A stretch of DNA of 64,000 bases from Streptomyces sp. NBC_00457 (GTDB taxonomy: Bacteria; Actinomycetota; Actinomycetes; Streptomycetales; Streptomycetaceae). Below, one piece after another: positions 1 to 64,000 of this stretch. Below the pieces are notes generated by a model. The model saw only the letters and a list, made by a program, of their open reading frames with translations. It was not told where the DNA came from and made no database searches. Numbering within the stretch: the stretch's first letter is position 1; each line of letters opens with the position of its first letter. The DNA lies in NCBI RefSeq assembly GCF_036014015.1, contig NZ_CP107905.1:7502001-7566000 (forward strand). Reading direction: 5' to 3'. A program made the position numbers and the translations under genes.

Positions 1-950
1 AGCCCACACCCCGCGCCCAGGCCGAACTCACCGCCGGCGAACCGGTCGACGTCTCCCTCACCTACGTCGTCGAGCCGCCCGAGGGCCTCACGATGCGGGC
101 GATCATTTTCGCCCTCGCCCACCAGGAGCCGCAGCGCGACCCCGACGAGCTGATCGCCGAGGCCGTGGCAGCGGCACGCGACGCCGACACGGCGGTCGTC
201 GTGGTCGCCACGACCGAGCGCGTCGAGTCCGAGGGCTTCGACCGGGCGGACCTGCGCCTGCCCGGCCGCCAGGACGACCTGGTCCGTGCGGTCGCCGCGG
301 CCAACCCGAACACGGTCGTGGTGGTGAACTCCGGCTCCCCGGTGGAGCTGCCGTGGCGCGACGACGTGGCCGCGGTGCTGCTCAGCTGGTTCCCCGGCCA
401 GGAGGGCGGCGCGGCCCTCGCCGACGTCCTGACGGGCGCCCACGAGCCCGGCGGCCGCCTGCCCACCACCTGGGGTTCCCTCACCGACGCCCCGGTCACC
501 CAGGTCGTCCCGTCCGACGGTGAACTCCCTTACACCGAGGGCGTGTTCATCGGCTACCGCGCCTGGGAGAAGGAGGGCCGCAGCCCGTCGTACGCCTTCG
601 GTCACGGCCTCGGCTACACCGACTGGACATACGAGTCCGTCGAGGCCACGGGCACGACGGTACGGGTCCGCGTGCGCAACTCCGGACAGCGCCCGGGCCG
701 CGAGGTCGTCCAGGTCTATCTCGCGCCGAGCGAGCCCGACGCCGAGCGCCCGGCACGCTGGCTGGCCGGTTTCGCGGGCGTCGAGGCCGCGCCCGGCGAG
801 AGCGCCGAGGTGACCGTGGAACTCCCGCGCCGCATGTTCGAGATCTGGGACGAGATGACCATGTCGTGGTCGCTTGTGAAGGGTTCGTACGAGATCCAGG
901 TCGGCCGCTCGATCACGGACCGCCGTCTCACCGCGACGATTAACGTCTGA
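1..950 (+). CDS. Beta-glucosidase-like glycoside hydrolase family 3, C-terminal part (5' end outside the window)
   Basis: The frame is open from base 3, so the gene began upstream. The visible part holds the end of the GH3 C-terminal alpha/beta sandwich (alternating D-A-D-x-A-V-V-V-V and N-T-V-V-V-V-N-S-G-S-P-V strands, then the W-F-P-G-Q-E-G-G motif typical of GH3 beta-glucosidases). A fibronectin-III-like domain follows, covering about the last 100 residues up to the RSITDRRL end. The catalytic nucleophile Asp would lie upstream, out of view. The short stretch before base 93 resembles the tail of a PA14-type insert, but too little is visible to be sure. Likely role: hydrolysis of beta-glucosides. 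The next gene, on the other strand, is an aldose 1-epimerase, which fits sugar catabolism. Confidence 0.88.
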   Translation, partial: PTPRAQAELTAGEPVDVSLTYVVEPPEGLTMRAIIFALAHQEPQRDPDELIAEAVAAARDADTAVVVVATTERVESEGFDRADLRLPGRQDDLVRAVAAANPNTVVVVNSGSPVELPWRDDVAAVLLSWFPGQEGGAALADVLTGAHEPGGRLPTTWGSLTDAPVTQVVPSDGELPYTEGVFIGYRAWEKEGRSPSYAFGHGLGYTDWTYESVEATGTTVRVRVRNSGQRPGREVVQVYLAPSEPDAERPARWLAGFAGVEAAPGESAEVTVELPRRMFEIWDEMTMSWSLVKGSYEIQVGRSITDRRLTATINV

Positions 951-980
951 GGCGGGACGGGACTTCGGGACGAGTCTTCC

Positions 981-1027
981 CACGAGCAGCCCCGGCCCGG
1001 GACCTGACACCCGGGCCGGGGCTCGTG
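981..1027. terminator. Bidirectional hairpin terminator between the GH3 gene and galM
   Basis: A long inverted repeat lies between two convergent genes. An 11-bp arm at 990-1000 pairs with 1011-1021, and a flanking CACGAGC (981-987) pairs with GCTCGTG (1021-1027). The position just after the GH3 stop and just before the galM stop suits termination from both sides. There is no strong T-run, which is usual in Streptomyces. Confidence 0.7.
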
Positions 1028-1038
1028 CGTTCGCAGGA

Positions 1039-2007
1039 CTAGCGGACGGCGAAGCCGTACACCGTTTCCGACCGGAACACCTCACCCGGCCGCAGCACCG
1101 TGCTCGGGTACTCCGGCCGGTTCGGGGAGTCCGGGAAGTGCTGGGTCTCCAGCGCGACGCCGTCGCCGGGGGAGAACGGCTCGGTCAGGTGGTCGGCGGT
1201 GTAGAGCTGGAGGCCGGGTTCGGTGGTCGCGACCGTCAGCGCCCGCCCGGACGCGGGGTCGTACAGCTCGGCCACCTGCTCGGGGGCCGACGTCACTCCC
1301 TTGTCGAGCACGAAGTTGTGGTCGTAGCCGGCGCCGGCCTTGCGCTCCGCACGGAAGTCGAAGCGGGTTCCCTCGACGGGGGCGACACCGGTCGGGATCA
1401 GATCCTCGTCGACCGGCGTGAACCGCGAGGCGGCGATCCGCAGCTCATGCCCGCCCGCGTTCCCCGCACCGCTCAGGTTCCAGTACGAGTGGTTCGTCAG
1501 GTTCACGATGGTCGGCGCGTCGGTGACCGCCTCGTACGCGATCCGCAGCGCACCGGCGCTGTCCAGCGTGTACGTCGCCGAGACCTCGAGCCGTCCCGGG
1601 AAGCCCTCCTCGCCGTGCGGGCTGACGCGCGCGAGCCGCACCCCGTGCTCGACCGGCGTCACGTCCCACACCCGCTTGTCGAAGCCGCGCCCGCCGCCGT
1701 GCAGCGAGTTGGGCCCGTTGTTCGGCTCCAGCGCGTAGGTCACGCCGTCCAGCGAGAAGCGGCCGCCCGCGATCCGGTTCGCGTACCGCCCGACGAGCGC
1801 GCCGAAATACGGCTCCGGGTGTGCCGTATATCCATCGAGGTCCGCGAACCCCAGCACCACGTTCCCCGGCCGCCCCTCCCGGTCCGGCACCTCCACCGAC
1901 TGCACGATCCCGCCGTACGACAGAATCCGCACGCGCACGTCCGCCCGCTCCAGGGTCCAGCGGTGGACAGGGGTGCCGTCGGAAAGTGTGCCGAAGAGTT
2001 CGTTCAT
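1039..2007 (-). CDS. galM: Aldose 1-epimerase (mutarotase)
   Basis: A 322-residue protein of normal length for galactose mutarotases, which interconvert alpha and beta anomers of aldoses in the cytoplasm. Family features are visible: R-Y-A-N-R-I-A-G-G-R-F near residue 75, N-S-L-H-G-G near 100, the catalytic His segment L-T-N-H-S-Y-W-N-L, Y-D-H-N-F-V-L-D, and the C-terminal catalytic Glu segment A-L-E-T-Q-H-F-P-D-S-P-N. No signal peptide is seen. It converges on the GH3 beta-glucosidase gene, so the pair may serve release and use of glucose. Confidence 0.93.
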   Translation of the reverse strand: MNELFGTLSDGTPVHRWTLERADVRVRILSYGGIVQSVEVPDREGRPGNVVLGFADLDGYTAHPEPYFGALVGRYANRIAGGRFSLDGVTYALEPNNGPNSLHGGGRGFDKRVWDVTPVEHGVRLARVSPHGEEGFPGRLEVSATYTLDSAGALRIAYEAVTDAPTIVNLTNHSYWNLSGAGNAGGHELRIAASRFTPVDEDLIPTGVAPVEGTRFDFRAERKAGAGYDHNFVLDKGVTSAPEQVAELYDPASGRALTVATTEPGLQLYTADHLTEPFSPGDGVALETQHFPDSPNRPEYPSTVLRPGEVFRSETVYGFAVR

Positions 2008-2055
2008 GTTCGGAACTCTAATTCGGAACCCCGGCTCACGCCTTCGAGCCCCGAC

Positions 2056-2955
2056 TCATGCCTTCTTCGCGGTGACCGTGCGATAGGCGATCTCCGCCAG
2101 CCGCGCCTGTCCGTTCACACTCGGGTGGAACCAGTCCCAGCGGCTCAACTGCTCCGTACCGAACCGGTACTCGTACACCGCGCCGCCGTCGAAGCGGCAG
2201 TACCGGTCCTTCGCACACACCTCCTCCAGCACACCGTTGTACGCCTCCACCCGGTCCTGCACCGTGTCGCGCCGCAGGGTCGCCGCCGCGTCCAGGGCGT
2301 CCGCGTCGTCCAGCATCGAGGGGCAGATGCCGAGCTTCCACACCGCCTTGCCCATCGGGTTGCTCCGCCCCTCGGACCACAGCCGCTTCAGGTCCGGAAC
2401 GCTCGCCACATACACCTGGGCCTTGGGCAGAGCAGTGCGCAGCGTGCTCATCGCGTCCTCGAACTGGGTGCGGAAGTCGGCCACCGAGGTCATCGCCGAC
2501 GTGGTCGCGCGACAGGCGTCGTTCGCCCCCGCCATCACCGCCACCAACTGCGGCTTCCGCGTCACCGCCTGCGCCATCTGCCCGGCCACGTCCGCCATCA
2601 GCGCCCCGGTCCGGGCGTAGTTCCAGCTGCGCTCGGCGGCCTGCGTCGGGCCCAGCAGCCGTACGGCGAGACTGTCCACGTCCTCTCTGCTGCCGGTAGC
2701 CCAGGAGGCCTCGGGGCAGTCCGCCAGCACCGAGCACGCGTCAAAACCACGGGTGATGGAGTCGCCCACCGCGGCGACCGAACCCGGGCTGCGGTCCCAT
2801 GTCGGCGTCGGCCTCGGGGACGGCTTCCCCTGCTTGGCCTCGGTGCCTCTCGGCGCCGGCGAGTCTCCACCGGTGGCGTCGCACCCCGCGACACTCAGGA
2901 CAGCCGTCACCAGAACGGCGAGAACGGCCGTCGCACGGCCGCTGCGCTTCCGCAT
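2056..2955 (-). CDS. SGNH/GDSL-family hydrolase, lipoprotein
   Basis: The ATG at 2955 gives 299 residues starting with a signal peptide (MRKRSGRATAVLAVLV) and a lipobox ending L-S-V-A-G-C, with Cys25 the likely lipidated residue. A Ser/Pro/Thr linker leads to block I (V-G-D-S-I-T-R-G, nucleophile Ser66), block III (M-A-G-A-N-D-A) and the C-terminal Asp-His block D-W-F-H-P-S-V-N-G. This is the SGNH esterase/lipase architecture. The substrate cannot be told from sequence. An in-frame extension upstream of this ATG lacks a signal peptide and was rejected. The gene is transcribed away from the DUF3145 gene. Confidence 0.86.
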   Translation of the reverse strand: MRKRSGRATAVLAVLVTAVLSVAGCDATGGDSPAPRGTEAKQGKPSPRPTPTWDRSPGSVAAVGDSITRGFDACSVLADCPEASWATGSREDVDSLAVRLLGPTQAAERSWNYARTGALMADVAGQMAQAVTRKPQLVAVMAGANDACRATTSAMTSVADFRTQFEDAMSTLRTALPKAQVYVASVPDLKRLWSEGRSNPMGKAVWKLGICPSMLDDADALDAAATLRRDTVQDRVEAYNGVLEEVCAKDRYCRFDGGAVYEYRFGTEQLSRWDWFHPSVNGQARLAEIAYRTVTAKKA

Positions 2956-3212
2956 CCCCTGGTGGTCCCCTCGCTCGACATGCAATGCTCCTCCCCCATA
3001 ACAACGCGCGGGAGTTCCCGACCGCGCGAGACGCAACTCCGCGCACCCGTACAAGCGTCCTGCCGGGTGAATGGCGGGCGTTTCACGGCACCGGGACCGA
3101 CGGTACGTCACACTCCTTGCGCCGTCGCACGGTAGCCTCGCCATCAAACGTGGCTGGAACCACTGCCGTTCCGCCAGGTCGCAAAGATGGCCCGCTCTGC
3201 CCGGAGGTCCCG

Positions 3213-3707
3213 GTGACGACACGTGGAGTTCTGTACGTGCACTCCGCGCCGCGCGCGCTGTGCCCGCATGTCGAGTGGGCCGTGGCCGGGGTGCTCGGCA
3301 CACGCGTCAGCCTCGACTGGATCCGGCAGCCCGCGGCACCCGGCACCTGGCGCTCCGAGTTCTCCTGGCAGGCCGAGGCCGGCACCGCCTCCAAACTGGC
3401 GTCCGCCCTGCGCGGCTGGCACCTCCTGCGCTTCGAAGTCACCGCCGAGCCCTGCCCCACCGCCGAGGGCGAGCGCTACAGCTGCACCCCCGACCTCGGC
3501 ATCTTCCACGCCGTCACCGGCATCCACGGCGACATCCTCATCCCCGAAGACCGCCTCAGAGCAGCCCTAGTCCGCTCCCAGCGAGGAGAAACGGACCTGG
3601 AAGCCGAACTCTCCAAGCTCCTAGGAAAGCCGTGGGACGACGAGCTGGAGCCGTTCAGGTACGCGGGCGAGGGAGCACCGGTGAGGTGGCTACATCAGGT
3701 GGTGTGA
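3213..3707 (+). CDS. DUF3145 domain protein
   Basis: GTG start at 3213 with a GGAGG ribosome-binding site at 3203-3207, giving 164 residues. It begins V-T-T-R-G-V-L-Y-V-H-S-A-P and covers the whole actinobacterial DUF3145 family, whose function is unknown. It is soluble, with no signal peptide or membrane segment. It sits next to, and convergent with, the fatty-acid synthesis cluster, a pairing I recall as conserved in Streptomyces. Longer in-frame extensions upstream lack a Shine-Dalgarno and were not used. Confidence 0.85.
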   Translation: MTTRGVLYVHSAPRALCPHVEWAVAGVLGTRVSLDWIRQPAAPGTWRSEFSWQAEAGTASKLASALRGWHLLRFEVTAEPCPTAEGERYSCTPDLGIFHAVTGIHGDILIPEDRLRAALVRSQRGETDLEAELSKLLGKPWDDELEPFRYAGEGAPVRWLHQVV

Positions 3708-3713
3708 GGTACC

Positions 3714-3770
3714 TAGGGGCGCGGGGAACTGCGCGACAAGCCCCCACCGACCGCCAGCCGGCCGACAACC
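3714..3770. repeat. Interspersed repeat, module A (one arm)
   Basis: The core at 3714-3745 reads as GGGGCGCGGGG-AACTGCGCGAC followed by a C-run. The same core recurs at 12721, 17919, 26571, 29671, 29782, 32382 and 32467. Here it lies between the convergent DUF3145 and fabF genes. Confidence 0.8.
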
Positions 3771-3787
3771 GACAGCACAACGGCGAA

Positions 3788-3817
3788 TGGCCCGACCTCC
3801 ACCTGGAGACCGGGCCA
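3788..3817. terminator. Hairpin terminator at the end of the fab cluster
   Basis: TGGCCCG (3788-3794) pairs with CGGGCCA (3811-3817), with a nested CTCC/GGAG. It lies about 20 bp past the fabF stop on the minus strand. Confidence 0.6.
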
Positions 3818-3836
3818 CTTTCAGCTAACGCCGACT

Positions 3837-5108
3837 TCACACCGTACGGAACGCCAACACCACGTTGTGCCCACCGAACCCGAACGAGTCATTCAGCGCA
3901 GCGATCCGCCCCTCGACCGGCAGCTTCCGAGCCTCACCGCGCACGACATCCGCGTTGGCCTCGGCCTCAGGGTCGAGGTTCTCGACGTTGATGGTCGGCG
4001 GAGCCAGCCGGTGGTACAGGGCCAGCACCGTCGCGACCGACTCCACGCCGCCCGCGCCGCCCAGCAGATGCCCGGTCATCGACTTGGTCGCGGAGACCGC
4101 CATGTGATCCGCGTCGTCGCCGAACACCTTCCGCAGCGCCTTCAGCTCGGCCACGTCACCGGCCGGCGTGGACGTCGCGTGCGCGTTGACGTGCATGACC
4201 TCGGCAGGGTTGAGGTCGGTGTTGTCGAGCAGGTTCTGCAGCGCGTGCGAGATGCCGCGCCCCTCCGGCTCGGGCTGCACGATGTCGTGGCTGTCGGCGG
4301 AGACACCCTGCCCGACCGCCTCGGCGTACACCCGCGCACCGCGCTTCGCGGCGTGCTCGGCGGACTCCAGGACGATCACGCCGGCACCCTCGCCGAGGAC
4401 GAAGCCGTCACGGGCCACGTCGTACGGACGGGACGCGCCCTCGGGGTCGTCGTTGTTCTTGGACATCGCCATCATGTTGCCGAACGCGGCGATGGGCAGC
4501 GGATGGATCGCCGCCTCCGTACCACCGGCGACGACGACGTCGGCGCGGCCGGAGCGGATCATCTCGATGGCGTAGCCGATGGCCTCGGCGCCGGAGGCAC
4601 ACGCGGAGACCGGCGTGTGCACGCCCGCGCGGGCGCCCACGGCCAGACCCACGTTGGCGGAGGGGCCGTTCGGCATCAGCATGGGGACGGTGTGCGGGGA
4701 GACGCGGCGGACGCCCTTCTCCTTGAGCACGTCGTACTGGTCGAGCAGGGTCGTCACGCCGCCGATGCCGGAGGCGATGACCGCGCCGAGCCGGTCGGGG
4801 TCGACGGCGCCGTCCTCACCGGCCTTGGCGGTGAAACCGGCGTCCGCCCAGGCCTCCTGGGCGGCGATCAGCGCGAACTGCGCCGACCGGTCCAGGCGGC
4901 GGGCCTGCGGCCGTGGAATGACCTCGGAAGGCTCCACAGCGACCGGGGCCGCGATACGGACGGCCTGCTCGGCCGCCCAGTCCTGCTCCAGGGGCTTGAC
5001 GCCGGACTTGCCGGCGATCAGGCCCTCCCAGGTAGAGGCTGCGTCGCCACCCAGCGGTGTGGTTGCGCCGATACCGGTGACGACCACGGTGCGATTGGTC
5101 GGGCTCAC
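3837..5108 (-). CDS. fabF: 3-oxoacyl-[acyl-carrier-protein] synthase II (KAS II)
   Basis: A 423-residue condensing enzyme that elongates acyl-ACP with malonyl-ACP in type II fatty-acid synthesis. The nucleophile is Cys170 in V-S-A-C-A-S-G. The His-His part of the triad lies in H-V-N-A-H-A-T-S-T-P-A-G-D and S-M-T-G-H-L-L-G-G-A-G. The glycine-rich end, F-G-F-G-G-H-N-V, is intact. It is the last gene of fabD-fabH-acpP-fabF, about 105 bp after acpP, and the arrangement implies co-transcription under FasR. Confidence 0.96.
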   Translation of the reverse strand: MSPTNRTVVVTGIGATTPLGGDAASTWEGLIAGKSGVKPLEQDWAAEQAVRIAAPVAVEPSEVIPRPQARRLDRSAQFALIAAQEAWADAGFTAKAGEDGAVDPDRLGAVIASGIGGVTTLLDQYDVLKEKGVRRVSPHTVPMLMPNGPSANVGLAVGARAGVHTPVSACASGAEAIGYAIEMIRSGRADVVVAGGTEAAIHPLPIAAFGNMMAMSKNNDDPEGASRPYDVARDGFVLGEGAGVIVLESAEHAAKRGARVYAEAVGQGVSADSHDIVQPEPEGRGISHALQNLLDNTDLNPAEVMHVNAHATSTPAGDVAELKALRKVFGDDADHMAVSATKSMTGHLLGGAGGVESVATVLALYHRLAPPTINVENLDPEAEANADVVRGEARKLPVEGRIAALNDSFGFGGHNVVLAFRTV

Positions 5109-5215
5109 GGGAATTCTTTCTCCAACGGATCCGAGGAGGACAACCCCCGCTCATCGCGGGGACAACGGCGCCACCGCCGGGTGGCGGGGCCTTGCAGTCA
5201 GGGCTACGGGGTGTG

Positions 5216-5464
5216 TCAGCCCTGGTGCTTGAGGATGTAGTCGGTCGCGTCGCCGACCGTCTTGAGGTTCTTGACGTCCTCGTCCGGGATCTTGACGTCG
5301 AAGCGCTCTTCGGCGGCGACGACGACCTCGACCATGGACAGCGAGTCGACGTCCAGGTCGTCGGTGAAGGACTTGTCCAGCTGGACGTCCTCAACCGGGA
5401 TGCCGGCGATCTCGTTCACGATGTCGGCGAGACCGGCGACGATCTCTTCCTGAGTGGCGGCCAT
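5216..5464 (-). CDS. acpP: Acyl carrier protein of fatty-acid synthesis
   Basis: 82 residues, acidic. The 4'-phosphopantetheine attachment serine is Ser41 in the D-S-L motif (D-D-L-D-V-D-S-L-S-M-V-E-V). Its place between fabH and fabF marks it as the primary fatty-acid ACP rather than a polyketide ACP. An AAGGAGCG ribosome-binding site lies just upstream of the ATG at 5464. The gap of about 77 bp to fabH is compatible with one operon. Confidence 0.96.
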   Translation of the reverse strand: MAATQEEIVAGLADIVNEIAGIPVEDVQLDKSFTDDLDVDSLSMVEVVVAAEERFDVKIPDEDVKNLKTVGDATDYILKHQG

Positions 5465-5541
5465 GTCAGGCGCTCCTTCTATGTATCCAGAGGGTGTGGC
5501 GTTGGTTCCCGTGCCGGATCGGGTGATCCGGCACGGAGTGC

Positions 5542-6540
5542 CTAGGGGAGGGTAACGACCGTGGCGGCGTAGACGAGACCCGCCCCGAATCCGATGACGA
5601 GCGCGGTGTCGCCGCTCTTCGCCTCGCCGGTCGCCAGAAGCCGCTCCATAGCGAGCGGGATCGAGGCGGCCGAGGTGTTGCCGGTGGTGCGGACATCACG
5701 GGCGACCGTGACGTGCTCCGGCAGTTTCAGCGTCTTCACCATCGAGTCGATGATCCGCTCGTTGGCCTGGTGGGGAATGAAGACATCCAGGTCGTCCGGG
5801 CTGATTCCGGCCGCGTCCAGCGCCTGCTGGGCGACCTTCGCCATCTCGAACACGGCCCAGCGGAACACCGCCTGGCCCTCCTGCGTGATCGCAGGGAACT
5901 TGCCCGTGGAGCTGTCGTACTCGTTCCACGGCACGGTCTGCTTGATGGTCTCGGACTTGTCGCCCTCGGAACCCCAGACGGTGGGGCCGATCGCGGGCTC
6001 CTGCGCGGGACCGACCACGACCGCGCCGGCACCGTCGCCGAAGAGGAACGCGGTGGCCCGGTCCTCCAGGTCGGTCAGGTCCGACAGCCGCTCGACGCCG
6101 ATGACGAGGACGTACTCCGCGGAGCCCTCGACGATCATGCCCTTGGCCAGCGTCAGGCCGTAGCCGAAGCCCGCGCAGCCCGCCGAGATGTCGAACGCGG
6201 CGGCCTTGTCCGTGCCGAGCTTGTCGGCGATCTCGGTGGCGACGGCCGGGGTCTGGCTGAAGTGCGAGACGGTCGAGACGACCACAGCGCCGATCTGCTC
6301 GGCGGAGATCCCGGCGTCGGCGATCGCCTTGCCGGACGCCTCGATCGACATCGCGGCGACCGTCTCCTCGTCGGAGGCCCAGTGCCGGGTCTCGATGCCG
6401 GAGCGCGAACGGATCCACTCGTCGGACGAGTCGATCTTCTCGAGGATCACCTCGTTCGGCACGACCCGGGTGGGACGGTAACCGCCCACGCCGAGAATGC
6501 GCGCGTACGGGGCGCCCTTGCTGGGCTTGATCTTCGACAT
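5542..6540 (-). CDS. fabH: 3-oxoacyl-[acyl-carrier-protein] synthase III (KAS III)
   Basis: 332 residues. It carries out the first condensation of fatty-acid synthesis, joining acyl-CoA primers (in Streptomyces often branched) to malonyl-ACP. The Cys-His-Asn triad is complete: Cys122 in S-A-G-C-A-G-F-G, His in I-P-H-Q-A-N-E-R, and Asn in T-G-N-T-S-A-A-S. It is preceded by fabD with a gap of about 22 bp and followed by acpP. Confidence 0.96.
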   Translation of the reverse strand: MSKIKPSKGAPYARILGVGGYRPTRVVPNEVILEKIDSSDEWIRSRSGIETRHWASDEETVAAMSIEASGKAIADAGISAEQIGAVVVSTVSHFSQTPAVATEIADKLGTDKAAAFDISAGCAGFGYGLTLAKGMIVEGSAEYVLVIGVERLSDLTDLEDRATAFLFGDGAGAVVVGPAQEPAIGPTVWGSEGDKSETIKQTVPWNEYDSSTGKFPAITQEGQAVFRWAVFEMAKVAQQALDAAGISPDDLDVFIPHQANERIIDSMVKTLKLPEHVTVARDVRTTGNTSAASIPLAMERLLATGEAKSGDTALVIGFGAGLVYAATVVTLP

Positions 6541-6562
6541 GTTCGTTACGGCTCCTTAAGCG

Positions 6563-7480
6563 TCAGGCGTCGGCGTGCTCGGCGATGAGCTCGCGGGCCG
6601 CGTCGAGGTCGTCGGGGGTCTTCAGGGCCAGCGTCTTGACGCCGGGGAGCGCGCGCTTGGCCAGGCCGGTGAGCGTACCGCCGGGGCAGACCTCCAGGAG
6701 CGCGGTGACGCCCAGCTCCTTGAAGGTCTCCATGCACAGGTCCCAGCGGACGGGATTCGCGACCTGGCCGACGAGGCGGTCGAGCACCTCGGCGCCGGTC
6801 GCGACGGCCTGGCCGTCCTTGTTCGAAACGTAGGTGATCCGGGGGTCGGCGGGCGTCACATCAGCGGCGGCCTTGGCCAGCGCGTCGACCGCCGGAGCCA
6901 TGTGGTGCGTGTGGAAGGCCCCGGCCACCTTCAGCGCGACGACCTTGCGGACGCCCTCGGGCTTGTCCTCGGCGAGCGCGGCGAGCTGCTCCAGCGTGCC
7001 CGCGGCGACGATCTGACCGGCGCCGTTGACGTTCGCCGGGGTCAGGCCCAGCTTCTCCAGATGCGCCACCGACACCTCGGGATCGCCGCCGAGCAGCGCC
7101 GACATACCCGTCTCGGTGACTGCCGCGGCGTCGGCCATGGCCAGACCCCGCTTGCGTACGAGGGTCAGCGCGGCGGTGTCGTCGAGGATGCCCGCGAAGG
7201 AGGCGGCGGTGAACTCGCCGACGCTGTGACCGGCGACCGCGCCGGGCGCCATGTCACCGAGTGCCGCGGCGGAGAGGATTCCGGCCGCGACCAGCAGGGG
7301 CTGAGCCACGGCGGTGTCGCGGATCGCGTCCGCGTCGGCCTGTGTGCCGTAGTGGGCGAGGTCCAGTCCGATGGCGTCCGACCACGCGGCGACGCGGTCC
7401 GCGGCACCGGGCAGTTCGAGCCAGGGGGTCAGGAAGCCGGGCGTCTGGGCGCCTTGGCCGGGAGCGACGAGTACGAGCAC
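6563..7480 (-). CDS. fabD: Malonyl-CoA:ACP transacylase
   Basis: Transfers malonyl from CoA to ACP and supplies fatty-acid (and probably polyketide) synthases. I chose the GTG at 7480 (305 residues, starting V-L-V-L-V-A-P-G-Q-G-A-Q) because family members start at this point and a purine-rich AAGAGAGAG lies about 6 bases upstream. A GTG two codons further up (7486) is possible. The catalytic serine is Ser86 in G-H-S-V-G-E, and the His partner lies in the G-A-F-H-T-H-H-M segment. It is the first gene of the fab operon, right behind the FasR-type inverted repeat. Confidence 0.94.
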   Translation of the reverse strand: MLVLVAPGQGAQTPGFLTPWLELPGAADRVAAWSDAIGLDLAHYGTQADADAIRDTAVAQPLLVAAGILSAAALGDMAPGAVAGHSVGEFTAASFAGILDDTAALTLVRKRGLAMADAAAVTETGMSALLGGDPEVSVAHLEKLGLTPANVNGAGQIVAAGTLEQLAALAEDKPEGVRKVVALKVAGAFHTHHMAPAVDALAKAAADVTPADPRITYVSNKDGQAVATGAEVLDRLVGQVANPVRWDLCMETFKELGVTALLEVCPGGTLTGLAKRALPGVKTLALKTPDDLDAARELIAEHADA

Positions 7481-7544
7481 TCTCACACTCTCTCTTGTGG
7501 ACGGCCACGGCCGCCCGTGGGGACAGGGACGAAGAACGCGAAGG

Positions 7545-7569
7545 GGTTTTGTAGGCCCCCGACAAAAGG
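7545..7569. promoter_or_regulatory. Candidate FasR operator ahead of fabD
   Basis: Inverted repeat TTTTGT (7547-7552) / ACAAAA (7562-7567) with a 9-base spacer, extended to GGTTTTGT/ACAAAAGG. It is unusually AT-rich for this genome and fills the short gap between the fasR stop and fabD. FasR is known to activate fabD transcription in Streptomyces by binding just upstream. Assignment of this palindrome as the site is inferred from position and symmetry. Confidence 0.65.
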
Positions 7570-8775
7570 TTAGGTCTGCGGATCTCCATCGGCCAGACGT
7601 CCCAGGATCAGCGCGATCCGCAACGTGAACGCCGACCGTACATCTGATGGCGACCAGCCGGTGACGTCAGTCACACGTCGGAGCCGGTAGCGCACGGTGT
7701 TGGGATGGACGAACAGCATGCGCGCCGCGCCCTCGAGGCTGCTCGCCTGCTCGAGATAGACGGAGAGCGTCTCCAGGAGCGCCGACCCGGCTTCCTCCAG
7801 CGGTCTGTAGATCTCCTCCACCAGCTGCTCACGAGCGCTCGGGTCCCCGGCCATCGCGCGCTCCGGCAGCAGATCGTCGGCCAGCACCGGCCGCGGGGCG
7901 TCCTGCCAGGCAGAACACGCCTTAAGCCCCGCCGCGGCGGCCTGCGCGGACCGGGTCGCGGCCAGCAGATCCGGTACGACGGGACCCGCCACCACCGGCC
8001 CGGCGGCATACGGCCCGATCAGCGACTTGGCCACCGCGAGGGGGTTGTCGCTGCCGCCCGCGATCACCACGAGCCGGTTCCCGAGCACCCCGGTGAGCAC
8101 CTGCAACTTGGCATGCCGGGCCGCCCGCCGGATCGCCTCCACGGTCAACTCACTGTCACCGTCCGGCGCCGTACCCAACACCACGCACACATGCTCGGGA
8201 GCGTTCCAGCCGAGGGCGGCGGCGCGCGACACCGCGCCCTCGTCGGCCTCCCCGCTGAGGACCGCGTTCACGACCAGCGACTCCAGGCGCGCGTCCCAGG
8301 CACCGCGTGCCTCGGCGGCCTGGGCGTAGACCTGGGCGGTGGCGAAGGCGATCTCGCGGGCGTAGACGAGCAGCGCCTCGCGCAGCACGTTCTCGTCGCC
8401 GGGCGCCGCCACCTCGTCGATCGCGGACTCCATGACCTCGATGGTGGTGCGCACCATCTCGACGGTCTGGCGGAGGGTGATGGCCCGGGTCAGCTCACGC
8501 GGCGCGGTTCCGAACACGTCGGTGGAGATCGCCTGGGGGGCGTCGGGGTGCCGGAACCACTCGGTGAACGCGGCGATGCCCGCCTGGGCCACCAGACCGA
8601 TCCAGGAACGGTTCTCCGGGGGCATGGCCCGGTACCACGGCAGCGTCTCGTCCATGCGCGCGATGGCTTGCGCGGCGAGACTTCCCGACGACTTCTCCAG
8701 CCGCTTGAGGGTTGCGGGGTGGGGGTGGGGGGCGTGGGCTGCGGCGGGGGGCTTGCTGGATTCGGGTTCGGGCAC
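7570..8775 (-). CDS. fasR: FasR, PucR-type transcriptional activator of fatty-acid synthesis genes
   Basis: 401 residues from a GTG at 8775. The long N-terminal and central region is of the GGDEF-like/PucR type. The C-terminal PucR helix-turn-helix (HTH_30) is clear near residues 335-385: L-E-G-A-A-R-M-L-F-V-H-P-N-T-V-R-Y-R-L. Position directly upstream of, and co-oriented with, fabD matches FasR of S. coelicolor, which activates the fab operon and is needed for normal lipid synthesis. The ligand-sensing part cannot be judged from sequence. Confidence 0.9.
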   Translation of the reverse strand: MPEPESSKPPAAAHAPHPHPATLKRLEKSSGSLAAQAIARMDETLPWYRAMPPENRSWIGLVAQAGIAAFTEWFRHPDAPQAISTDVFGTAPRELTRAITLRQTVEMVRTTIEVMESAIDEVAAPGDENVLREALLVYAREIAFATAQVYAQAAEARGAWDARLESLVVNAVLSGEADEGAVSRAAALGWNAPEHVCVVLGTAPDGDSELTVEAIRRAARHAKLQVLTGVLGNRLVVIAGGSDNPLAVAKSLIGPYAAGPVVAGPVVPDLLAATRSAQAAAAGLKACSAWQDAPRPVLADDLLPERAMAGDPSAREQLVEEIYRPLEEAGSALLETLSVYLEQASSLEGAARMLFVHPNTVRYRLRRVTDVTGWSPSDVRSAFTLRIALILGRLADGDPQT

Positions 8776-8874
8776 GTGGACAAGACTGCCTTATCGGGAC
8801 GTCGGTGCGTGCGGGCGGGGTTGTGCTGGATGGCTCGGTCGCCCCCCGGGCCGGCGTCTAGCGGCTGGCGACGC

Positions 8875-9061
8875 GCTGTGTTGGATGGCTCGGTCGCCTT
8901 CGGGGGCGCTTAATGCCGGTGTCGAGACGGCGATCGTGCTCGACGCTTCGCGCCGCTGTGCTGAATTGCTCGGTCGCCTTCGGGGGCGCTCACTGCCGGT
9001 GTCGAGACGGCGATCGTGCTCGACGCTTCGCGCCTCCGCGCGTTCGCCGTCTCGACACCGG
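8875..9061. repeat. Tandem 80-bp repeat followed by an inverted arm, in the fasR-pirin intergenic gap
   Basis: The 381-bp gap 8776-9157 between divergent genes holds two near-identical 80-bp copies (8875-8954 and 8955-9034) differing at a handful of positions, and a further partial copy of their start near 8823. Each copy contains CCGGTGTCGAGACGGCG (8916-8932 and 8996-9012). The exact reverse complement of that 17-mer is at 9045-9061, so the second copy can fold into a 17-bp hairpin with a 32-base loop. No gene is evident in the gap. Confidence 0.85.
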
Positions 9062-9157
9062 CGCGCCCCCTGCGGCTCCCTCGCGGCCGGCGCGTGGGGA
9101 CGGTGCTCGTTGGTGGGCCCTTGCCGTCTGTTGGGGCGGGCTACGGTGGGGGGCGTG

Positions 9158-9817
9158 ATGGATGTAAGGCGTGCGGCTGACCGGTACCTCGGAGGCGAGC
9201 CCGCGGCCGGCATCGAGTCGTGGCACGCCTTTTCGTTCGGCTCGCATTACGACCCCGACAATCTTCGCTTCGGGCCGGTGATCGCCTGTAATGAGGAGCG
9301 ACTGGCGCCCGGCGCCGGTTTCGACGAGCATCCGCACAGCCATACCGAGCTGGTGACCTGGGTGGTCGAGGGGGAGCTGACGCACCGGGACTCGCAGGGG
9401 CACGAGACGGTGATCCGGGCCGGTGATGTTCAGCGGCTGAGTTCGGCGGCCGGGGTGCGGCATGTGGAGCGGAACGACGGTACGGGGCCGCTCACGTTCG
9501 TGCAGATGTGGCTGGCGCCGTTGGAGCCGGGTGGTGATCCCGCCTACGAGACCGTGCGCGGCATCGCGGACTCCACGCCGTACGCCGTTCCGGAGGCGGG
9601 GGCGATGCTGCATGTGCGGCGGCTCGCGGCGGGGGAGCGGACTGCGGTGCCGGATGCGCCTTTGACGTATGTGCATGTGGTGCGCGGGGTCGTCCGGCTC
9701 GGTCCGTATGAGCTGGGGCCCGGGGACGCGGTGCGGGCCGCTGGGGAGAAGGATCTCGAACTTCTGGGCGTGTCCGCTCCGGCCGAGGTGCTGGTGTGGG
9801 AACTGCCTGAGAAGTAG
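9158..9817 (+). CDS. Pirin family protein (bicupin)
   Basis: 219 residues from the ATG at 9158 (a GTG immediately before it is also possible). The N-terminal cupin carries the pirin metal motif, H-P-H-S-H-T-E-L at about residue 60, followed by E-G-E-L-T-H-R-D-S and D-V-Q-R-L-S-S-A-A-G-V-R-H-V-E. The C-terminal cupin is degenerate, as is usual for pirins. Pirins are iron-binding proteins, some with quercetinase activity; the role here is unknown. Long in-frame extensions upstream run through the repeat region and were rejected. Confidence 0.88.
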   Translation: MDVRRAADRYLGGEPAAGIESWHAFSFGSHYDPDNLRFGPVIACNEERLAPGAGFDEHPHSHTELVTWVVEGELTHRDSQGHETVIRAGDVQRLSSAAGVRHVERNDGTGPLTFVQMWLAPLEPGGDPAYETVRGIADSTPYAVPEAGAMLHVRRLAAGERTAVPDAPLTYVHVVRGVVRLGPYELGPGDAVRAAGEKDLELLGVSAPAEVLVWELPEK

Positions 9818-9824
9818 GCGGGGT

Positions 9825-10643
9825 TCAGCGGGCCTCGGTCAGGACCGCGTCCGTGAACGGCGGCCACACCTCGACCGCCCAGGGGCCGAAGGCGCGGTCC
9901 GTTAGGGCGACGCAGGCCAGCCTGGCGTCCGGGTCGATCCAGAGGAACGTACCGGATTGGCCGAAGTGGCCGAAGGTGCGCGGTGAGGAGGAAGCGCCGG
10001 TCCAGTGGGGGGACTTGGAGTCGCGGATCTCGAAGCCGAGGCCCCAGTCGTTGGGGTTCTGGTGTCCGTATCCCGGCAGGACGCCCTTGGTGCCCGGGTA
10101 CTGGACGGTCATGGCCGCGGCGACCGTGCGGGGGTCGAGGAGGCGGGGGGCCTGGACCTCGGCGGCGAAGCGGGTGAGGTCGTCGACCGTCGAGACGCCG
10201 TCCTTCGCGGGGGAGCCCTCCAGCGTCGTCGAGGTCATGCCCAGGGGCTCCAGCACCGCCTGGCGCAGGTACTCGGCGAAGGGGATGTCCGTGGCTTTCG
10301 CGATGTGGTCGCCGAGCTGCTCGAAACCCGCGTTGGAGTACAGCCGCCGCTCGCCGGGTGCGGAGGTGACGCGGTGTTCGTCGAAGGCGAGCCCCGAGGT
10401 GTGGGCGAGCAGGTGACGGACGGTCGAGCCGGGCGGGCCTGCCGGTTCGTCGAGTTCGACGGCGCCCTCCTCGTACGCGACGAGGGCGGCGTATGCGGCG
10501 AGCGGCTTGGTGACCGAGGCGAGGGGGAACCGGTGGCCGGTCGGGCCGTGGGACCCGAGGACGGTGCCGTCGGCTCGTACGACGGCCGCCGCGGCGGTGG
10601 AAACCGGCCAGTTCTCGATCAACGCGAGGCTCTTCATGGACAT
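9825..10643 (-). CDS. Serine hydrolase, beta-lactamase/penicillin-binding class C fold
   Basis: 272 residues. The S-x-x-K motif is S-V-T-K (Ser43-Lys46), and the second motif Y-S-N is at 102-104. The rest follows the family pattern of esterase EstB and D-aminopeptidase-like proteins (V-R-H-L-L-A-H-T-S-G-L; P-L-G-M-T-S-T). No signal peptide is seen, so it is probably cytoplasmic, unlike true beta-lactamases. An alternative ATG two codons inside (10637) is equally plausible. The substrate is unknown. It converges on the pirin gene with an 8-bp gap. Confidence 0.87.
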   Translation of the reverse strand: MSMKSLALIENWPVSTAAAAVVRADGTVLGSHGPTGHRFPLASVTKPLAAYAALVAYEEGAVELDEPAGPPGSTVRHLLAHTSGLAFDEHRVTSAPGERRLYSNAGFEQLGDHIAKATDIPFAEYLRQAVLEPLGMTSTTLEGSPAKDGVSTVDDLTRFAAEVQAPRLLDPRTVAAAMTVQYPGTKGVLPGYGHQNPNDWGLGFEIRDSKSPHWTGASSSPRTFGHFGQSGTFLWIDPDARLACVALTDRAFGPWAVEVWPPFTDAVLTEAR

Positions 10644-10661
10644 GCGTCGAGCGTAAGCTGC

Positions 10662-11132
10662 TCAGAATTTCAGGCGCATGAAGGGGTCGTTCGTACGCGC
10701 GAAGCCCAGCGAGGCGTACAGCGGCTCGGCGTCCTCGGAGGCGGTGAGATCCACCTGCCCGACGCCCCGCTCCCGGAACCACTCCAGCAGCTCCGCCATG
10801 CACGCGCGCGAGTACCCGCGACGTCGCGCGTCAGCGTCTGTGGCGACGCTGAAGACGTACCCGACCCGCCCGTGCGGATTCCCGGCCTTTCCGATGCGGT
10901 ACTCGACCGTCCCCGCCACCAGGGCCGCCAGCGCCCCCGGCCGTTCCGGATGGTCGACGACGAACGCGGCGAAGTTCCCGTCGGGGTCGGCGAGCCGGTC
11001 CCGGAGGGTGGGGAGGGACGCGGTATGCCAGTCGGTTTCGGACCCTGTGGAGAACACGGAATCGATCATGACCTGACGCAGACGGAGCACTTCCTCCGCG
11101 TCCTCGACTGTGGCACGGCGTACGAGACTCAT
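10662..11132 (-). CDS. GNAT family N-acetyltransferase
   Basis: 156 residues from the ATG at 11132; a GTG three codons upstream is less likely. A typical GNAT acetyl-CoA-binding region is seen (V-F-S-V-A-T-D-A-D-A-R-R-R-G-Y-S-R) and the C-terminal strand E-P-L-Y-A-S-L-G-F. The substrate cannot be predicted. The end lies about 18 bp before the serine hydrolase start, so the two are probably co-transcribed. Confidence 0.85.
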   Translation of the reverse strand: MSLVRRATVEDAEEVLRLRQVMIDSVFSTGSETDWHTASLPTLRDRLADPDGNFAAFVVDHPERPGALAALVAGTVEYRIGKAGNPHGRVGYVFSVATDADARRRGYSRACMAELLEWFRERGVGQVDLTASEDAEPLYASLGFARTNDPFMRLKF

Positions 11133-11188
11133 GGCCCGCACGCTAGTAACAACAGCCCGTGGAGTCTTGCCGATTTCTCACGGTCGGC

Positions 11189-11219
11189 TTGCCTGGAGTG
11201 CACTCCAAGGCCATAGCGT
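11189..11219 (+). promoter_or_regulatory. MerR-type promoter/operator with 19-bp spacer
   Basis: A -35 box TTGCCT (11189-11194) and a -10 box TAGCGT (11214-11219) are separated by 19 bases. The spacer holds a perfect 14-bp palindrome TGGAGTGCACTCCA (11194-11207). An over-long spacer around a dyad is the hallmark of promoters controlled by MerR-family regulators. The start codon at 11227 lies about 7 bases past the -10 box, so the transcript should be leaderless. Confidence 0.8.
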
Positions 11220-11226
11220 TGAGGCC

Positions 11227-11691
11227 ATGACGGTGATGGACACCACGAGTACCAGGACCGACACCTGCGCAGGCCCGCCGCATGTCGATCGGCGGCCGGA
11301 CGGCCAGGACAGCTACACGATCAGCGAGGTCGCCGCGTTCACCGGTCTGACCGCGCACACCCTGCGCTGGTACGAGCGCATCGGTCTGATGCCGCACATC
11401 GACCGCTCGCACACCGGCCAGCGCCGCTACAGCAACCGCGACCTGGACTGGCTCGACCTCGTCGGCAAGCTCCGGCTCACCGGCATGCCGGTCGCCGACA
11501 TGGTGCGGTACGCCGAGCTGGTGCGCGCGGGCGACCACACCTACGGCGAACGGTACGAACTCCTCGAGGCGACCCGACGGGACGTACGCGCCCGGATCGC
11601 GGAGCTGAACGACACCCTCGCCGTACTCGACCGGAAGATCAACTTCTACGCGGACGCCGGGCGTGCCCTGGCGTCGGAGAGGCCCCGATGA
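11227..11691 (+). CDS. MerR family transcriptional regulator
   Basis: 154 residues. The winged HTH is classical (Y-T-I-S-E-V-A-A-F-T-G-L-T-A-H-T-L-R-W-Y-E-R-I-G-L, residues about 33-58). A dimerisation coiled coil follows (E-A-T-R-R-D-V-R-A-R-I-A-E-L-N-D-T-L-A-V-L-D). There is no Cys-rich metal-binding tail, so it is more like the small-molecule-sensing subgroup. The stop overlaps the start of the aldo/keto reductase by ATGA, so the two are translationally coupled. It very likely regulates its own promoter, which is leaderless. Confidence 0.92.
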   Translation: MTVMDTTSTRTDTCAGPPHVDRRPDGQDSYTISEVAAFTGLTAHTLRWYERIGLMPHIDRSHTGQRRYSNRDLDWLDLVGKLRLTGMPVADMVRYAELVRAGDHTYGERYELLEATRRDVRARIAELNDTLAVLDRKINFYADAGRALASERPR

Positions 11692-12710
11692 CCGACAGCA
11701 CCAGGATCCCCACGACCCGGCTGGGCGAGCACGGCGGCCCCGAGGTCGGCGTCCAGGGCCTCGGCTGCATGGGTATGAGCTTCGCCTACGGTCCGACGGA
11801 CGAGAAGGAGTCCCGGGCCACCCTGGAGCGGGCGCTGGAACTGGGCGTCACCCTGTACGACACGGCGGACGCGTACGGCGCCGGGGAGAACGAGAAGTTC
11901 CTGTCCCCCTTCTTCAAGGCCCACCGCGACGAACTGGTCATCGCCACCAAGTTCGCCCTGTCGATCCCGCCGGACGACCCGACGCGGCGCGTCATCCGCA
12001 ACGACCCGCCGTACATCCGCCAGGCCGTCGAGGCGAGCCTGAAGCGCCTGGACGTCGACGTCATCGACCTGTACTACATGCACCGCCGGGACGTGAACGT
12101 CCCCATCGAGGAGACCGTCGGCGTCATGGCCGAACTGGTCCGCGAGGGCAAGGTCAAACACCTGGGCCTGAGCGAGGTGACGGCCGCCGAACTGCGCGCC
12201 GCCCACGCCGTGCACCCCATCGCGGCCGTGCAGTCCGAGTGGTCGCTGTTCAGCCGCGACATCGAGGCGCACGTGATTCCCGCGGCCCGCGACCTGGGCG
12301 TGGCGCTCGTGCCGTACTCCCCGCTCGGCCGGGGCTTCCTCACGGGCTCCTTCGCCGCCGCCGACAAGGATCTGACGCCCGACGACTTCCGCCGCCAGCA
12401 GCCCCGCTTCACCGGCGACAACGCTGCCGCCAACGTGGCCCTCCTGGACCCGATCCGCACAGTCGCCGACGTCCACGAAGCCTCCCTCGGCCAGATCGCC
12501 CTCGCCTGGGTCCACCAACAGGCAACCCAGGCCGGCCTCCCCGCGGTCCCGATCCCGGGCACCCGCAAGCCGAGCCGGGTCGAGGAGAACACGGCGGCCA
12601 CGCGGATCGTGCTGAGCGAGGAGGACCTGGCGCTGCTGGACCCGATCGCCGGAAAGGTGTCGGGCAACAGGTACGCGGACATGACGTTCACATCGGCAGG
12701 CAGGGAGTAG
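11688..12710 (+). CDS. Aldo/keto reductase
   Basis: 340 residues, the usual length. The catalytic tetrad is visible: Asp and Tyr in Y-D-T-A-D-A-Y-G, Lys in I-A-T-K-F-A-L, His in Y-Y-M-H-R-R-D. The C-terminal NADPH-binding segment (I-P-G-T-R-K-P-S-R-V-E-E-N) is intact. It is an NADPH-dependent oxidoreductase of the YakC/AKR13-like type whose substrate is unknown. It is coupled by a 4-base overlap to the MerR regulator, which suggests induction by a reactive carbonyl or drug-like ligand; that is inference. Confidence 0.92.
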   Translation: MTDSTRIPTTRLGEHGGPEVGVQGLGCMGMSFAYGPTDEKESRATLERALELGVTLYDTADAYGAGENEKFLSPFFKAHRDELVIATKFALSIPPDDPTRRVIRNDPPYIRQAVEASLKRLDVDVIDLYYMHRRDVNVPIEETVGVMAELVREGKVKHLGLSEVTAAELRAAHAVHPIAAVQSEWSLFSRDIEAHVIPAARDLGVALVPYSPLGRGFLTGSFAAADKDLTPDDFRRQQPRFTGDNAAANVALLDPIRTVADVHEASLGQIALAWVHQQATQAGLPAVPIPGTRKPSRVEENTAATRIVLSEEDLALLDPIAGKVSGNRYADMTFTSAGRE

Positions 12711-12720
12711 TGCAACGCCC

Positions 12721-12782
12721 TCAGGGGCGCGGGGAACTGCGCGACCAGCCACAGACGGCCTGCACCAGCCCGACAACCGAAC
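12721..12782. repeat. Interspersed repeat, module A
   Basis: The core at 12721-12750 matches the GGGGCGCGGGGAACTGCGCGACCAGCC arm found elsewhere in the window. It lies in the 82-bp gap between the convergent aldo/keto reductase and DUF4429 genes. Confidence 0.8.
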
Positions 12783-12792
12783 CCGGCAGACG

Positions 12793-13644
12793 CTAAAGCT
12801 CTGCCAACAACTCCGCCTTCTTGGACGAGAACTCCTCATCCGTCACCAGCCCAGCCTGATGCAGCTCCCCAAGATGACGGATCCGCTCGGCGATGTCGGC
12901 GGGATCGCGCCTCGGCGCGCTCGCCGGCACCGCCGCAACCGGCCCGCACTCCCGTACGGCCGCCAACACAGCCGCCGCGAACGGCAACGACTCATGCACG
13001 GGCCCGTACCCCAACCCGAACACCACAGCCCCCGGATCCTGATCGGCCTGTGCGGGCGCCGGCACAGCCGCATCGCGCCGCAGCAACCGCAGATACCCCT
13101 CGAAGACCTCCGGCGACCGCCACTCGACCCCACTCAGGTCGCCGACGGCGAACGTCTGGTCCCCGGCCTTCCACTTCGCGGACGACGCCCCGGTCCAGAA
13201 CCACCGGAACGACACCGAACGACCGTCGAAGGACGCCTTCGCGTCGTACGCCTTGAAGGCCCGCGGAGCATCCGGCGCGGCCACCAGATACCGTTCCGCC
13301 GGCCCGCTCTCGGTCAGCGCGGCCCGCAGCTCGTCGGCGTAGTACTCGGCCAGCGTCTCCTTGTCGGCCGGCAACACCAGCCGGTAGGGATCGCTGCCCT
13401 CCTTCAGCTGGCCGGCGGCCGCCTCCAGCAGCGGATCCGCCCCCGGCCGCGGCTCGGCCCGCAGGATCACCGTGCCGCGCTTGCCGTGGGTGAGCGTCAC
13501 CCCCTGCAGAGCCGCGAGCGGCACACGCCGCTCGCCGAGCACCTGGAACAGCTTGGGTGTTCGAATCCCCCGTTCATAGCGGATGAGCACGGAGTCGGAC
13601 TCGAACTCCCAGGCGGCATGAAATCCGGCCAGTACGTCACCCAT
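12793..13644 (-). CDS. DUF4429 domain protein with C-terminal SHOCT segment
   Basis: 283 residues from the ATG at 13644; an ATG at 13653 is also possible. The fold appears as two repeats of a PH-like DUF4429 unit (W-E-F-E-S-D-S-V-L-I-R-Y-E-R-G near the start and S-F-D-G-R-S-V-S-F-R-W-F-W-T-G in the middle). A short SHOCT-type helix pair ends the protein (I-R-H-L-G-E-L-H-Q-A-G-L-V-T-D-E-E-F-S). There is no membrane segment. The function is unknown; SHOCT domains often mediate oligomerisation. Confidence 0.8.
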   Translation of the reverse strand: MGDVLAGFHAAWEFESDSVLIRYERGIRTPKLFQVLGERRVPLAALQGVTLTHGKRGTVILRAEPRPGADPLLEAAAGQLKEGSDPYRLVLPADKETLAEYYADELRAALTESGPAERYLVAAPDAPRAFKAYDAKASFDGRSVSFRWFWTGASSAKWKAGDQTFAVGDLSGVEWRSPEVFEGYLRLLRRDAAVPAPAQADQDPGAVVFGLGYGPVHESLPFAAAVLAAVRECGPVAAVPASAPRRDPADIAERIRHLGELHQAGLVTDEEFSSKKAELLAEL

Positions 13645-13711
13645 GCGGCTCATCGTATGCGGCACGAGCTCCTTCGTCCCCTCCCCGCGCAAACCGCAGT
13701 TTCTTGCGCCT

Positions 13712-14929
13712 CTACGCGCGTCCGGCCGTGGCGCTGCCGGACAAACCCGCCCGGCAGCCTTCGTCATCGTCGGCGCAGTGCACCGAGTCGTACGCGCCAA
13801 TTCCGATCTCGGCGAAGTTCAGCAGACTCTCCGTACCGGGCTCGAAATAGCCGCCGTGCCCCTTCGCGTCCCGCGCCCCCAGCACCCGCGCCCCGAACGC
13901 ACGGGACATCGGATCGGCACCGTGCCCCAGCCCGCCGAGCTCGAGATACGGCACGTCCTCGATCCAGTCGTCGGCGTCCCGCATCGCCCACACATGAGCG
14001 GAGGTGCGCAGATGGGACGCCTTGGCGACCCGCATGCCGGGGCTGCCGGCCACGGCTATGTCGGCCACCCGGCCGGGCAGCGTGTGCGCGGCGAGCCCGC
14101 ACACCACGGAGCCGTAGCTGTGGCAGAACAGTGAGACGGCCGAGGCCCCGGGCAACGCCCTGACCAGCGAGTTCAGACGTACGGCTCCCTCGGTGGCGCG
14201 TGTCGCGGTGGCCGACTCGATGCCGAGACCGGCGGGGGCGGTGTAGTCGGCCCAGGCGATCACGGCCGTACGCGTCGAAGGGCTCGCCTCGCGCTCGGCG
14301 TGGTAGAGGGATTCGGCCATACCGGCGGTCGCCGTGTACTTGCGGGCCGTCTTCTGGAAGGAGAGCAGGTCTGTGTCGACACCGGGCACGACAACGGAGA
14401 CGCGCTCGGCCTTGTCCAGGTTGCCGAAGACCTCGGCGACCCGCCCGCCGCCCGCGGGGTCGAAGGCGAGGATCTTGCGCTCGGCCAGCATCAGCGACTC
14501 GAGGCGGTGCATACGGCGCCCCGCCTCCTGCTGCCCGTCGGGCGTCAGGCGCTCGTCGTGCATGCGTTTTCGCTCGACCTTGCGTGCCTGGTCGATGGCG
14601 ATCCGGTTGGCGCGGTAGCGCAGCTCGACCGGGGCGCCGTTCATGTTGCCGACCGCGAGGGAGTAGCGCTGCGCGAGGTCGATGCGCTGCGCCGCGGTGA
14701 GCGTGGCGAAGAAGCGGGTGAGCAGAGCGGGACCGGCGTCCGGGTCGGGGAGGCGGTGACCGTTGATACGGCCGTGCTCCCATGCGGTGACCGAGGCCTG
14801 GAGCGGGGTGGACGTCCGCTGGTGCCGCAGGGCGGTCCACCCCGTGGTCGCCAGCATCACGAACACCACGGCCAGCGCGAGCAGTGCGCGCCAGACGTTC
14901 AATTGGGGAGAGGTGTCGAAGGAAGTCAC
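13712..14929 (-). CDS. Membrane-anchored alpha/beta hydrolase, DUF1023 family
   Basis: 405 residues from a GTG at 14929. One hydrophobic segment near residues 14-32 would anchor or export it. The catalytic domain has the nucleophile elbow C-H-S-Y-G-S, followed by the family signature D-I-A-V-A-G-S-P-G-M and a C-terminal G-H-G-G-Y. It belongs with actinobacterial DUF1023 hydrolases; the substrate is unknown. The promoter side faces the divergent end of the TetR gene. Confidence 0.85.
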   Translation of the reverse strand: MTSFDTSPQLNVWRALLALAVVFVMLATTGWTALRHQRTSTPLQASVTAWEHGRINGHRLPDPDAGPALLTRFFATLTAAQRIDLAQRYSLAVGNMNGAPVELRYRANRIAIDQARKVERKRMHDERLTPDGQQEAGRRMHRLESLMLAERKILAFDPAGGGRVAEVFGNLDKAERVSVVVPGVDTDLLSFQKTARKYTATAGMAESLYHAEREASPSTRTAVIAWADYTAPAGLGIESATATRATEGAVRLNSLVRALPGASAVSLFCHSYGSVVCGLAAHTLPGRVADIAVAGSPGMRVAKASHLRTSAHVWAMRDADDWIEDVPYLELGGLGHGADPMSRAFGARVLGARDAKGHGGYFEPGTESLLNFAEIGIGAYDSVHCADDDEGCRAGLSGSATAGRA

Positions 14930-15012
14930 TGGGAGGACACACTAGGAGAACGAGACGGTCTCGCGTTAACCAAGTGACGGGTATCACGTTTGGGGGTTAC
15001 GTGACGATGACC

Positions 15013-15639
15013 TCAGTTCGTTCGCCAGTTCCCCATCAGCGCCGGACCCAGTTGTTCCAGGTAGGTGGCGGTCAGCTCACGCATCGCCGCCGGGCTGAAG
15101 TCGTCCCCCTCGGACCACATCCGCTCCGTGACCCTGATGACCGAGCCGAAGACCGCCACGACGAGACGTGGCCGCGGATCGGTGTCCACGTCGAGCCCCT
15201 CGCGCTCGGCGATGATGCGGGCCATTTCCTCCTCCAGCTCCGCCGAGCGCCGCAGATGAGCGGCGAGCAGGGAGGGTGTCGCTTCGATCATCCGGTAGAT
15301 GCGCATGTGCAGTTCGAGCGGCACCACTTCCTCGATGGCCTCGCCGATGGTGTCCCAGCTCTCCAGGACGGCCCGGCGCAGCGCCTCCAACGGAGCCTCG
15401 TGGGGCGGACGGGCTCGTACGGCCTCGACGAAGCGTGACTCGGCGAGGCGTGCGGCGAAGAAGGCGGCCTCCTCCTTGCTCGCGAAGTAGCGGAAGAAGG
15501 TGCGCTGCGAGACCTCGACGGCCTCGGAGATGTCGTCGACGGTCGTCTGCTCGTACCCGCGCGTGGTGAACAGTTCGAGCGCGGCGCGTAGCAGCGCGTC
15601 CCGGGTGCGCTGCTTCTTGCGTTCGCGCAGTGTTTCCAT
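15013..15639 (-). CDS. TetR family transcriptional regulator
   Basis: 208 residues with an N-terminal TetR HTH (T-R-D-A-L-L-R-A-A-L-E-L-F ... V-S-Q-R-T-F-F-R-Y-F-A-S-K-E) and a variable ligand domain. It is divergent from an MFS drug exporter with a gap of only 66 bp, the classical repressor/efflux-pump arrangement. Its own promoter overlaps the exporter's control region. Confidence 0.92.
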   Translation of the reverse strand: METLRERKKQRTRDALLRAALELFTTRGYEQTTVDDISEAVEVSQRTFFRYFASKEEAAFFAARLAESRFVEAVRARPPHEAPLEALRRAVLESWDTIGEAIEEVVPLELHMRIYRMIEATPSLLAAHLRRSAELEEEMARIIAEREGLDVDTDPRPRLVVAVFGSVIRVTERMWSEGDDFSPAAMRELTATYLEQLGPALMGNWRTN

Positions 15640-15645
15640 GTGTGT

Positions 15646-15675
15646 CAGTTACCGGCTTGTGAATTGGTTTGTCAA
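15646..15675 (-). promoter_or_regulatory. Promoter of the TetR gene within the divergent control region
   Basis: On the minus strand TTGACA (15670-15675) and TAACTG (15646-15651) are 18 bases apart. The -10 box ends 6 bases before the ATG, so the transcript is probably leaderless. Repeated TTGTCA/TGACA words across 15646-15692 are candidate half-sites for the TetR protein. Confidence 0.6.
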
Positions 15676-15705
15676 TTGTCAGTGGCTGTCATTAGCCTCG
15701 AACGC

Positions 15706-17325
15706 ATGACTAGTCAGACCACCATCGACAAGACGGGGCCGGGGGACAAAACACCACAAGCCCCGTCGGACGCCGGCCCGGCCAAGGGGCTGCGCGGCCA
15801 CCCGTGGTTCACCCTCATAACCGTCGCTGTCGGCGTCATGATGGTGGCCCTCGACGGCACCATCGTGGCCATCGCCAACCCGGCCATCCAGCAGGACCTC
15901 GGCGCCACCTTCGCCGAGGTGCAGTGGATCACCAACGGCTACTTCCTCGCCCTCGCGGTCTCCTTGATCACCGCGGGCAAGCTCGGCGACCGCTTCGGTC
16001 ACCGCCAGACCTTCCTGATCGGCGTCGTCGGCTTCGCCGTGGCGTCCGGGGCCATCGGCCTGTCCAGCAGCATCGGGCTCGTCGTCACCTTCCGCGTCCT
16101 GCAGGGCCTGTTCGGCGCTCTGCTGATGCCGGCCGCGCTCGGCCTGCTGCGGGCCACCTTCCCGGCCGAGAAGCTCAACATGGCCATCGGCATCTGGGGC
16201 ATGGTCATCGGCGCCTCCACCGCCGGCGGCCCGATCCTCGGCGGCGTGCTCGTCGAGCACGTCAACTGGCAGTCGGTGTTCTTCATCAACGTGCCCGTCG
16301 GCATCCTGGCCGTCGCCCTCGGCGCGTGGATCCTCCTCGACCACCGCGCCGAGAACGCGCCGCGCTCCTTCGACCTCCTCGGCATCGGCCTGCTCTCGGG
16401 CGCGATGTTCTGCCTGGTCTGGGCGCTGATCAATGCGCCCGAGTGGGGCTGGGGCGCCGGGAAGACCTGGCTGTTCGTGGCGGTGTCGGTGGTGGGCTTC
16501 GTGCTGTTCGCCCTGTGGGAGAAGAGGGTCAAGGAACCGCTGATCCCGCTGGCCCTGTTCCGCTCGATCCCGCTGTCCGCCGGCGTGGTCCTGATGGTCC
16601 TGATGGCCATCGCGTTCATGGGCGGCCTGTTCTTCGTGACCTTCTACTTGCAGAACGTGCACGGCATGGGCCCGATCGACGCCGGTCTGCACCTGCTTCC
16701 GCTCACCGGCATGATGATCGTCGGCTCCCCGCTCGCGGGCGCGATGATCACCAAGCTCGGCCCGCGCGTACCGCTGGCCGGCGGCATGGCGTGCACCGCC
16801 ATCGCCATGTACGGCATGTCCACGCTGGAGACGGACACGAGCAGCGCCCTGATGTCCCTCTGGTTCGCGCTCCTGGGCCTCGGCCTCGCGCCGGTCATGG
16901 TCGGCGCCACCGAAGTCATCGTCGGCAACGCCCCGATGGAGCTCTCCGGCGTCGCGGGCGGCCTCCAGCAGGCCGCGATGCAGATCGGCGGCAGCCTCGG
17001 TACGGCCGTGCTGGGCGCCGTGATGGCCTCCAAGGTCGACAGCGACCTCGCGGGCAACTGGGCGGACGCGGGTCTTCCGCAGCTCACCCCGGCCCAGGAG
17101 GCCCAGGCTTCCGAGGCGGTCCAGGTCGGTATGGCCCCGATCGCCAAGGGCACGCCGGAGGCGATCGCCGCGAAGATCACCGACGTGGCCCACGACACCT
17201 TCATCTCCGGCATGAGCCTGGCGTCCCTCGTGGCGGCGGGAGTTGCCGCGGTGGCCGTCCTGGTCGCGTTCCTCACCAAGCGGGGCGAGAACGCGGAGGC
17301 GGGAGCGGGGGCGGCTCACATCTAG
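15706..17325 (+). CDS. MFS drug exporter, DHA2 family (14 membrane segments)
   Basis: 539 residues from the ATG at 15706. About 14 hydrophobic segments are seen, with DHA2 signatures: D-G-T-I-V-A-I-A-N-P-A-I in segment 1 (motif D1), G-K-L-G-D-R-F-G-H-R (motif A), and the motif-C-like G-A-S-T-A-G-G-P-I-L-G-G. Proton-coupled efflux of drugs or secondary metabolites is expected, as in EmrB/QacA. It is controlled by the adjacent divergent TetR gene. Confidence 0.92.
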   Translation: MTSQTTIDKTGPGDKTPQAPSDAGPAKGLRGHPWFTLITVAVGVMMVALDGTIVAIANPAIQQDLGATFAEVQWITNGYFLALAVSLITAGKLGDRFGHRQTFLIGVVGFAVASGAIGLSSSIGLVVTFRVLQGLFGALLMPAALGLLRATFPAEKLNMAIGIWGMVIGASTAGGPILGGVLVEHVNWQSVFFINVPVGILAVALGAWILLDHRAENAPRSFDLLGIGLLSGAMFCLVWALINAPEWGWGAGKTWLFVAVSVVGFVLFALWEKRVKEPLIPLALFRSIPLSAGVVLMVLMAIAFMGGLFFVTFYLQNVHGMGPIDAGLHLLPLTGMMIVGSPLAGAMITKLGPRVPLAGGMACTAIAMYGMSTLETDTSSALMSLWFALLGLGLAPVMVGATEVIVGNAPMELSGVAGGLQQAAMQIGGSLGTAVLGAVMASKVDSDLAGNWADAGLPQLTPAQEAQASEAVQVGMAPIAKGTPEAIAAKITDVAHDTFISGMSLASLVAAGVAAVAVLVAFLTKRGENAEAGAGAAHI

Positions 17326-17480
17326 GCGCTCAACACCGCGGAATCCACGGCGATTTCGCCCATCAGGGTGACAACGCTAAAGATTCCTCGCACCCGGCAC
17401 GCGCCGCGGTTCACAGTGGTCACGTCCTTCGTGCGGCATGTTCCAGAGGCAAGTTCGTACGACGAGAAGGGCGACCGGGA

Positions 17481-17517
17481 CTGCGGCGCGCTGCCGGAGG
17501 GGGGCGGCGCGCCGCAG
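17481..17517. terminator. Strong hairpin between the MFS gene and the small membrane protein gene
   Basis: Perfect 11-bp stem: CTGCGGCGCGC (17481-17491) with GCGCGCCGCAG (17507-17517). It lies 156 bp past the MFS stop and 75 bp ahead of the next start, so it could terminate the MFS transcript or sit in the leader of the next gene. Confidence 0.5.
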
Positions 17518-17592
17518 TTCCGCATGATTAGGAACGGCACCGGGGGTACTCGTCCCGCCGACCGAACCGATCGACGGGCCCCGGGAGTTGAC

Positions 17593-17898
17593 ATGGCGGG
17601 CTTCGGACACGGAACGCGCAGGTACCCCCGCTCACGTGGCCGGACGTGGTCACGGACCGGGCCGGATCGCGCGACCCTCGGCATCATCGGAGCGATCTGC
17701 GCCATCGCCGGCTTCTTCACCCTGGGCATCATTCTCGGCCCCGTGGCCATGGTCTGCGGCTGGCTCTCCATGGGCCGAACCTGGTCAACAGCCCGCCCAC
17801 TCCCGGCCCTCATCGCGCTCGTCCTCGGGGCGATCGACACGCTCCTGGCCATCCTCTGGCTGGCAGGCACGACAACTCCGGGCCAGGGCCTGTTCTAA
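17593..17898 (+). CDS. Small two-helix membrane protein (DUF4190-like)
   Basis: 101 residues from the ATG at 17593, preceded by GGGAG. After a basic N-terminus there are two hydrophobic segments: about 30-53 (L-G-I-I-G-A-I-C-A-I-A-G-F-F) and 70-92. This spacing and the G-x-x-x-G-W-x-S-M-G connector are those of DUF4190 proteins. The function is unknown. An upstream in-frame extension lacks a ribosome-binding site. Confidence 0.68.
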   Translation: MAGFGHGTRRYPRSRGRTWSRTGPDRATLGIIGAICAIAGFFTLGIILGPVAMVCGWLSMGRTWSTARPLPALIALVLGAIDTLLAILWLAGTTTPGQGLF

Positions 17899-17918
17899 GC
17901 GGAGACCTGCGGGCCGGT

Positions 17919-18062
17919 GGGGGCTGGTCGCGCAGTTCCCCGCGCCCCTACGGGGCGCAAACCTGCGGGCGTCACGACTCCGTCAGCCTGCGGGCAGTCG
18001 TGCCGCCTGGGGCGGCACGGGTGGGCGCAGGCGGCACCCCGTAAGCGCCGGGCTGCGCGACC
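17919..18062. repeat. Composite interspersed repeat, modules A and B
   Basis: Module A core at 17919-17950 (GGGCTGGTCGCGCAGTTCCC...) is followed by module B at 17988-18062 (CTGCGGGCAGTCGTGCCGCC ... GGCTGCGCGACC). The same A-then-B order is at 26571-26690, and a reversed B is at 62982-63057. It lies between the small membrane protein gene and the convergent channel gene. Confidence 0.82.
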
Positions 18063-18097
18063 CACCCCCGCCTCAGCCCCCACCCCGGGCAACGCGA

Positions 18098-18892
18098 CTA
18101 CTGACGCTGCCCGTCCCGACCCCCCGGCACCACAACCCCCGCCGCCCCGGACAACGCCGCGACCTCCGCCCGCAACGCCCGAACCTCCTCCGTCAGCAGG
18201 GCGATCGCCTCCGTCTGCCGCCGCTCCTCCACGTCATCGGACTCGAACCGCGCGATGAACCACGCAGCGATGTTAGCCGTGACGACACCCAGCAGCGCGA
18301 TCCCGGACAACATCAGCCCGACCGCCAGAATCCGCCCCAGCCCGGTGGTCGGCGCATGATCGCCGTACCCCACGGTCGTCATCGTCGTGAAGGACCACCA
18401 CACCGCGTCACCCAGCGTCTTGATGTTCCCGTCCGGCGACTCCCGCTCCACCGACAGCACCGCGAGCGACCCGAACATCAGCAACGCCACCACCGCCCCG
18501 GCGACATACGTCGTCAGCCGGATCTGCGAGGCCATCCGCGCCCGCTGCCCCACCAGCAACACCGTGGACACGACCCGCAGCAACCGCAACGGCTGCACGA
18601 GCGGCAGCACCACCGCACACAGGTCCAGCCAGTGCCGCCGTACGAACTCCGCCCGGTGCCGCGCCAGTACGAGCCGCACCAGATAGTCGGCGGCGAACGC
18701 CCCCCACACCACCCACTCGACCACCGAGCAGGCCACCGTCAGCGAGCGCCCCGCGGACGGGTTCACGATCGGCACGGCATAGGCGACGGCGAACAGCACG
18801 GCAAGCACCATCAACGGCCGCTGGGTGCGCTGTTCCCAACGCTCCTGCGCCGATTGCTCCACCAAGCCCGCATCCCTCAAGCCCGCATCCAT
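18098..18892 (-). CDS. Voltage-gated-like potassium channel
   Basis: 264 residues from the ATG at 18892. About six membrane segments are seen. The selectivity filter T-V-G-Y-G-D is at 173-178 with the pore helix (A-V-W-W-S-F-T-T-M-T) before it. The arginine-spaced segment at 103-119 resembles an S4 sensor. A short C-terminal helix (E-E-R-R-Q-T-E-A-I-A-L-L) could be a coiled-coil tetramerisation tail. K+ conduction is expected; the gating stimulus is unknown. Confidence 0.88.
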   Translation of the reverse strand: MDAGLRDAGLVEQSAQERWEQRTQRPLMVLAVLFAVAYAVPIVNPSAGRSLTVACSVVEWVVWGAFAADYLVRLVLARHRAEFVRRHWLDLCAVVLPLVQPLRLLRVVSTVLLVGQRARMASQIRLTTYVAGAVVALLMFGSLAVLSVERESPDGNIKTLGDAVWWSFTTMTTVGYGDHAPTTGLGRILAVGLMLSGIALLGVVTANIAAWFIARFESDDVEERRQTEAIALLTEEVRALRAEVAALSGAAGVVVPGGRDGQRQ

Positions 18893-18911
18893 GCCCGCAT
18901 CGTAGGGAACG

Positions 18912-18950
18912 TGAAAGGGCGGTGAAGCCGCAGGCCTCACCGCCCTTTCA
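18912..18950. terminator. Hairpin terminator downstream of aceE
   Basis: A perfect 14-bp stem: 18912-18925 pairs with 18937-18950 (TGAAAGGGCGGTGA and its complement). It lies just past the aceE stop and ahead of the channel gene start on the same strand. Confidence 0.75.
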
Positions 18951-18971
18951 ACTGCCAAGCCGCGCGCGGCG

Positions 18972-21719
<2,748 letters not shown>

Positions 21720-21787
21720 GGTGTTCCTTACCTGTCGGAGGGCTGCTTTTCGGGGTTTGCGGGTGCCCAGCACCGTCCACCATCGTC

Positions 21788-21825
21788 TACCTCGGCATGC
21801 CAAACGTCATCTCTACTTCGAGGTA
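21788..21825. promoter_or_regulatory. Candidate operator upstream of aceE
   Basis: Inverted 7-bp arms TACCTCG (21788-21794) and CGAGGTA (21819-21825) lie about 70-100 bases ahead of the aceE GTG. The remainder of the 351-bp gap 21720-22070 is relatively AT-rich around 21830-21880 and presumably carries the aceE and DUF3052 promoters. No further gene is seen there. Confidence 0.4.
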
Positions 21826-22070
21826 ACCCAAGCTTGACGCTCCTATAGGGTTCCCAAACGCACAAAGAGGGCAGAAAGGTGTGGCGTATGTCACGAACGG
21901 CTTGGGGCGTCCTGCCGGGAGTTGCGGCGAGACAGCCAGGATCGTCACCGTTTCGGCGGTCTGAACGGCCGGGTACTTGCGCGATCCGTCCCGCCCGTGT
22001 GGACTACGGCCAATGCTTCGCGCACGCGCGTGGCTGAGATATTCACCAAGACATGATCAGGAGGCAACCC

Positions 22071-22502
22071 GTGAGCGCGACCGCGGACCACGCGGAGACG
22101 AGCCCTGCCGTCAGGCTGGGGTTCCAGCCCGAGCAGGTGGTCCAGGAGATCGGCTACGACGACGACGTAGACCAGGAGCTCCGCGAGGCCATTGAGCAAG
22201 TGATCGGCAGTGACCTTGTGGACGAGGACTACGACGACGTCGCCGATGCCGTGGTGCTCTGGTTCCGCGACGAGGACGGCGACCTCACGGATGTGCTGGT
22301 GGACGCCACCACGTACATCGAAGAGGGCGGCTCGATCCTGTTGCTGACGCCGAAGACCGGCCGCGACGGCTACGTTGAGCCGAGCGACATCTCTGAAGCC
22401 GCGACCACGGCAGGGTTGTCAGCGTCCAAGAGCGTCAGCGTGGGCAAGGACTGGAGCGGCAGCCGGCTGGTGACGCCCAAGGCCGCCAAGTCCAAGAAGT
22501 AA
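22071..22502 (+). CDS. DUF3052 domain protein
   Basis: 143 residues from the GTG at 22071, preceded by an ideal AGGAGG (22059-22064). It is acidic, with the DUF3052 core (L-G-F-Q-P-E-Q-V-V-Q-E-I-G-Y-D-D-D-V-D). The central region fits a DUF3052/methyltransferase-like fold without a SAM motif. The basic tail is A-K-S-K-K. The family is actinobacterial and of unknown function; it is commonly found beside aceE and AhpE-type peroxiredoxin genes. It is followed by a terminator. Confidence 0.86.
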   Translation: MSATADHAETSPAVRLGFQPEQVVQEIGYDDDVDQELREAIEQVIGSDLVDEDYDDVADAVVLWFRDEDGDLTDVLVDATTYIEEGGSILLLTPKTGRDGYVEPSDISEAATTAGLSASKSVSVGKDWSGSRLVTPKAAKSKK

Positions 22503-22524
22503 CCCGGCCTCGTCCCCGAACGGC

Positions 22525-22556
22525 GGACGGGCTGAATGAATTCACTCAGCCCGTCC
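22525..22556. terminator. Hairpin terminator after the DUF3052 gene
   Basis: A perfect 11-bp stem: 22525-22535 (GGACGGGCTGA) pairs with 22546-22556, with an ATGAATTCAC loop. It lies 23 bases after the stop codon. Confidence 0.75.
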
Positions 22557-22627
22557 GACGGCCCGAGGTGGACGCTGCATAGGGTGTTCGCACCACCCGA
22601 ACAGCCCACCGAAGGGGTTCTACGACG

Positions 22628-23086
22628 ATGGCGATCCAGGTCGGCGACAAGGCACCCGACTTCGAGCTCAAGGACAACCACGGCAGGACCGTGCGGCTGT
22701 CCGACTTCCGCGGCGACAAGAACGTGGTGCTGCTCTTCTACCCGTTCGCCTTCACCGGCGTGTGCACCGGCGAGCTGTGCGAGCTGCGCGACAACCTGCC
22801 GAAGTTCACCGACCGCGACACCCGGCTGCTCGCCGTCTCCAACGACTCCATCCACACCCTGCGCGTCTTCGCCGAGCAGGAGAGCCTGGAGTACCCCCTG
22901 CTGTCCGACTTCTGGCCGCACGGCGAGACCTCGCGCGCCTACGGCGTCTTCGACGAGGACAAGGGCTGCGCGGTGCGCGGGACCTTCGTCATCGACAAGG
23001 AAGGCGTCGTGCGCTGGACCGTCGTCAACGGTCTGCCGGACGCCCGTGACCTGAACCAGTACGTAAAGGCGCTCGACAGCCTGTGA
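22628..23086 (+). CDS. AhpE-type peroxiredoxin
   Basis: 152 residues, a thiol peroxidase that reduces hydroperoxides and peroxynitrite. The peroxidatic cysteine is Cys46 in F-T-G-V-C-T-G-E-L, with a second Cys at 51. The thioredoxin-fold core [10 protein letters not shown] is at the N-terminus. The [10 protein letters not shown] form is that of the one-cysteine AhpE group of actinobacteria. It stands at the head of the ter stress genes. Confidence 0.92.
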
Positions 23087-23200
23087 TTGTTCGGTTCCAG
23101 GGCCTGCGGGGTCCGGGAACCCGTCACTAGGATCGAGACGTTGATCCGATAGCAACGCACAAACGGGGCTGACCGCCCCTGGACACCATTGGGAGGACTC

Positions 23201-23776
23201 GTGGGAGTCAGCCTCAGCAAGGGCGGCAACGTATCGCTGAGCAAGGAGGCACCTGGTCTCACCGCGGTCATCGTCGGTCTGGGGTGGGACGTTCGCACCA
23301 CCACCGGCACCGACTTCGACCTCGACGCCAGCGCCATCCTCACGAACGCGGAGGGCAAGGTCAGCAGTGACGCCAACTTCGTGTTCTTCAACAACCTGAA
23401 GAGCCAGGACGGCTCGGTCGAGCACACCGGTGACAACATCACCGGTGAGGGAGAGGGCGACGACGAGCAGATCAAGGTGAACCTCGCCGCGGTCCCGGCC
23501 GACGTCGAGAAGATCGTGTTCCCGGTCTCGATCTACGACGCCGAGAACCGCCAGCAGTCGTTCGGCCAGGTCCGCAACGCGTTCATCCGCGTCGTGAACC
23601 AGGCCGGCGAGGCGGAGATCGCCCGGTACGACCTCTCCGAGGACGCGTCGACGGAGACCGCGATGGTCTTCGGTGAGCTCTACCGGCACGGCGCGGAGTG
23701 GAAGTTCCGCGCCATCGGCCAGGGCTACGCCTCGGGCCTGCGCGGCATCGCGCAGGACTTCGGTGTGAACGTCTGA
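23201..23776 (+). CDS. TerD family stress protein (first copy)
   Basis: 191 residues from the GTG at 23201, with GGGAGG at 23191-23196. A complete TerD beta-sandwich with the Ca2+-binding acidic motifs D-F-D-L-D-A-S-A and [13 protein letters not shown]. TerD proteins bind calcium and act in tellurite, phage and general stress resistance at the membrane. It is about 74% similar by eye to the next gene, a clear tandem duplication. Confidence 0.94.
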
Positions 23777-23884
23777 GCCGGTCCGACTGCCTCACCCGCC
23801 CGGCGCCGCACCGTTTGAGTACGGCGCCGGGCGCACAGGACTCCGTACAACCGCACAGGCTCCACTCGGGGAGGGACCAGCATC

Positions 23885-24460
23885 ATGGGCGTCACGCTCG
23901 CCAAGGGAGGAAATGTCTCCCTGTCCAAGGCCGCACCGAACCTCACTCAGGTGTTGATCGGTCTCGGCTGGGACGCTCGCTCCACCACCGGAGCCCCGTT
24001 CGACCTCGACGCCAGTGCGCTGATGTGCAGCGGCGGACGGGTCATGGGTGACGAGTGGTTCATCTTCTACAACCAGCTCAAGAGCCCGGACGGCTCGGTG
24101 GAGCACACCGGTGACAACCTCACCGGTGAGGGCGAGGGCGACGACGAGTCGATCCTGATCGACCTCTCCAAGGTGCCGGCCCAGTGCGAGAAGATCGTCT
24201 TCCCGGTCTCGATCCATATGGCCGACGAGCGTGGCCAGACCTTCGGCCAGGTCAGCAACGCCTTCATCCGCGTGGTCAATCAGGCCGACGGCCAGGAACT
24301 CGCCCGCTACGACCTCAGTGAGGATGCCTCCACGGAGACCGCCATGATCTTCGGCGAGGTCTACCGCTACCAGGGCGAATGGAAGTTCCGAGCAGTCGGA
24401 CAGGGGTACGCGTCGGGGCTGCGGGGCATCGCTCTAGACTTTGGAGTCAACGTTTCGTAA
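23885..24460 (+). CDS. TerD family stress protein (second copy)
   Basis: 191 residues, the same length and motifs as the preceding gene ([22 protein letters not shown]). It differs in carrying two cysteines (in L-M-C-S-G-G and A-Q-C-E-K) absent from the first copy. It lies 108 bp after the first copy and 58 bp before DUF475, so the three are probably one transcript. Confidence 0.94.
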
Positions 24461-24518
24461 AGCCGGGTGCGGCGCGGGGGAGACCCGTACACCCCGTACA
24501 CAAGGGATTGGGTAGCCA

Positions 24519-25661
24519 GTGGTTCTGAAAACCTTCGGCTGGTCGTTCGCGGTCACCGCGCTCGGCCTCGTCGCGGCGGTCCTCATCGGGGGGTGGACCG
24601 CCTTCGGTATCGTGGCGATCCTCTCCATCCTTGAGATCTCGCTGTCCTTCGACAACGCAGTCGTCAACGCCGGCATTTTGAAGAAGATGAGTGCCTTCTG
24701 GCAGAAGATCTTCCTCACGATCGGCATTCTGATCGCCGTCTTCGGTATGCGGCTGGTCTTCCCTGTCGTCATCGTCGCCGTCAGCGCCTCGATGGGTCCG
24801 ATCGAGGCCGTCGACCTCGCGCTGACCGACAAGGACCGCTACGAGCAGCTCGTCACCGACGCTCACCCGTCGATCGCGGCCTTCGGCGGTATGTTCCTGC
24901 TGATGATCTTCCTCGACTTCATCTTCGAGGACCGCGACATCAAGTGGCTCGGCTGGATCGAGCGGCCGCTGGCCAAGCTCGGCAAGGTCGACATGCTGTC
25001 GGTCTGCATCGCGCTGATCGTGCTGCTGGCCACCTCCATGACCTTCGCGACCCACGCCCATCTGCACGCCGGCAGCGCGGACAAGGCAGAGACAGTTCTG
25101 CTCTCCGGTGTCGCCGGTCTCATCACGTACATGATCGTCGGCGGTCTCTCCGGCTACTTCGAGGACAAGCTCGAGGAAGAGGAGGAGCGGGAGCACGAGG
25201 CGGAGGAAGCGGCGGAACGCGAGGGCAAGCCACGCTCGGCTGTCGTCCTGGCCGGCAAGGCCGCGTTCTTCATGTTCCTCTACCTCGAGGTCCTGGACGC
25301 GTCGTTCTCCTTCGACGGCGTCATCGGCGCCTTCGCCATCACCAACGACATCGTCCTGATGGCCCTGGGTCTCGGCATCGGCGCGATGTACGTCCGGTCG
25401 CTCACGGTCTACCTGGTCCGCCAGGGCACCCTCGACGACTACGTCTACCTGGAGCACGGCGCGCACTACGCGATCGGTGCCCTCGCCGCGATTCTCCTGA
25501 TCACCATCCAGTACCAGATCAGCGAGATCATCACCGGCCTCATCGGGGTCGTCCTGATCGGCTGGTCCTTCTGGTCCTCCGTCCGCCGCAACCGCGCCAT
25601 CGCGGCGGCCGAGGGAAAAGCCGGCTCGGACGAGAAGACTGAGGTCTCGTCCGGGGTGTGA
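24519..25661 (+). CDS. DUF475 / TerC-like integral membrane protein
   Basis: 380 residues from a GTG at 24519. Eight or nine hydrophobic segments are seen. TerC-type acidic motifs occur in two related places: E-I-S-L-S-F-D-N-A near residue 45 and L-D-A-S-F-S-F-D-G near 263, as expected of the internally repeated TerC superfamily. A charged loop rich in Glu lies between the halves. TerC proteins are membrane partners of TerD and are linked to metal ion (Mn2+) export. No Mn riboswitch is seen in the short leader. Confidence 0.9.
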   Translation: MVLKTFGWSFAVTALGLVAAVLIGGWTAFGIVAILSILEISLSFDNAVVNAGILKKMSAFWQKIFLTIGILIAVFGMRLVFPVVIVAVSASMGPIEAVDLALTDKDRYEQLVTDAHPSIAAFGGMFLLMIFLDFIFEDRDIKWLGWIERPLAKLGKVDMLSVCIALIVLLATSMTFATHAHLHAGSADKAETVLLSGVAGLITYMIVGGLSGYFEDKLEEEEEREHEAEEAAEREGKPRSAVVLAGKAAFFMFLYLEVLDASFSFDGVIGAFAITNDIVLMALGLGIGAMYVRSLTVYLVRQGTLDDYVYLEHGAHYAIGALAAILLITIQYQISEIITGLIGVVLIGWSFWSSVRRNRAIAAAEGKAGSDEKTEVSSGV

Positions 25662-25757
25662 CACCGCTGTAGGTGAGGAACGCTCTGTGCGGGGCGGCTT
25701 CGAGGCGAGTCCTCGTGGCCGCCCCGCCGGACTTCATGCGGACGTGGGGGCGGGAAA

Positions 25758-26501
25758 ATGGGCTTGCTGGACGGACTGCTCTGGCGCGGTCGGCGAGAGG
25801 CCGGGTTCGACTCGGGCAGCGCCGCGAGCAATGCGATCGAGCTGACGAAGCGGCACAGTCAGGTCTCACTGACCAAGCAGGACGCGGCCACCGGGCATCT
25901 GCGCATCAATCTGGCCTGGCGGATGCGGACCTCCGACATCGGCGGCTCCCAGCGGGAGAGTCTGCTGCGGCACCCCTTCAAGGCGCTCAAGCCGCCGGAG
26001 GTGCTCGGGCACAGCCAGAGCATGGTCAACGTCGACCTGGACCTCGGCTGCCTGTATGAGCTGATGGACGGCACGAAGGGGGTCGTGCAGCCGCTCGGTG
26101 GGTTCTTCGGCGACGTGAACGCCGCGCCGTACGTCAAGCTCAGCGGCGACGACCGGTTCGGGTCGGCGTCCGGCGAGACGATCTACGTCAACCTCGACCA
26201 TCGCGAGGCCATCAAACGCATCCTGGTCTTCGTCTACATCTACGACCAGACGCCGGCGTTCGACCGTACCCACGCCATCGTCACCCTCTACCCCAGCAAC
26301 GGCCCGCGCATCGAGATCGGCCTCGACGAACGCCACCCCCAGGCCCGTTCCTGCGCCGTCGTCATGATCGAGAACATCAAGGGCGAAATGATCGTCCGCC
26401 GCGAGGTGAAGTTCGTGTACGGCTTCCAGGCGGAGCTGGACCGGTTGTACGGGTGGGGGTTGCAGTGGGGCAGGGGCTACAAGACAAAGGCGGAACGCTG
26501 A
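25758..26501 (+). CDS. TerA-like tellurium-resistance protein
   Basis: 247 residues, ATG preceded by GGGGGCGGGAAA. The N-terminus (I-E-L-T-K-R-H-S-Q-V-S-L-T-K) and the middle (M-V-N-V-D-L-D-L-G-C-L-Y-E-L; G-G-F-F-G-D-V-N-A-A-P-Y-V-K-L-S-G-D-D) match the TerA branch of the TerD superfamily, with the acidic Ca2+-site equivalents D-L-D-L and S-G-D-D. It is co-oriented 96 bp after DUF475. Confidence 0.84.
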   Translation: MGLLDGLLWRGRREAGFDSGSAASNAIELTKRHSQVSLTKQDAATGHLRINLAWRMRTSDIGGSQRESLLRHPFKALKPPEVLGHSQSMVNVDLDLGCLYELMDGTKGVVQPLGGFFGDVNAAPYVKLSGDDRFGSASGETIYVNLDHREAIKRILVFVYIYDQTPAFDRTHAIVTLYPSNGPRIEIGLDERHPQARSCAVVMIENIKGEMIVRREVKFVYGFQAELDRLYGWGLQWGRGYKTKAER

Positions 26502-26570
26502 CGCTGAGTCTTGGCCGGTTCGCCTACTGGCTCGGGGCGCCTTGCGGTTTCGGCGGCCGCGGGTCCGTGG

Positions 26571-26690
26571 TGGCTGGTCGCGCAGTTCCCCGCGCCCCTA
26601 CGGGGCGCCAAGCTGCGGGCAGTCGTGCCGCCTGGGGCGATGGGGGAGGGTGGGCGCAGGCGGCACGCCGTCAGCGCCGGGCTGCGCGAC
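26571..26690. repeat. Composite interspersed repeat, modules A and B
   Basis: Module A at 26571-26600 is directly followed by module B at 26613-26690, the same order as at 17919-18062. It fills most of the 210-bp gap between the convergent TerA-like and TerD genes. Confidence 0.82.
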
Positions 26691-26711
26691 CTACCCCTGC
26701 CCGCACGACAA

Positions 26712-27503
26712 CTAGCGGCCGATGAACTGCGGCCCCTGCGGCGGCAGTCGGAAGTCGCTGTCCGGTGCGGCGGCAGTCACCGGCTGCGGGTAGCCGTACG
26801 CAGGCTGGCTGGTCGGATGGGGATACCCGTACGCGGGCTGCGCGGGCACCCCGGCCGACTGCTCCGGCGGCAACGGCTGAGCCGGAGCGGTCGTCGGGGG
26901 CGCCGCCTGAACGGTCGCCGCGGCTGCCGCTGCGGCCGCCGCTTCCTCCGCCGCCGCCTCCGCCTCGTCCACAAAGATCCCGAAGTCGGACGCCAGCCGC
27001 TGCAGCCCCTCCACGTAGCCCTCGCCCAGCGCCCGGAACTTCCACCCCTCCCCACGCCGGTACAGCTCACCGCAGATCAGCGCGGTCTCCCGGCCGGTCT
27101 CGGGCTTGATGTCGAAATAGGCCAGCGGCTCCCCGTCGGCGACGGCGGCGTCGTACAGCGCGATCCGCAGCCCTCGTACCCGGTCGAAGGTGACCCCATC
27201 GGCCGATGCGACCAGCAGAATCTGGCTGACGTCGGCCTCGACACCGCTGAGATCTGTCTGAATCGTGTCGGTCGGGCCCTCGGCGACCCGCTTCTTGCCG
27301 AGCCGCCAGACCGTCCCGGAGGGGTGCCGGGGCTGGTTGTAGAAGACAAAATCCTCGTCGGAACGCACACGTCCGTCGGGGCCGAGGAGGAGCGCGGAGG
27401 CATCGACATCCGGGACCCCCTGCCCGGGCGTCCAGCGCACCACGGCACGTACCGTGGTGGCATTGAGTGGGACGTTCGACCCCTTCAGCATGGCGTGCGT
27501 CAT
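26712..27503 (-). CDS. TerD family protein with low-complexity Pro/Gln/Tyr tail
   Basis: 263 residues. The TerD domain covers about 1-175 (D-V-D-A-S-A-L-L-L at about 33-41), but the second acidic motif is altered: instead of G-D-N-x-T-G-E-G-E it reads [10 protein letters not shown], so calcium binding may be reduced. An Ala/Glu helix and a Pro/Gln-rich tail follow, with Q-P-A-Y-G-Y-P twice. It is divergent from the CitE-like gene and is the third TerD paralogue in the window. Confidence 0.88.
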
Positions 27504-27687
27504 GCGGTCATCCTGCCCTCTCAGTCCTGGTCACGACAACGCGGGGGTGCTTATCCCATACGGGCTGTGCCGACCCGCGTTACCTGAAATTCATGCCCTG
27601 CGGGAACCCCAGACATAGGCCTCTACGTACTATTACCGGCCACCTTTCACACGCCACAGGTTGCCCAGCCGTCACGGGGGAGTCCAT

Positions 27688-28854
27688 ATGCGTCATTTCG
27701 GGCACATCGCCCCTGAGGTGCGGCAGCGCCTCTTCCACCAGGAGCCGTGCGACTTCACCGCCGACTCCTCACCGCGGCTGCTCTCCGCGGCCCTGGGCGC
27801 CACGCTCTACAGTCCGGCCACCCGGCCCCGGCTCGCCGACGACATCCTCAAGCAGGCCGGCCGCGGCGTCGTCTCCATGGTGCTGTGCCTGGAGGACTCG
27901 ATCGAAGACTCGGAGGTTCCGGACGCCGAGGAGAACCTCGTACGGCAGTTCACGGACCTGGCCGGGCAGGAAGACGCCGACCTGCCGCTTCTCTTCATCC
28001 GGGTCCGCACCCCCGAGCAGATCCCCGACCTGGTACGACGCCTCGGCCCCGCCGCCCGGCTGCTGTCCGGATTCGTGATGCCGAAGTTCACCGAGGAACG
28101 CGGCATGCCCTTCCTGGAGGCCCTGGAGAGCGCCGAGAGCGCGAGCGGCCGGCGACTGTTCGCCATGCCGGTACTCGAATCGCCGGAGCTGCTCTACCGC
28201 GAGTCCCGGGTGGAGGTCCTGGAAGGCATCTTCCGCGCGGTCGACAAGTACCGCGTGCGGGTGCTGGCGCTGCGCCTCGGCGTCACGGACTTCTGCTCCT
28301 CGTACGGCTTGCGCAGAGCCCCCGACATGACGGCGTACGACGTCCAGATCGTCGCCTCCGTGATCGCCGACGTGGTGAACATGCTGGGACGCGCCGACGG
28401 CACCGGATTCACGGTGACCGGGCCGGTCTGGGAGTACTTCCGCGTGCAGGAACGCATGTTCAAACCCCAGCTGCGCCGCAGCCCCTTCCTGGAGGGGCAG
28501 GCCGAGGAGCTGCGTGAGGCGCTGATCGAGCACTCCATGGACGGGCTGCTCCGCGAGATCACCCTCGACCAGGCCAACGGCCTGCTCGGCAAGACCTGCA
28601 TCCACCCCTCGCACGTCCTGCCCGTGCACGCACTCTCCGTGGTCAGCCACGAGGAGTTCAGTGACGCCCAGGACATCCTGCGGCCCGAGCGGGGCGGCGG
28701 GGGTGTGCTCAGGTCGGCGTACACGAACAAAATGAATGAAGTGAAGCCGCATCGCGCATGGGCCGAGAGGACCATGCTGCGCGCCGAGGTCTTCGGTGTG
28801 GCGAACGAGGACATCGGCTTCGTCGAACTGCTCGCCGCCGGAATACCCGGCTGA
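27688..28854 (+). CDS. HpcH/HpaI-CitE-like aldolase/lyase of the ter-associated cluster
   Basis: 388 residues from the ATG at 27688 (GGGGGAG upstream). It is a TIM-barrel of the citrate-lyase beta-like family: V-L-C-L-E-D-S-I near residue 70, L-F-A-M-P-V-L-E-S near 165, the barrel strand V-L-A-L-R-L-G-V-T-D-F, and C-I-H-P-S-H-V near the end. Members encoded beside TerD and PRTase genes are predicted to make a nucleoside-like compound. It is 43 bp from the PRTase fusion gene, so in one operon. Confidence 0.85.
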   Translation: MRHFGHIAPEVRQRLFHQEPCDFTADSSPRLLSAALGATLYSPATRPRLADDILKQAGRGVVSMVLCLEDSIEDSEVPDAEENLVRQFTDLAGQEDADLPLLFIRVRTPEQIPDLVRRLGPAARLLSGFVMPKFTEERGMPFLEALESAESASGRRLFAMPVLESPELLYRESRVEVLEGIFRAVDKYRVRVLALRLGVTDFCSSYGLRRAPDMTAYDVQIVASVIADVVNMLGRADGTGFTVTGPVWEYFRVQERMFKPQLRRSPFLEGQAEELREALIEHSMDGLLREITLDQANGLLGKTCIHPSHVLPVHALSVVSHEEFSDAQDILRPERGGGGVLRSAYTNKMNEVKPHRAWAERTMLRAEVFGVANEDIGFVELLAAGIPG

Positions 28855-28897
28855 ACCGGCCGGATCCGGCCGAATCCGCTTGAACAACAAGGGACGC

Positions 28898-31549
28898 ATG
28901 AACAGGGCAGTGAACAACGGGGCGTCGGACCAGGTGTGGACCGGCAGCTGGGTCGCCGAGCGGCTCGGCGTCGAACTCGTCGGCGACGACGAGCTGACCG
29001 GTCTGCTGGGGCTCGCGCTGCGCCGCAACCCCAAGCGGGCGCATCTGCTGGTCTCCAACGTGCTCGGCAAGCACGTACCGCAGTCACCGTCCGTGGTGTA
29101 CGGCGCCGGCTTCGCACTCGGCCGCCGCGTCCGCGAACTGCTCGGCGACGACGAGGCGGGCCGCGCGGTGGTCCTCGGATACGCCGAGACCGCCACCGGG
29201 CTCGGCCACTCCGTCGCCGACGGCCTCGCCCTCGCCCCCTACCTGCACTCCACCCGCCGCCCGATCCCCGGCATCGCCCCCGCCGGCGGCTTCGAGGAGT
29301 CCCACTCCCACGCCACGTCGCATGTGCTGCTGCCGGAGAACCCGGCGCTGCTCGCCGGGGACGGGCCGCTGGTGCTGGTCGACGACGAGTTCTCGACGGG
29401 GAACACGGTGCTGAACACCGTCCGGGATCTTCACGAGCGGTATCCCAGGCAGCGGTACGTCGTGGTCGCGCTGGTGGATATGCGGTCGGCGGCGAATGCG
29501 GGGCGGCTGGAGGAGTTCGCGCGGGAGATAGGCGCGCGGGTCGATCTGGTGGCGGCCGCTTCGGGGACCGTACGGCTGCCTGAGGGGGTGCTGGAGAAGG
29601 GGCAGGCGTTGGTGGCGCGGTACGAGGCGGAGAGTGCCGCGGTCGGTGGTCCGTCGTCTGCGGGTACGTCGGGGCTGGTCGCGCAGTTCCCCGCGCCCCT
29701 TAGGGGCGATGCAGGGACCGCGAGCCTTGAGGGTGATGCCGACGCCGCGAGCCTTGGGACCGACGGGCGGACCACCCACCCAGGGGCGCGGGGAACTGCG
29801 CGACCAGCCCCCACCGGCCCGCACCCGGACGACAACCGACCCCACCCCCACATCACCCGCGTCGACCTGCACTGGCCCCCCGGCCTCCCCGACGGCGGTC
29901 GCCACGGCTTCACCCCCACGCACCGAATACGCCTGGAGCGCGCCCTCCCCACGATGGCGGCGAGGCTCGCCGAAGCGCTGCCGGAAGACGCACGCCGCGT
30001 GCACATCCTCGGCTTCGAGGAACTGATGTACGCCCCGCTCAGGCTCGCCCGTGAGCTGGAGCAGATCGCGTCGGACACGGAGGTGCGCTACTCCACCACC
30101 ACCCGCTCACCCGTCCTCGCGGTCGACGACCCGGGCTACGCGATCCGCACCCGCCTGGTCTTCCCCGCCCACGACGACCCGGCCGACGGCCCCGGCGAGC
30201 GCTACGCGTACAACGTGGCCGGTGCCGGATTCGACGCCGTGATCGCCGTCGTCGACTCCACCGCCGACACCCCCGAACTGCACGCGCCCGACGGCCTGTT
30301 GGCCCGGCTCGCCGCGCACACCCCGCACGTCCTGCTCGCGGTCGTCCCGTCGTACGTCCCCGAGCCCCCGCTCGTCCCCGAAAGGCCCGACATGCTGCCC
30401 GAGCCCCTGCGCGGCCCCGCCTTCTCCTCGTACGCACCCGAGGAGGTCGGCTGGCTGCTGCAGGATCTCTCGGACGTGACGCTGGAGGCGCCGACCGAGG
30501 AGCGCGAGGAGGCCATCCAGAGCGGCGGCGCGCACTACGCGGAGTCGCTGCCGGTGGAGTACCAGCCGAGCGAGCAGTACCAGGAGCTGTTCCACGCGAC
30601 GCTGGACACGTCCGCGGCGCGGATCGCGCGGGCCGTGGGCGCGGTCACCGAGCTGGTGCTCGCCGAGCGGTCACCCCGCCCGGTCCTCGTGTCCCTCGCC
30701 CGCGCCGGCACGCCCGTCGGCGTCCTGATGCGCCGCTGGGCCGAGTACCGGCACGGCCTCGACCTGCCGCACTACGCGGTGTCGATCGTGCGCGGCCGGG
30801 GCATCGACGTGAACGCCCTGCGCTGGCTGGCGGCGCATCACGACCCCGCCGACGTCGTGTTCGTCGACGGCTGGACCGGCAAGGGCGCCATCACCCGCGA
30901 ACTCGCCGACGCCCTGCGGGAGTTCGAGGAGGCCGAGGGGGTGTCCGGCTTCGACCCGGAGATCGCGGTGCTGGCCGACCCGGGCTCGTGCGTCCGGACG
31001 TACGGCACCAGGGAGGACTTCCTCATCCCCTCCGCCTGCCTCAACTCGACGGTGTCGGGCCTGATTTCGCGTACGGTGCTGCGCGCCGACCTGGTCGGGC
31101 CGAACGACTACCACGGCGCCAAGTTCTACCGCGAACTCGCCGGCGCGGATGTGTCGGTGGACTTCCTCGACGCGGTGGCCGCGCGCTTCCCGGAGGTGGC
31201 GGACGCGGTGGACGCGCTCGCCAAGGAGCTGCTGTCCGCTGACCGTTCGCCGACCTGGGAGGGCTGGGCGGCGGTCGAGCGGATCAGCGAGGAGTACGGC
31301 ATCCATGACGTGAACCTCGTCAAGCCGGGCGTCGGCGAGACCACGCGCGTGCTGCTGCGCCGCGTGCCGTGGAAGATTCTGGCGCGGGCCGGGGCAGGCG
31401 CCGATCTGGACCACGTACGACTGCTGGCCGAACAGAGAGGTGTCCCGGTGGAAGAGGTCGCCGAACTCCCCTACACCTGCGTGGGGTTGATCCACCCCAA
31501 GTACACGCGCGGTGCGACGGGTGCCGACGGCAGGGCGGTGTCGGTCTGA
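28898..31549 (+). CDS. Double phosphoribosyltransferase fusion: PRTase_2-TRSP-linker-PRTase_1(StiP)-PELOTA
   Basis: 883 residues from the ATG at 28898, with AAGGGA upstream. Domains in order: PRTase (about 10-245) with PRPP loop V-L-V-D-D-E-F-S-T-G-N-T at 159-170; an in-frame repeat-derived linker (about 258-310); a TRSP-like domain (about 318-490, Y-A-Y-N-V-A-G-A-G-F); a second PRTase of the StiP type with S-L-A-R-A-G-T-P-V-G and F-V-D-G-W-T-G-K-G; and a C-terminal PELOTA-like RNA-binding segment (P-Y-T-C-V-G-L-I-H-P-K-Y-T-R-G). From memory, these halves are separate genes in many ter clusters. The predicted role is synthesis of a ribosylated metabolite. It ends with a one-base overlap (TGATG) with the HAD gene. 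Confidence 0.82.
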   Translation: MNRAVNNGASDQVWTGSWVAERLGVELVGDDELTGLLGLALRRNPKRAHLLVSNVLGKHVPQSPSVVYGAGFALGRRVRELLGDDEAGRAVVLGYAETATGLGHSVADGLALAPYLHSTRRPIPGIAPAGGFEESHSHATSHVLLPENPALLAGDGPLVLVDDEFSTGNTVLNTVRDLHERYPRQRYVVVALVDMRSAANAGRLEEFAREIGARVDLVAAASGTVRLPEGVLEKGQALVARYEAESAAVGGPSSAGTSGLVAQFPAPLRGDAGTASLEGDADAASLGTDGRTTHPGARGTARPAPTGPHPDDNRPHPHITRVDLHWPPGLPDGGRHGFTPTHRIRLERALPTMAARLAEALPEDARRVHILGFEELMYAPLRLARELEQIASDTEVRYSTTTRSPVLAVDDPGYAIRTRLVFPAHDDPADGPGERYAYNVAGAGFDAVIAVVDSTADTPELHAPDGLLARLAAHTPHVLLAVVPSYVPEPPLVPERPDMLPEPLRGPAFSSYAPEEVGWLLQDLSDVTLEAPTEEREEAIQSGGAHYAESLPVEYQPSEQYQELFHATLDTSAARIARAVGAVTELVLAERSPRPVLVSLARAGTPVGVLMRRWAEYRHGLDLPHYAVSIVRGRGIDVNALRWLAAHHDPADVVFVDGWTGKGAITRELADALREFEEAEGVSGFDPEIAVLADPGSCVRTYGTREDFLIPSACLNSTVSGLISRTVLRADLVGPNDYHGAKFYRELAGADVSVDFLDAVAARFPEVADAVDALAKELLSADRSPTWEGWAAVERISEEYGIHDVNLVKPGVGETTRVLLRRVPWKILARAGAGADLDHVRLLAEQRGVPVEEVAELPYTCVGLIHPKYTRGATGADGRAVSV
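29671..29811. repeat. Full interspersed inverted-repeat element inside a coding sequence
   Basis: A perfect 30-base inverted repeat (29671-29700 with 29782-29811, 81-base loop) is the module A arm in both orientations. It is read in frame within the PRTase fusion gene, encoding residues about 258-306. An intergenic copy with the same inner sequence, in the other orientation, lies at 32382-32497. Confidence 0.9.
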
Positions 31550-32361
31550 TGCCGGTGCTTGTCGCGAGCGACCTCGACCGCACGCTCATCTACTCCGCGG
31601 GCGCCCTCGCCCTGACCATGCCGGACCCGCGGGCGCCCCGGCTGCTCTGCGTCGAGGTGCACGAGAGCAAGCCGCTGTCGTACATGACGGAGACGGCGGC
31701 CGCACTGCTGACGGAACTCGGCGACGCGGCGGTCTTCGTACCGACCACGACCCGCACCCGTAAGCAGTACGAGCGCATCAACCTGCCCGGCCCGGCGCCG
31801 AGATACGCGATCTGCGCGAACGGCGGACACCTGCTCGTCGACGGGGTCTCCGACCCGGACTGGTATGCGCGGGTGACGGCCCGGCTGGCGGACGAGTGCG
31901 CGTCGCTCGCGGAGGTGCGGGAGCACCTGATGGAGACCGCCGACCCGCTGTGGGTGCGCAAGCACCGGGTCGCCGAGGACCTCTTCGCGTACATGGTCGT
32001 GGAGCGTGAGCTGCTGCCCGAGGACTGGGTGAAGGAACTGGCGGTCTGGGCGGAGAACCGCGGCTGGACGGTGTCGCTCCAGGGCCGCAAGATCTACGCC
32101 GTCCCGAAGCCGCTGACCAAGAGCGCGGCCATGCGGGAGCTGGCCCGCCGCACAGGCGCCGATCTGACCCTCGCCGCCGGCGACTCCCTCCTCGACGCCG
32201 ACCTCCTCCTCGCGGCCGACCAGGGCTGGCGACCGGGACATGGCGAGCTGGCCGACGCGGACTGGACCGCTCCGGCGATCACCCCGTTGCAGGAAAGAGG
32301 CGTGCTGGCGGGGGAGCGAATCCTGCGGGAGTTCTTGGGGGCGGTGCGGGGACCGAGGTGA
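31549..32361 (+). CDS. HAD family hydrolase of the ter-associated operon
   Basis: 270 residues, start overlapping the previous stop by one base. HAD motif I is D-L-D-R-T at residues 8-12, motif II lies in V-P-T-T-T-R-T, and motif IV is A-A-G-D-S-L-L-D-A-D. A Cof/type-IIB cap lies between. It is a phosphatase predicted to dephosphorylate the nucleotide-like product made by the upstream lyase and PRTases; the role is inferred from context. Confidence 0.87.
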   Translation: MPVLVASDLDRTLIYSAGALALTMPDPRAPRLLCVEVHESKPLSYMTETAAALLTELGDAAVFVPTTTRTRKQYERINLPGPAPRYAICANGGHLLVDGVSDPDWYARVTARLADECASLAEVREHLMETADPLWVRKHRVAEDLFAYMVVERELLPEDWVKELAVWAENRGWTVSLQGRKIYAVPKPLTKSAAMRELARRTGADLTLAAGDSLLDADLLLAADQGWRPGHGELADADWTAPAITPLQERGVLAGERILREFLGAVRGPR

Positions 32362-32381
32362 CGGCGGGCCTGCGGGCCGGT

Positions 32382-32497
32382 GGGGGCTTGTCGCGCAGTT
32401 CCCCGCGCCCCTAGGTGGGTGGTCCGACCGTCGGCTTCAAAGCTCGCGGCGCTTGCAGCGCCCTGAAGGGACGCGGGGAACTGCGCGATCAACCCCC
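32382..32497. repeat. Interspersed inverted-repeat element, intergenic copy
   Basis: Module A arms at 32382-32412 and 32467-32497 face each other. The interior (GTGGGTGGTCCGACCGTCGG...) is the reverse-oriented counterpart of the interior of the 29671-29811 element. It lies between the HAD gene and the convergent zinc-ribbon gene. Confidence 0.82.
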
Positions 32498-32529
32498 ACA
32501 CACCCGCAGGCGACAACGCACCGGTCCAG

Positions 32530-32754
32530 CTAGCTGCAGCACCCGCCACCGCAGCAACCGCCGCCCCCGCCGCTCGCCCGGGGCGCGGCGGCCGGTGCTG
32601 CCGCCGTTCCCCCCACCGCCACCGTCGACAGCAGCTTCACCGTGTCGTCGTGGCCCGAGGGGCAGTCGGCGGGGGCGGAGGACTCGGCCATCGGGCGGCT
32701 CAGTTCGAAGGTGGTGTCTCCGCAGGTGCGGCAGCGGTACTCGTAGCGAGGCAT
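32530..32754 (-). CDS. FmdB-type zinc-ribbon protein with Gly-Cys tail
   Basis: 74 residues from the ATG at 32754 (a GTG two codons upstream is possible). The N-terminus M-P-R-Y-E-Y-R-C-R-T-C-G-D-T-T-F-E is the FmdB zinc ribbon, whose second Cys pair is reduced to a single C-P-S-G-H. After an Ala-rich linker it ends in a Gly/Cys run with four cysteines (G-G-C-C-G-G-G-C-C-S). It is probably a regulator or metal-binding protein; the function is unknown. Confidence 0.8.
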   Translation of the reverse strand: MPRYEYRCRTCGDTTFELSRPMAESSAPADCPSGHDDTVKLLSTVAVGGTAAAPAAAPRASGGGGGCCGGGCCS

Positions 32755-32794
32755 ACGCACAGGTTAACCGGCGGGCACCGGCAGTCCCAGGGCG

Positions 32795-34279
32795 TCAGTG
32801 CCCAGCCCCCCGCTCCTCCCGGATCTGCGCCACCACCCGCGCCACCGTCTGCCGCACCGCCTCCGTCTCCGTCAGGAAGTGCCAGTAGTCGGGGTGCCGC
32901 CCCTCCAGCGTGGTGATCGCGCGCTCCAGCCGGGCCACGGAGTCGTCCAGCGGGCGGGCGTGCCGGGGATCGGGGGTGTTGCGGCCGGCCATGGCGAGCC
33001 GCTGGGCGTCGCGGACGGCGAAGCGGGTGCGGTCGATCTCCTGCTGGGGGTCCTTCTGCACGGCGTTCAGCCGCCGCAGCCGGTCGCCGGCGGCGGAGAC
33101 GGACTCGTCCGTGGTGTTCAGCAGCGCCCGCACGGTCGACAGCAGCGCGGTCGCGTCCGGCCAGCGCTGCTCGTCCCGCGCGGTCTGCGCCTCCTTCAGC
33201 TTCTGCTCGGCCTGCCGTACGTTCTCCCCGGCCTGCTCCGGCACATGCTGGAGGTCCTGCCAGCACGCCGCCACGAACCGCCGCCGCAGCTCGCTCAGCA
33301 CCGGGTCGACCTGGCCGGAACGGGTGGTCAGCGCCTGCGCACGCGTCCGCAGCGACACCAGCCGGTGGTCGATCTCGGACGCCCGCTCCGGGAGCCGCTC
33401 GGCCTCCACCTTGATCGTCTCGGCCGCCCGCGCGACCCGCTCGGCCCGCTCCAGCGTCTGCGGGACGCCATGCTGCCCGGCGCCCTGGTTGAGCTTCGTG
33501 AGGTCCGAGCCGAGGGCGGCGAGGCGGGCGGCGAGGTCGTCCGCCTTCAGCCCTGATTCTCGTACCGCATCCAGCGCGTTCGACGCGGCCAGGAGCCCCT
33601 GCCGGGCCCGCTCGACCGCGGGGGCGAGCCGGGCGAGCTGGGTCTCGGCCTTGCCGAGCAGCGGCCCGAGCCCGTCCGCGAACCGGTCCAGGTCCTGCTT
33701 GACCCGCCCCAACTCGTCCTTGGCGGCGGTCAACTCGGCACGCGCGCGTGCCGCCACCGAGGCCTCCAGGTCGTCGCGGTCGAGGTCATGCGCGTCGACG
33801 GCGTTGATGTACTGGTGGCTGGCCTCGTCGATGCGCCGGCCGAGCGCCTCGAAGTCGCCCACCGCGCGCCGGGCGGCGGGGGAGTCGTCGACCGCCGTGA
33901 TCGTCTCGATCGAGATCCGCAGGTCGCGCTGGGCGGTGTCCAGATCGTAGAACGCGGCGGCCGCGGCGTCCTTCGCGGCCTGCGCCTCCGCCCGCTGGTT
34001 CTCGGAGCGCCCGCCGAACCAGCGCCGGGTCCCGCCACCCGCGAACGCGGCGGGCAGCGCCAGCACCGCGACGAGCGGCAGACCCACGAGGACGAGCGCG
34101 TCCCGCAGCGCGGACGGCCGCGGCGCGGAGGGCGCCGCGCCCCGAAGGGGCGCGGGACTGTGTCGATCTGCGGCTCCGCCGCGGGGCGCGACCAGCCACG
34201 GCGGCGCGACAGACGAACAACGGCCAAACAACCCGGCACGCCCCGCGCGGGGACGGCGCTGCGATGGTGTCGCCGTCAC
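32795..34279 (-). CDS. Membrane-anchored coiled-coil protein with an N-terminal repeat-derived segment
   Basis: 494 residues from a GTG at 34279 with AGAGGGA upstream; an ATG 22 codons further up has no better signal. After a basic, Pro/Arg-rich N-terminus come one membrane segment at about residues 62-82 (V-L-V-G-L-P-L-V-A-V-L-A-L-P-A-A) and about 400 residues of heptad-rich helix (A-K-D-E-L-G-R-V-K-Q-D-L-D-R-F and similar). Residues about 28-48 are encoded by a copy of the module C repeat. The function is unknown. It resembles long coiled-coil proteins near ter genes but cannot be placed. Confidence 0.75.
   Translation of the reverse strand: MTATPSQRRPRAGRAGLFGRCSSVAPPWLVAPRGGAADRHSPAPLRGAAPSAPRPSALRDALVLVGLPLVAVLALPAAFAGGGTRRWFGGRSENQRAEAQAAKDAAAAAFYDLDTAQRDLRISIETITAVDDSPAARRAVGDFEALGRRIDEASHQYINAVDAHDLDRDDLEASVAARARAELTAAKDELGRVKQDLDRFADGLGPLLGKAETQLARLAPAVERARQGLLAASNALDAVRESGLKADDLAARLAALGSDLTKLNQGAGQHGVPQTLERAERVARAAETIKVEAERLPERASEIDHRLVSLRTRAQALTTRSGQVDPVLSELRRRFVAACWQDLQHVPEQAGENVRQAEQKLKEAQTARDEQRWPDATALLSTVRALLNTTDESVSAAGDRLRRLNAVQKDPQQEIDRTRFAVRDAQRLAMAGRNTPDPRHARPLDDSVARLERAITTLEGRHPDYWHFLTETEAVRQTVARVVAQIREERGAGH
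34134..34200. repeat. Interspersed repeat, module C, inside a coding sequence
   Basis: The sequence CGCCCCGAAGGGGCGCGG, then CTGTGTCGATCTGCGGCTCC, then GGGCGCGACCAGCC matches the intergenic copy at 52721-52795 closely. Here it lies in frame in the N-terminal coding part of the coiled-coil membrane protein gene. Confidence 0.78.
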
Positions 34280-34354
34280 ATCCCTCTCCCGTGCCCGTGG
34301 TCCGCCCTGCCCGGTGTCATTCTCCCACCGGTTAAGGACGAACACACGGGCCGG

Positions 34355-35125
34355 TTAGTTCGCGCTCCGGACCGTGACTTTCCCGTCGCCCGTCTCCGCG
34401 GACACCACGTGCGAGCTGGACTCGTCCCGGGGCACGGACACATCCACGCTGCCGTCGCCCGTCTTGGTCGACACCTTGTACGTCGCCCGGGGCAGCACCA
34501 TCGTCACGGAGCCGTCTGCCGTACGGGACTCCACCAGGTCCGGTACGGCGCCCAGTTCGAGGTGGACCGAGCCGTCGCCGGTCCGGGCGCGCACCTCCCG
34601 CGAGGTGACGTCCGCGCGTATGGACCCGTCGCCCGTCCGCAGGTCCAGCGGTGCGCTGCTGTCGGTGACCCGCACCGAGCCGTCGCCCGTACGGATGCTC
34701 AGCGGGTCCTCGAAGCCACGCGCGCGTACGCTGCCGTCGCCGTCCTCGATCTTGACGGTGATCCCGCGCGGTACCTCGATACGGTGCTTGGCGTCACAGT
34801 CGGCGACCATGCCGGAGCACTTCAGCCGCAGCTTCAGCCGGTCGTCCTCCATGGACCAGGTCACCTTGGGGTCGTTGCCGATGGCGACGGTGCCCTGGAA
34901 CCACCGGGTGACCTCGATCCGGCCCTCAGGGTTGTCGTCCGCGGCGATGATCTCCAGCGCCGAGTCGTCGGAGTCGACGGTGAGGGTGCGGCCCTTCAGA
35001 TCGAAGGACCGGTGCTCGGGCTCCTTGTCGTCTCCGGCGGAGGAGCCGCAGGCTGTGGCCCCTACGACGAGCAGCGCCACGACGCCGGTGACGGCGGCTG
35101 CGCGGACAGAAACGGTGCGGGCCAT
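34355..35125 (-). CDS. DUF4097-type lipoprotein with T-G-D-G-S-V repeats
   Basis: 256 residues from the ATG at 35125 (GGGGGAG upstream). There is a signal peptide and a lipobox-like V-G-A-T-A-C-G with Cys26. The mature part is a repetitive beta structure in which G-D-G-S or G-D-G-K recurs about every 19-20 residues (R-T-G-D-G-S-V, R-T-G-D-G-S-I, K-T-G-D-G-S-V, E-T-G-D-G-K-V), expected to form a right-handed beta-solenoid. It is surface-exposed and of unknown function. Confidence 0.84.
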   Translation of the reverse strand: MARTVSVRAAAVTGVVALLVVGATACGSSAGDDKEPEHRSFDLKGRTLTVDSDDSALEIIAADDNPEGRIEVTRWFQGTVAIGNDPKVTWSMEDDRLKLRLKCSGMVADCDAKHRIEVPRGITVKIEDGDGSVRARGFEDPLSIRTGDGSVRVTDSSAPLDLRTGDGSIRADVTSREVRARTGDGSVHLELGAVPDLVESRTADGSVTMVLPRATYKVSTKTGDGSVDVSVPRDESSSHVVSAETGDGKVTVRSAN

Positions 35126-35271
35126 GACGGTCTCCCCCTGAGTCGGAGTACGAGGACTCTGCTGCGACTCTTCGACCGTACGGAGCGCCCACCCACCCGG
35201 GGATCCGGGCCACTCCCGGATCCGCCCTGGGGTTAACCCCCGGATCACCCCTACACCGGTAGGGCTGCGAT

Positions 35272-35345
35272 CCGGGGACAAGAGTTCCGGCATCGAATGA
35301 GTGACCTTTTCGGATCGCGGTCGTTGGATGCGATGAAAGGATCTT
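35272..35345 (+). mobile_element. Left-end sequence of a TnpB-type element
   Basis: An imperfect hairpin CCGGGGAC-AAGA-GTTCCGG (35272-35290) is followed by TCGAATGAGTGACCTTT (35293-35309) and GTTGGATGCG ... GGATCTTCGG. The same order of elements stands before the other tnpB gene at 59698-59772, where the hairpin is perfect. IS200/IS605-family ends carry subterminal hairpins of this kind. Confidence 0.65.
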
Positions 35346-35367
35346 CGGTGCTGGTAGGTGGTGACGG

Positions 35368-37002
35368 GTGGGAGCGCTGCGGGAGTTGGCGGCGCCATTT
35401 GTCGTGCCCGGCCCTACGGGGGTGGCCATCCGGGCGCGCCTGCATGTGTCGTCGACAGATGCAGCAGTGTTGACCGAGGTGGGGATGTTCATGGGCTCGT
35501 TGGCCGTGGGAGATCTCGCCGCGCGGTCCCGGCAGGGGGTGTCACGCGACAGTGCGACTTGGGCCGCCCGGAAGCGGGAGCTGACCCGTTCCTCCTCGGC
35601 GCGATGGGCGGGGAGTGTCACCAAGGCGACGGACGACCAGTGGGCGCTGGCGAGGCGTGGTCAAGCCGCCGAAATGGCGTGGCTGAAAGGCCAGATCACG
35701 CGCATCGAGGCCCGGCTGGCCCGGCCGCTGGGTGCCAAGGCCGACAAGAGGGCCGGATTGGTGCGGGGCTACGCGACCCGGTCGGAATGGCATGCCAGGT
35801 CTCGCCGCTGTAGCGCGCTCCACGACCGGCTCGCTGCGCTTGAGGCGGACTGGGCGGCGGGCCGGGTGCGTGTGGTGCGTGGCGGCAAGAAGCTGGTGCG
35901 CATGCGCCAGCATCTGGACGACGTAGGGCTGAGCCAGTCGGAGTGGCGGGAGCGGTGGCAGGCTGCCCGATTGTTTCTTGCCGCGGACGGGGAGGCCGGG
36001 AAGCGCTATGGCAACGAAACCATCCGTGTCACCGACACCGGACAGCTTTCGATCAGACTCCCGGCTGCCCTGGCCCACCTGGCGAACGCTCCACACGGCC
36101 GGTACATGCTGGACGCGACCGTGGCGTTCACCTACCGGGCCGGGGAATGGCGGGACCGGATTGCTGCGGCCCGTGCGGTGGCCTACCGCATCCACCACGA
36201 CGTCGTGCGCGGCCGCTGGTACGTGACGGCTTCCTGGAAGCCCACGCCCGTCCCGGTGCTGCCGCTCGACGCGGCTCTGGCTCGCGGTGTGGTCGCGGTG
36301 GACATGAACGATGACCACCTCGCAGCCTGGCGTTTGGACGCGCACGGCAACCCGGTCCACGAGCCCCGCCGCTTCCTCTACGACCTGTCGGGCAGTGCGC
36401 AGCACAGGGATGCCCAGATCCGGCATGCACTGACCAGGCTGCTGCACTACACCCGCCGTTGTGGGGCTGCTGCGATCGCGGTGGAAGATCTGGATTTCAC
36501 CGACAGCGCGAGCCGTGAACGGCATGGACGGAACAAACGGTTCCGCCGTCTGGTCTCCCGCTTCCCGACTGCCAAGCTCAAAGCCCGTCTGGTGTCGATG
36601 GCTGCCGAGCAGGACATCGCGATCGTCGCCGTGGACCCGGCATATACCTCGCGGTGGGGCGCCCAGCACTGGCAGCGGCCCCTGACCAGCAAGAACCGCA
36701 AGACCACTCGCCACGACGCGGCAGCCGTGGCGATCGGTCGGCGTGCCCTCGGGTATTCGATCCGGCGACGGGCGGCACCGCCCCGTAACGACCAGAGCGA
36801 TCGTTACGGGCATCGGACCGCCCAGGCCGGACCGGAAACACGGCGGCGCGAGGAACCCCGCCCCCGTATACCCGGACCACGGACACGATCCGTGCCGCCC
36901 GGATGCGGAGCGAAAGCGGGTGACCAGCGTGCCCAGCACCGCCCGGGGTACGCGGCTGAGCACACGTCCTGGTCGCAGGACGCGTTTCCGCTCAGTCTTT
37001 AG
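35368..37002 (+). CDS. TnpB-related RuvC-like protein without a zinc finger
   Basis: 544 residues from a GTG at 35368. RuvC residues can be followed: Asp312 in V-A-V-D-M-N-D-D, Glu373 in I-A-V-E-D-L-D-F, and Asp450 in T-T-R-H-D-A-A-A-V. The zinc ribbon that normally precedes the last Asp is gone: the segment A-Y-T-S-R-W-G-A-Q-H-W has no C-x-x-C. The N-terminal half is longer and more divergent than in standard TnpB. No tnpA is adjacent. It ends about 80 bp before tRNA-Val. It belongs to the 'TnpB-related accessory protein' group; nuclease activity is uncertain. Confidence 0.8.
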   Translation: MGALRELAAPFVVPGPTGVAIRARLHVSSTDAAVLTEVGMFMGSLAVGDLAARSRQGVSRDSATWAARKRELTRSSSARWAGSVTKATDDQWALARRGQAAEMAWLKGQITRIEARLARPLGAKADKRAGLVRGYATRSEWHARSRRCSALHDRLAALEADWAAGRVRVVRGGKKLVRMRQHLDDVGLSQSEWRERWQAARLFLAADGEAGKRYGNETIRVTDTGQLSIRLPAALAHLANAPHGRYMLDATVAFTYRAGEWRDRIAAARAVAYRIHHDVVRGRWYVTASWKPTPVPVLPLDAALARGVVAVDMNDDHLAAWRLDAHGNPVHEPRRFLYDLSGSAQHRDAQIRHALTRLLHYTRRCGAAAIAVEDLDFTDSASRERHGRNKRFRRLVSRFPTAKLKARLVSMAAEQDIAIVAVDPAYTSRWGAQHWQRPLTSKNRKTTRHDAAAVAIGRRALGYSIRRRAAPPRNDQSDRYGHRTAQAGPETRRREEPRPRIPGPRTRSVPPGCGAKAGDQRAQHRPGYAAEHTSWSQDAFPLSL

Positions 37003-37081
37003 GGATGGCTACTCCTGACCGGGTCGTGATACCGGATTGCAGGACAGCGCCCCGGACAATGTAGGCTATCGGCCTGTTCCA

Positions 37082-37153
<72 letters not shown>

Positions 37154-37189
37154 CTGACCCTTAAGGTCCAGGTCAGCTAGGTTATCGCG

Positions 37190-37217
37190 GGCCCCTCGGA
37201 GTGATCTCCGAGGGGCC
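37190..37217 (+). terminator. Terminator of tRNA-Val
   Basis: A perfect 12-bp stem GGCCCCTCGGAG (37190-37201) / CTCCGAGGGGCC (37206-37217) with a 4-base loop, followed by GTTTCC. Its right half begins the 44-bp direct repeat. Confidence 0.85.
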
Positions 37218-37249
37218 GTTTCCGTGATCGAAGTCCACAAAGAGTCCAC
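37206..37249 (+). repeat. Left copy of a 44-bp direct repeat (att-like), next to tRNA-Val
   Basis: It reads CTCCGAGGGGCCGTTTCC, G, TGATCG, A, AGTCCACA, AA, GAGTCCAC. It differs at 4 of 44 positions from 39569-39612. It starts 53 bases after the tRNA 3' end, so it is not a canonical tRNA-3'-end att core. AGTCCAC is repeated within it. Confidence 0.7.
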
Positions 37250-37403
37250 ATCCCTAGCGATCATGGTTTAAACGCGGTCTGCTCGTCGAGGGTCAGGTCT
37301 CTGTCTTCGCCGGTGAACTTCAGCGCGGCGGGCATGAGCTCAGGATGGCGTACGTCGGCCCCGCCGCAAAGGGGAAGCGGCGGGGCTCGAACGTGACGCT
37401 GTC

Positions 37404-37715
37404 CTACGGGGTGTCGTTGAGGGTGTCCTCCAGCATCTTGTTCTTGTCGAAGTTGCCCTCGTCGTCCGTCCAGCCAAGGTCGTCCATCGCCGCGTTGGCG
37501 ACGAGGTACGTGTAGTCGTCCTCCTTGACGTCCTTGCAGGCGGACGGCTTGCCTCTGCCGTCCCGCTCGTACTGCTCCTTGAGCGCCTTCTGGCAGTCCT
37601 TGACGATGTCGTCGTACGACGGCTGGGCCAGCCAGATGACGGTCCCGGTGATGCCTCCAGCGATGGCCACGGCAGACCCAGCGATGAGTGCGGTAATACG
37701 GCGCACGGCGGTCAT
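37404..37715 (-). CDS. Small secreted or membrane-anchored hypothetical protein
   Basis: 103 residues from the ATG at 37715, which overlaps the stop of the preceding gene as ATGA. One hydrophobic segment at about 9-26 (I-A-G-S-A-V-A-I-A-G-G-I-T-G-T-V-I-W) could be a signal peptide or anchor. The outer part is charged, with two cysteines (D-C-Q-K-A-L and S-A-C-K-D-V). I do not recognise the family. It is coupled to the MmpS-like gene, so the two probably act together at the cell surface. Confidence 0.7.
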   Translation of the reverse strand: MTAVRRITALIAGSAVAIAGGITGTVIWLAQPSYDDIVKDCQKALKEQYERDGRGKPSACKDVKEDDYTYLVANAAMDDLGWTDDEGNFDKNKMLEDTLNDTP

Positions 37716-38344
37716 CCCCATCCGCCGAGGAGACCGGCGTTGGCCTGAGCGTGGCAGATGTTGTACCCGCCGGACGCGTGCGCCTTCTCGGTGTGACCGT
37801 CGACGGTGACCGAGCAGTTGATGTCCCCGGAGCCCTGGAGTTGGGCCAGCAACGTGTAGTACATCGCGTCGTCGTCCAGGGGCAGCGTGGCCGTGAACTT
37901 GCCGTTCTCCCACTTGCCTTCCCGGTTGTCACTGTCGGAGCCGTAGGTGATGTCGAGCGGGCCGAGTGCGCCGGCGGGAGCAGTGCCCCACACCTTGAAG
38001 GTGACGACCTTCTTCTTCGGCTTCTCCTTCTTAGTCGCCTCGTCGCTCGGCTTGTCTTCGCTCGTCGGGGTGTCGTCGACTGCGGGCTGCTGCTCCTTGG
38101 GCGCGGAGGCTGCGGGATTGACGTCGGTGGCGCCGCTCGAGCTGGTCTCGCTGCCGCTGCCCGCGATGGCGCCGACGATGGCGATCAGCACGAACAGGCC
38201 GACGAGGCCGAGGCAACCGAAGCCGACGATCTTGCCCGCGTTGGACTTCTTCGGCGGTAGCGGCTGGAACGGAGGAGGGCCGTAGCCGGGCTGTTGGGGG
38301 CCTCCCCATCCGGGCTGTTGCTGCGGGTACTGCGGCTGACTCAT
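37712..38344 (-). CDS. MmpS-like membrane-anchored protein
   Basis: 210 residues from the ATG at 38344. A Pro/Gln/Gly-rich cytoplasmic head (Q-P-Q-Y-P-Q-Q-Q-P-G-W-G) leads to one membrane segment at about 39-60 (I-V-G-F-G-C-L-G-L-V-G-L-F-V-L-I-A-I-V). A Ser/Lys/Glu linker follows, then an MmpS-type beta-sandwich (F-K-V-W-G-T-A ... L-D-I-T-Y-G-S-D; A-Q-L-Q-G-S-G-D-I-N-C-S-V-T-V-D-G). There is a disulphide candidate pair. It lies inside the direct-repeat-bounded patch. Confidence 0.75.
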   Translation of the reverse strand: MSQPQYPQQQPGWGGPQQPGYGPPPFQPLPPKKSNAGKIVGFGCLGLVGLFVLIAIVGAIAGSGSETSSSGATDVNPAASAPKEQQPAVDDTPTSEDKPSDEATKKEKPKKKVVTFKVWGTAPAGALGPLDITYGSDSDNREGKWENGKFTATLPLDDDAMYYTLLAQLQGSGDINCSVTVDGHTEKAHASGGYNICHAQANAGLLGGWG

Positions 38345-38769
38345 GATCCCCCCTGGGCGCGCGTGTGACTTGCGGGTGTGTGACTTGTAAACATGCTGTG
38401 TGGTTGCCTCAGGTCGGGTGAATTCACTCAATCGTGATGAACGGCAGCTATCCCGGGGCTTGTTGGGTCAGTCCGGGGCGATCTCCTCGCGGACCGGGTG
38501 CAAGATCGTCAAACCCTTCCCCCGGCCCCTCTTGGATGCGCTCAATTTCGCCGCTATGAGCTGCGTAAACGCCCCCGAGGGGGGCGCGGGGGAGTGGTGC
38601 GCGAATCGGACATACGCCGCGCCGACCGGTACAGGGCAACGAAGCCCACGACGACCACCACGAGCACCCCCGCAGCCTTGTCGACCGCGACGCCGCTGCG
38701 ACCGCGGCCCCGGCGACGACGACCAGGACGCACACCCCAGACGCCCTCGACGGCTCGTCCGCGAATGCG

Positions 38770-38967
38770 GGCCTGTACGGGCCGACGGGCGGTCGGCGGG
38801 TGCGCGTGGACGGCGAGATCCTCGGCCTGGCGTTCGACCTGGAGGACGTCGCGGAGTCCCTGCGGCGGGCTGGCCTGGAGATTGCCCCGGACGAGGTGGC
38901 GCGGGTGGCGTGGATCGAGTGGCGCGGCGGCGGCCCTGACCACTGGGGGCCGGCGGCACGCTCCTGA
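38770..38967 (+). pseudogene. Fragment of a mobile-element protein (C-terminal part only)
   Basis: Within the 690-bp gap 38345-39038, one frame (about 38770-38967, stop TGA at 38965) encodes a protein-like tail: G-E-I-L-G-L-A-F-D-L-E-D-V-A-E-S-L-R-R, then V-A-W-I-E-W-R-G-G-G-P-D-H-W-G. It has normal codon bias but no good start; the first possible one is the GTG at 38800. Upstream in the same frame the sequence degenerates and hits stops at 38557 and 38566. It is probably a remnant. Nothing else is supported in this gap. Confidence 0.4.
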
Positions 38968-39038
38968 AGGCTTGGTGTCACGAACCGAGGGCCCCCGGAA
39001 GGGCCCTCGGCGGTGCTCTCAGCACCTGTCATCCGTGC

Positions 39039-39101
39039 TTACGGCCTTTCACGCACAATCATGAAGATGATGGCGATCAGCAGAAGCGAAATCGGATCCA
39101 T
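39039..39101 (-). CDS. 20-residue hydrophobic membrane peptide
   Basis: The ATG at 39101 has a good GAGGAG ribosome-binding site about 8 bases upstream on the minus strand. The product starts M-D-P-I-S, has a single hydrophobic run of about 11 residues (L-L-L-I-A-I-I-F-M-I-V) and ends R-E-R-P before TAA. Positive charges follow the helix, so a single-span peptide is likely. It lies in the tRNA-linked patch. Very short hydrophobic proteins are common on Streptomyces integrative elements and toxin loci; no assignment is possible. Confidence 0.5.
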   Translation of the reverse strand: MDPISLLLIAIIFMIVRERP

Positions 39102-39259
39102 TGGTTGATCTCCTCAACAATCGAGCCCCTTGGGGCGTTGGGTTGTAGGGAGATCGCACTTCGGTGCTTAGAGCGCTTCTAGCTTGCCCGAACTGCCCAT
39201 AGCGGGAGCCCGGCTGACGGCAAGTGAGGCATCGAGTTCCGGCTGGTCGAACCATGACC

Positions 39260-39432
39260 TTAAGCAGCCGCGCCCTGCTCGCTCCACACGTGCCGGCACG
39301 CGGTGCAGTGCGCGACGGGGGATGCGTCGGGCACCTCCGTGCATCTCGATCTGCCCGCCGCAGACCGGGCACGGATGGGAGATGGCGGCCGTACGCCGGG
39401 CGATGTCGAGGGCGCGTTCCACCCGCTCGCAC
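39260..39432 (-). pseudogene. Broken zinc-ribbon coding fragment
   Basis: Two overlapping minus-strand frames together give a plausible zinc ribbon: A-L-D-I-A-R-R-T-A-A-I-S-H-P-C-P-V-C-G-G-Q-I in one frame, and D-A-S-P-V-A-H-C-T-A-C-R-H-V-W in another, ending at TAA 39260-39262. The join needs a frameshift near 39345. It directly follows the integrase-like fragment. The rest of 39102-39260 shows no supported gene. Confidence 0.4.
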
Positions 39433-39564
39433 CTGCTTCCCGGTCGGGTCGCGGTAGCGGGCCTGCCAGCTCCCGACACAGTCCCGTCGGGGCCGGCGCT
39501 CGCCGTGCTTTTCGGCCGGGTACTTCTCCAGGCAGAGCGCACAGCCGCACGCCTGGCGCCGCAT
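39433..39564 (-). pseudogene. N-terminal fragment of a phage-type (tyrosine) integrase
   Basis: The ATG at 39564 opens 44 residues ending in G-S-W-Q-A-R-Y-R-D-P-T-G-K-Q, the typical first beta-strand of the SAM-like N-terminal domain of Streptomyces integrases. The frame then runs into the zinc-ribbon fragment and the catalytic domain is absent. The start lies 5 bases from the right copy of the 44-bp direct repeat, which is where an integrase gene would be expected. Confidence 0.42.
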
Positions 39565-39568
39565 CTAC

Positions 39569-39612
39569 CTCCGAGGGGCCGTTTCCATGATCGGAGTCCA
39601 CATGGAGTCCAC
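39569..39612 (+). repeat. Right copy of the 44-bp direct repeat (att-like)
   Basis: It matches 37206-37249 at 40 of 44 positions (CTCCGAGGGGCCGTTTCC, A, TGATCG, G, AGTCCACA, TG, GAGTCCAC). The left arm of the terminator hairpin is not duplicated, so the repeat begins inside the hairpin. Confidence 0.7.
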
Positions 39613-39621
39613 CGGTGGGGC

Positions 39622-40146
39622 TCAGCTCTTGACGGCTTCCGCGATCTGCCGGGCGGCCTCGGCGGGTGTGAGGTGCGTGGTGTCGATGACCTCGGCCTCG
39701 CGGTGCAGCCAGGTGCGGGCCGCCTCGGCGTAGGGCTCGAGGTATTTGAGGCGGAACGGGGAGTTCGGGCCAAGGACGGTGTCGCCCGCGATGCGTCCGC
39801 GGAGGGTGTCCTGGTCGGCGTGGAGGACGAAGTGCCGTATGGGGATGGCGTGTTGGGCTAGGCCCGTGCTGATCTCGCGCCAGTACTGCTCGACCAGGAC
39901 GGTCATGGGCACCACCAGAGTGCCGCCGGTGTAGTCGAGCACGCGGCGGGCGGTCTCCACGACGAGCGGCCGCCACGGCGGCCAGTGCTGGAAGTTGTCC
40001 GTCGCGGGCAGCCCGGGTGTGATGTCCATGAGCGTCTCGCCGACCTTCTCGGCGTCGAACACCCGTGAATCCGGGATGAGTTGCTGCACCAGTGGACTGG
40101 TCGTCGTCTTGCCTGCGCCATGAGTGCCGTTGAGCCATACGATCAT
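39622..40146 (-). CDS. TmrB-like P-loop ATP-binding protein / small kinase
   Basis: 174 residues, starting M-I-V-W-L-N-G-T-H-G-A-G-K-T-T-T. Walker A is at about 7-15. A D-A-E-K-V-G-E-T-L segment and the lid R-x-R-I follow, as in AAA_17/18 kinases and in the tunicamycin-resistance protein TmrB. It is probably a nucleotide- or antibiotic-binding kinase; the substrate is unknown. The following gene on the opposite side is a hypothetical 12 bp away in the same orientation. Confidence 0.82.
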   Translation of the reverse strand: MIVWLNGTHGAGKTTTSPLVQQLIPDSRVFDAEKVGETLMDITPGLPATDNFQHWPPWRPLVVETARRVLDYTGGTLVVPMTVLVEQYWREISTGLAQHAIPIRHFVLHADQDTLRGRIAGDTVLGPNSPFRLKYLEPYAEAARTWLHREAEVIDTTHLTPAEAARQIAEAVKS

Positions 40147-40157
40147 GGGCCCCGAGG

Positions 40158-40502
40158 CTAGCGCTCGGTCTCCTCCGGGATCTCATGGGCGTGCTTCAGC
40201 TTCATACGCGCGTTCACGCGCTCCGCCGCCGCGACCTCCGCCCAGAAGCGGTGGCAGCTGACGAACACCGCGAGCTCGTGCTCGCGCTGCCGCAGCTTCT
40301 CCACCTCGGCCTGTTCGTCGGCCGTCCAGCCGGGGGAGGCGGGGCGCTCCACCTTGCGCCAGCCGCCTGTGTCACTGAAGCCGTCCAGGGGCACGACCGA
40401 CCAGGGCAGCCGCTTCAGCAGGGCCGACAGCTCGGCCCGGACCTGATGCAGCTCCTCCTGACCGGCGCGGAGGTCACTCGGAAAGTCATAGGGCGTAGCC
40501 AC
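40158..40502 (-). CDS. Conserved hypothetical, helical
   Basis: 114 residues. Two helical stretches with heptad character are seen (A-G-Q-E-E-L-H-Q-V-R-A-E-L-S-A-L-L and T-A-D-E-Q-A-E-V-E-K-L-R-Q-R-E-H-E-L), separated by a W-S-V-V-P-L-D-G-F segment. There are no membrane segments. It lies 12 bp ahead of the TmrB-like kinase gene in the same operon. I do not recognise the family. Confidence 0.72.
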   Translation of the reverse strand: MATPYDFPSDLRAGQEELHQVRAELSALLKRLPWSVVPLDGFSDTGGWRKVERPASPGWTADEQAEVEKLRQREHELAVFVSCHRFWAEVAAAERVNARMKLKHAHEIPEETER

Positions 40503-40636
40503 GCGGCAATGCTACGCCTGTTCGATTTTGGGTTGCGAGCTTCTTTGGGTTGTTCATGCGGACGGGTGTGACTGAGCGCGTCAGTCGGCCACTCCGGTGC
40601 TCAGGCGTTCGTGATCGCCCCGGCATACTCTGCGCC

Positions 40637-41371
40637 ATGAAATCGCTGGATCCGTTCCGCAACGAAGCCCGCAGGCGTGACTTACCGGAGGACGAGGTCG
40701 AGCGGTGGCTCGGCACCGTCCGTCCCTGCGTGATGCTGGGCACCGCCGGTGAGGCGCCGCCCGGCAGCCCGGTGGCCGGACGACTCGGTGGGCTGCCGCC
40801 GATGCCTGAGGGCGAACCCGTTCCGGACCTGCCGTTCCTCGCCTCGGTCGACCTCGCGGCCATCCCGCCCGGCGCGACGGACATCCCGCTGCCGAAGGAC
40901 GGCACGCTGCTCTTCTTCGCGGACACCGAGGACCCGTGGCCGGGCCTCGTCTGGTCCCGGCTCGTCTACGTCCCCGTCGGCACGCCCGTCTCCGAACGCC
41001 GTCCGGACAGCGAGGAGCCGCCACCGGTCCACTCCGCCCAAGACCTGCATCTGATGATCGAGCCCTCACTGCCCAACCGCGGCTGGAAGTCCGAGGAGTT
41101 CCCGCACAGCAGCGAGCTGGGCGACGTGTGGTGGGAGATCGGCGACGAGATGCGGACGGACGGACCGGTGCAGATGGGCGGCTACCCCTGGGTCTGGAAC
41201 GAGGATCCCACCCATCACCCCCGCAACGGCCCGGGCGACTGGGTGCTGCTCGCCGAGATCGCCGGCGAGGATCTGACCGAACCGGGCCTCGTCGACTGGG
41301 TGATCCGCCGGGACGACCTGGCCGCCCGCCGCTTCGACCAGGCCCGTGCCAGCTTCGACATGATCGGCTGA
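40637..41371 (+). CDS. DUF1963 (YwqG-like) domain protein
   Basis: 244 residues from the ATG at 40637. Family features include G-R-L-G-G-L-P-P-M-P, the strand P-L-P-K-D-G-T-L-L-F-F-A-D-T, and the C-terminal M-G-G-Y-P-W-V-W segment with D-W-V-L-L-A-E-I. YwqG-type proteins are of unknown function, sometimes near toxin-immunity loci. It is divergent from the helical hypothetical. Confidence 0.8.
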   Translation: MKSLDPFRNEARRRDLPEDEVERWLGTVRPCVMLGTAGEAPPGSPVAGRLGGLPPMPEGEPVPDLPFLASVDLAAIPPGATDIPLPKDGTLLFFADTEDPWPGLVWSRLVYVPVGTPVSERRPDSEEPPPVHSAQDLHLMIEPSLPNRGWKSEEFPHSSELGDVWWEIGDEMRTDGPVQMGGYPWVWNEDPTHHPRNGPGDWVLLAEIAGEDLTEPGLVDWVIRRDDLAARRFDQARASFDMIG

Positions 41372-41378
41372 CACCGCC

Positions 41379-42323
41379 TCAGGCGAGGCGCCCACTTCGC
41401 GGAGGCCGCGCGGCCCGCTCTGCTGCCTCTCGGGTGATGTCGGCGTAGAGGCGGAAGAGGGCCGGGCGGGCTTCGTCGGGTTCTCGTTCGTGCAGCGCCG
41501 CCCAGGACCGGGCGATGAGCTCCCGGGCCTGGGTGCCGGGCCAGGGCTGCGGCAGGAGCTGGGGCGGCAGCAGCGGGTCGGGTTCCATGGCGCGGGTGAG
41601 TTCGGCGGCCAGCTCGACCGCGATGGTGAGGAGCGCGGAGGGGGAGAGTGCGTCAGGGCTGGTGAGCCGGGCGAGGCGAGGCCGGGTGACGCGGCTGAGG
41701 CGGTGGTAGCGGTCGGCGATCTCCTGCAACGGCCATAGGCGGCGGGCGAGTTCGGCAGGTTCCCTGGTGTCGCCCCTGCGCAGGTCCGTCGTGGTGAGGA
41801 GGGTGAGCGCGCCATGGGCGCCGAGGTGGTGGGCCGCTTCTTCGACGTACGGTTCCCAGGCGTTGGCGCAGACGTACAGTCCGCCCTGGAGCGGGGCGCC
41901 GCCGAGGTGGACGAGCGTCTCGCGCAGGGAGTCCCGGGCCGTGCGCGCCGATTCGGGCACCGCGAAGGCGGCCAGGTGCCAGATGCCGTCCCAGGGTGCG
42001 AGTCCGGCGTCCTGCTGGAACGCGTGCCGCAGGAAGTCCGCGTTGGGGGCGAGGGCGCGCGTGGTGTCCGCGGTCGCGCGCAGCTCCGCCTTGCGGCCTC
42101 GGCCCTCATGGGTGAACCGGCCCTCGGCCACAAGGCGTTTGACGCACAGGCGCACCTGCTGGTCGCTCATACCCAGGGTGTTGGCGACGGTATACAGCTC
42201 GTCCGCGCCGACGGTGCCGTCCTCACGGATCAGCGCGTGGACGAGCATGCGGGTGGGGATCTCGATGTGGTCGGTCATGGTGCGGTCGGCCATGGTGTGG
42301 TCGGGCTTGGTGTGCTCAGTCAT
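41379..42323 (-). CDS. PaaX family transcriptional regulator
   Basis: 314 residues from the ATG at 42323, which overlaps the GNAT stop as ATGA. PaaX features include an N-terminal winged HTH (T-R-M-L-V-H-A-L-I-R-E-D-G ... L-G-M-S-D-Q-Q-V-R-L-C-V-K-R-L), the L-A-P-W-D-G-I-W-H-L-A core strand and the G-G-L-Y-V-C-A-N segment. PaaX represses phenylacetate degradation in E. coli; here no paa genes are nearby. The first 20 residues are a T-M-x-D-H-T-like repeat with several possible starts. An operator-like dyad lies upstream of the operon. Confidence 0.86.
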   Translation of the reverse strand: MTEHTKPDHTMADRTMTDHIEIPTRMLVHALIREDGTVGADELYTVANTLGMSDQQVRLCVKRLVAEGRFTHEGRGRKAELRATADTTRALAPNADFLRHAFQQDAGLAPWDGIWHLAAFAVPESARTARDSLRETLVHLGGAPLQGGLYVCANAWEPYVEEAAHHLGAHGALTLLTTTDLRRGDTREPAELARRLWPLQEIADRYHRLSRVTRPRLARLTSPDALSPSALLTIAVELAAELTRAMEPDPLLPPQLLPQPWPGTQARELIARSWAALHEREPDEARPALFRLYADITREAAERAARPPRSGRLA

Positions 42324-42976
42324 GGTGTGCGCGGTCCTCTCGGCCCGTTCGCCTCGACAGGGCGGCGCATGGTGGTCACCGCGCCGAACCCCAGCAGCCC
42401 GCGCAGATAGGGCGTGCGCTCGGTCCGTACGGCCGTGAAGCCGCGCCGCTCGTACAGGGCCCTGGCGCGCGGGTTGACGTCGATCACGTCGAGTCTGATC
42501 TCCCGGCAGTCCTGCTCCGCCGCGACGGCGGCCACTTCCTCGATGAGCAGGCTCCCGATGCCCCGGCCGCGTAGGTCCGGGTCCACGGCGATGCCGTCCA
42601 TGAGGAGCTGCCCGGGTGCCGGACGGCGGTCGAACAGGGCGAGGAGCAGGAGCCGGTGCAGTCCCCGCAGGTGGCCGTACGCGCGCAGCACATCGGAGGC
42701 CGATCCTCCGGTGAGGGCCCGGCCGCCGAGCTGGTAGCCGGCGAGACCGACGAGCTGCCCGTCGAGGAGTGCGCACACCGCGCGATCGGCGTTCAGGTGG
42801 GCGGCGAGGAAGGACACCGCCTTGTCCGGCGGGTTCAGGGCGGGGCCGAGTTTGCGGCCGAAAGCGTCCCAGTACAGCTCGGCCGCCCGCCGTTCGGCTC
42901 CGGCCGGAACGCCCCGCCGGACTGTCACCGGTCCGGTGCCGGTACCGGTGCCGGCGTCTGTCGCGTCCAGTCCCAT
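42320..42976 (-). CDS. GNAT family N-acetyltransferase
   Basis: 218 residues from the ATG at 42976. The acetyl-CoA site is M-D-G-I-A-V-D-P-D-L-R-G-R-G-I-G-S-L-L. The conserved N-P-R-A-R-A-L-Y-E-R-R-G-F is at the end. The first ten residues are a Thr/Gly repeat (T-G-T-G-T-G). Its stop overlaps the PaaX start (ATGA), so the two are co-translated. Confidence 0.85.
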   Translation of the reverse strand: MGLDATDAGTGTGTGPVTVRRGVPAGAERRAAELYWDAFGRKLGPALNPPDKAVSFLAAHLNADRAVCALLDGQLVGLAGYQLGGRALTGGSASDVLRAYGHLRGLHRLLLLALFDRRPAPGQLLMDGIAVDPDLRGRGIGSLLIEEVAAVAAEQDCREIRLDVIDVNPRARALYERRGFTAVRTERTPYLRGLLGFGAVTTMRRPVEANGPRGPRTP

Positions 42977-43010
42977 GCCGTGCCCCCTTCTTCGCGCTGC
43001 AACCTCCGGC

Positions 43011-43053
43011 AAATCTATCACCATCACGACGATCGTGTGAGAAGTGATAGTTT
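43011..43053. promoter_or_regulatory. Candidate PaaX operator in the divergent control region
   Basis: AAATCTATCAC (43011-43021) faces GTGATAGTTT (43044-43053), with the exact CTATCAC/GTGATAG arms 22 bases apart and a smaller CACGA/TCGTG dyad inside. PaaX sites in enterobacteria also have widely spaced arms built on TGAT. It is AT-rich in a GC-rich background and lies between the GNAT-paaX operon and the hydrolase gene. The assignment is inferred. Confidence 0.5.
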
Positions 43054-43090
43054 CCGTGGACGTGAACCCGAACAGAGGCGGTCCGATCTC

Positions 43091-44254
43091 ATGGGTCCAA
43101 AGGTCCAGCCACGACGGCGCGGGCTCCGTATCGCCGTGTGGTCCCTCGTCGTGGTCCTGGTCGTGGCCACCGGTCTCATCGGTGTGGTGCTGTGGCAGAA
43201 CTCGTACGACATGGACGAGCAGCGGGTCTCGATCCACCACGGCGGCCACACCCTCAACGGCGTACTGGCCACCCCCAAGGGCGGCCGCGAGCGCCACGGC
43301 CTGGTGGTGTACGTCCACGGCGACGGCCCCATCGACGCCACCCACGACGACGGCTACAAGCCCCTCTGGGAAGCGAACGCCAAGGCCGGCTACGCCTCCC
43401 TCTCCTGGGACAAGCCCGGCGTCGCGGGCGCACCCGGCGACTGGCTCGACCAGTCCATGGACGACCGGGCCGACGAGGCGGCTGCCGCCATCGCCTGGGC
43501 GCGCGCCCGCCCGGACATCGACGGTGACCGGATCGGTCTCTGGGGCGCCAGCCAGGCGGGCTGGGTCCTGCCGAAGGTCGCCGCCAGGACGCCCGTGAGC
43601 TTCGTCATCGCCGTCTCGCCCGCGATCAACTGGCGCCGGCAGGGCCGCTACAACCTCCTCGCCGAACTGCGCGCCGACGGAGCGTCGGCAGCCCGCACCA
43701 GGGCCGCGATCGCCAGGAGCGACACCACCCGCCGGCTGTTGAAACGCCACGCGACCTTCGAGCAGTACGTCAGGGCGAGGGGCGGGCCCGCGGACGGCAT
43801 GACCGCCGACCGCTGGGGCTTCATCTCCAAGAACTACACCGCGGATGCCACGCGGGACCTCCGCGCCCTGCGCGGCATACCGGTGCTGCTGACCCTCGCG
43901 GGCCACGACATCAACGTGGACACCGCCGACACGGAACGCGTCTACCGCAAGGTGCTGGACGTGGGCGGCGCACTGACGGTCAAGCATTATCCGGACGCGA
44001 CCCATTCACTGCTCAAGCAGTCCATCGAGCGCTCCGACCTCAAGACCACCCTCACCGCGGTCTTCTCCCCCCGCTCCCTCTTCGCGGACGGATTCCTGGA
44101 CGGCCAACAACAGTTCCTCAGCGGCCCCGTACCCGCCGGGGGCCGGGGCGGTGGCGGAACCGGGGGGAGCGGAGTGCGGCGGGGTGTGGTGGTTCGGGGA
44201 CGGGGCCGCCGGTGCGGTGTTCGACGAGGACGCCGCGGAGGACGAGGCAGGTGA
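43091..44254 (+). CDS. Membrane-anchored alpha/beta hydrolase
   Basis: 387 residues from the ATG at 43091. One membrane segment is at about 12-33 (V-W-S-L-V-V-V-L-V-V-A-T-G-L-I-G-V-V-L). The catalytic domain has V-Y-V-H-G-D-G-P (oxyanion hole), nucleophile G-A-S-Q-A-G-W (Ser in G-x-S-x-x-G), Asp in L-A-G-H-D-I-N-V, and His in D-A-T-H-S. The last 40 residues are a Gly/Arg run that overlaps the convergent DUF4436 gene by 137 bases; the true fold probably ends near 44100. Confidence 0.83.
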   Translation: MGPKVQPRRRGLRIAVWSLVVVLVVATGLIGVVLWQNSYDMDEQRVSIHHGGHTLNGVLATPKGGRERHGLVVYVHGDGPIDATHDDGYKPLWEANAKAGYASLSWDKPGVAGAPGDWLDQSMDDRADEAAAAIAWARARPDIDGDRIGLWGASQAGWVLPKVAARTPVSFVIAVSPAINWRRQGRYNLLAELRADGASAARTRAAIARSDTTRRLLKRHATFEQYVRARGGPADGMTADRWGFISKNYTADATRDLRALRGIPVLLTLAGHDINVDTADTERVYRKVLDVGGALTVKHYPDATHSLLKQSIERSDLKTTLTAVFSPRSLFADGFLDGQQQFLSGPVPAGGRGGGGTGGSGVRRGVVVRGRGRRCGVRRGRRGGRGR

Positions 44255-45047
44255 GACTCAGGGCGATCAGCGCCTCGGCCCAGTAGAAGGCGGTGTAGTC
44301 GAGCAGGCTGCCGTTGGGCGGGTTTCCCGGGGCCGCGTTGCGCAGACCCACCAGGGCGAAGAGGCTGCCGGCCATCCAGCCCAGGGCGCCCCAGAGCAGG
44401 CCGCGGCCCTGGCGCACGACCAGCCAGCAGGCGACCACCACCGCGAGGGCCACCGCCCACATGGCGACGATCATGAACCAGGCGAGGATGAAGGTGCTCC
44501 GTGACCGCTTGACGTCGGCGGCGACGGCGGCGATCTCGTCTGTGTACCCGCTCTTGTGCGGTGTGATGGCGAAGGCGGGGTCCTGGTCCCGGAAGCGCAG
44601 GGTCACGGGCACCTGCTCATGGCCCGCCATCGCGCCGACCACGAGGCTGGCGGCGTACCGGTCGAACGGGTAGTCCGACGACGTGCCCTCGGTCAGGGGT
44701 ACAGAGATCTCCTTGAGCCACGCCGTGCTGTTCGCCGCGAACAACAAGGTGTTGCCGTCCGGTGCGGTGGTGAGCAGGGTGATGTCTTTGACCGGCAGTC
44801 CGTCGCCGTCGCCGTATTTGCCGTGCGCTGTGGCCGTCAACTGCAGTGTGGCGGTGTGCTGTTCGGGATCGGTCCGACGTACGGCGGCTTCGACGTCGAG
44901 CCGGTCGCGGGGCGCCTTCTTCGCGCCGACGGTCAGGGTCTTCTGCCGTGCCCCGCGTTCATTGAAGTACAGCCCGATACCGGCGCCGCAGACCGCCAGC
45001 AGGACGACGAGCGCGAGCAGGCCATGGCGCCAGGGCGGCCTCCGCAT
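44118..45047 (-). CDS. DUF4436 membrane protein
   Basis: 309 residues from the ATG at 45047. One N-terminal membrane segment is followed by an extracytoplasmic domain (about 30-185) and then three hydrophobic segments (about 190-270), a layout typical of DUF4436. The Pro/Arg-rich tail (H-R-P-G-P-R-R-V-R-G-R) overlaps the convergent hydrolase. The function is unknown. Confidence 0.8.
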   Translation of the reverse strand: MRRPPWRHGLLALVVLLAVCGAGIGLYFNERGARQKTLTVGAKKAPRDRLDVEAAVRRTDPEQHTATLQLTATAHGKYGDGDGLPVKDITLLTTAPDGNTLLFAANSTAWLKEISVPLTEGTSSDYPFDRYAASLVVGAMAGHEQVPVTLRFRDQDPAFAITPHKSGYTDEIAAVAADVKRSRSTFILAWFMIVAMWAVALAVVVACWLVVRQGRGLLWGALGWMAGSLFALVGLRNAAPGNPPNGSLLDYTAFYWAEALIALSLTCLVLRGVLVEHRTGGPVPEPPHPAALRSPRFRHRPGPRRVRGR

Positions 45048-45199
45048 GGAGACCCCGGTCCTCACCTGCCGAACTCGTCGCCCCACGGGACCCCGACTTT
45101 CACCTCAGCCCCGAGCCGCTACCGGCCATCCTCACCCATCAGGAATGGCCTCGCAGCCGGAGCGGCTCGGGTGCCCAGCCGCCCCGGCCACTCCCGCCG

Positions 45200-46840
45200 T
45201 CATCCCACCTCGACCCTCGCTGTCTTCGGCAGGGCGAGATGCTCGCCCCGGAAGCGGGACCGCAGGGCGCGGTCATGGGTGACCAGGATGATCGCACCCG
45301 GGTAGTCGGTCAGTGCTGCCTCCAGTTCTTCGATCAGGGCGGGGGACAGGTGGTTCGTCGGTTCGTCGAGGAGCAGGAGGTCCGCGGGGTCGGCGACCAG
45401 CCGGGCCAGGTCCACGCGGCGACGCTGGCCGTACGACAGTTCACCGATGCGCAGCCTCAGCTCCGCCGGGCGGAAGAGGCCGAGGGCCAGCAGCGCGTCC
45501 GCGTGCTCGTCGGCTGAGCCCACGCGCCCCAGCGCGAACGCCTCCGCCACCGTCAGGTCCGGCGGCCACGGCGTCTCGTCCTGGTGCAGATGACCCACCC
45601 GGCCCGGCACCTGCACCGAGCCCTCGTCCGGCCGCACCTCACCCGCGAGCACCTTCAGCAGCGTGGTCTTGCCCGCGCCGTTGGGCCCGGTGACCAGCAG
45701 CCGGCCGGAGCGGTGGAGGGTGAGGGAGTCCAGGTGGAGCCGGTCTCCTACGCGTACGTCCGACAACTGCACGGAGGGGAGTTCCGCCGCCGGCGCGTCC
45801 GTGCCGTCCCCGGCCGTACCGACCCGTGCGGTGAAGGTCAGCGGTTCCGGTGGTGGCGCGACCGGGTTCGCGGTGAGCCGGTCGACCCGCTCGCGGGCGT
45901 TGCGGATACGGGACATCGCGCCGTGCGCCCGGCCGCGGGCCCGGAAGCCGCCGTGGCCGAAGTTGGCCAGCGCGGCCTTGCGGGGGATGCCGGCGAGGCG
46001 GACCGCATGGCTTGCGGCCAGCCGCTCGTTGCGGGCCAGTTCGGCCCGCCACTCCTCGTACTCCTGGAGCCGGCTGCGGCGTTCCGCGGCCTTGGCGGTG
46101 CGGTAGCCGGCGTAGCCGTCTCCGTACCGGGTGACCTTTCCCGCCTCGGCCTCCAGGATCGTGGAGGTCAGGCGCTCCAGGAAGACACGGTCGTGGGTGA
46201 CGGCGAGCACCGTGCCGCGGTGCGCCCGCAGTTGCTCCTCCAGCCAGTGAACGGCTTGGTCGTCCAGGTCGTTCGTCGGCTCGTCCAGGAGCAGCAGCTC
46301 CGGGCGGCCGGCGAGGACGGCGGCCAGGGCCAGCCGGGAGCGTTCGCCGCCGGAAAGGGTGCCCAGTCGTCGGTCGCGGGGGAGGGTGGGCAGGCCGAGA
46401 TGGTGCAGGGCCTGGTCGACGCGGTGGTCGGCGTCGTAGCCGTCGCGCGCCTCGTAGCGCTCGAGGAGGGCGGCGTACGCAGCGAGTGCCGCCGGGTCCG
46501 AGCCGTCGCCGAGCGCCTGCTCGGCCCGGCGCAGCTCGGCCTCCAGTGCGCGCAGATCCGCGAGAGCCAGGTCTACGGCGTCCTGGACGGTGGCGGTCGA
46601 GGGCAGGGGGATGGTCTGCGGCAGATAGCCGATGCCGTCGGCGGCGAACACGGTCAACTCGCCGCTGTCCGGGCGTTCCTGACCCGCGATGAGCCGCAGG
46701 AGCGTGGACTTGCCGGAGCCGTTGTCGCCGATGAGACCGGCCTTCTCGCCCGGCTTGAGGGTGAAGGAGACCTGGTCGAGGACGGTACGGCCGGGGTAGC
46801 GCTTGGTGACGTGCTGCAGGGTGAGTTGTGAGGTGCGCAT
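45200..46840 (-). CDS. ABC-F family ATPase (antibiotic-resistance or translation-factor type)
   Basis: 546 residues with two ABC cassettes and no membrane domain. First Walker A is G-D-N-G-S-G-K-S-T (38-46); signatures are L-S-G-G-E-R-S-R and, degenerate, L-S-Y-G-Q-R-R-R. The second Walker A is G-P-N-G-A-G-K-T-T, and both Walker B motifs are L-L-L-L-D-E-P-T-N. The inter-cassette linker is long and basic (about 240-310), as in ribosome-protecting ABC-F proteins. Such proteins displace macrolide, lincosamide or pleuromutilin antibiotics from the ribosome. A leader ORF lies upstream, as is common for these genes. Confidence 0.9.
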   Translation of the reverse strand: MRTSQLTLQHVTKRYPGRTVLDQVSFTLKPGEKAGLIGDNGSGKSTLLRLIAGQERPDSGELTVFAADGIGYLPQTIPLPSTATVQDAVDLALADLRALEAELRRAEQALGDGSDPAALAAYAALLERYEARDGYDADHRVDQALHHLGLPTLPRDRRLGTLSGGERSRLALAAVLAGRPELLLLDEPTNDLDDQAVHWLEEQLRAHRGTVLAVTHDRVFLERLTSTILEAEAGKVTRYGDGYAGYRTAKAAERRSRLQEYEEWRAELARNERLAASHAVRLAGIPRKAALANFGHGGFRARGRAHGAMSRIRNARERVDRLTANPVAPPPEPLTFTARVGTAGDGTDAPAAELPSVQLSDVRVGDRLHLDSLTLHRSGRLLVTGPNGAGKTTLLKVLAGEVRPDEGSVQVPGRVGHLHQDETPWPPDLTVAEAFALGRVGSADEHADALLALGLFRPAELRLRIGELSYGQRRRVDLARLVADPADLLLLDEPTNHLSPALIEELEAALTDYPGAIILVTHDRALRSRFRGEHLALPKTARVEVG

Positions 46841-46931
46841 GCGCGGGTCCCTCCTGACCGGGGCGTCGCCCGGGCCGGATCGGGTGGATGAGAGAGGGCA
46901 CGACTGGGCGCGGCGATGGCGGAGCGGTGCT

Positions 46932-46988
46932 CTACGCGATCGGCGCCGGTTTTCTCACAGGGAACCCATGCGGAAGACCGTACGGCAT
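46932..46988 (-). CDS. Putative regulatory leader peptide upstream of the ABC-F gene
   Basis: The ATG at 46988 opens an 18-codon frame (M-P-Y-G-L-P-H-G-F-P-V-R-K-P-A-P-I-A) that ends at TAG 46932-46934, 92 bases before the ABC-F start. TGCGGAA and TTCCGCA words flanking the leader can pair, and CCGTACGG is self-complementary. Ribosome-stalling leaders with attenuators are a known control of ABC-F resistance genes. No strong ribosome-binding site is seen, so this is a proposal. Confidence 0.45.
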   Translation of the reverse strand: MPYGLPHGFPVRKPAPIA

Positions 46989-47089
46989 GACGGAGGATTC
47001 CGCAAGACGGTACGTCTCGTATTGCGGGTGGGTTGTGTGCGGCCGGGGGCCCAAGGCGGGATGCAGCCGGGGCCCCTGACCGCCGCCCC

Positions 47090-48058
47090 CTACCGGTGCT
47101 GCTCCGTGTAGTGCGCCCGCAGCAGGTCGGCGCCCCAGTCGTGGCGGACGTGCCGCCAGACGGAGTGGGCGTGGTTGCCGTCGTCCTGCGTGTTGTCGTA
47201 CTCGATGAGGAAGTCCGGAGCCCGAACGCAGTAGTAGTGCCGGTCCCCGAGAACGAGACCGCCGCCCCAGGCGAAGGAGAGCGCGTCCAGTCCTCGCGCC
47301 ACGGCGTCGGACCAGCATTCCTGCGCGTACGCCGCGGGCGCTCGGTCGAGATAACGGCGCACCAGGCGCTCCAGCAGCCGCTGCTGACCGGGCGTCATGT
47401 CGCCGTAGGGCAGTCCGGTGGGCAGCAGGTCCGGATCGGCGAACGGGTCGGCGCGGGTCAGGATGTCGTCCGGCGGCGCGGCGGCGAAAACCGCCTTCGC
47501 CCGTCGGCCGGCGTCCAGGTCCGTGACCAGCTCCCGGGCCAGATCCTCCTCCGGCCCCAGCAGCCGCCGGCCCGCCTGCGGACCGTCCGCGATCCGCGCC
47601 GGCTCCGACCCGATGAAGTGCGGCGTCACCCGCATCCCGGCCGCCGTGATCACTACATGTACGGCGAGATGGTGGCCGTTCATCCGCCAGCCCCACGGAC
47701 CGTCCCCGTCCGGGTCGCCCAGCAGCCGCACCCAGTAGAGGTCGGCACCCTTGGCGCCGACCAGGGCGCGGCGGTGCCGCTCCACCTCGATCGCGCCGCG
47801 CGCCAGCTCCGCTCCGGGTGCGCTGTGCGCGGCGGCCAACAGCGCGTCGACGGCCTCGCGCTGCTCGCCGGCGAGGCCCTCGGTGGACAGCCCGGGGCGC
47901 GGACCCGGCAGATACGTCCACTCCCGCAGCTCGGGCGCGTCCAGCCGGTCGGGCCCGGCGCGCAGCTCGCGCACCTGCTCCGGTTCCAGCACGGACAGCA
48001 ACGCGCGCACGGCCTCCCGCATCTCCGCGGCCGTCGCCTTCAACGAATACCCGCCCAC
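47090..48058 (-). CDS. DUF3500 domain protein
   Basis: 322 residues from the GTG at 48058, with GGGGAGGAA about 5 bases upstream. Family features include G-W-R-M-N-G-H-H-L-A-V-H-V-V, then G-S-E-P-A-R, and the C-terminal F-A-W-G-G-G-L-V-L-G-D-R-H-Y-Y with F-L-I-E-Y-D-N-T-Q. It has no signal peptide. DUF3500 proteins are of unknown function. An in-frame upstream extension overlaps the methyltransferase gene and lacks a start signal. Confidence 0.85.
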   Translation of the reverse strand: MGGYSLKATAAEMREAVRALLSVLEPEQVRELRAGPDRLDAPELREWTYLPGPRPGLSTEGLAGEQREAVDALLAAAHSAPGAELARGAIEVERHRRALVGAKGADLYWVRLLGDPDGDGPWGWRMNGHHLAVHVVITAAGMRVTPHFIGSEPARIADGPQAGRRLLGPEEDLARELVTDLDAGRRAKAVFAAAPPDDILTRADPFADPDLLPTGLPYGDMTPGQQRLLERLVRRYLDRAPAAYAQECWSDAVARGLDALSFAWGGGLVLGDRHYYCVRAPDFLIEYDNTQDDGNHAHSVWRHVRHDWGADLLRAHYTEQHR

Positions 48059-48123
48059 AACGTTTCCTCCCCGTCGGCGCCCGGTCCGGCGCCCCCTTGT
48101 GATCCATGGTGCGCCATGCGGCG

Positions 48124-48783
48124 TCACCTGAGCCAAGCCCCACCCGCTGGTTCCGCGACGCCGACGAAATGGCCGGATACGGGCCGGACGTGGGCCGACC
48201 ACCCCAGCGCTGCCAGGTCGTCCGTGAGGGTCGCCGCATCGTGGAACACCTTCACGATGCGGTACTGGCTGCCGTCGTCGAGCCGCCGAAGCGCCGCCGG
48301 GGCCGACTGGTCTGCCAGGACGTTCTCCCCCGCGGCAGCGGCGGGGCCGTCGTCGATGAAGATCGCTTTGCCGCCCGGCGCGAGCGCGGCGGCGACGGTG
48401 TTCCAGAAGCCGGGCCAGCGCGTCGGCGGGACATGGGAGAGCCAGAAGGCGAAGAACACGGTGTCGTAGCGCCGTGGCGGCTGCCACGCGAACAGGTCCG
48501 CCTGAATGAACCGGACGGTGGGGGACAGGGTCCGTGCCCGAGCCAGGGCCAGCACTTCGGCCGCCGCGTCGACAGCCGTCACCGACCGCGCCCGCGCCGC
48601 GAGCCTTCCGGTCCACTGGCCCGTTCCGCAGGCCAGCTCCAGCACATCCCCGCCAACCGGAAGGTCATCGACGACTGCCGGTAAATCCCTCAGCTCTTCG
48701 CACTCCGCATAGGGCCGGTCGTATTCGGCCGCGCCCGCCCGGTAATAGGCCAGCTGCTCTGCCAGGAGAGCATCGTCGTCCAT
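48124..48783 (-). CDS. Class I SAM-dependent methyltransferase
   Basis: 219 residues. SAM motif I is L-E-L-A-C-G-T-G-Q-W-T-G (about 48-59), motif II is V-T-A-V-D-A-A-A, and motif III is F-I-Q-A-D-L-F-A-W. The small-molecule methyltransferase type cannot be refined. It is on the same strand as, and 65 bp ahead of, the DUF3500 gene. Confidence 0.88.
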   Translation of the reverse strand: MDDDALLAEQLAYYRAGAAEYDRPYAECEELRDLPAVVDDLPVGGDVLELACGTGQWTGRLAARARSVTAVDAAAEVLALARARTLSPTVRFIQADLFAWQPPRRYDTVFFAFWLSHVPPTRWPGFWNTVAAALAPGGKAIFIDDGPAAAAGENVLADQSAPAALRRLDDGSQYRIVKVFHDAATLTDDLAALGWSAHVRPVSGHFVGVAEPAGGAWLR

Positions 48784-48900
48784 GCGCGTTCCTCTCAGCG
48801 TCCTCTCGGCTTCCTCTCAGCCGACAGACACCTTCGGCCTTCGCCCATGGGCAAGGTCAAGAGTCGTCCGGACGGTCCCGGCGGAGTTCCTCGTACCGCG

Positions 48901-49326
48901 TCAGGGCGTCGGGAGCGCGGGCGTGATGTGGCTCAGTACGCACAGCCAGTGCCCGTCCCGTCTGACGTACACGTCGGTCGTCCACTCGTCCGCGTCGTAC
49001 CGCTTGCCCTGGTAGTGGGCCGTGTTCGTCACTCGCCCGGTGAGGATCGCCGTGTCTCCGTAGACGCGGACTCTGGGCCGCGTCTCCAGGTCCATCGCCG
49101 AGTGGGTCAGCTCCCCGGTCGCGACGAGGGAGAGGAACTCTTCCTTCGAGGCGACGCCCGACTCGGAGACGATGACCCATTCGTCGGCGACGAAGCCGGC
49201 GATACGGTCCGCGTCATTGGCGACGATCGCGACAGCCCAGTCCTCCGCGATGCGGATGAGCCGGGCCTCTGCCTCTTCCGCCACTTCGCCGGGTGCCTGA
49301 GGGGGTGAATCGGGTGTTTCGTCCAC
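48901..49326 (-). CDS. NTF2-like (DUF4440/SnoaL-type) protein
   Basis: 141 residues with a cone-shaped NTF2 fold: I-A-E-D-W-A-V-A-I-V-A-N-D-A-D-R-I-A-G-F, then W-V-I-V-S-E-S-G, and the ending strands V-Y-G-D-T-A-I-L-T-G-R-V and W-T-T-D-V-Y-V-R-R-D-G-H-W. No catalytic residue can be assigned. The start is the GTG at 49326. Confidence 0.82.
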   Translation of the reverse strand: MDETPDSPPQAPGEVAEEAEARLIRIAEDWAVAIVANDADRIAGFVADEWVIVSESGVASKEEFLSLVATGELTHSAMDLETRPRVRVYGDTAILTGRVTNTAHYQGKRYDADEWTTDVYVRRDGHWLCVLSHITPALPTP

Positions 49327-49390
49327 GGTCCCACCGTAGGCCTGCCCGGCCGGTCTGTCCTAGTCCCCGATGGCGGCCTAGCCTTGCCGC

Positions 49391-49756
49391 ATGGTGCAGA
49401 GCAAGGCGACCGACGTCGACGGCTACCTCGCCGAGGCCGACGAGGACCGCAGGCAGGCGCTGACCGCGCTGCGGCGGCTGTGCCGGGCGGAGCTCAAGGG
49501 ATTCGACGAGGTGATGGCGTACGGCATGCCCGCGTACCAGCGCGACGGGGCCGCCGAGATCGCCTTCGCCAGTCAGAAGCAGTACATCTCCTTCTATCTG
49601 ATGCGCACCGACGTCCGTGAGGCCTTCGAGGAGCGGCTGGCCGACCAGGACATGGGCAAGGGCTGCCTCCGCTTCCGCAAGCCGGAGGCCGTGGACCTCG
49701 ATCTCGTACGAGATCTCCTGCGCGCCACCGCCGCACGCCCCGGCGAGGTCTGCTGA
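49391..49756 (+). CDS. DUF1801 (YdhG-like) domain protein
   Basis: 121 residues. The DUF1801 core is A-Y-G-M-P-A-Y-Q-R-D-G ... I-A-F-A-S-Q-K-Q-Y-I-S-F-Y-L, then G-K-G-C-L-R-F. These small proteins are of unknown function, with a fold related to Fe-S scaffold or iron-binding proteins. It converges on the epoxide-hydrolase-like gene with a 10-bp gap. Confidence 0.85.
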   Translation: MVQSKATDVDGYLAEADEDRRQALTALRRLCRAELKGFDEVMAYGMPAYQRDGAAEIAFASQKQYISFYLMRTDVREAFEERLADQDMGKGCLRFRKPEAVDLDLVRDLLRATAARPGEVC

Positions 49757-49766
49757 CCCGCCCGGT

Positions 49767-50759
49767 TCAGGTGGGCAGGTTGGCGAGCCAGGCCGTCAGG
49801 TGTTGGTTGACCTCGTCGGGGCGTTCCTGCTGGATCCAGTGGCCGCAGCCCTCCAGCAGGTGTGAGCTGTGCAGGCCGGGGAGGGTCGTGGGGTATGCCT
49901 CGATCGCGTCGGCCAGCCAGGTGGTGGACGCGTCGAGTGCGCCGCCGAGGAACAGGGACGGCTGGGGGATCGGGGCGCCGGCGAAGGGCTGGAAGTCCTC
50001 CCAGTCGCGGTCCATGCAGCGGTAGCGGTTCAGGGCGCCGGTGAGGCCCGTGCGCTCGAACTCCGCGGCGTAGACGTCGAGTTCAGCCTCGCCGAGCCAG
50101 GACGGCAGACGGTCGGTGGGGAAGCGGTCGCGCAGGGTCGCGCCGGGGCTCACGAAATGCGGGTCCGGGGCGCCGGGCGCGGGCATCGTGTCGCCGGAGA
50201 AGGCGGCGTAGAAGCCGGCGAGCCAGCCCCGTACGTCCGGTTCGATCTCGCGCTCGGCGCGGCCCGGTTCCTGGAAGTAGGAGACGTAGAACTCGTCCTC
50301 CCCGCCCATGCCCGCGAACACCTCGCTCGGCTTGGGGCCGCCGGGCGGTGTGTACGGCACGCTCAGCAGGCCGACCGCGCGGAAGACGTCGGGGCGCAGC
50401 AGGGCGGAGTGCGCGGCGATGTTCGCGCCCCAGTCGTGCCCGACGATCACCGCGGACCGCTCGCCCAGCGCCTCCACCACGGCCACGCTGTCCGCCACCA
50501 GCTCGGTCATCCGGTACGCCGCCACCGCCTCCGGCCGCGACGAGCGCCCGTAGCCGCGCACGTCCACGGCGACCGCGCGGTATCCCGCCGCGGCCAGCAC
50601 CGGCAGCTGGCGGCGCCACGAGTACCAGGACTCCGGGAAGCCGTGCACCAGCAGGACGAGCGGGCCGCTGCCCTGTTCCACCAGGTGGATCCGGCCGGCG
50701 GGGGAGGGGACGAGTCGGTGGGTGACGTTGGCGTTCGGGAGCGGGTCCTGGTGGGGCAT
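49767..50759 (-). CDS. Alpha/beta hydrolase, epoxide-hydrolase-like
   Basis: 330 residues from the ATG at 50759. Features of soluble epoxide hydrolases are seen: oxyanion H-G-F-P-E-S-W (about 41-47), nucleophile Asp in G-H-D-W-G-A, cap region with Y-F-Q-E-P-G-R-A, a lid Tyr in N-R-Y-R, acid D-A-S-T-T-W, and His in G-C-G-H-W-I-Q. Epoxide hydrolysis is likely; the substrate is unknown. Confidence 0.9.
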   Translation of the reverse strand: MPHQDPLPNANVTHRLVPSPAGRIHLVEQGSGPLVLLVHGFPESWYSWRRQLPVLAAAGYRAVAVDVRGYGRSSRPEAVAAYRMTELVADSVAVVEALGERSAVIVGHDWGANIAAHSALLRPDVFRAVGLLSVPYTPPGGPKPSEVFAGMGGEDEFYVSYFQEPGRAEREIEPDVRGWLAGFYAAFSGDTMPAPGAPDPHFVSPGATLRDRFPTDRLPSWLGEAELDVYAAEFERTGLTGALNRYRCMDRDWEDFQPFAGAPIPQPSLFLGGALDASTTWLADAIEAYPTTLPGLHSSHLLEGCGHWIQQERPDEVNQHLTAWLANLPT

Positions 50760-50923
50760 GGGTCCAATCCTCCGTGGCGGGCCGTCGGGGCCGGGTTGTG
50801 CTCGTACGGCGATCCTGCGGGGCCGGGGCGGACGCGGGCGAGGATTTTTGCCGGTCCGGCAAACGGAGCGGCGGGATGCGCAGCTCAGGGCCATTGTCAG
50901 ACCCTCGGCCTACTGTGATCGGT

Positions 50924-51439
50924 ATGGATGCGGCGAGCGTGGAGAAGGTGCGGCTGGTGCCCTGGGCGGAGGGCGACTTCTGGCTGCTGCGGAGGAACAA
51001 CAGCCCTGAGATGACCGAGCACTTGGGCGGGCCGGAGCCGGAAGAGAAGCTGGCCGCCCGGCATCGGAGGTATGTCGAGATGGAGGTCGGCGGGATGTTC
51101 CGGGTCGTGCCGGCGGACGGTGGCGAGAGCGTCGGGGCGATCGGGTTCTGGGAGCGGGAGTGGCAGGGGGAGACCGTGTGGGAGACGGGGTGGGGGGTGC
51201 TGCCCGAGTTCCAGGGGCGGGGGCTTGCGGCGGCGGCCGCCCGCGCCGTCGTCGAGACCGCGCGGGCGGCCGGCCGGAACCGGTATCTGCACGCCTTTCC
51301 GAGCGTGGACCACCCCGCGTCGAACGCCGTCTGCCGAAGAGCCGGGTTCACGCTCATGGGGCAGTCACGGTTCGAGTACCCGAAGGGGCACTGGATCACG
51401 TCCAACGACTGGCGGGTGGATCTCGGGGAGGCGTCTTAG
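50924..51439 (+). CDS. GNAT family N-acetyltransferase
   Basis: 171 residues from the ATG at 50924. Features of the RimJ-like group are seen: I-G-F-W-E-R-E-W, then G-W-G-V-L-P-E-F-Q-G-R-G-L-A-A-A-A-A, and the S-V-D-H-P-A-S-N-A-V-C-R-R-A-G-F segment. It is probably an N-terminal or small-molecule acetylase. It is divergent from the epoxide-hydrolase-like gene. Confidence 0.87.
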   Translation: MDAASVEKVRLVPWAEGDFWLLRRNNSPEMTEHLGGPEPEEKLAARHRRYVEMEVGGMFRVVPADGGESVGAIGFWEREWQGETVWETGWGVLPEFQGRGLAAAAARAVVETARAAGRNRYLHAFPSVDHPASNAVCRRAGFTLMGQSRFEYPKGHWITSNDWRVDLGEAS

Positions 51440-51451
51440 ACACCTGTCCTG

Positions 51452-52354
51452 TCAGTGACCGGCGTCCCTCAACTCCCGTACCACCCTTGCCGCCACCGGC
51501 ACCGACACCCCGTGCCGCTCGGCCGCGCGCAGCAACGCGCCGCCGATCGCGTCGAGTTCCAGCGGGCGGCCGGCCTCAGCGTCGCGCTGCATCGACGACT
51601 TGGTGTGCGACGGGAAGGAGTCGTAGCGGGCGAGTGACTGGGCGGGGTCGCCGGGCCCGCCACAGGCGCGGCTGACAGCCGCTGTCTCCTCCACCAGTGC
51701 GGTCAACTCCTCGCGGTGGTGGGTGCGTACGTCGCCGAGAGGGAGGCCGTAGCGGGTGGTCAGCAGGGCGAAGGGCGCCAGGAAGGACATCTTCGCCCAG
51801 AGGGCCGCCGTCTCGTCGGGCAGGACGCGCGTGGTCGGGCCCGCGGCGGTGAGGGTGGCGGCGAGGGTGTCGAGGCGGTCTGGGGGCACTTCCGTGCCGG
51901 CCAGGTCGATCTCGGCGAACGGGCTGGTGTGCTCGATCCGCCCCGCCGCGACGCGCGTCGACTCCGCGCGGATGACGGCGGGGGCGACCCGGTCGGGGCG
52001 GTAGCGGGCGCGCAGGGTCGCGGGGTGGTCGACGCCGTTGAGGAAAGGTACGAGCAGGGCGTCGCCGAGCGCGGTGGGCGGGACGCGGTCCAGGGCCGCG
52101 TCGAGTGCCGTGTGCTTGACGGCGATCAGGCAGGCATCGACCGGTTCCCGCAGCTCGGTGCCGGCCTCGACGCGGGCCGTGAAGTCGCCGAACATTCCGC
52201 TGCTGATCTGGATTCCGGCCGTGTTGAGTGTCTTGGCGGTGTCCTCTCCGGCCAGGCAGATCACGCGATGCCCAGCACGGGAAAGGAGTCCGGCGAGCAG
52301 TCCGCCGATGCCACCGGGGCCGAGTACGGCCACGGTGAGTTCGTCGTTCGCCAT
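51452..52354 (-). CDS. Ketopantoate reductase (ApbA/PanE family)
   Basis: 300 residues from the ATG at 52354 (GGGGA 5 bases upstream); an ATG four codons earlier is possible. The NADP-binding Rossmann motif is V-L-G-P-G-G-I-G-G-L-L (about 9-19). The catalytic Lys is in A-V-K-H-T, and the C-terminal family core is seen. The reaction would be ketopantoate to pantoate in pantothenate synthesis, but the family includes other 2-oxoacid reductases and no pan genes are adjacent. Confidence 0.86.
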   Translation of the reverse strand: MANDELTVAVLGPGGIGGLLAGLLSRAGHRVICLAGEDTAKTLNTAGIQISSGMFGDFTARVEAGTELREPVDACLIAVKHTALDAALDRVPPTALGDALLVPFLNGVDHPATLRARYRPDRVAPAVIRAESTRVAAGRIEHTSPFAEIDLAGTEVPPDRLDTLAATLTAAGPTTRVLPDETAALWAKMSFLAPFALLTTRYGLPLGDVRTHHREELTALVEETAAVSRACGGPGDPAQSLARYDSFPSHTKSSMQRDAEAGRPLELDAIGGALLRAAERHGVSVPVAARVVRELRDAGH

Positions 52355-52487
52355 GTGTGTCCCCATTCGTCGGTCGGCCCCGGAGCGGTGGCCGCCTCCG
52401 AGTGATCATCCCAGGCCGCGTGCGCACCGGCCCAGGTTTCTCGGCGGAATCTCTGCCGGTCGCCTTGCGGAGGGTGAGACTGGAGTC

Positions 52488-52718
52488 ATGTGCCGCAGTA
52501 TCAAGACGCTTCGTCCGCCGGTGTTGGCCGAGGAAGCGACCGAGGAAGAGATCCGGGCCGCTGCCTTGCAGTACGTGCGGAAGGTGTCCGGCTTCCGGGC
52601 CCCGGCCGCGCACAACCAGGAGGTGTTCGACCGAGCCGTGGACGCGATCACAGAGGCAACGGCCGAGTTGCTGGAGGGGTTGGAGATCCGGGGGGTGGGG
52701 GCGCGACGGGCAGGGTAG
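52488..52718 (+). CDS. DUF2277 domain protein
   Basis: 76 residues from the ATG at 52488, with GGAG just before. It begins M-C-R-S-I-K-T-L-R-P-P, the signature of DUF2277, and continues A-A-L-Q-Y-V-R-K-V-S-G-F. It is often annotated as a putative DNA-binding protein; the function is unproven. It is divergent from panE. Confidence 0.87.
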   Translation: MCRSIKTLRPPVLAEEATEEEIRAAALQYVRKVSGFRAPAAHNQEVFDRAVDAITEATAELLEGLEIRGVGARRAG

Positions 52719-52720
52719 TA

Positions 52721-52795
52721 GCGCGCCCCGAAGGGGCGCGGGGCTGTGTCAATATGCGGCTCCGCCGCGTGGGCGCGACCAGCCCCCACCGACCC
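52721..52795. repeat. Interspersed repeat, module C
   Basis: GCGCCCCGAAGGGGCGCGG, then CTGTGTCAATATGCGGCTCC, then GTGGGCGCGACCAGCCCCC. The same module lies inside a gene at 34134-34200. It fills most of the 109-bp gap between the convergent DUF2277 and DedA genes. Confidence 0.82.
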
Positions 52796-52827
52796 GCAGC
52801 CGAATCACCGTCCTCCCAGCGGAGCCC

Positions 52828-53436
52828 TTACGCAGGGCGCCGCCGCATGAGATACCCCGCCCCCGCCCCCGCCCCGAACAGCGCCCCCACCGACACAGCC
52901 GTCGCCACCCACGTCGCCCCCAGCCAGTGCGCGCCGAAGTAGCCCAGGGCAACGCTGTACGTAGCCCAAGAGAGACCGGCCAGCGCGGACCAGGGGAGGA
53001 AGTCGCGGGCGCGACGGTGTGCCGCGCCCGCGGAGAAGGACACGACCGAGCGGCCGGCGGGGGCGAACCGGGCCAGGACGACCAGGGCTCCGCCACCCCG
53101 GGCGAGGGCCGCGCCGAGACGTTCCTGCGCGGTGCTCAGGCGCCGGGAGCGGGCGATCGCGCGGTCCAGGCGGGGGCCGCCCGCCCAGGCGAGACGGTAG
53201 GCGACCAGATCGCCCAGCACGGAAGCCGTCGTGGCGCACAGCGTCAGGACCAGGATGTCGGGGACCTGCTGCGGTACGCCGCCCGTCGCCGAACCCGCCG
53301 CGGCCGCCGTCGCCGCCGTGATGACCAGGACCCCGCTCGGCAGAACCGGGACGAAGACGTCCAGGAGGATGGACAGGGCCACCACGGCATAAATCCATGG
53401 GCTGGCCGTCAGCGACCCCACACTCTCGAACACCAT
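52828..53436 (-). CDS. DedA family membrane protein
   Basis: 202 residues from the ATG at 53436. Four or five hydrophobic segments are seen. The SNARE-associated/DedA core includes S-V-L-G-D-L-V-A-Y-R-L-A, R-F-A-P-A-G-R-S-V-V-S-F-S-A-G, and R-D-F-L-P-W-S-A-L-A-G-L-S-W-A. DedA proteins are implicated in lipid scrambling and undecaprenyl phosphate recycling at the membrane. Confidence 0.86.
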   Translation of the reverse strand: MVFESVGSLTASPWIYAVVALSILLDVFVPVLPSGVLVITAATAAAAGSATGGVPQQVPDILVLTLCATTASVLGDLVAYRLAWAGGPRLDRAIARSRRLSTAQERLGAALARGGGALVVLARFAPAGRSVVSFSAGAAHRRARDFLPWSALAGLSWATYSVALGYFGAHWLGATWVATAVSVGALFGAGAGAGYLMRRRPA

Positions 53437-53569
53437 CACTCCCCGTGACTCCCCCGTGGAACCGCCCGATCGCGCCGCGACGTCGCGGGGAGCGGCAGGG
53501 GCGGCCCATAACAGCCATACAGCGTACGCCGGGGGTGTGACAGCGGATTCACGGGGGGCGCGTGGGTCC

Positions 53570-53629
53570 CGCACGGCACGTTCACGCACGGCACGTTCAG
53601 GCACGGCACGTTCAGGCACGGCATGTTCA
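53570..53629. repeat. Tandem 15-bp repeat, four copies
   Basis: Units at 53570, 53585, 53600 and 53615 vary on [CG]GCACGGCA[CT]GTTCA. They lie in the 289-bp gap between the divergent DedA and Cu/Zn SOD-like genes, which holds no supported gene. Confidence 0.85.
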
Positions 53630-53725
53630 CCCGGCTGCCGCGCCCCGGGGGCGGCGTCGGCCGGTGTCCCGTAGCACGGACAAGGGGCGACACATCACTC
53701 CTGAACGTGAGGAACGGTACACATC

Positions 53726-54250
53726 ATGGTGGCAGGTATATGCGCGGGCGCCGTCGCCGCGGCCGTGCTCGCGGCCGGCAGCGGCGCCGCCGAGTACTGC
53801 TCGGTGCAGGAGGACGGGCGTTTCGTGCCGCCCTCGGCCCATGTGGCGACGGACGCCGTCACATATGACACGGCATTGGTCCCGGCCGGGTCGTGGATCG
53901 AGGTCCGTCAGCTGACCGAGGAGAAGACTGGCAGGACGACCGTACGGCTGTGGGTGAAGGGCATGAAGCCCGGGCACGCGTACGGCGTCCATGTGCATCA
54001 GAAGCCGTGTGCCGCCGACCCCGCCGCCGCGGGCGGGCACTACCAGAACAAGGTGTCCACCGACCCCGCGGACGTCAACGCCGAGAACGAGGTCTGGCTC
54101 GACTTCACCGCGGGCCAGAATGGCAGCGGCCGGGCGAGCGCCTACCACGACTGGGGTTTCCGGGAGGGTGAGGCGTCCTCCGTGGTGATCCACGACGTGC
54201 CCGGCCCGAGCGGGGGCCGGGTGGCCTGCTTCACGGTTCCCTTCGTGTAG
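53726..54250 (+). CDS. Secreted Cu/Zn superoxide dismutase-like protein
   Basis: 174 residues. A hydrophobic N-terminus ending A-A-G-S-G-A-A-E is a signal sequence. SOD features include H-A-Y-G-V-H-V-H-Q-K-P-C (copper-site histidines), G-G-H-Y-Q-N, and the terminal G-G-R-V-A-C-F (disulphide partner of the first Cys). Some metal ligands differ from classical SodC, so dismutase activity is likely but not certain. Confidence 0.83.
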   Translation: MVAGICAGAVAAAVLAAGSGAAEYCSVQEDGRFVPPSAHVATDAVTYDTALVPAGSWIEVRQLTEEKTGRTTVRLWVKGMKPGHAYGVHVHQKPCAADPAAAGGHYQNKVSTDPADVNAENEVWLDFTAGQNGSGRASAYHDWGFREGEASSVVIHDVPGPSGGRVACFTVPFV

Positions 54251-54298
54251 GGCGCAGGTCTGTAGGGCGCCGCAACCGCCGCACCGCCCGAAGACGCG

Positions 54299-54334
54299 AC
54301 GGCGCCTCCCCCGCACACGCGGGAGAGGCGCCGT
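54299..54334. terminator. Bidirectional hairpin terminator between SOD and DoxX genes
   Basis: 16-base arms 54299-54314 and 54319-54334 (ACGGCGCCTC.CCCGC and complement) with one mismatch and a 4-base loop, between convergent genes. Confidence 0.8.
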
Positions 54335-54360
54335 AGTGCCGCTGTGGAAACCGGTGCCGG

Positions 54361-54819
54361 TCAGACGGCCACCGGCGACTTGTGCGAGGCCGGCTGCTCG
54401 CTCTTCGAGCGCTTCGCGAGCAGCTGGTCCAGGCCGAATGCGCCGGAACCGGTGAAGACGAGCAGCAGGAAGGACCAGCAGTACATCGCCGCGCCCTCGC
54501 CGCTGTTCTCCATCGGCCACAGGGCCTCCGGCTGGTGGACCTTGAAGTACGCGTACGCCATCGCGCCCGAGGCGATGAACGCGGCGGCGCGTGTGCCCAG
54601 GCCGAGCAGGACGAGGCCGCCGCAGACGACCTCGATGACGGCGGCGTACCAGTCGGGCCAGGTGCCCGCGGACAGCGTCCCGCCCTGGCCGTCGGCCCCG
54701 CCCAGGACTCCGAAGAGCTTGGAGGCGCCGTGGCAGAAGAAGAGCAGGCCGATGACGATGCGGAACAGGCCGAGGGCGTAGGGCTGAGCGCCGTTGAGAC
54801 GTGCGGTCAGTCCGGACAT
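54361..54819 (-). CDS. DoxX family membrane protein
   Basis: 152 residues from the ATG at 54819. Four hydrophobic segments are seen, with the DoxX N-terminal signature L-F-R-I-V-I-G-L-L-F-F-C-H-G-A-S-K-L-F-G. DoxX-type proteins take part in thiol and redox stress responses with superoxide dismutase and rhodanese partners in mycobacteria. It converges on a Cu/Zn SOD gene here, which is suggestive. Confidence 0.87.
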   Translation of the reverse strand: MSGLTARLNGAQPYALGLFRIVIGLLFFCHGASKLFGVLGGADGQGGTLSAGTWPDWYAAVIEVVCGGLVLLGLGTRAAAFIASGAMAYAYFKVHQPEALWPMENSGEGAAMYCWSFLLLVFTGSGAFGLDQLLAKRSKSEQPASHKSPVAV

Positions 54820-54906
54820 GTGGGGGGTACTCCTTCGGTCGGGTCGGTCCATGGGGTGGACCGGCCTGGGGGACAGAACCGAGCGAGTGACCCAGGCTAG
54901 GTGGGC

Positions 54907-56853
54907 CTAATCGATGCTTGCAAGTTCAACATTCGGCCATGGCGTGTATTCCGCTTGCGGCTCCGGTTCGGTCGCCGCCGCACGTAGAACTGCTCTCGCC
55001 ACCGCGTCGGCGTCCGAAAGCGTGACCGAATCCACACCCGGTCTGGCGCCCGCCGCCGTCACCCAGTGCACGCCCTCGGTCGGCACCCCGAAGGCGAACC
55101 GCCGTGCGTGCGCCCGCCCCTGACGGTCGATCAGGCGATACGGCCGCGGGGTCACATCCAGCCCGCCCGTTTCGTAACCGTCGACGATGTGCGGCCGGCA
55201 CTGCCCTGTCTTCAGCAGCCGGGCCAGGAGGTCGTCGGCCGTGCGCCGCAGATCGGGTTCCGGAAGCCGCGCCTCTATGAGGGTCGTCACATGTACGGCG
55301 GACCCCGCGACGTCGGGGGAGCGCGCGAGCCATGCCCCCTCGCCCTCCCGCACCTCCAGCCGCGGTCCGAGCACCTCGACCACGCCCGCTTCCATCAGGG
55401 CCGCCAGTTCCTCGATCCGGCGCCGGGGCGGGCCGATGGAGAGGAACGCGTTGAGCGGCGTGTACCAGCGGTCCAGATGATCCCGGCGGGACGCGCCCGC
55501 GAGGCCGCCATGGTCGACGATCTGCCGCAACTCGTTGCGCAGATCCCGCAGTACGTCGAGCGCCGCCTTCAGCGGACCGGCGACATTGCCGAGCGCGGCC
55601 TGAGCGGCGTCCTCCCGCAGATACGCCAGCAGCCACGCCCGCCAGGCGCCGGGATCGCCGAAGTCCCGCCCCGCGTACGGGCGGGATATACGGTCCCAGG
55701 ACCAGCGATCGGCCTCCGCCACCCCGAACTCATCCAGTACGGCGGCTTCTTGAGGGCTGCGGTGCGGGGCGGCGAGGAAGTGGTCGCGGAACTCCCCAGC
55801 GGGGGCATCGAAGGCCCCCTCCGCGCCCTCGTGCACCCCCAGCAGTGCCTCGTAATAGACCGTCTCCACCTCCTTCGCCACCAGCGGCCATATCTCCGTC
55901 AGGAAGTCCGGTGCCTCGCCGGAGTCGGCGCGTTTGCGGAAGCGGGCGATGGTCTCGTCGGTGAGGACGAGGGGGAGGTGGCGGCCGTAGGGGCCCTTGG
56001 CGTTGTCGCCGCGGGCCTGGTAGGGGATGCCGCGGCGTGAACCGGCGTACAGGCGGGGCTCGTTGCCGGAGGGGACGTAGCGCAGGGTGCCGGTGGCCGT
56101 GCGGAGGAAGCGGCCGTCGCGGCCGGTGGTCAACAGGGCCATGTGATCGAAGAAGTTGAGGCCCAGGCCGCGCAACAGCACCGGTTCGCCGGGGGAGATG
56201 GCGGAGAGGTCGACGTCGGCCGGGTTGGCGGGGGGTATGTGGCGCAGGCCGTGCGTCTCGGCGTATGCCGCATGCCGTCGCTGGGCCAGGTCCGCGACCG
56301 TCGGCAGATGGCCCTGGGCGAGGACGACGGCGGACAGGCCGGTGAGGGTGCGGCCGTCGTCGAGGGTGAGGGTCTGGCGGCCGTCGGGGGCGTCGTCGAG
56401 GCGTACGGCCCGTGCCGCGTGGGTCTCGACGCGTACCGCACGCGGTGCCTCGCGGACGACCTTCGCGAACACCCACTCCAGATAGCGGCCGTAGTGCGCG
56501 CGGGTCGGGTACTCGTCGGGGCCCAGGTCGCCGTCCGCCCACTCGTGCAGGCTGGGGCCGGGGCGGACCGGGCCCGAGCAGTCCACGCTGTCGTCGGTGA
56601 ACAGGGTCACCTGACTGGCCACCGTGTTCATCAGCAGCTGCGCGGACTGCGCAGAGCGCCAGACACGGCCGGGGCCGGGCGGCGCCGGGTCGATCACATG
56701 GACCTTCAGCCGGGTGCCGGGTGGGAGGAGTTCCGGCGCGGAGGCGCAGAGGCGTTCCAGGACGCTGGTGCCGCGCGGCCCCGCGCCGACGAGGGCGACC
56801 CGGACCTCGTCGGACTCGGCGTGCGCTGCGGATTCCGCGGGCGGTGCAGACAA
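54907..56853 (-). CDS. FAD/NAD(P)-binding protein (FAD-NAD(P)-binding domain family)
   Basis: 648 residues. The Rossmann motif V-A-L-V-G-A-G-P-R-G-T-S-V-L-E is at about 19-33. The N-terminal FAD-NAD(P)-binding domain (pfam13454 type) continues through M-N-T-V-A-S-Q-V-T-L-F-T-D and E-W-A-D. Further nucleotide-binding strands (V-V-L-A-Q-G-H-L-P, V-L-L-R-G-L-G-L-N-F-F-D) follow. The later half ends with a probable NAD-binding domain. It is a flavoprotein oxidoreductase or monooxygenase-like protein of unknown substrate, as in many actinobacteria. Confidence 0.84.
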   Translation of the reverse strand: MSAPPAESAAHAESDEVRVALVGAGPRGTSVLERLCASAPELLPPGTRLKVHVIDPAPPGPGRVWRSAQSAQLLMNTVASQVTLFTDDSVDCSGPVRPGPSLHEWADGDLGPDEYPTRAHYGRYLEWVFAKVVREAPRAVRVETHAARAVRLDDAPDGRQTLTLDDGRTLTGLSAVVLAQGHLPTVADLAQRRHAAYAETHGLRHIPPANPADVDLSAISPGEPVLLRGLGLNFFDHMALLTTGRDGRFLRTATGTLRYVPSGNEPRLYAGSRRGIPYQARGDNAKGPYGRHLPLVLTDETIARFRKRADSGEAPDFLTEIWPLVAKEVETVYYEALLGVHEGAEGAFDAPAGEFRDHFLAAPHRSPQEAAVLDEFGVAEADRWSWDRISRPYAGRDFGDPGAWRAWLLAYLREDAAQAALGNVAGPLKAALDVLRDLRNELRQIVDHGGLAGASRRDHLDRWYTPLNAFLSIGPPRRRIEELAALMEAGVVEVLGPRLEVREGEGAWLARSPDVAGSAVHVTTLIEARLPEPDLRRTADDLLARLLKTGQCRPHIVDGYETGGLDVTPRPYRLIDRQGRAHARRFAFGVPTEGVHWVTAAGARPGVDSVTLSDADAVARAVLRAAATEPEPQAEYTPWPNVELASID

Positions 56854-56979
56854 AACGGTGTCTCCCGGGCGTGTGGGGCGCGTTGCGGCAAACCGCCCGG
56901 GGGAAGCGGACGGTCCGCCTCATCATGCCGTCGGGAGAGGGAAGATCCGAGCCTCGGGGTCACGGAGTGTGGGGCGCCT

Positions 56980-57080
56980 CACGTGCATCACGGGCATCAG
57001 GCAGATAAGAGGCATCGCGGGGATCAAGGGCATCCGCAGCATCGCGGGCATCATGGGGACCACGGCATCGGCGGCCCATG
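56980..57080. repeat. Degenerate GCATC/GGGCATC repeats
   Basis: The 285-bp gap 56854-57138 contains about nine copies of variants of GGGCATC or GGCATCG at irregular 9-15-base spacing. It presumably also carries the promoter of the FAD protein gene. No gene is supported. Confidence 0.5.
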
Positions 57081-57138
57081 GTCATCGCGCGGCGCCGCAT
57101 CACGGGCACTGCACCGCATCCCGCGCGAACCGGCCCCT

Positions 57139-58776
57139 TCACCGCGTCAGCTGTGATTCCTCCACCGTCTTCAGCCGCGCCCCGCCCGCCTTCTCCGCCC
57201 GGGCCTGATCGAGCCGCAGCCGTGCGGAACGTCCGCGCAGTGTCAGGGTCATGAGCTGGTTGCCGAACCAGGGCCCGCCGGTGCGCCGCCAGTCGATCGG
57301 TGGCCGGGGTACCTTGCCGTGTCCGGCGAACCGGCGGCCGAGGACGCGGGCGGTGGCGGACCAGCCGAAGCGGAAGCCGACGCGGATGGCGCTGGGGATG
57401 GCGTTGTGGACGGGGGAGCAGGTCAGCTGGAACACACGGGCGTCGGGACCGCCGGCGGACCACGTCGGCTCGGCGACGTACGCATGATGGACGTCCCCCG
57501 ACAGCACGCACACCGTCGCCGGCGCACCGTCCCCCGACCCTGCCTCCGCGATCAGCTCCGTCAGCGCGTTGAAGGACGCCGGAAACGCCGCCCAGTGCTC
57601 CAGGTCCGCCGCCCGGCGCATCTTCTCCCCGAACCTCGCCCAGCGCGCGCCCTTCTCGCCCCGGCACAGGGCCGCGTTCCACCCCTCGGCGTCATGCACC
57701 AGATGCGGCAGCAGCCAGGGCAGGGACGTGCCGATGAGGAGGTGGTCGTACGAACCGGGCTCCTCCAGCGCCTGTTCGCGCAGCCACCGCTCCTCGCCCG
57801 GGTCGAGCATCGCGCGGCTCCCCTCCTCCAGGACGCGGGCCGCGCGGGTGTCCACCATCAGCAGCCGTACGCGGCCGAAGTCGCGCCGATAGCTCCAGCG
57901 GACGGTGGTCGGGTCGGCGTCGGACTTGGCGGCGAAGGCGCGCAGCGCGTCCGTACCGTCGGGTGTCTCGCGTACGGCCGTGTACAGCGGGTCGTCGGCC
58001 AGCTCGGCCGGGGAGAGGTTGCCGATGTGCTGGTGGACCCAGTACGACATCAGGCCGCTCAGCAGCCGCTCGCGCCACCACGGGGTGGCCCGCATGTCGG
58101 CGAGCCAGGCGGCGGAGGTGTTCCAGTCGTCGATGACGTCGTGATCGTCGAAGATCATGCAGCTGGGCACGGTGGACAGCAGCCACCGCACCTCGGGGTC
58201 GAGCCACGACTCGTAATAGAGGCGCGTGTACTCCTCGTAGTCCGCGACCTCGCTGCCGGGCGGCTCGCGCAGATCGCGGCGGGCGGCGAGCCAGCGGCGG
58301 GTGGCCTTGGAGACCTCGTCGGCGTAGACCTGGTCGCCCAACAGCAGCAGTACGTCGGGCCGTTCGCCGTCGGGGTCGGCCGCCATCCGTGCGGCCAGCG
58401 TGTCCAGGGCGTCGGGGCCGACAGGGTCGTCCTCGTCGGCGGGCGGGGCGGCCCAGCGGCAGGAGCCGAACGCGACACGGACGGCGTCGTCCTCGGCCGG
58501 TGTGCGGATCAGGGAGGGCGGGAAACGGGAGTCGGGCAGCGGCCACACGCGCGCGCCGTCGAGGAACACCTCGTACGACTGCGACGTGCCCGGAGTGAGG
58601 CCGTTCACCTCGATGAGCGCGTAGTGGTGCCCCGCGATCTGGAAGGTGGGGGACTCGCCGCGTGTGCCGTCGGCGCAGCGCACCTCGGCGGTACACGGAC
58701 GGCCCGCCTCGACCCAGATGGTCGCGGACGAGCCGTCGGCGTATCTCAGCAGTGGTCCCAGGCGCAGTTCGGCCAC
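57139..58776 (-). CDS. Alkaline phosphatase D family protein (PhoD-like)
   Basis: 545 residues. A DUF7800/PhoD_N-like N-terminal beta domain (R-Y-A-D-G-S-S-A-T-I-W-V-E; R-F-P-P-S-L-I-R-T-P) is followed by the metallophosphatase core: F-G-S-C-R-W, then L-L-G-D-Q-V-Y-A-D-E, I-F-D-D-H-D-V-I-D-D-W-N, and S-G-D-V-H-H-A-Y-V. It has no Tat signal, unlike secreted PhoD. It is a Ca/Fe-type phosphodiesterase or phosphatase, probably cytoplasmic. Confidence 0.9.
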   Translation of the reverse strand: MAELRLGPLLRYADGSSATIWVEAGRPCTAEVRCADGTRGESPTFQIAGHHYALIEVNGLTPGTSQSYEVFLDGARVWPLPDSRFPPSLIRTPAEDDAVRVAFGSCRWAAPPADEDDPVGPDALDTLAARMAADPDGERPDVLLLLGDQVYADEVSKATRRWLAARRDLREPPGSEVADYEEYTRLYYESWLDPEVRWLLSTVPSCMIFDDHDVIDDWNTSAAWLADMRATPWWRERLLSGLMSYWVHQHIGNLSPAELADDPLYTAVRETPDGTDALRAFAAKSDADPTTVRWSYRRDFGRVRLLMVDTRAARVLEEGSRAMLDPGEERWLREQALEEPGSYDHLLIGTSLPWLLPHLVHDAEGWNAALCRGEKGARWARFGEKMRRAADLEHWAAFPASFNALTELIAEAGSGDGAPATVCVLSGDVHHAYVAEPTWSAGGPDARVFQLTCSPVHNAIPSAIRVGFRFGWSATARVLGRRFAGHGKVPRPPIDWRRTGGPWFGNQLMTLTLRGRSARLRLDQARAEKAGGARLKTVEESQLTR

Positions 58777-58874
58777 CTCATGCCCTCCTCCGTCGCCCCG
58801 TACGGTACGGAACGACGGAGGTCAGCGGGGAGGTTCCGCAGATCACGGTTTGCCGAACTCCGTCGGTACGTCGG

Positions 58875-59519
58875 TCAGCAGCCGGACAGGTAGTTCGTCA
58901 GCGCGCTCTTCTCGGCGGAGTCGACCGAGAGGTCGTAGTAGTACTTCACCTGGACCCAGGCGCGGACGTAGGTGCAGCGGTACGAGGAGACCGACGGCAT
59001 CCAGGTGGCCGGGTCCTGGTCGCCCTTGGACTGGTTGACGTTGTCCGTGACCGCGATGAGCTGCGGGCGGGTCAGGTCGTTGGCGAAGGACTGGCGGCGG
59101 GAGGTGGTCCAGCTGTCGGCACCGGAGTCCCAGGCCTCGGCCAGCGGAACGAGGTGGTCGATGTCGACGTCGGAGGCGGCGGTCCAGGTGGCGCCGTCGT
59201 AGGGGGAGGCCCAGCGGCCGCTGGTGGCGGCGCAGGAGGAGTCCTGGACGACGTTCGTGCCGTCGCGCTTCAGGACGACCTCGCGGGTGTTGCAGGCGCC
59301 GGACTGGGTGATCCAGTGGGGGAACAGATCACGGTTGTACCCGGTGCGGTCCTCGGTGGTGACGGTGAGCTGGGCGAGGTAGCTGCGCGCGGTGGCGCCG
59401 CTGACGGGGGTGGGGAGGGCGGCGGAGGCGGTCGGGCCGTTGAACAGCCCGACCGAGGCTATGAGTCCGGTGAAAGCCGCGAGTATGCTGAGGCGTCGAC
59501 GCGCGTAGAACTTCGGCAT
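58875..59519 (-). CDS. Secreted HNH endonuclease family protein
   Basis: 214 residues. A signal peptide (M-P-K-F-Y-A-R-R-R-L) ends near A-S-A-A at 31-34. The nuclease motif is D-I-D-H-L-V-P-L-A-E-A-W, with the partner N-x-x-K-x-x-x-D/x in N-V-N-Q-S-K-G-D-Q-D-P. Two pairs of cysteines suggest disulphides. It is the GmrSD/HNH (DUF1524)-type extracellular nuclease common in Streptomyces, probably for DNA scavenging. Confidence 0.9.
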   Translation of the reverse strand: MPKFYARRRLSILAAFTGLIASVGLFNGPTASAALPTPVSGATARSYLAQLTVTTEDRTGYNRDLFPHWITQSGACNTREVVLKRDGTNVVQDSSCAATSGRWASPYDGATWTAASDVDIDHLVPLAEAWDSGADSWTTSRRQSFANDLTRPQLIAVTDNVNQSKGDQDPATWMPSVSSYRCTYVRAWVQVKYYYDLSVDSAEKSALTNYLSGC

Positions 59520-59697
59520 GCGAACTCCCTTGGGTCGTGGGGGTGTTGGGCGCGAGCGAGGACATGCTCGCGACGCCGTGTTGCGTTCGGGTGTTCGTTC
59601 GGTAAGAAGCTAGTGACGTGCGCATGACACATCAAGGTTGAGAGCGGAACTTTCTGGTCCGTTGGTGGTCCCGGGCGACGAATGGCACCCCCTTGCC

Positions 59698-59772
59698 GGG
59701 AACGAGAGTTCCCTCTTCGAATGCGTGACCTTTGGGTGTAGTGCTCGTTGGGTGCGGGTGAGGGGATCTTCG
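59698..59772 (+). mobile_element. Left-end sequence of the IS1341-type element
   Basis: A perfect hairpin GGGAAC-GAGA-GTTCCC (59698-59713) is followed by TCGAATGCGTGACCTTT (59717-59733), GTTGGGTGCG and GGATCTTCGG, the same order as before the other tnpB at 35272-35345. The element appears to begin near 59694-59698. Confidence 0.65.
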
Positions 59773-59788
59773 GACCGGGGGGTGTCGA

Positions 59789-61252
59789 GTGAGCGGGAAG
59801 TTCCGGCCACGGCCCGGTTTCGTGGTGCAGGCCTACAAGTTCGCTCTCGATCCGAACGCCGGGCAGGAGCAGGCGCTGCGCTCGCACTGCGGTGCCGCTC
59901 GCGCCGCCTACAACTGGGCCGTGTCGTGGGTGACTGCCTCGTGGTGGCAGCGCAAGGCCGAAGCCTCCTACGCAATCGGTGAGGAGGAGTTGACGCCGTG
60001 GCGGTCGTGGTCGCTGCCTGCGCTGCGCAAGGAGTTCAACAGGGTCAAGACCACCGACCCGAGATTCGCGGACTGGTAGGAGGAGAACTCCAAGGAGGCC
60101 TACAGCACCGGCCTCGCGAACGCAGCTGCCGCGTTCGACAACTACGCCAAGTCCAAACAGGGCAAACGCAAGGGCGGCCGGGTGGGTGTCCCGCGCCGGA
60201 AGCCGAAGCGGAAAGCCCGCCTGACCTGCCGGTTCACCACCGGCACGATCCGCGTCGAACGGGACGGCCGACATGTCACTCTTCCTCGGCTGGGCGCAAT
60301 CCGTACCCACGAACCCACGATCAAGCTCCTGACCTGCATCCAGCCCGGCATAGCGCGTATCTTGTCCGCGACCGTCCGGTACGAGCGGGGGCGTTGGTTT
60401 GTCTCCTTCCAGGTGGAGACCGTCCGTGAGATCACCCGCGTGGCCCGGCCGGATGTCGCAGTCGGGATCGACCTGGGCGTCAAGCACCCGGCAGTCCTGG
60501 CCGACAGTTTCGGCGAGATCGGCTACGTGCCGAACCCCAAGCACCTGGACGGCAGCCTCAAGCTGCTCAGGTTCCACTCCCGCCGGGCCTCCCGGCGGCA
60601 GGGACCGGACCGCAGGACCGGCCAGAAGCCGTCGAAACGGTGGGAGAAGGCCAACGCCGAGCGCAACAAGATCCACCACCGGGTGGCAAACCTGCGCACC
60701 GACGCGCTGCACAGACTCACCGCCCGCGTACGCGCCGAGTACGGCACCGTCGTGGTCGAAGACCTCAACGTCGCCGGCATGCTCCGTAACAAGCGGCTCG
60801 CCCGCCGCGTGGCCGATGCCGGGTTCGGGGAAATCCGGCGCCAGCTCTCCTACAAGGGCCGACGCAATGCCTGCCGCACCGTCGTGGCGGGCCGCTGGTA
60901 TCCCAGTTCAAAGACCTGCTCGGACTGCGGCGCGGTGAAAGCCAAGCTGCCGCTGCACGTCCGAGTCTTCACCTGCGACGCCTGCGGCCTGGTCATGGAC
61001 CGGGACGAGAACGCGGCCCGCAACCTGGTCGCCCGCGTGGCGGCCGTCACCACTGGTACCGGAGTGGCCGGAGACCAGGACACGCCACGCGTGTCGAAGC
61101 CCCGTGGAGCCGACCGTAAGACTCGCCGCCAACGCCTCGGCCGGAACACCGGCCGAGGCGGGCGGGCAGGTGGCGCAAGCCTGCCGCACCCGCGGCAGAA
61201 GGAAACGGGAGACCGTCGTCAGGACACCGAAGCGCAACTCGCGCTCTGGTGA
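59789..61252 (+). pseudogene. tnpB: TnpB (IS1341-type RNA-guided nuclease family) interrupted by one in-frame amber codon
   Basis: One continuous frame of 487 codons from a GTG at 59789, with a single TAG at 60077-60079 (codon 97) where the run F-A-D-W-stop-E-E-N-S-K-E-A-Y suggests a lost Trp (TGG to TAG). Beyond it, all RuvC residues are intact: Asp228 (V-G-I-D-L-G-V-K), Glu324 (V-V-V-E-D-L-N-V) and Asp406 (M-D-R-D-E-N-A-A-R-N). The zinc finger C-S-D-C-G ... C-D-A-C-G is also intact. No tnpA is present. Restart at 60182 would give a protein lacking the N-terminal domain. Confidence 0.88.
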
Positions 61253-61293
61253 CACCGTCACGGACCTTCCAGACGGAAACGCCTGGGATGCTG

Positions 61294-61317
61294 AAAGTCA
61301 CTGAGACTTTGAGTAAC
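61294..61317 (+). mobile_element. Right-end hairpin of the IS1341-type element
   Basis: A perfect 6-bp hairpin AAAGTC-ACTGA-GACTTT (61294-61310) lies 42 bases past the tnpB stop and is followed by GAGTAAC. Subterminal right-end hairpins are the rule in this IS family. The element's end should lie at about 61314-61317. Confidence 0.6.
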
Positions 61318-61409
61318 GGAGTAGCTCTTCGCCGGAACCTCAGCTCGTCTGAGCCGGAGCCCGGAGGCTAGCCTCATGCGTGAGGCTAGCCGGCGAGACC
61401 TTCGGCAAG
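61315..61409 (+). promoter_or_regulatory. yybP-ykoY-type manganese riboswitch, 5' strand of P1 interrupted
   Basis: GGAGTAGC at 61318-61325 corresponds to the conserved 5' GGGGAGUAGC. A GC-rich two-hairpin body ends in a perfect 11-bp hairpin (61366-61376/61381-61391). GCGAGACCTTCGGCAAG (61393-61409) corresponds to the 3' GCAAGACCUUU. The gene downstream, TMEM165/GDT1, is a typical target. A further stable hairpin near 61408-61431 lies before the start codon. Assigned from memory of the consensus; no covariance search was run. Confidence 0.65.
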
Positions 61410-61498
61410 CAGTGCACCGACCGTGCGCTGCCGTGCCGGGGTGTCTTCGCAGGATGTGCAGCACTCTCGGTGGGGCAGCCCCGACCGATTGAGGAACC

Positions 61499-62080
61499 TT
61501 GATCAGCTTGACCGTGACGGCCGTCGTGTTCGGCGTCGTCTTCCTCGCCGAACTGCCGGACAAGACCGCACTCGCCGGGCTCGTCCTCGGCACCCGTTAT
61601 CGCGCCTCGTACGTCTTCGCCGGCGTCGCCGCCGCGTTCGCGCTGCATGTCGCGCTCGCCGTGGCGGCCGGCAGTGTGCTGACGCTGCTGCCGCAGCAGA
61701 TCCTGCATGCCCTGACCGGCGTGCTCTTCCTCGGTGGGGCGGCCGTGCTGCTGATGAAGAAGGACGAGGACGAGGCGGAGGTCCGCAAGCCGGAGAACCA
61801 GACCTTCTGGAAGGTGTCCGGGGCCGGGTTCATGCTCATCCTGGTCGCCGAGTTCGGTGATCTGACGCAGATCATGACGGCGAATCTCGCCGCCCGGTAC
61901 GACGACCCGCTCTCTGTCGGGCTCGGTGCGGTGCTCGCGCTGTGGGCGGTCGCGGGGCTCGGCATCGTCGGTGGAAAGGCCCTGATGAAGCGGGTTCCGC
62001 TGGCGCTGATCACCAAGATCGCGGCGCTGCTGATGCTGGGGCTCGGGGTGTGGAGTCTCTGGGAAGCGGTGGCCGGGTGA
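61499..62080 (+). CDS. TMEM165/GDT1 (UPF0016) family manganese transporter
   Basis: 193 residues from a TTG at 61499 (GAGGAA upstream is close; in-frame TTG 61508 and GTG 61514 are alternatives). Six hydrophobic segments are seen, with two copies of the E-x-G-D-x-T family motif: E-L-P-D-K-T at 18-23, where the Gly is replaced by Pro, and E-F-G-D-L-T in the second half. This family exports Mn2+ or exchanges cations. The riboswitch just upstream supports Mn2+ control. Confidence 0.86.
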   Translation: MISLTVTAVVFGVVFLAELPDKTALAGLVLGTRYRASYVFAGVAAAFALHVALAVAAGSVLTLLPQQILHALTGVLFLGGAAVLLMKKDEDEAEVRKPENQTFWKVSGAGFMLILVAEFGDLTQIMTANLAARYDDPLSVGLGAVLALWAVAGLGIVGGKALMKRVPLALITKIAALLMLGLGVWSLWEAVAG

Positions 62081-62276
62081 GCTGAACGGTCGGTGAACGC
62101 TTCTCGAAGGTGGTGGCGGGAACGGGTCCGATTTTGTACCGTGGAGAAACAAAGTGGCTCCGCCCGTTTTCCCTGACCGGCGGGCGGGCCCGCTTTGTTC
62201 TTGTCGTTCTTCGGGGGCCAGCCTTCCCTTTCTCCTTCTCCTTCTGCTCTTCCTCTTCCGCGCCTTGGAGTTGCCG

Positions 62277-62936
62277 ATGACGGCCACGACCGTGCTCACC
62301 GCCCGTGCCCTGCTGCTCGACATGGACGGCACCCTCGTCAACTCCGATGCCGTCGTCGAGCGGATCTGGCGGCGCTGGGCCGAGCGGAACGGGCTCGATG
62401 GGGACGAGGTCATGAAGGTCGCGCACGGTCGGCAGGGGCACGCCACGATGGCGTTGCTGCTGCCGGAGCGGGCGGTGGAGCGTAACCATGCGGACAATGC
62501 GCGCATGCTCGCCGAGGAGACGGCTGATGTGGACGGCGTCGTCGCGATTCCGGGCGCGTACGAGTTTCTGGCCTCGCTGCGGGGGTTGCCGCATGCGCTT
62601 GTCACCTCTGCGGACGTTGCGCTGTCCACGGCTCGGATGACTGCGGCGGGTCTTGCTCTGCCCGATGTGCGGGTCACTGCCGAGTCTGTCGGCGCGAGTA
62701 AGCCCGATCCGGAGGGGTTCCTCAAGGGTGCGGCGGAGTTGGGTGTTGCCCCTGCCGACTGCATTGTCTTCGAGGACTCGGGGGCGGGTATTCAGGCGGG
62801 GCGGGCTGCGGGGATGCGGGTTGTGGGGGTCGGGGCGCGGGCCGGGGTCCATGGGCCGGATGTGGTGGTGCGGGACCTTACGCAGGTGCGTGTGGAGGGC
62901 GTGGGGGACGGGACGCTGCGGGTGTACGTCGGGTAG
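62277..62936 (+). CDS. HAD family sugar-phosphatase-like hydrolase
   Basis: 219 residues from the ATG at 62277. Motif I is L-D-M-D-G-T-L-V (nucleophile Asp15), motif II V-T-S-A-D, and motif [13 protein letters not shown] ... F-E-D-S-G-A-G-I. The cap is of the type seen in 2-deoxyglucose-6-phosphatase-like GPP/DOG enzymes. It removes phosphate from small sugar phosphates or polyols. Confidence 0.9.
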
Positions 62937-62981
62937 GGCGCCGGTGCTGTGAGGTGCGCGGGTTGCAGTGGGCCGGGGGTG

Positions 62982-63177
62982 GGTCGCGCTGCCCGGCGCT
63001 GACGGGGTGCCGCCTGCGCCCACCCGTGCCGCCCCAGGCGGCACGACTGCCCGCAGCTTGGCGGGAGGGCGGGAGCCGCAGCTGGGCGGGACGGCTGCCC
63101 GCAGCTTGGTGGGTGGGCGCCGCCCCAGGCGGCACGGCTGCCCGCAGCTTGGTGGGTGGGCGCTGCCCCTTGCGGCG
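62982..63177. repeat. Reversed module B followed by tandem 43-bp repeats
   Basis: 62982-63057 is the reverse complement of module B (compare 17988-18062). A 43-bp unit is then repeated at 63091 and 63134 (ACGGCTGCCCGCAGCTTGG ...), with a partial older copy near 63045. No gene is supported in the gap 62937-63208. Confidence 0.78.
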
Positions 63178-63208
63178 CGGCTGCCTGCAGGGTGAGTCGG
63201 TCTACGAG

Positions 63209-64000
63209 TTACGGCTCCTGTGTCTCTGACTCCAGGCGTTCCCGTGTCTCGAGGTCGTAGACGCCGTAGTCCTTCGGGACGATGCCCCGCCACAGCTGGT
63301 ATTGGCGGACCGCGTCCTCGACGCCCTCGTTGTAGGTGCCCTTGGCTTCCCTCGTGTAGACGTCGGCCTGGGTCAGGCGTAGTTCGAGTTCGAGTACCTC
63401 TGGGCCCTCGTCGCCGCGGCTGAGGACGGGGGGTTCGGCTTCGCGGCCGTTTTCCGGGGCGCCGGCGGAGTTGGTCGGGGTGGCTGTCGGGGCGGTGGTG
63501 GGCGTCGGGTCGGGGGCGCCGGTCGGGGTCGGTGCGGGGGTGTTCGGGCGGGTCGGGGTCGGTGAGGGGGAGCCGTTTCCCGTGGGGTTGGGGGACGGTG
63601 CCGCGGACGTCGGGGTTGCGGATGGCGTGCTCGCGGACGGTGACTCGGACGAGGGTGTCGTGTCCGGCACGCTCGCCCGGACCTCCTCGGGCGCGGCCTG
63701 GTCCCGGGTGGGGGTGTCGTACGAGAAGACGCCGCTTGCCAGGCCCGCCGCGGTGACGACGGTGACGAGGACGCCCGCGACGCCGAACATGAGGGTGCGG
63801 CGGGGGCGGCGGGGCTGTTCCTCGTCCAGGGCGTCAAGGGCGTCCAGGGCGTCCGGGGTGCCCTCGAAGGCGCCCGGCCCGCCTGTGAACAGGCTCAGGT
63901 CGGCGTCACTGGGCTCGGTGCCAGCCGGTGCCGGTGCCGGTGGAGTCGGCGGTACGGCCGGCAGCGGCATCGTGACGTGCGGGTCCGCGGCTCTGGGTGG
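63209..64000 (-). CDS. Membrane-anchored peptidoglycan-binding protein, N-terminus outside the window
   Basis: The frame is open through the window edge (upstream of the ATG at 63970 it still reads P-P-R-A-A-D-P-H-V-T), so the gene may start further on. From the ATG there are 253 residues: a Pro/Asp-rich head with D-A-L-D-A-L-D-A-L-D-E, one membrane segment near 60-82 (L-M-F-G-V-A-G-V-L-V-T-V-V-T-A-A-G-L), a long Ser/Pro/Thr stalk, and a C-terminal peptidoglycan-binding domain (V-L-S-R-G-D-E-G-P-E-V-L-E-L-E-L-R-L). It is probably anchored at the cell envelope. Confidence 0.82.
   Translation of the reverse strand, partial: PPRAADPHVTMPLPAVPPTPPAPAPAGTEPSDADLSLFTGGPGAFEGTPDALDALDALDEEQPRRPRRTLMFGVAGVLVTVVTAAGLASGVFSYDTPTRDQAAPEEVRASVPDTTPSSESPSASTPSATPTSAAPSPNPTGNGSPSPTPTRPNTPAPTPTGAPDPTPTTAPTATPTNSAGAPENGREAEPPVLSRGDEGPEVLELELRLTQADVYTREAKGTYNEGVEDAVRQYQLWRGIVPKDYGVYDLETRERLESETQEP

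Follow-up and report, generated by a model that had tools for sequence, protein, structure and literature searches.

The DNA analysed here, referred to as the window, is a stretch of 64 kb from a single-contig chromosome (G000:C1:7502001-7566000). Its host is a Streptomyces, as judged by the named relatives of the gene that lies at the right end of the window, on the + strand at 61499..62080. This gene has a TTG start and encodes a protein of 193 aa that is recognised as a GDT1 (UPF0016) cation/proton antiporter (Pfam PF01169, 124.8 bits). Among the 392 genomes searched, the nearest shares 88% identity with the window across the part of the GDT1 region that was compared, and no empty-site strain of the same species is among them. 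The gene is preceded, on the same strand, by an expression platform, by the remnant of an aptamer that begins with GGAGTAGC, and by the remnant of a TnpB element, which adjoins GGAGTAGC on the left as had been noticed in the original prediction for this locus. A host flank lies to the left of the element.

The leader of the GDT1 gene

The GDT1 leader was sought in 138 loci by selecting on GGAGTAGC and the motif of loop L3, and 132 of them carry it, in 125 distinct forms; the six loci without a leader in this count are L017, L024, L027, L029, L030 and L119. A second selection, on GGAGTAGC and AGACCTTC and hence independent of the L3 motif, again returned a leader in 132/138 loci, and GTCGACAYACTG is present in all 132 leaders selected in this way, that is, L3 is lost in none of these relatives. 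Immediately 5' of GGAGTAGC, the distinct leaders, which do not hold the element, read GAAGG (123/125) or GGAGG (2/125). The GAAGG strand pairs with CCTTC to form helix P1.1, which GGGG links to loop L1, and a TANNNT hexamer is found at most 30 nt upstream of GGAGTAGC in 125/125 leaders. A covariance model, R1, was built from 60 of the 123 listed aptamers with a structure assigned by hand. In these 60 leaders the assigned structure (P1.1, P1.2, P3, P4) is paired in 97.5% of cells, with two-sided changes in 7/21 pairs; P1.1 is paired in 100% of cells but is nearly invariant, so that covariation neither supports nor refutes it. Longer leaders are present in S. ipomoeae (L084:2670-2836) and S. corallincola (L118:5726-5887), with matches of 167 and 162 nt that score 102.3 and 101.5 bits, respectively, and their extra length is probably an enlarged variable arm.

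As to the identity of this RNA, GGGGAGUAGC and GACAYACU (GACAUACU) are taken here to be landmarks of the Mn2+ riboswitch, and the motif GTCGACAYACTG (GACAYACU) is presumably its metal-binding loop L3. The leader is called Mn2+-riboswitch-like because GDT1 lies downstream, because it holds the landmarks GGGGAGUAGC, GACAYACU and GAGACC, and because its short P1.1 has an alternative pairing downstream; the identity is read from landmarks, gene and structure, as RF00080 scores even an intact Streptomyces leader far below its threshold. Indeed, GDT1 (PF01169) is a Mn2+ homeostasis gene, in keeping with the location of such a riboswitch. In particular, the leaders of the relatives resemble the yybP-ykoY Mn2+ riboswitch (RF00080) in that they precede a cation exporter gene, GDT1, and carry the landmarks GGGGAGUAGC, GACAUACU and AGCGAGACC, and in that the 3' strand of their short switch helix P1.1 is able to pair downstream instead. 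In the published architecture, GAGACC belongs to the 3' half of L1 and of P1.1 (PMC6754395), and P1.1 is described in two papers as the switch helix that Mn2+ stabilises in the Mn2+ riboswitches studied (PMC6754395, PMC11087558).

The leaders differ from RF00080 in their score. The Rfam search gave no RF00080 match in the window, and none at threshold in the 16 relatives searched, although 15 of these carry the leader intact; the leaders of L166 and L002-L016 are strongly conserved. In L166, the closest intact relative, RF00080 reaches 13.2 bits, far under the gathering threshold of 45, and the window leader departs further from the family as it is without the 5' strand of P1.1 and the L3 motif. 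A leader that is some other conserved RNA would account for these searches. We nevertheless consider this quite improbable: RF00080 has the lowest E-value among the five families listed for L166 (0.093, over model positions 51-81 of 177 only), GDT1 lies downstream, and GGGGAGUAGC, GACAUACU, GAGACC and the short P1.1 agree with the published architecture (PMC6754395 for GAGACC). The Rfam Mn2+ model in its present form hence seems to overlook the strongly conserved GDT1 leaders of Streptomyces, with 15 intact ones searched at threshold, which is probably a gap in the model. RF00080 on spliced and unspliced sequence had been proposed in the original prediction as a test of P1 and proved uninformative, without a threshold match even in the presence of 15 intact leaders, and our own model R1 was used for this purpose.

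In the window, the remnant of the aptamer recognised with R1 occupies 61318..61403 (+) and consists of GGAGTAGC (L1, 61318-61325), P1.2, P3, P4, AGACC and the 3' strand of P1.1, CCTTC (61399-61403), with no 5' strand of P1.1. It scores 63.0 bits (61304-61407), compared with 122.4-135.9 bits for 10 intact leaders outside the training set. The original prediction had placed CCTTCGGCAAG at 61399-61409, where it is indeed found, and had seen no good 5' partner for it directly upstream of GGAGTAGC. This is borne out by the R1 alignment of 61304-61407, in which 3/5 pairs of P1.1 are non-standard; in agreement with the missing 5' strand, the aptamer is no longer able to form P1.1. In addition, a deletion of 12 nt at 61338..61339 (+), visible in the alignments, removes GTCGACAYACTG, the motif taken as loop L3; in the R1 alignment the twelve deleted positions are GUCGACAUACUG.

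A search of 392 genomes for the exact leader in which GGAGTAGCTCTTCGCC is preceded by any base but G has two matches, the one described here and one in G163. The latter is an unrelated sequence and was discarded as a second disrupted leader; the pattern, being exact, is blind to leaders with variation within GGAGTAGCTCTTCGCC. In the window, the variable arm P4 (61366-61391) is a perfect 11-bp hairpin that includes TAGCCT (61369-61374); a TANNNT hexamer at leader positions 45-110 is found in 0/125 relatives.

The TnpB element and its insertion site

The element is the remnant of an IS607-type TnpB element of 1620 nt (59698..61317, +), delimited by homology to its closest copies, which begins at 59697/59698 and stops at 61319/61320. 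Sequences matching the element were found in 131 of 295 genomes of the genus, many of the matches being short. At the left end, three copies (L034, L035 and L061) share a further ~140 nt, starting with GGGCTGAC, that are absent in the window, where the element begins with a subterminal hairpin, GGGAACGAGAGTTCCC (59698..59713, +), similar to the left ends in other loci. In the same genome, this left-end hairpin motif is followed at another locus (L032, G000:C1:7322560-7322635 and downstream) by a different reading frame, which is open at the 3' end and for whose 492-aa product Pfam gives no match. The tnpB reading frame of the window (59789..61252, +) contains an in-frame stop (60077-60079) that is absent in 5/5 compared copies and splits the frame. 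With NCBIfam IS607_TnpB (NF038280, cut-off 350), the uninterrupted relative L035 scores 507.4 bits and the piece behind the stop in the window 348.9, just below the cut-off. Pfam applied to two + strand frames recognised TnpB domains only and no TnpA.

The right end of the element holds two hairpins (61267-61288 and 61289-61315, together 61267..61315, +), as seen in the folded alignment of 28 of the 29 right ends listed, window included; L057 was left out since it lies at a contig end. In this fold, 12/20 predicted pairs have at least one sequence that is changed on both sides with the pair kept, and the two hairpins are probably the scaffold of an omega-RNA, beside the guide. The 28 right ends are followed by GG in 27 cases and terminate with AAC in 25, with the window among both. 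The window element is like the IS607-family TnpB elements (NF038280) in its type of TnpB, in its insertion at GG and in a structured right end that runs straight into the flank, in the manner of an omega-RNA and its guide. It differs from them in the loss of ~140 nt of left end, in the interruption of tnpB and in that no tnpA was recognised in the two + strand frames tested.

The right junction is exact, with ..GTAAC joined to GGAGTAGC at 61318, so that GG at 61318..61319 (+) is the core common to the transposon end and the target. The empty site of copy L035 reads AAGG[GG]CACG in 3/5 compared loci (L211, L212, L214) and is slightly different in L208 and L209, and therefore indicates that this copy was inserted at GG. 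For copy L034 no readable empty site was obtained, as the loci in G009 and G053 that match its left flank share no homology with its right flank. According to a published study, IS607 TnpA inserts at GG, with (G)GG preferred (PMC6188088). The window junction, ..GTAAC|GG|AGTAGC, is what an insertion into GAAGG|GG|AGTAGC, the border between P1.1 and L1, would leave. The left junction has been lost, and the insertion is therefore legible from the right side only.

To the left of the element, the host flank at 59600..59673 (+) was recognised by eye as the counterpart of the sequence that precedes the riboswitch in G138 (L166) and in S. blattellae (L117, with L167 identical), to which it is homologous. 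The match with L117 and L167 ends at GGTCCCG and that with L166 at GGTCCGTTG; beyond these points the window departs from both. Comparison with the relatives further indicates that 24 nt (59674..59697, +) stand in place of their -10 box (TACGAT-like) and of the 5' strand of P1.1, GAAGG; these 24 nt may be decayed host sequence, a remnant of the left end of the element, or both. The pattern CCCCTTGCCGGGAACG.. has an exact match in this genome only among 382 genomes. With up to 3 mismatches, matches are found in 60 of the 382 genomes, a number close to that of the control (~55 control matches), and none of 30 loci examined from this search carries the left-end motif of the element.

The original prediction was that a TnpB element of ~1.62 kb had been inserted into the P1 stem, and this is backed by the 125 empty sites, the GG rule of IS607 and the exact right junction. 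It had further held that CTTGCCG, left of the hairpin, and AA at 61315-61316, after the element, are the two halves of the former 5' strand of P1, which would give an empty site of CTTGCCGGAGTAGC. The letters do exist and would pair with CGGCAAG, and the nine base pairs that had been counted are real as letters. As the former stem they fail, because the relatives read GAAGG or GGAGG, and CTTGCC within 90 nt upstream of GGAGTAGC is found in 0/125 distinct leaders, which is the outcome that the original prediction had itself named as refuting. The CTTGCCG lies at 59692-59698, one position to the right of where it had been placed, and its final G is the first base of the hairpin GGGAACGAGAGTTCCC (59698) and not host sequence, just as AA belongs to the right end of the element (AAC). 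Moreover, a count of 7-mers of the perfect partner CTTGCCGAAGG over the 64 kb of the window gives 75 on the + strand, or 1.17 per kb, from which the chance of finding one in the 58 nt before the hairpin is ~7% by arithmetic; the match of CTTGCCG is thus not more than expected by chance. Collectively, a strand split into these two halves is hardly credible. The original prediction also did not include that the left end of the element and the P1.1 strand of the host are missing rather than merely displaced, that the L3 motif is deleted and that tnpB itself is interrupted.

Expression platform, transcription and selection on the exporter

Between the aptamer and the gene, the expression platform (61399..61494, +) starts with the 3' strand of P1.1, which can pair with GCCGGGG downstream, and has kept CTCTCGGT and ACCGATTGAGG around the ribosome-binding site. 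A competitor helix of 7 bp is possible in 123/125 leaders compared with 128/500 shuffles, and folding indicates that the P1.1 3' strand of the window is still able to form it. A clear ON state with P1.1 formed was expected, and the folding test speaks against it. Indeed, in the 110 of 125 leaders that entered this test (the other 15 did not fit the start-site pattern), the ribosome-binding GAGG has a mean unpaired value of 0.22, which is the same with P1.1 forced or with its 5' strand barred from pairing, and GAGG is more unpaired with P1.1 forced in 44/110 leaders. No sign of an effect on expression is therefore claimed. Judged from the sequence, the window leader has presumably lost its control by Mn2+, again with no direction claimed.

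In parallel, the GDT1 gene is intact and still under purifying selection. When the window gene is compared with 11 relatives, dN/dS averages 0.126, and among the relatives themselves 0.139 (L167 was left out because of its length), so that it is not raised in the window. This selection indicates that the exporter is probably still in use, by means of a promoter that the scan did not find. In the window, no TANNNT hexamer is found in the 30 nt before the left hairpin of the element. The locus may have been re-wired, in such a way that the GDT1 leader now takes its 5' part from the right end of the element, with omega-RNA and GDT1 mRNA on one transcript and a leader that works anew, e.g., constitutively. 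The purifying selection on GDT1 and the platform kept at the ribosome-binding site are consistent with this, and omega-RNAs of TnpB elements generally extend into the flank. We regard this arrangement as doubtful: a scan of 59400-61520, limited to the E. coli-like sigma-70 consensus, returned no promoter-like site, and the only TANNNT hexamer in 61318-61517, at 61369-61374, has no good -35 by eye.

Proposed course of events

All in all, the locus very probably records the insertion of an IS607-type element into the Mn2+-riboswitch-like leader of GDT1, with the outcome of a dead riboswitch behind a dead transposon and of a selected exporter that is transcribed from elsewhere. The empty ancestor site, if insertion came first, would have read ..GCAGAAGGGGAGTAGC.. 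with an intact L3, and an IS607-type TnpB element would have inserted at the GGGG between the switch helix P1.1 and loop L1. Deletion or decay would then have taken the -10 box, the P1.1 5' strand of the host and the left part of the element, the probable metal-binding loop L3 would have been lost by the 12-nt deletion, and tnpB would have gained its stop. What would result is a non-functional riboswitch remnant and a non-functional transposon before a selected exporter gene, with GDT1 transcribed from elsewhere, either from a new promoter or by read-through.

The same remnants would also be produced in the reverse order, if the riboswitch decayed first and the element was later inserted as a passenger into a dead leader. 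The loss of the -10 box together with that of the L3 motif probably took more than one event, and their order is illegible from one genome. This course is unlikely in our judgement, considering that GGAGTAGC is otherwise intact and has the element precisely at its GG, that the expression platform, the ribosome-binding site and the gene are conserved, and that none of the 132 leaders from relatives has lost L3.

Insertions of IS elements that break the leader or the promoter of a conserved gene are of a general kind, to which the window case is alike. It is set apart by its target, which is the exact boundary between P1.1 and L1 of a metal-riboswitch-like RNA and coincides with the GG target of the element. 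The locus illustrates that the P1/L1 boundary of a Mn2+-riboswitch-like RNA, with its GGGG, is open to attack by a transposon that targets GG. As an apparent natural knock-out of a metal riboswitch with the gene kept, it would make it possible to ask what value the riboswitch has for the cell and how the exporter is controlled without it. Among the matches listed in a literature search, covering titles and the starts of abstracts, no paper was found on the Streptomyces GDT1 leader, nor on a Mn2+ riboswitch interrupted by a TnpB or IS element.

The bases that follow the right end are GGAGTAGCTCTTCGCCGG (GGAGUAGCUCUUCGCCGG), identical in 109/125 leaders. Going by their position, the omega-RNA of the intact ancestor might have had the riboswitch core GGAGUAGCUCUUCGCCGG as its guide, so that nearly all Streptomyces would have offered an empty leader for TnpB to recognise, and GDT1 was perhaps re-wired later via the right-end RNA; this proposal is tentative and on balance not favoured. 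The exact disrupted leader is found in no other of the 392 genomes, which argues against a spread by the guide route.

Two further observations concern other genomes. In Streptomyces sp. TRM68416 (L119:5791-5908), GGAGTAGC and the 5' strand of P1.1 are replaced by unrelated sequence, with a model score of 84.4 bits. This is possibly a second, independent loss of the Mn2+-riboswitch-like leader; Pfam on six frames returned no transposase there, and only a weak HTH_3 just under the cut-off. The genome G022 (L011, L061, L167) has a left host flank that matches that of the window well, together with an empty GDT1 leader, and carries partial copies of the same TnpB element elsewhere, at contig ends, with 88-89% identity.
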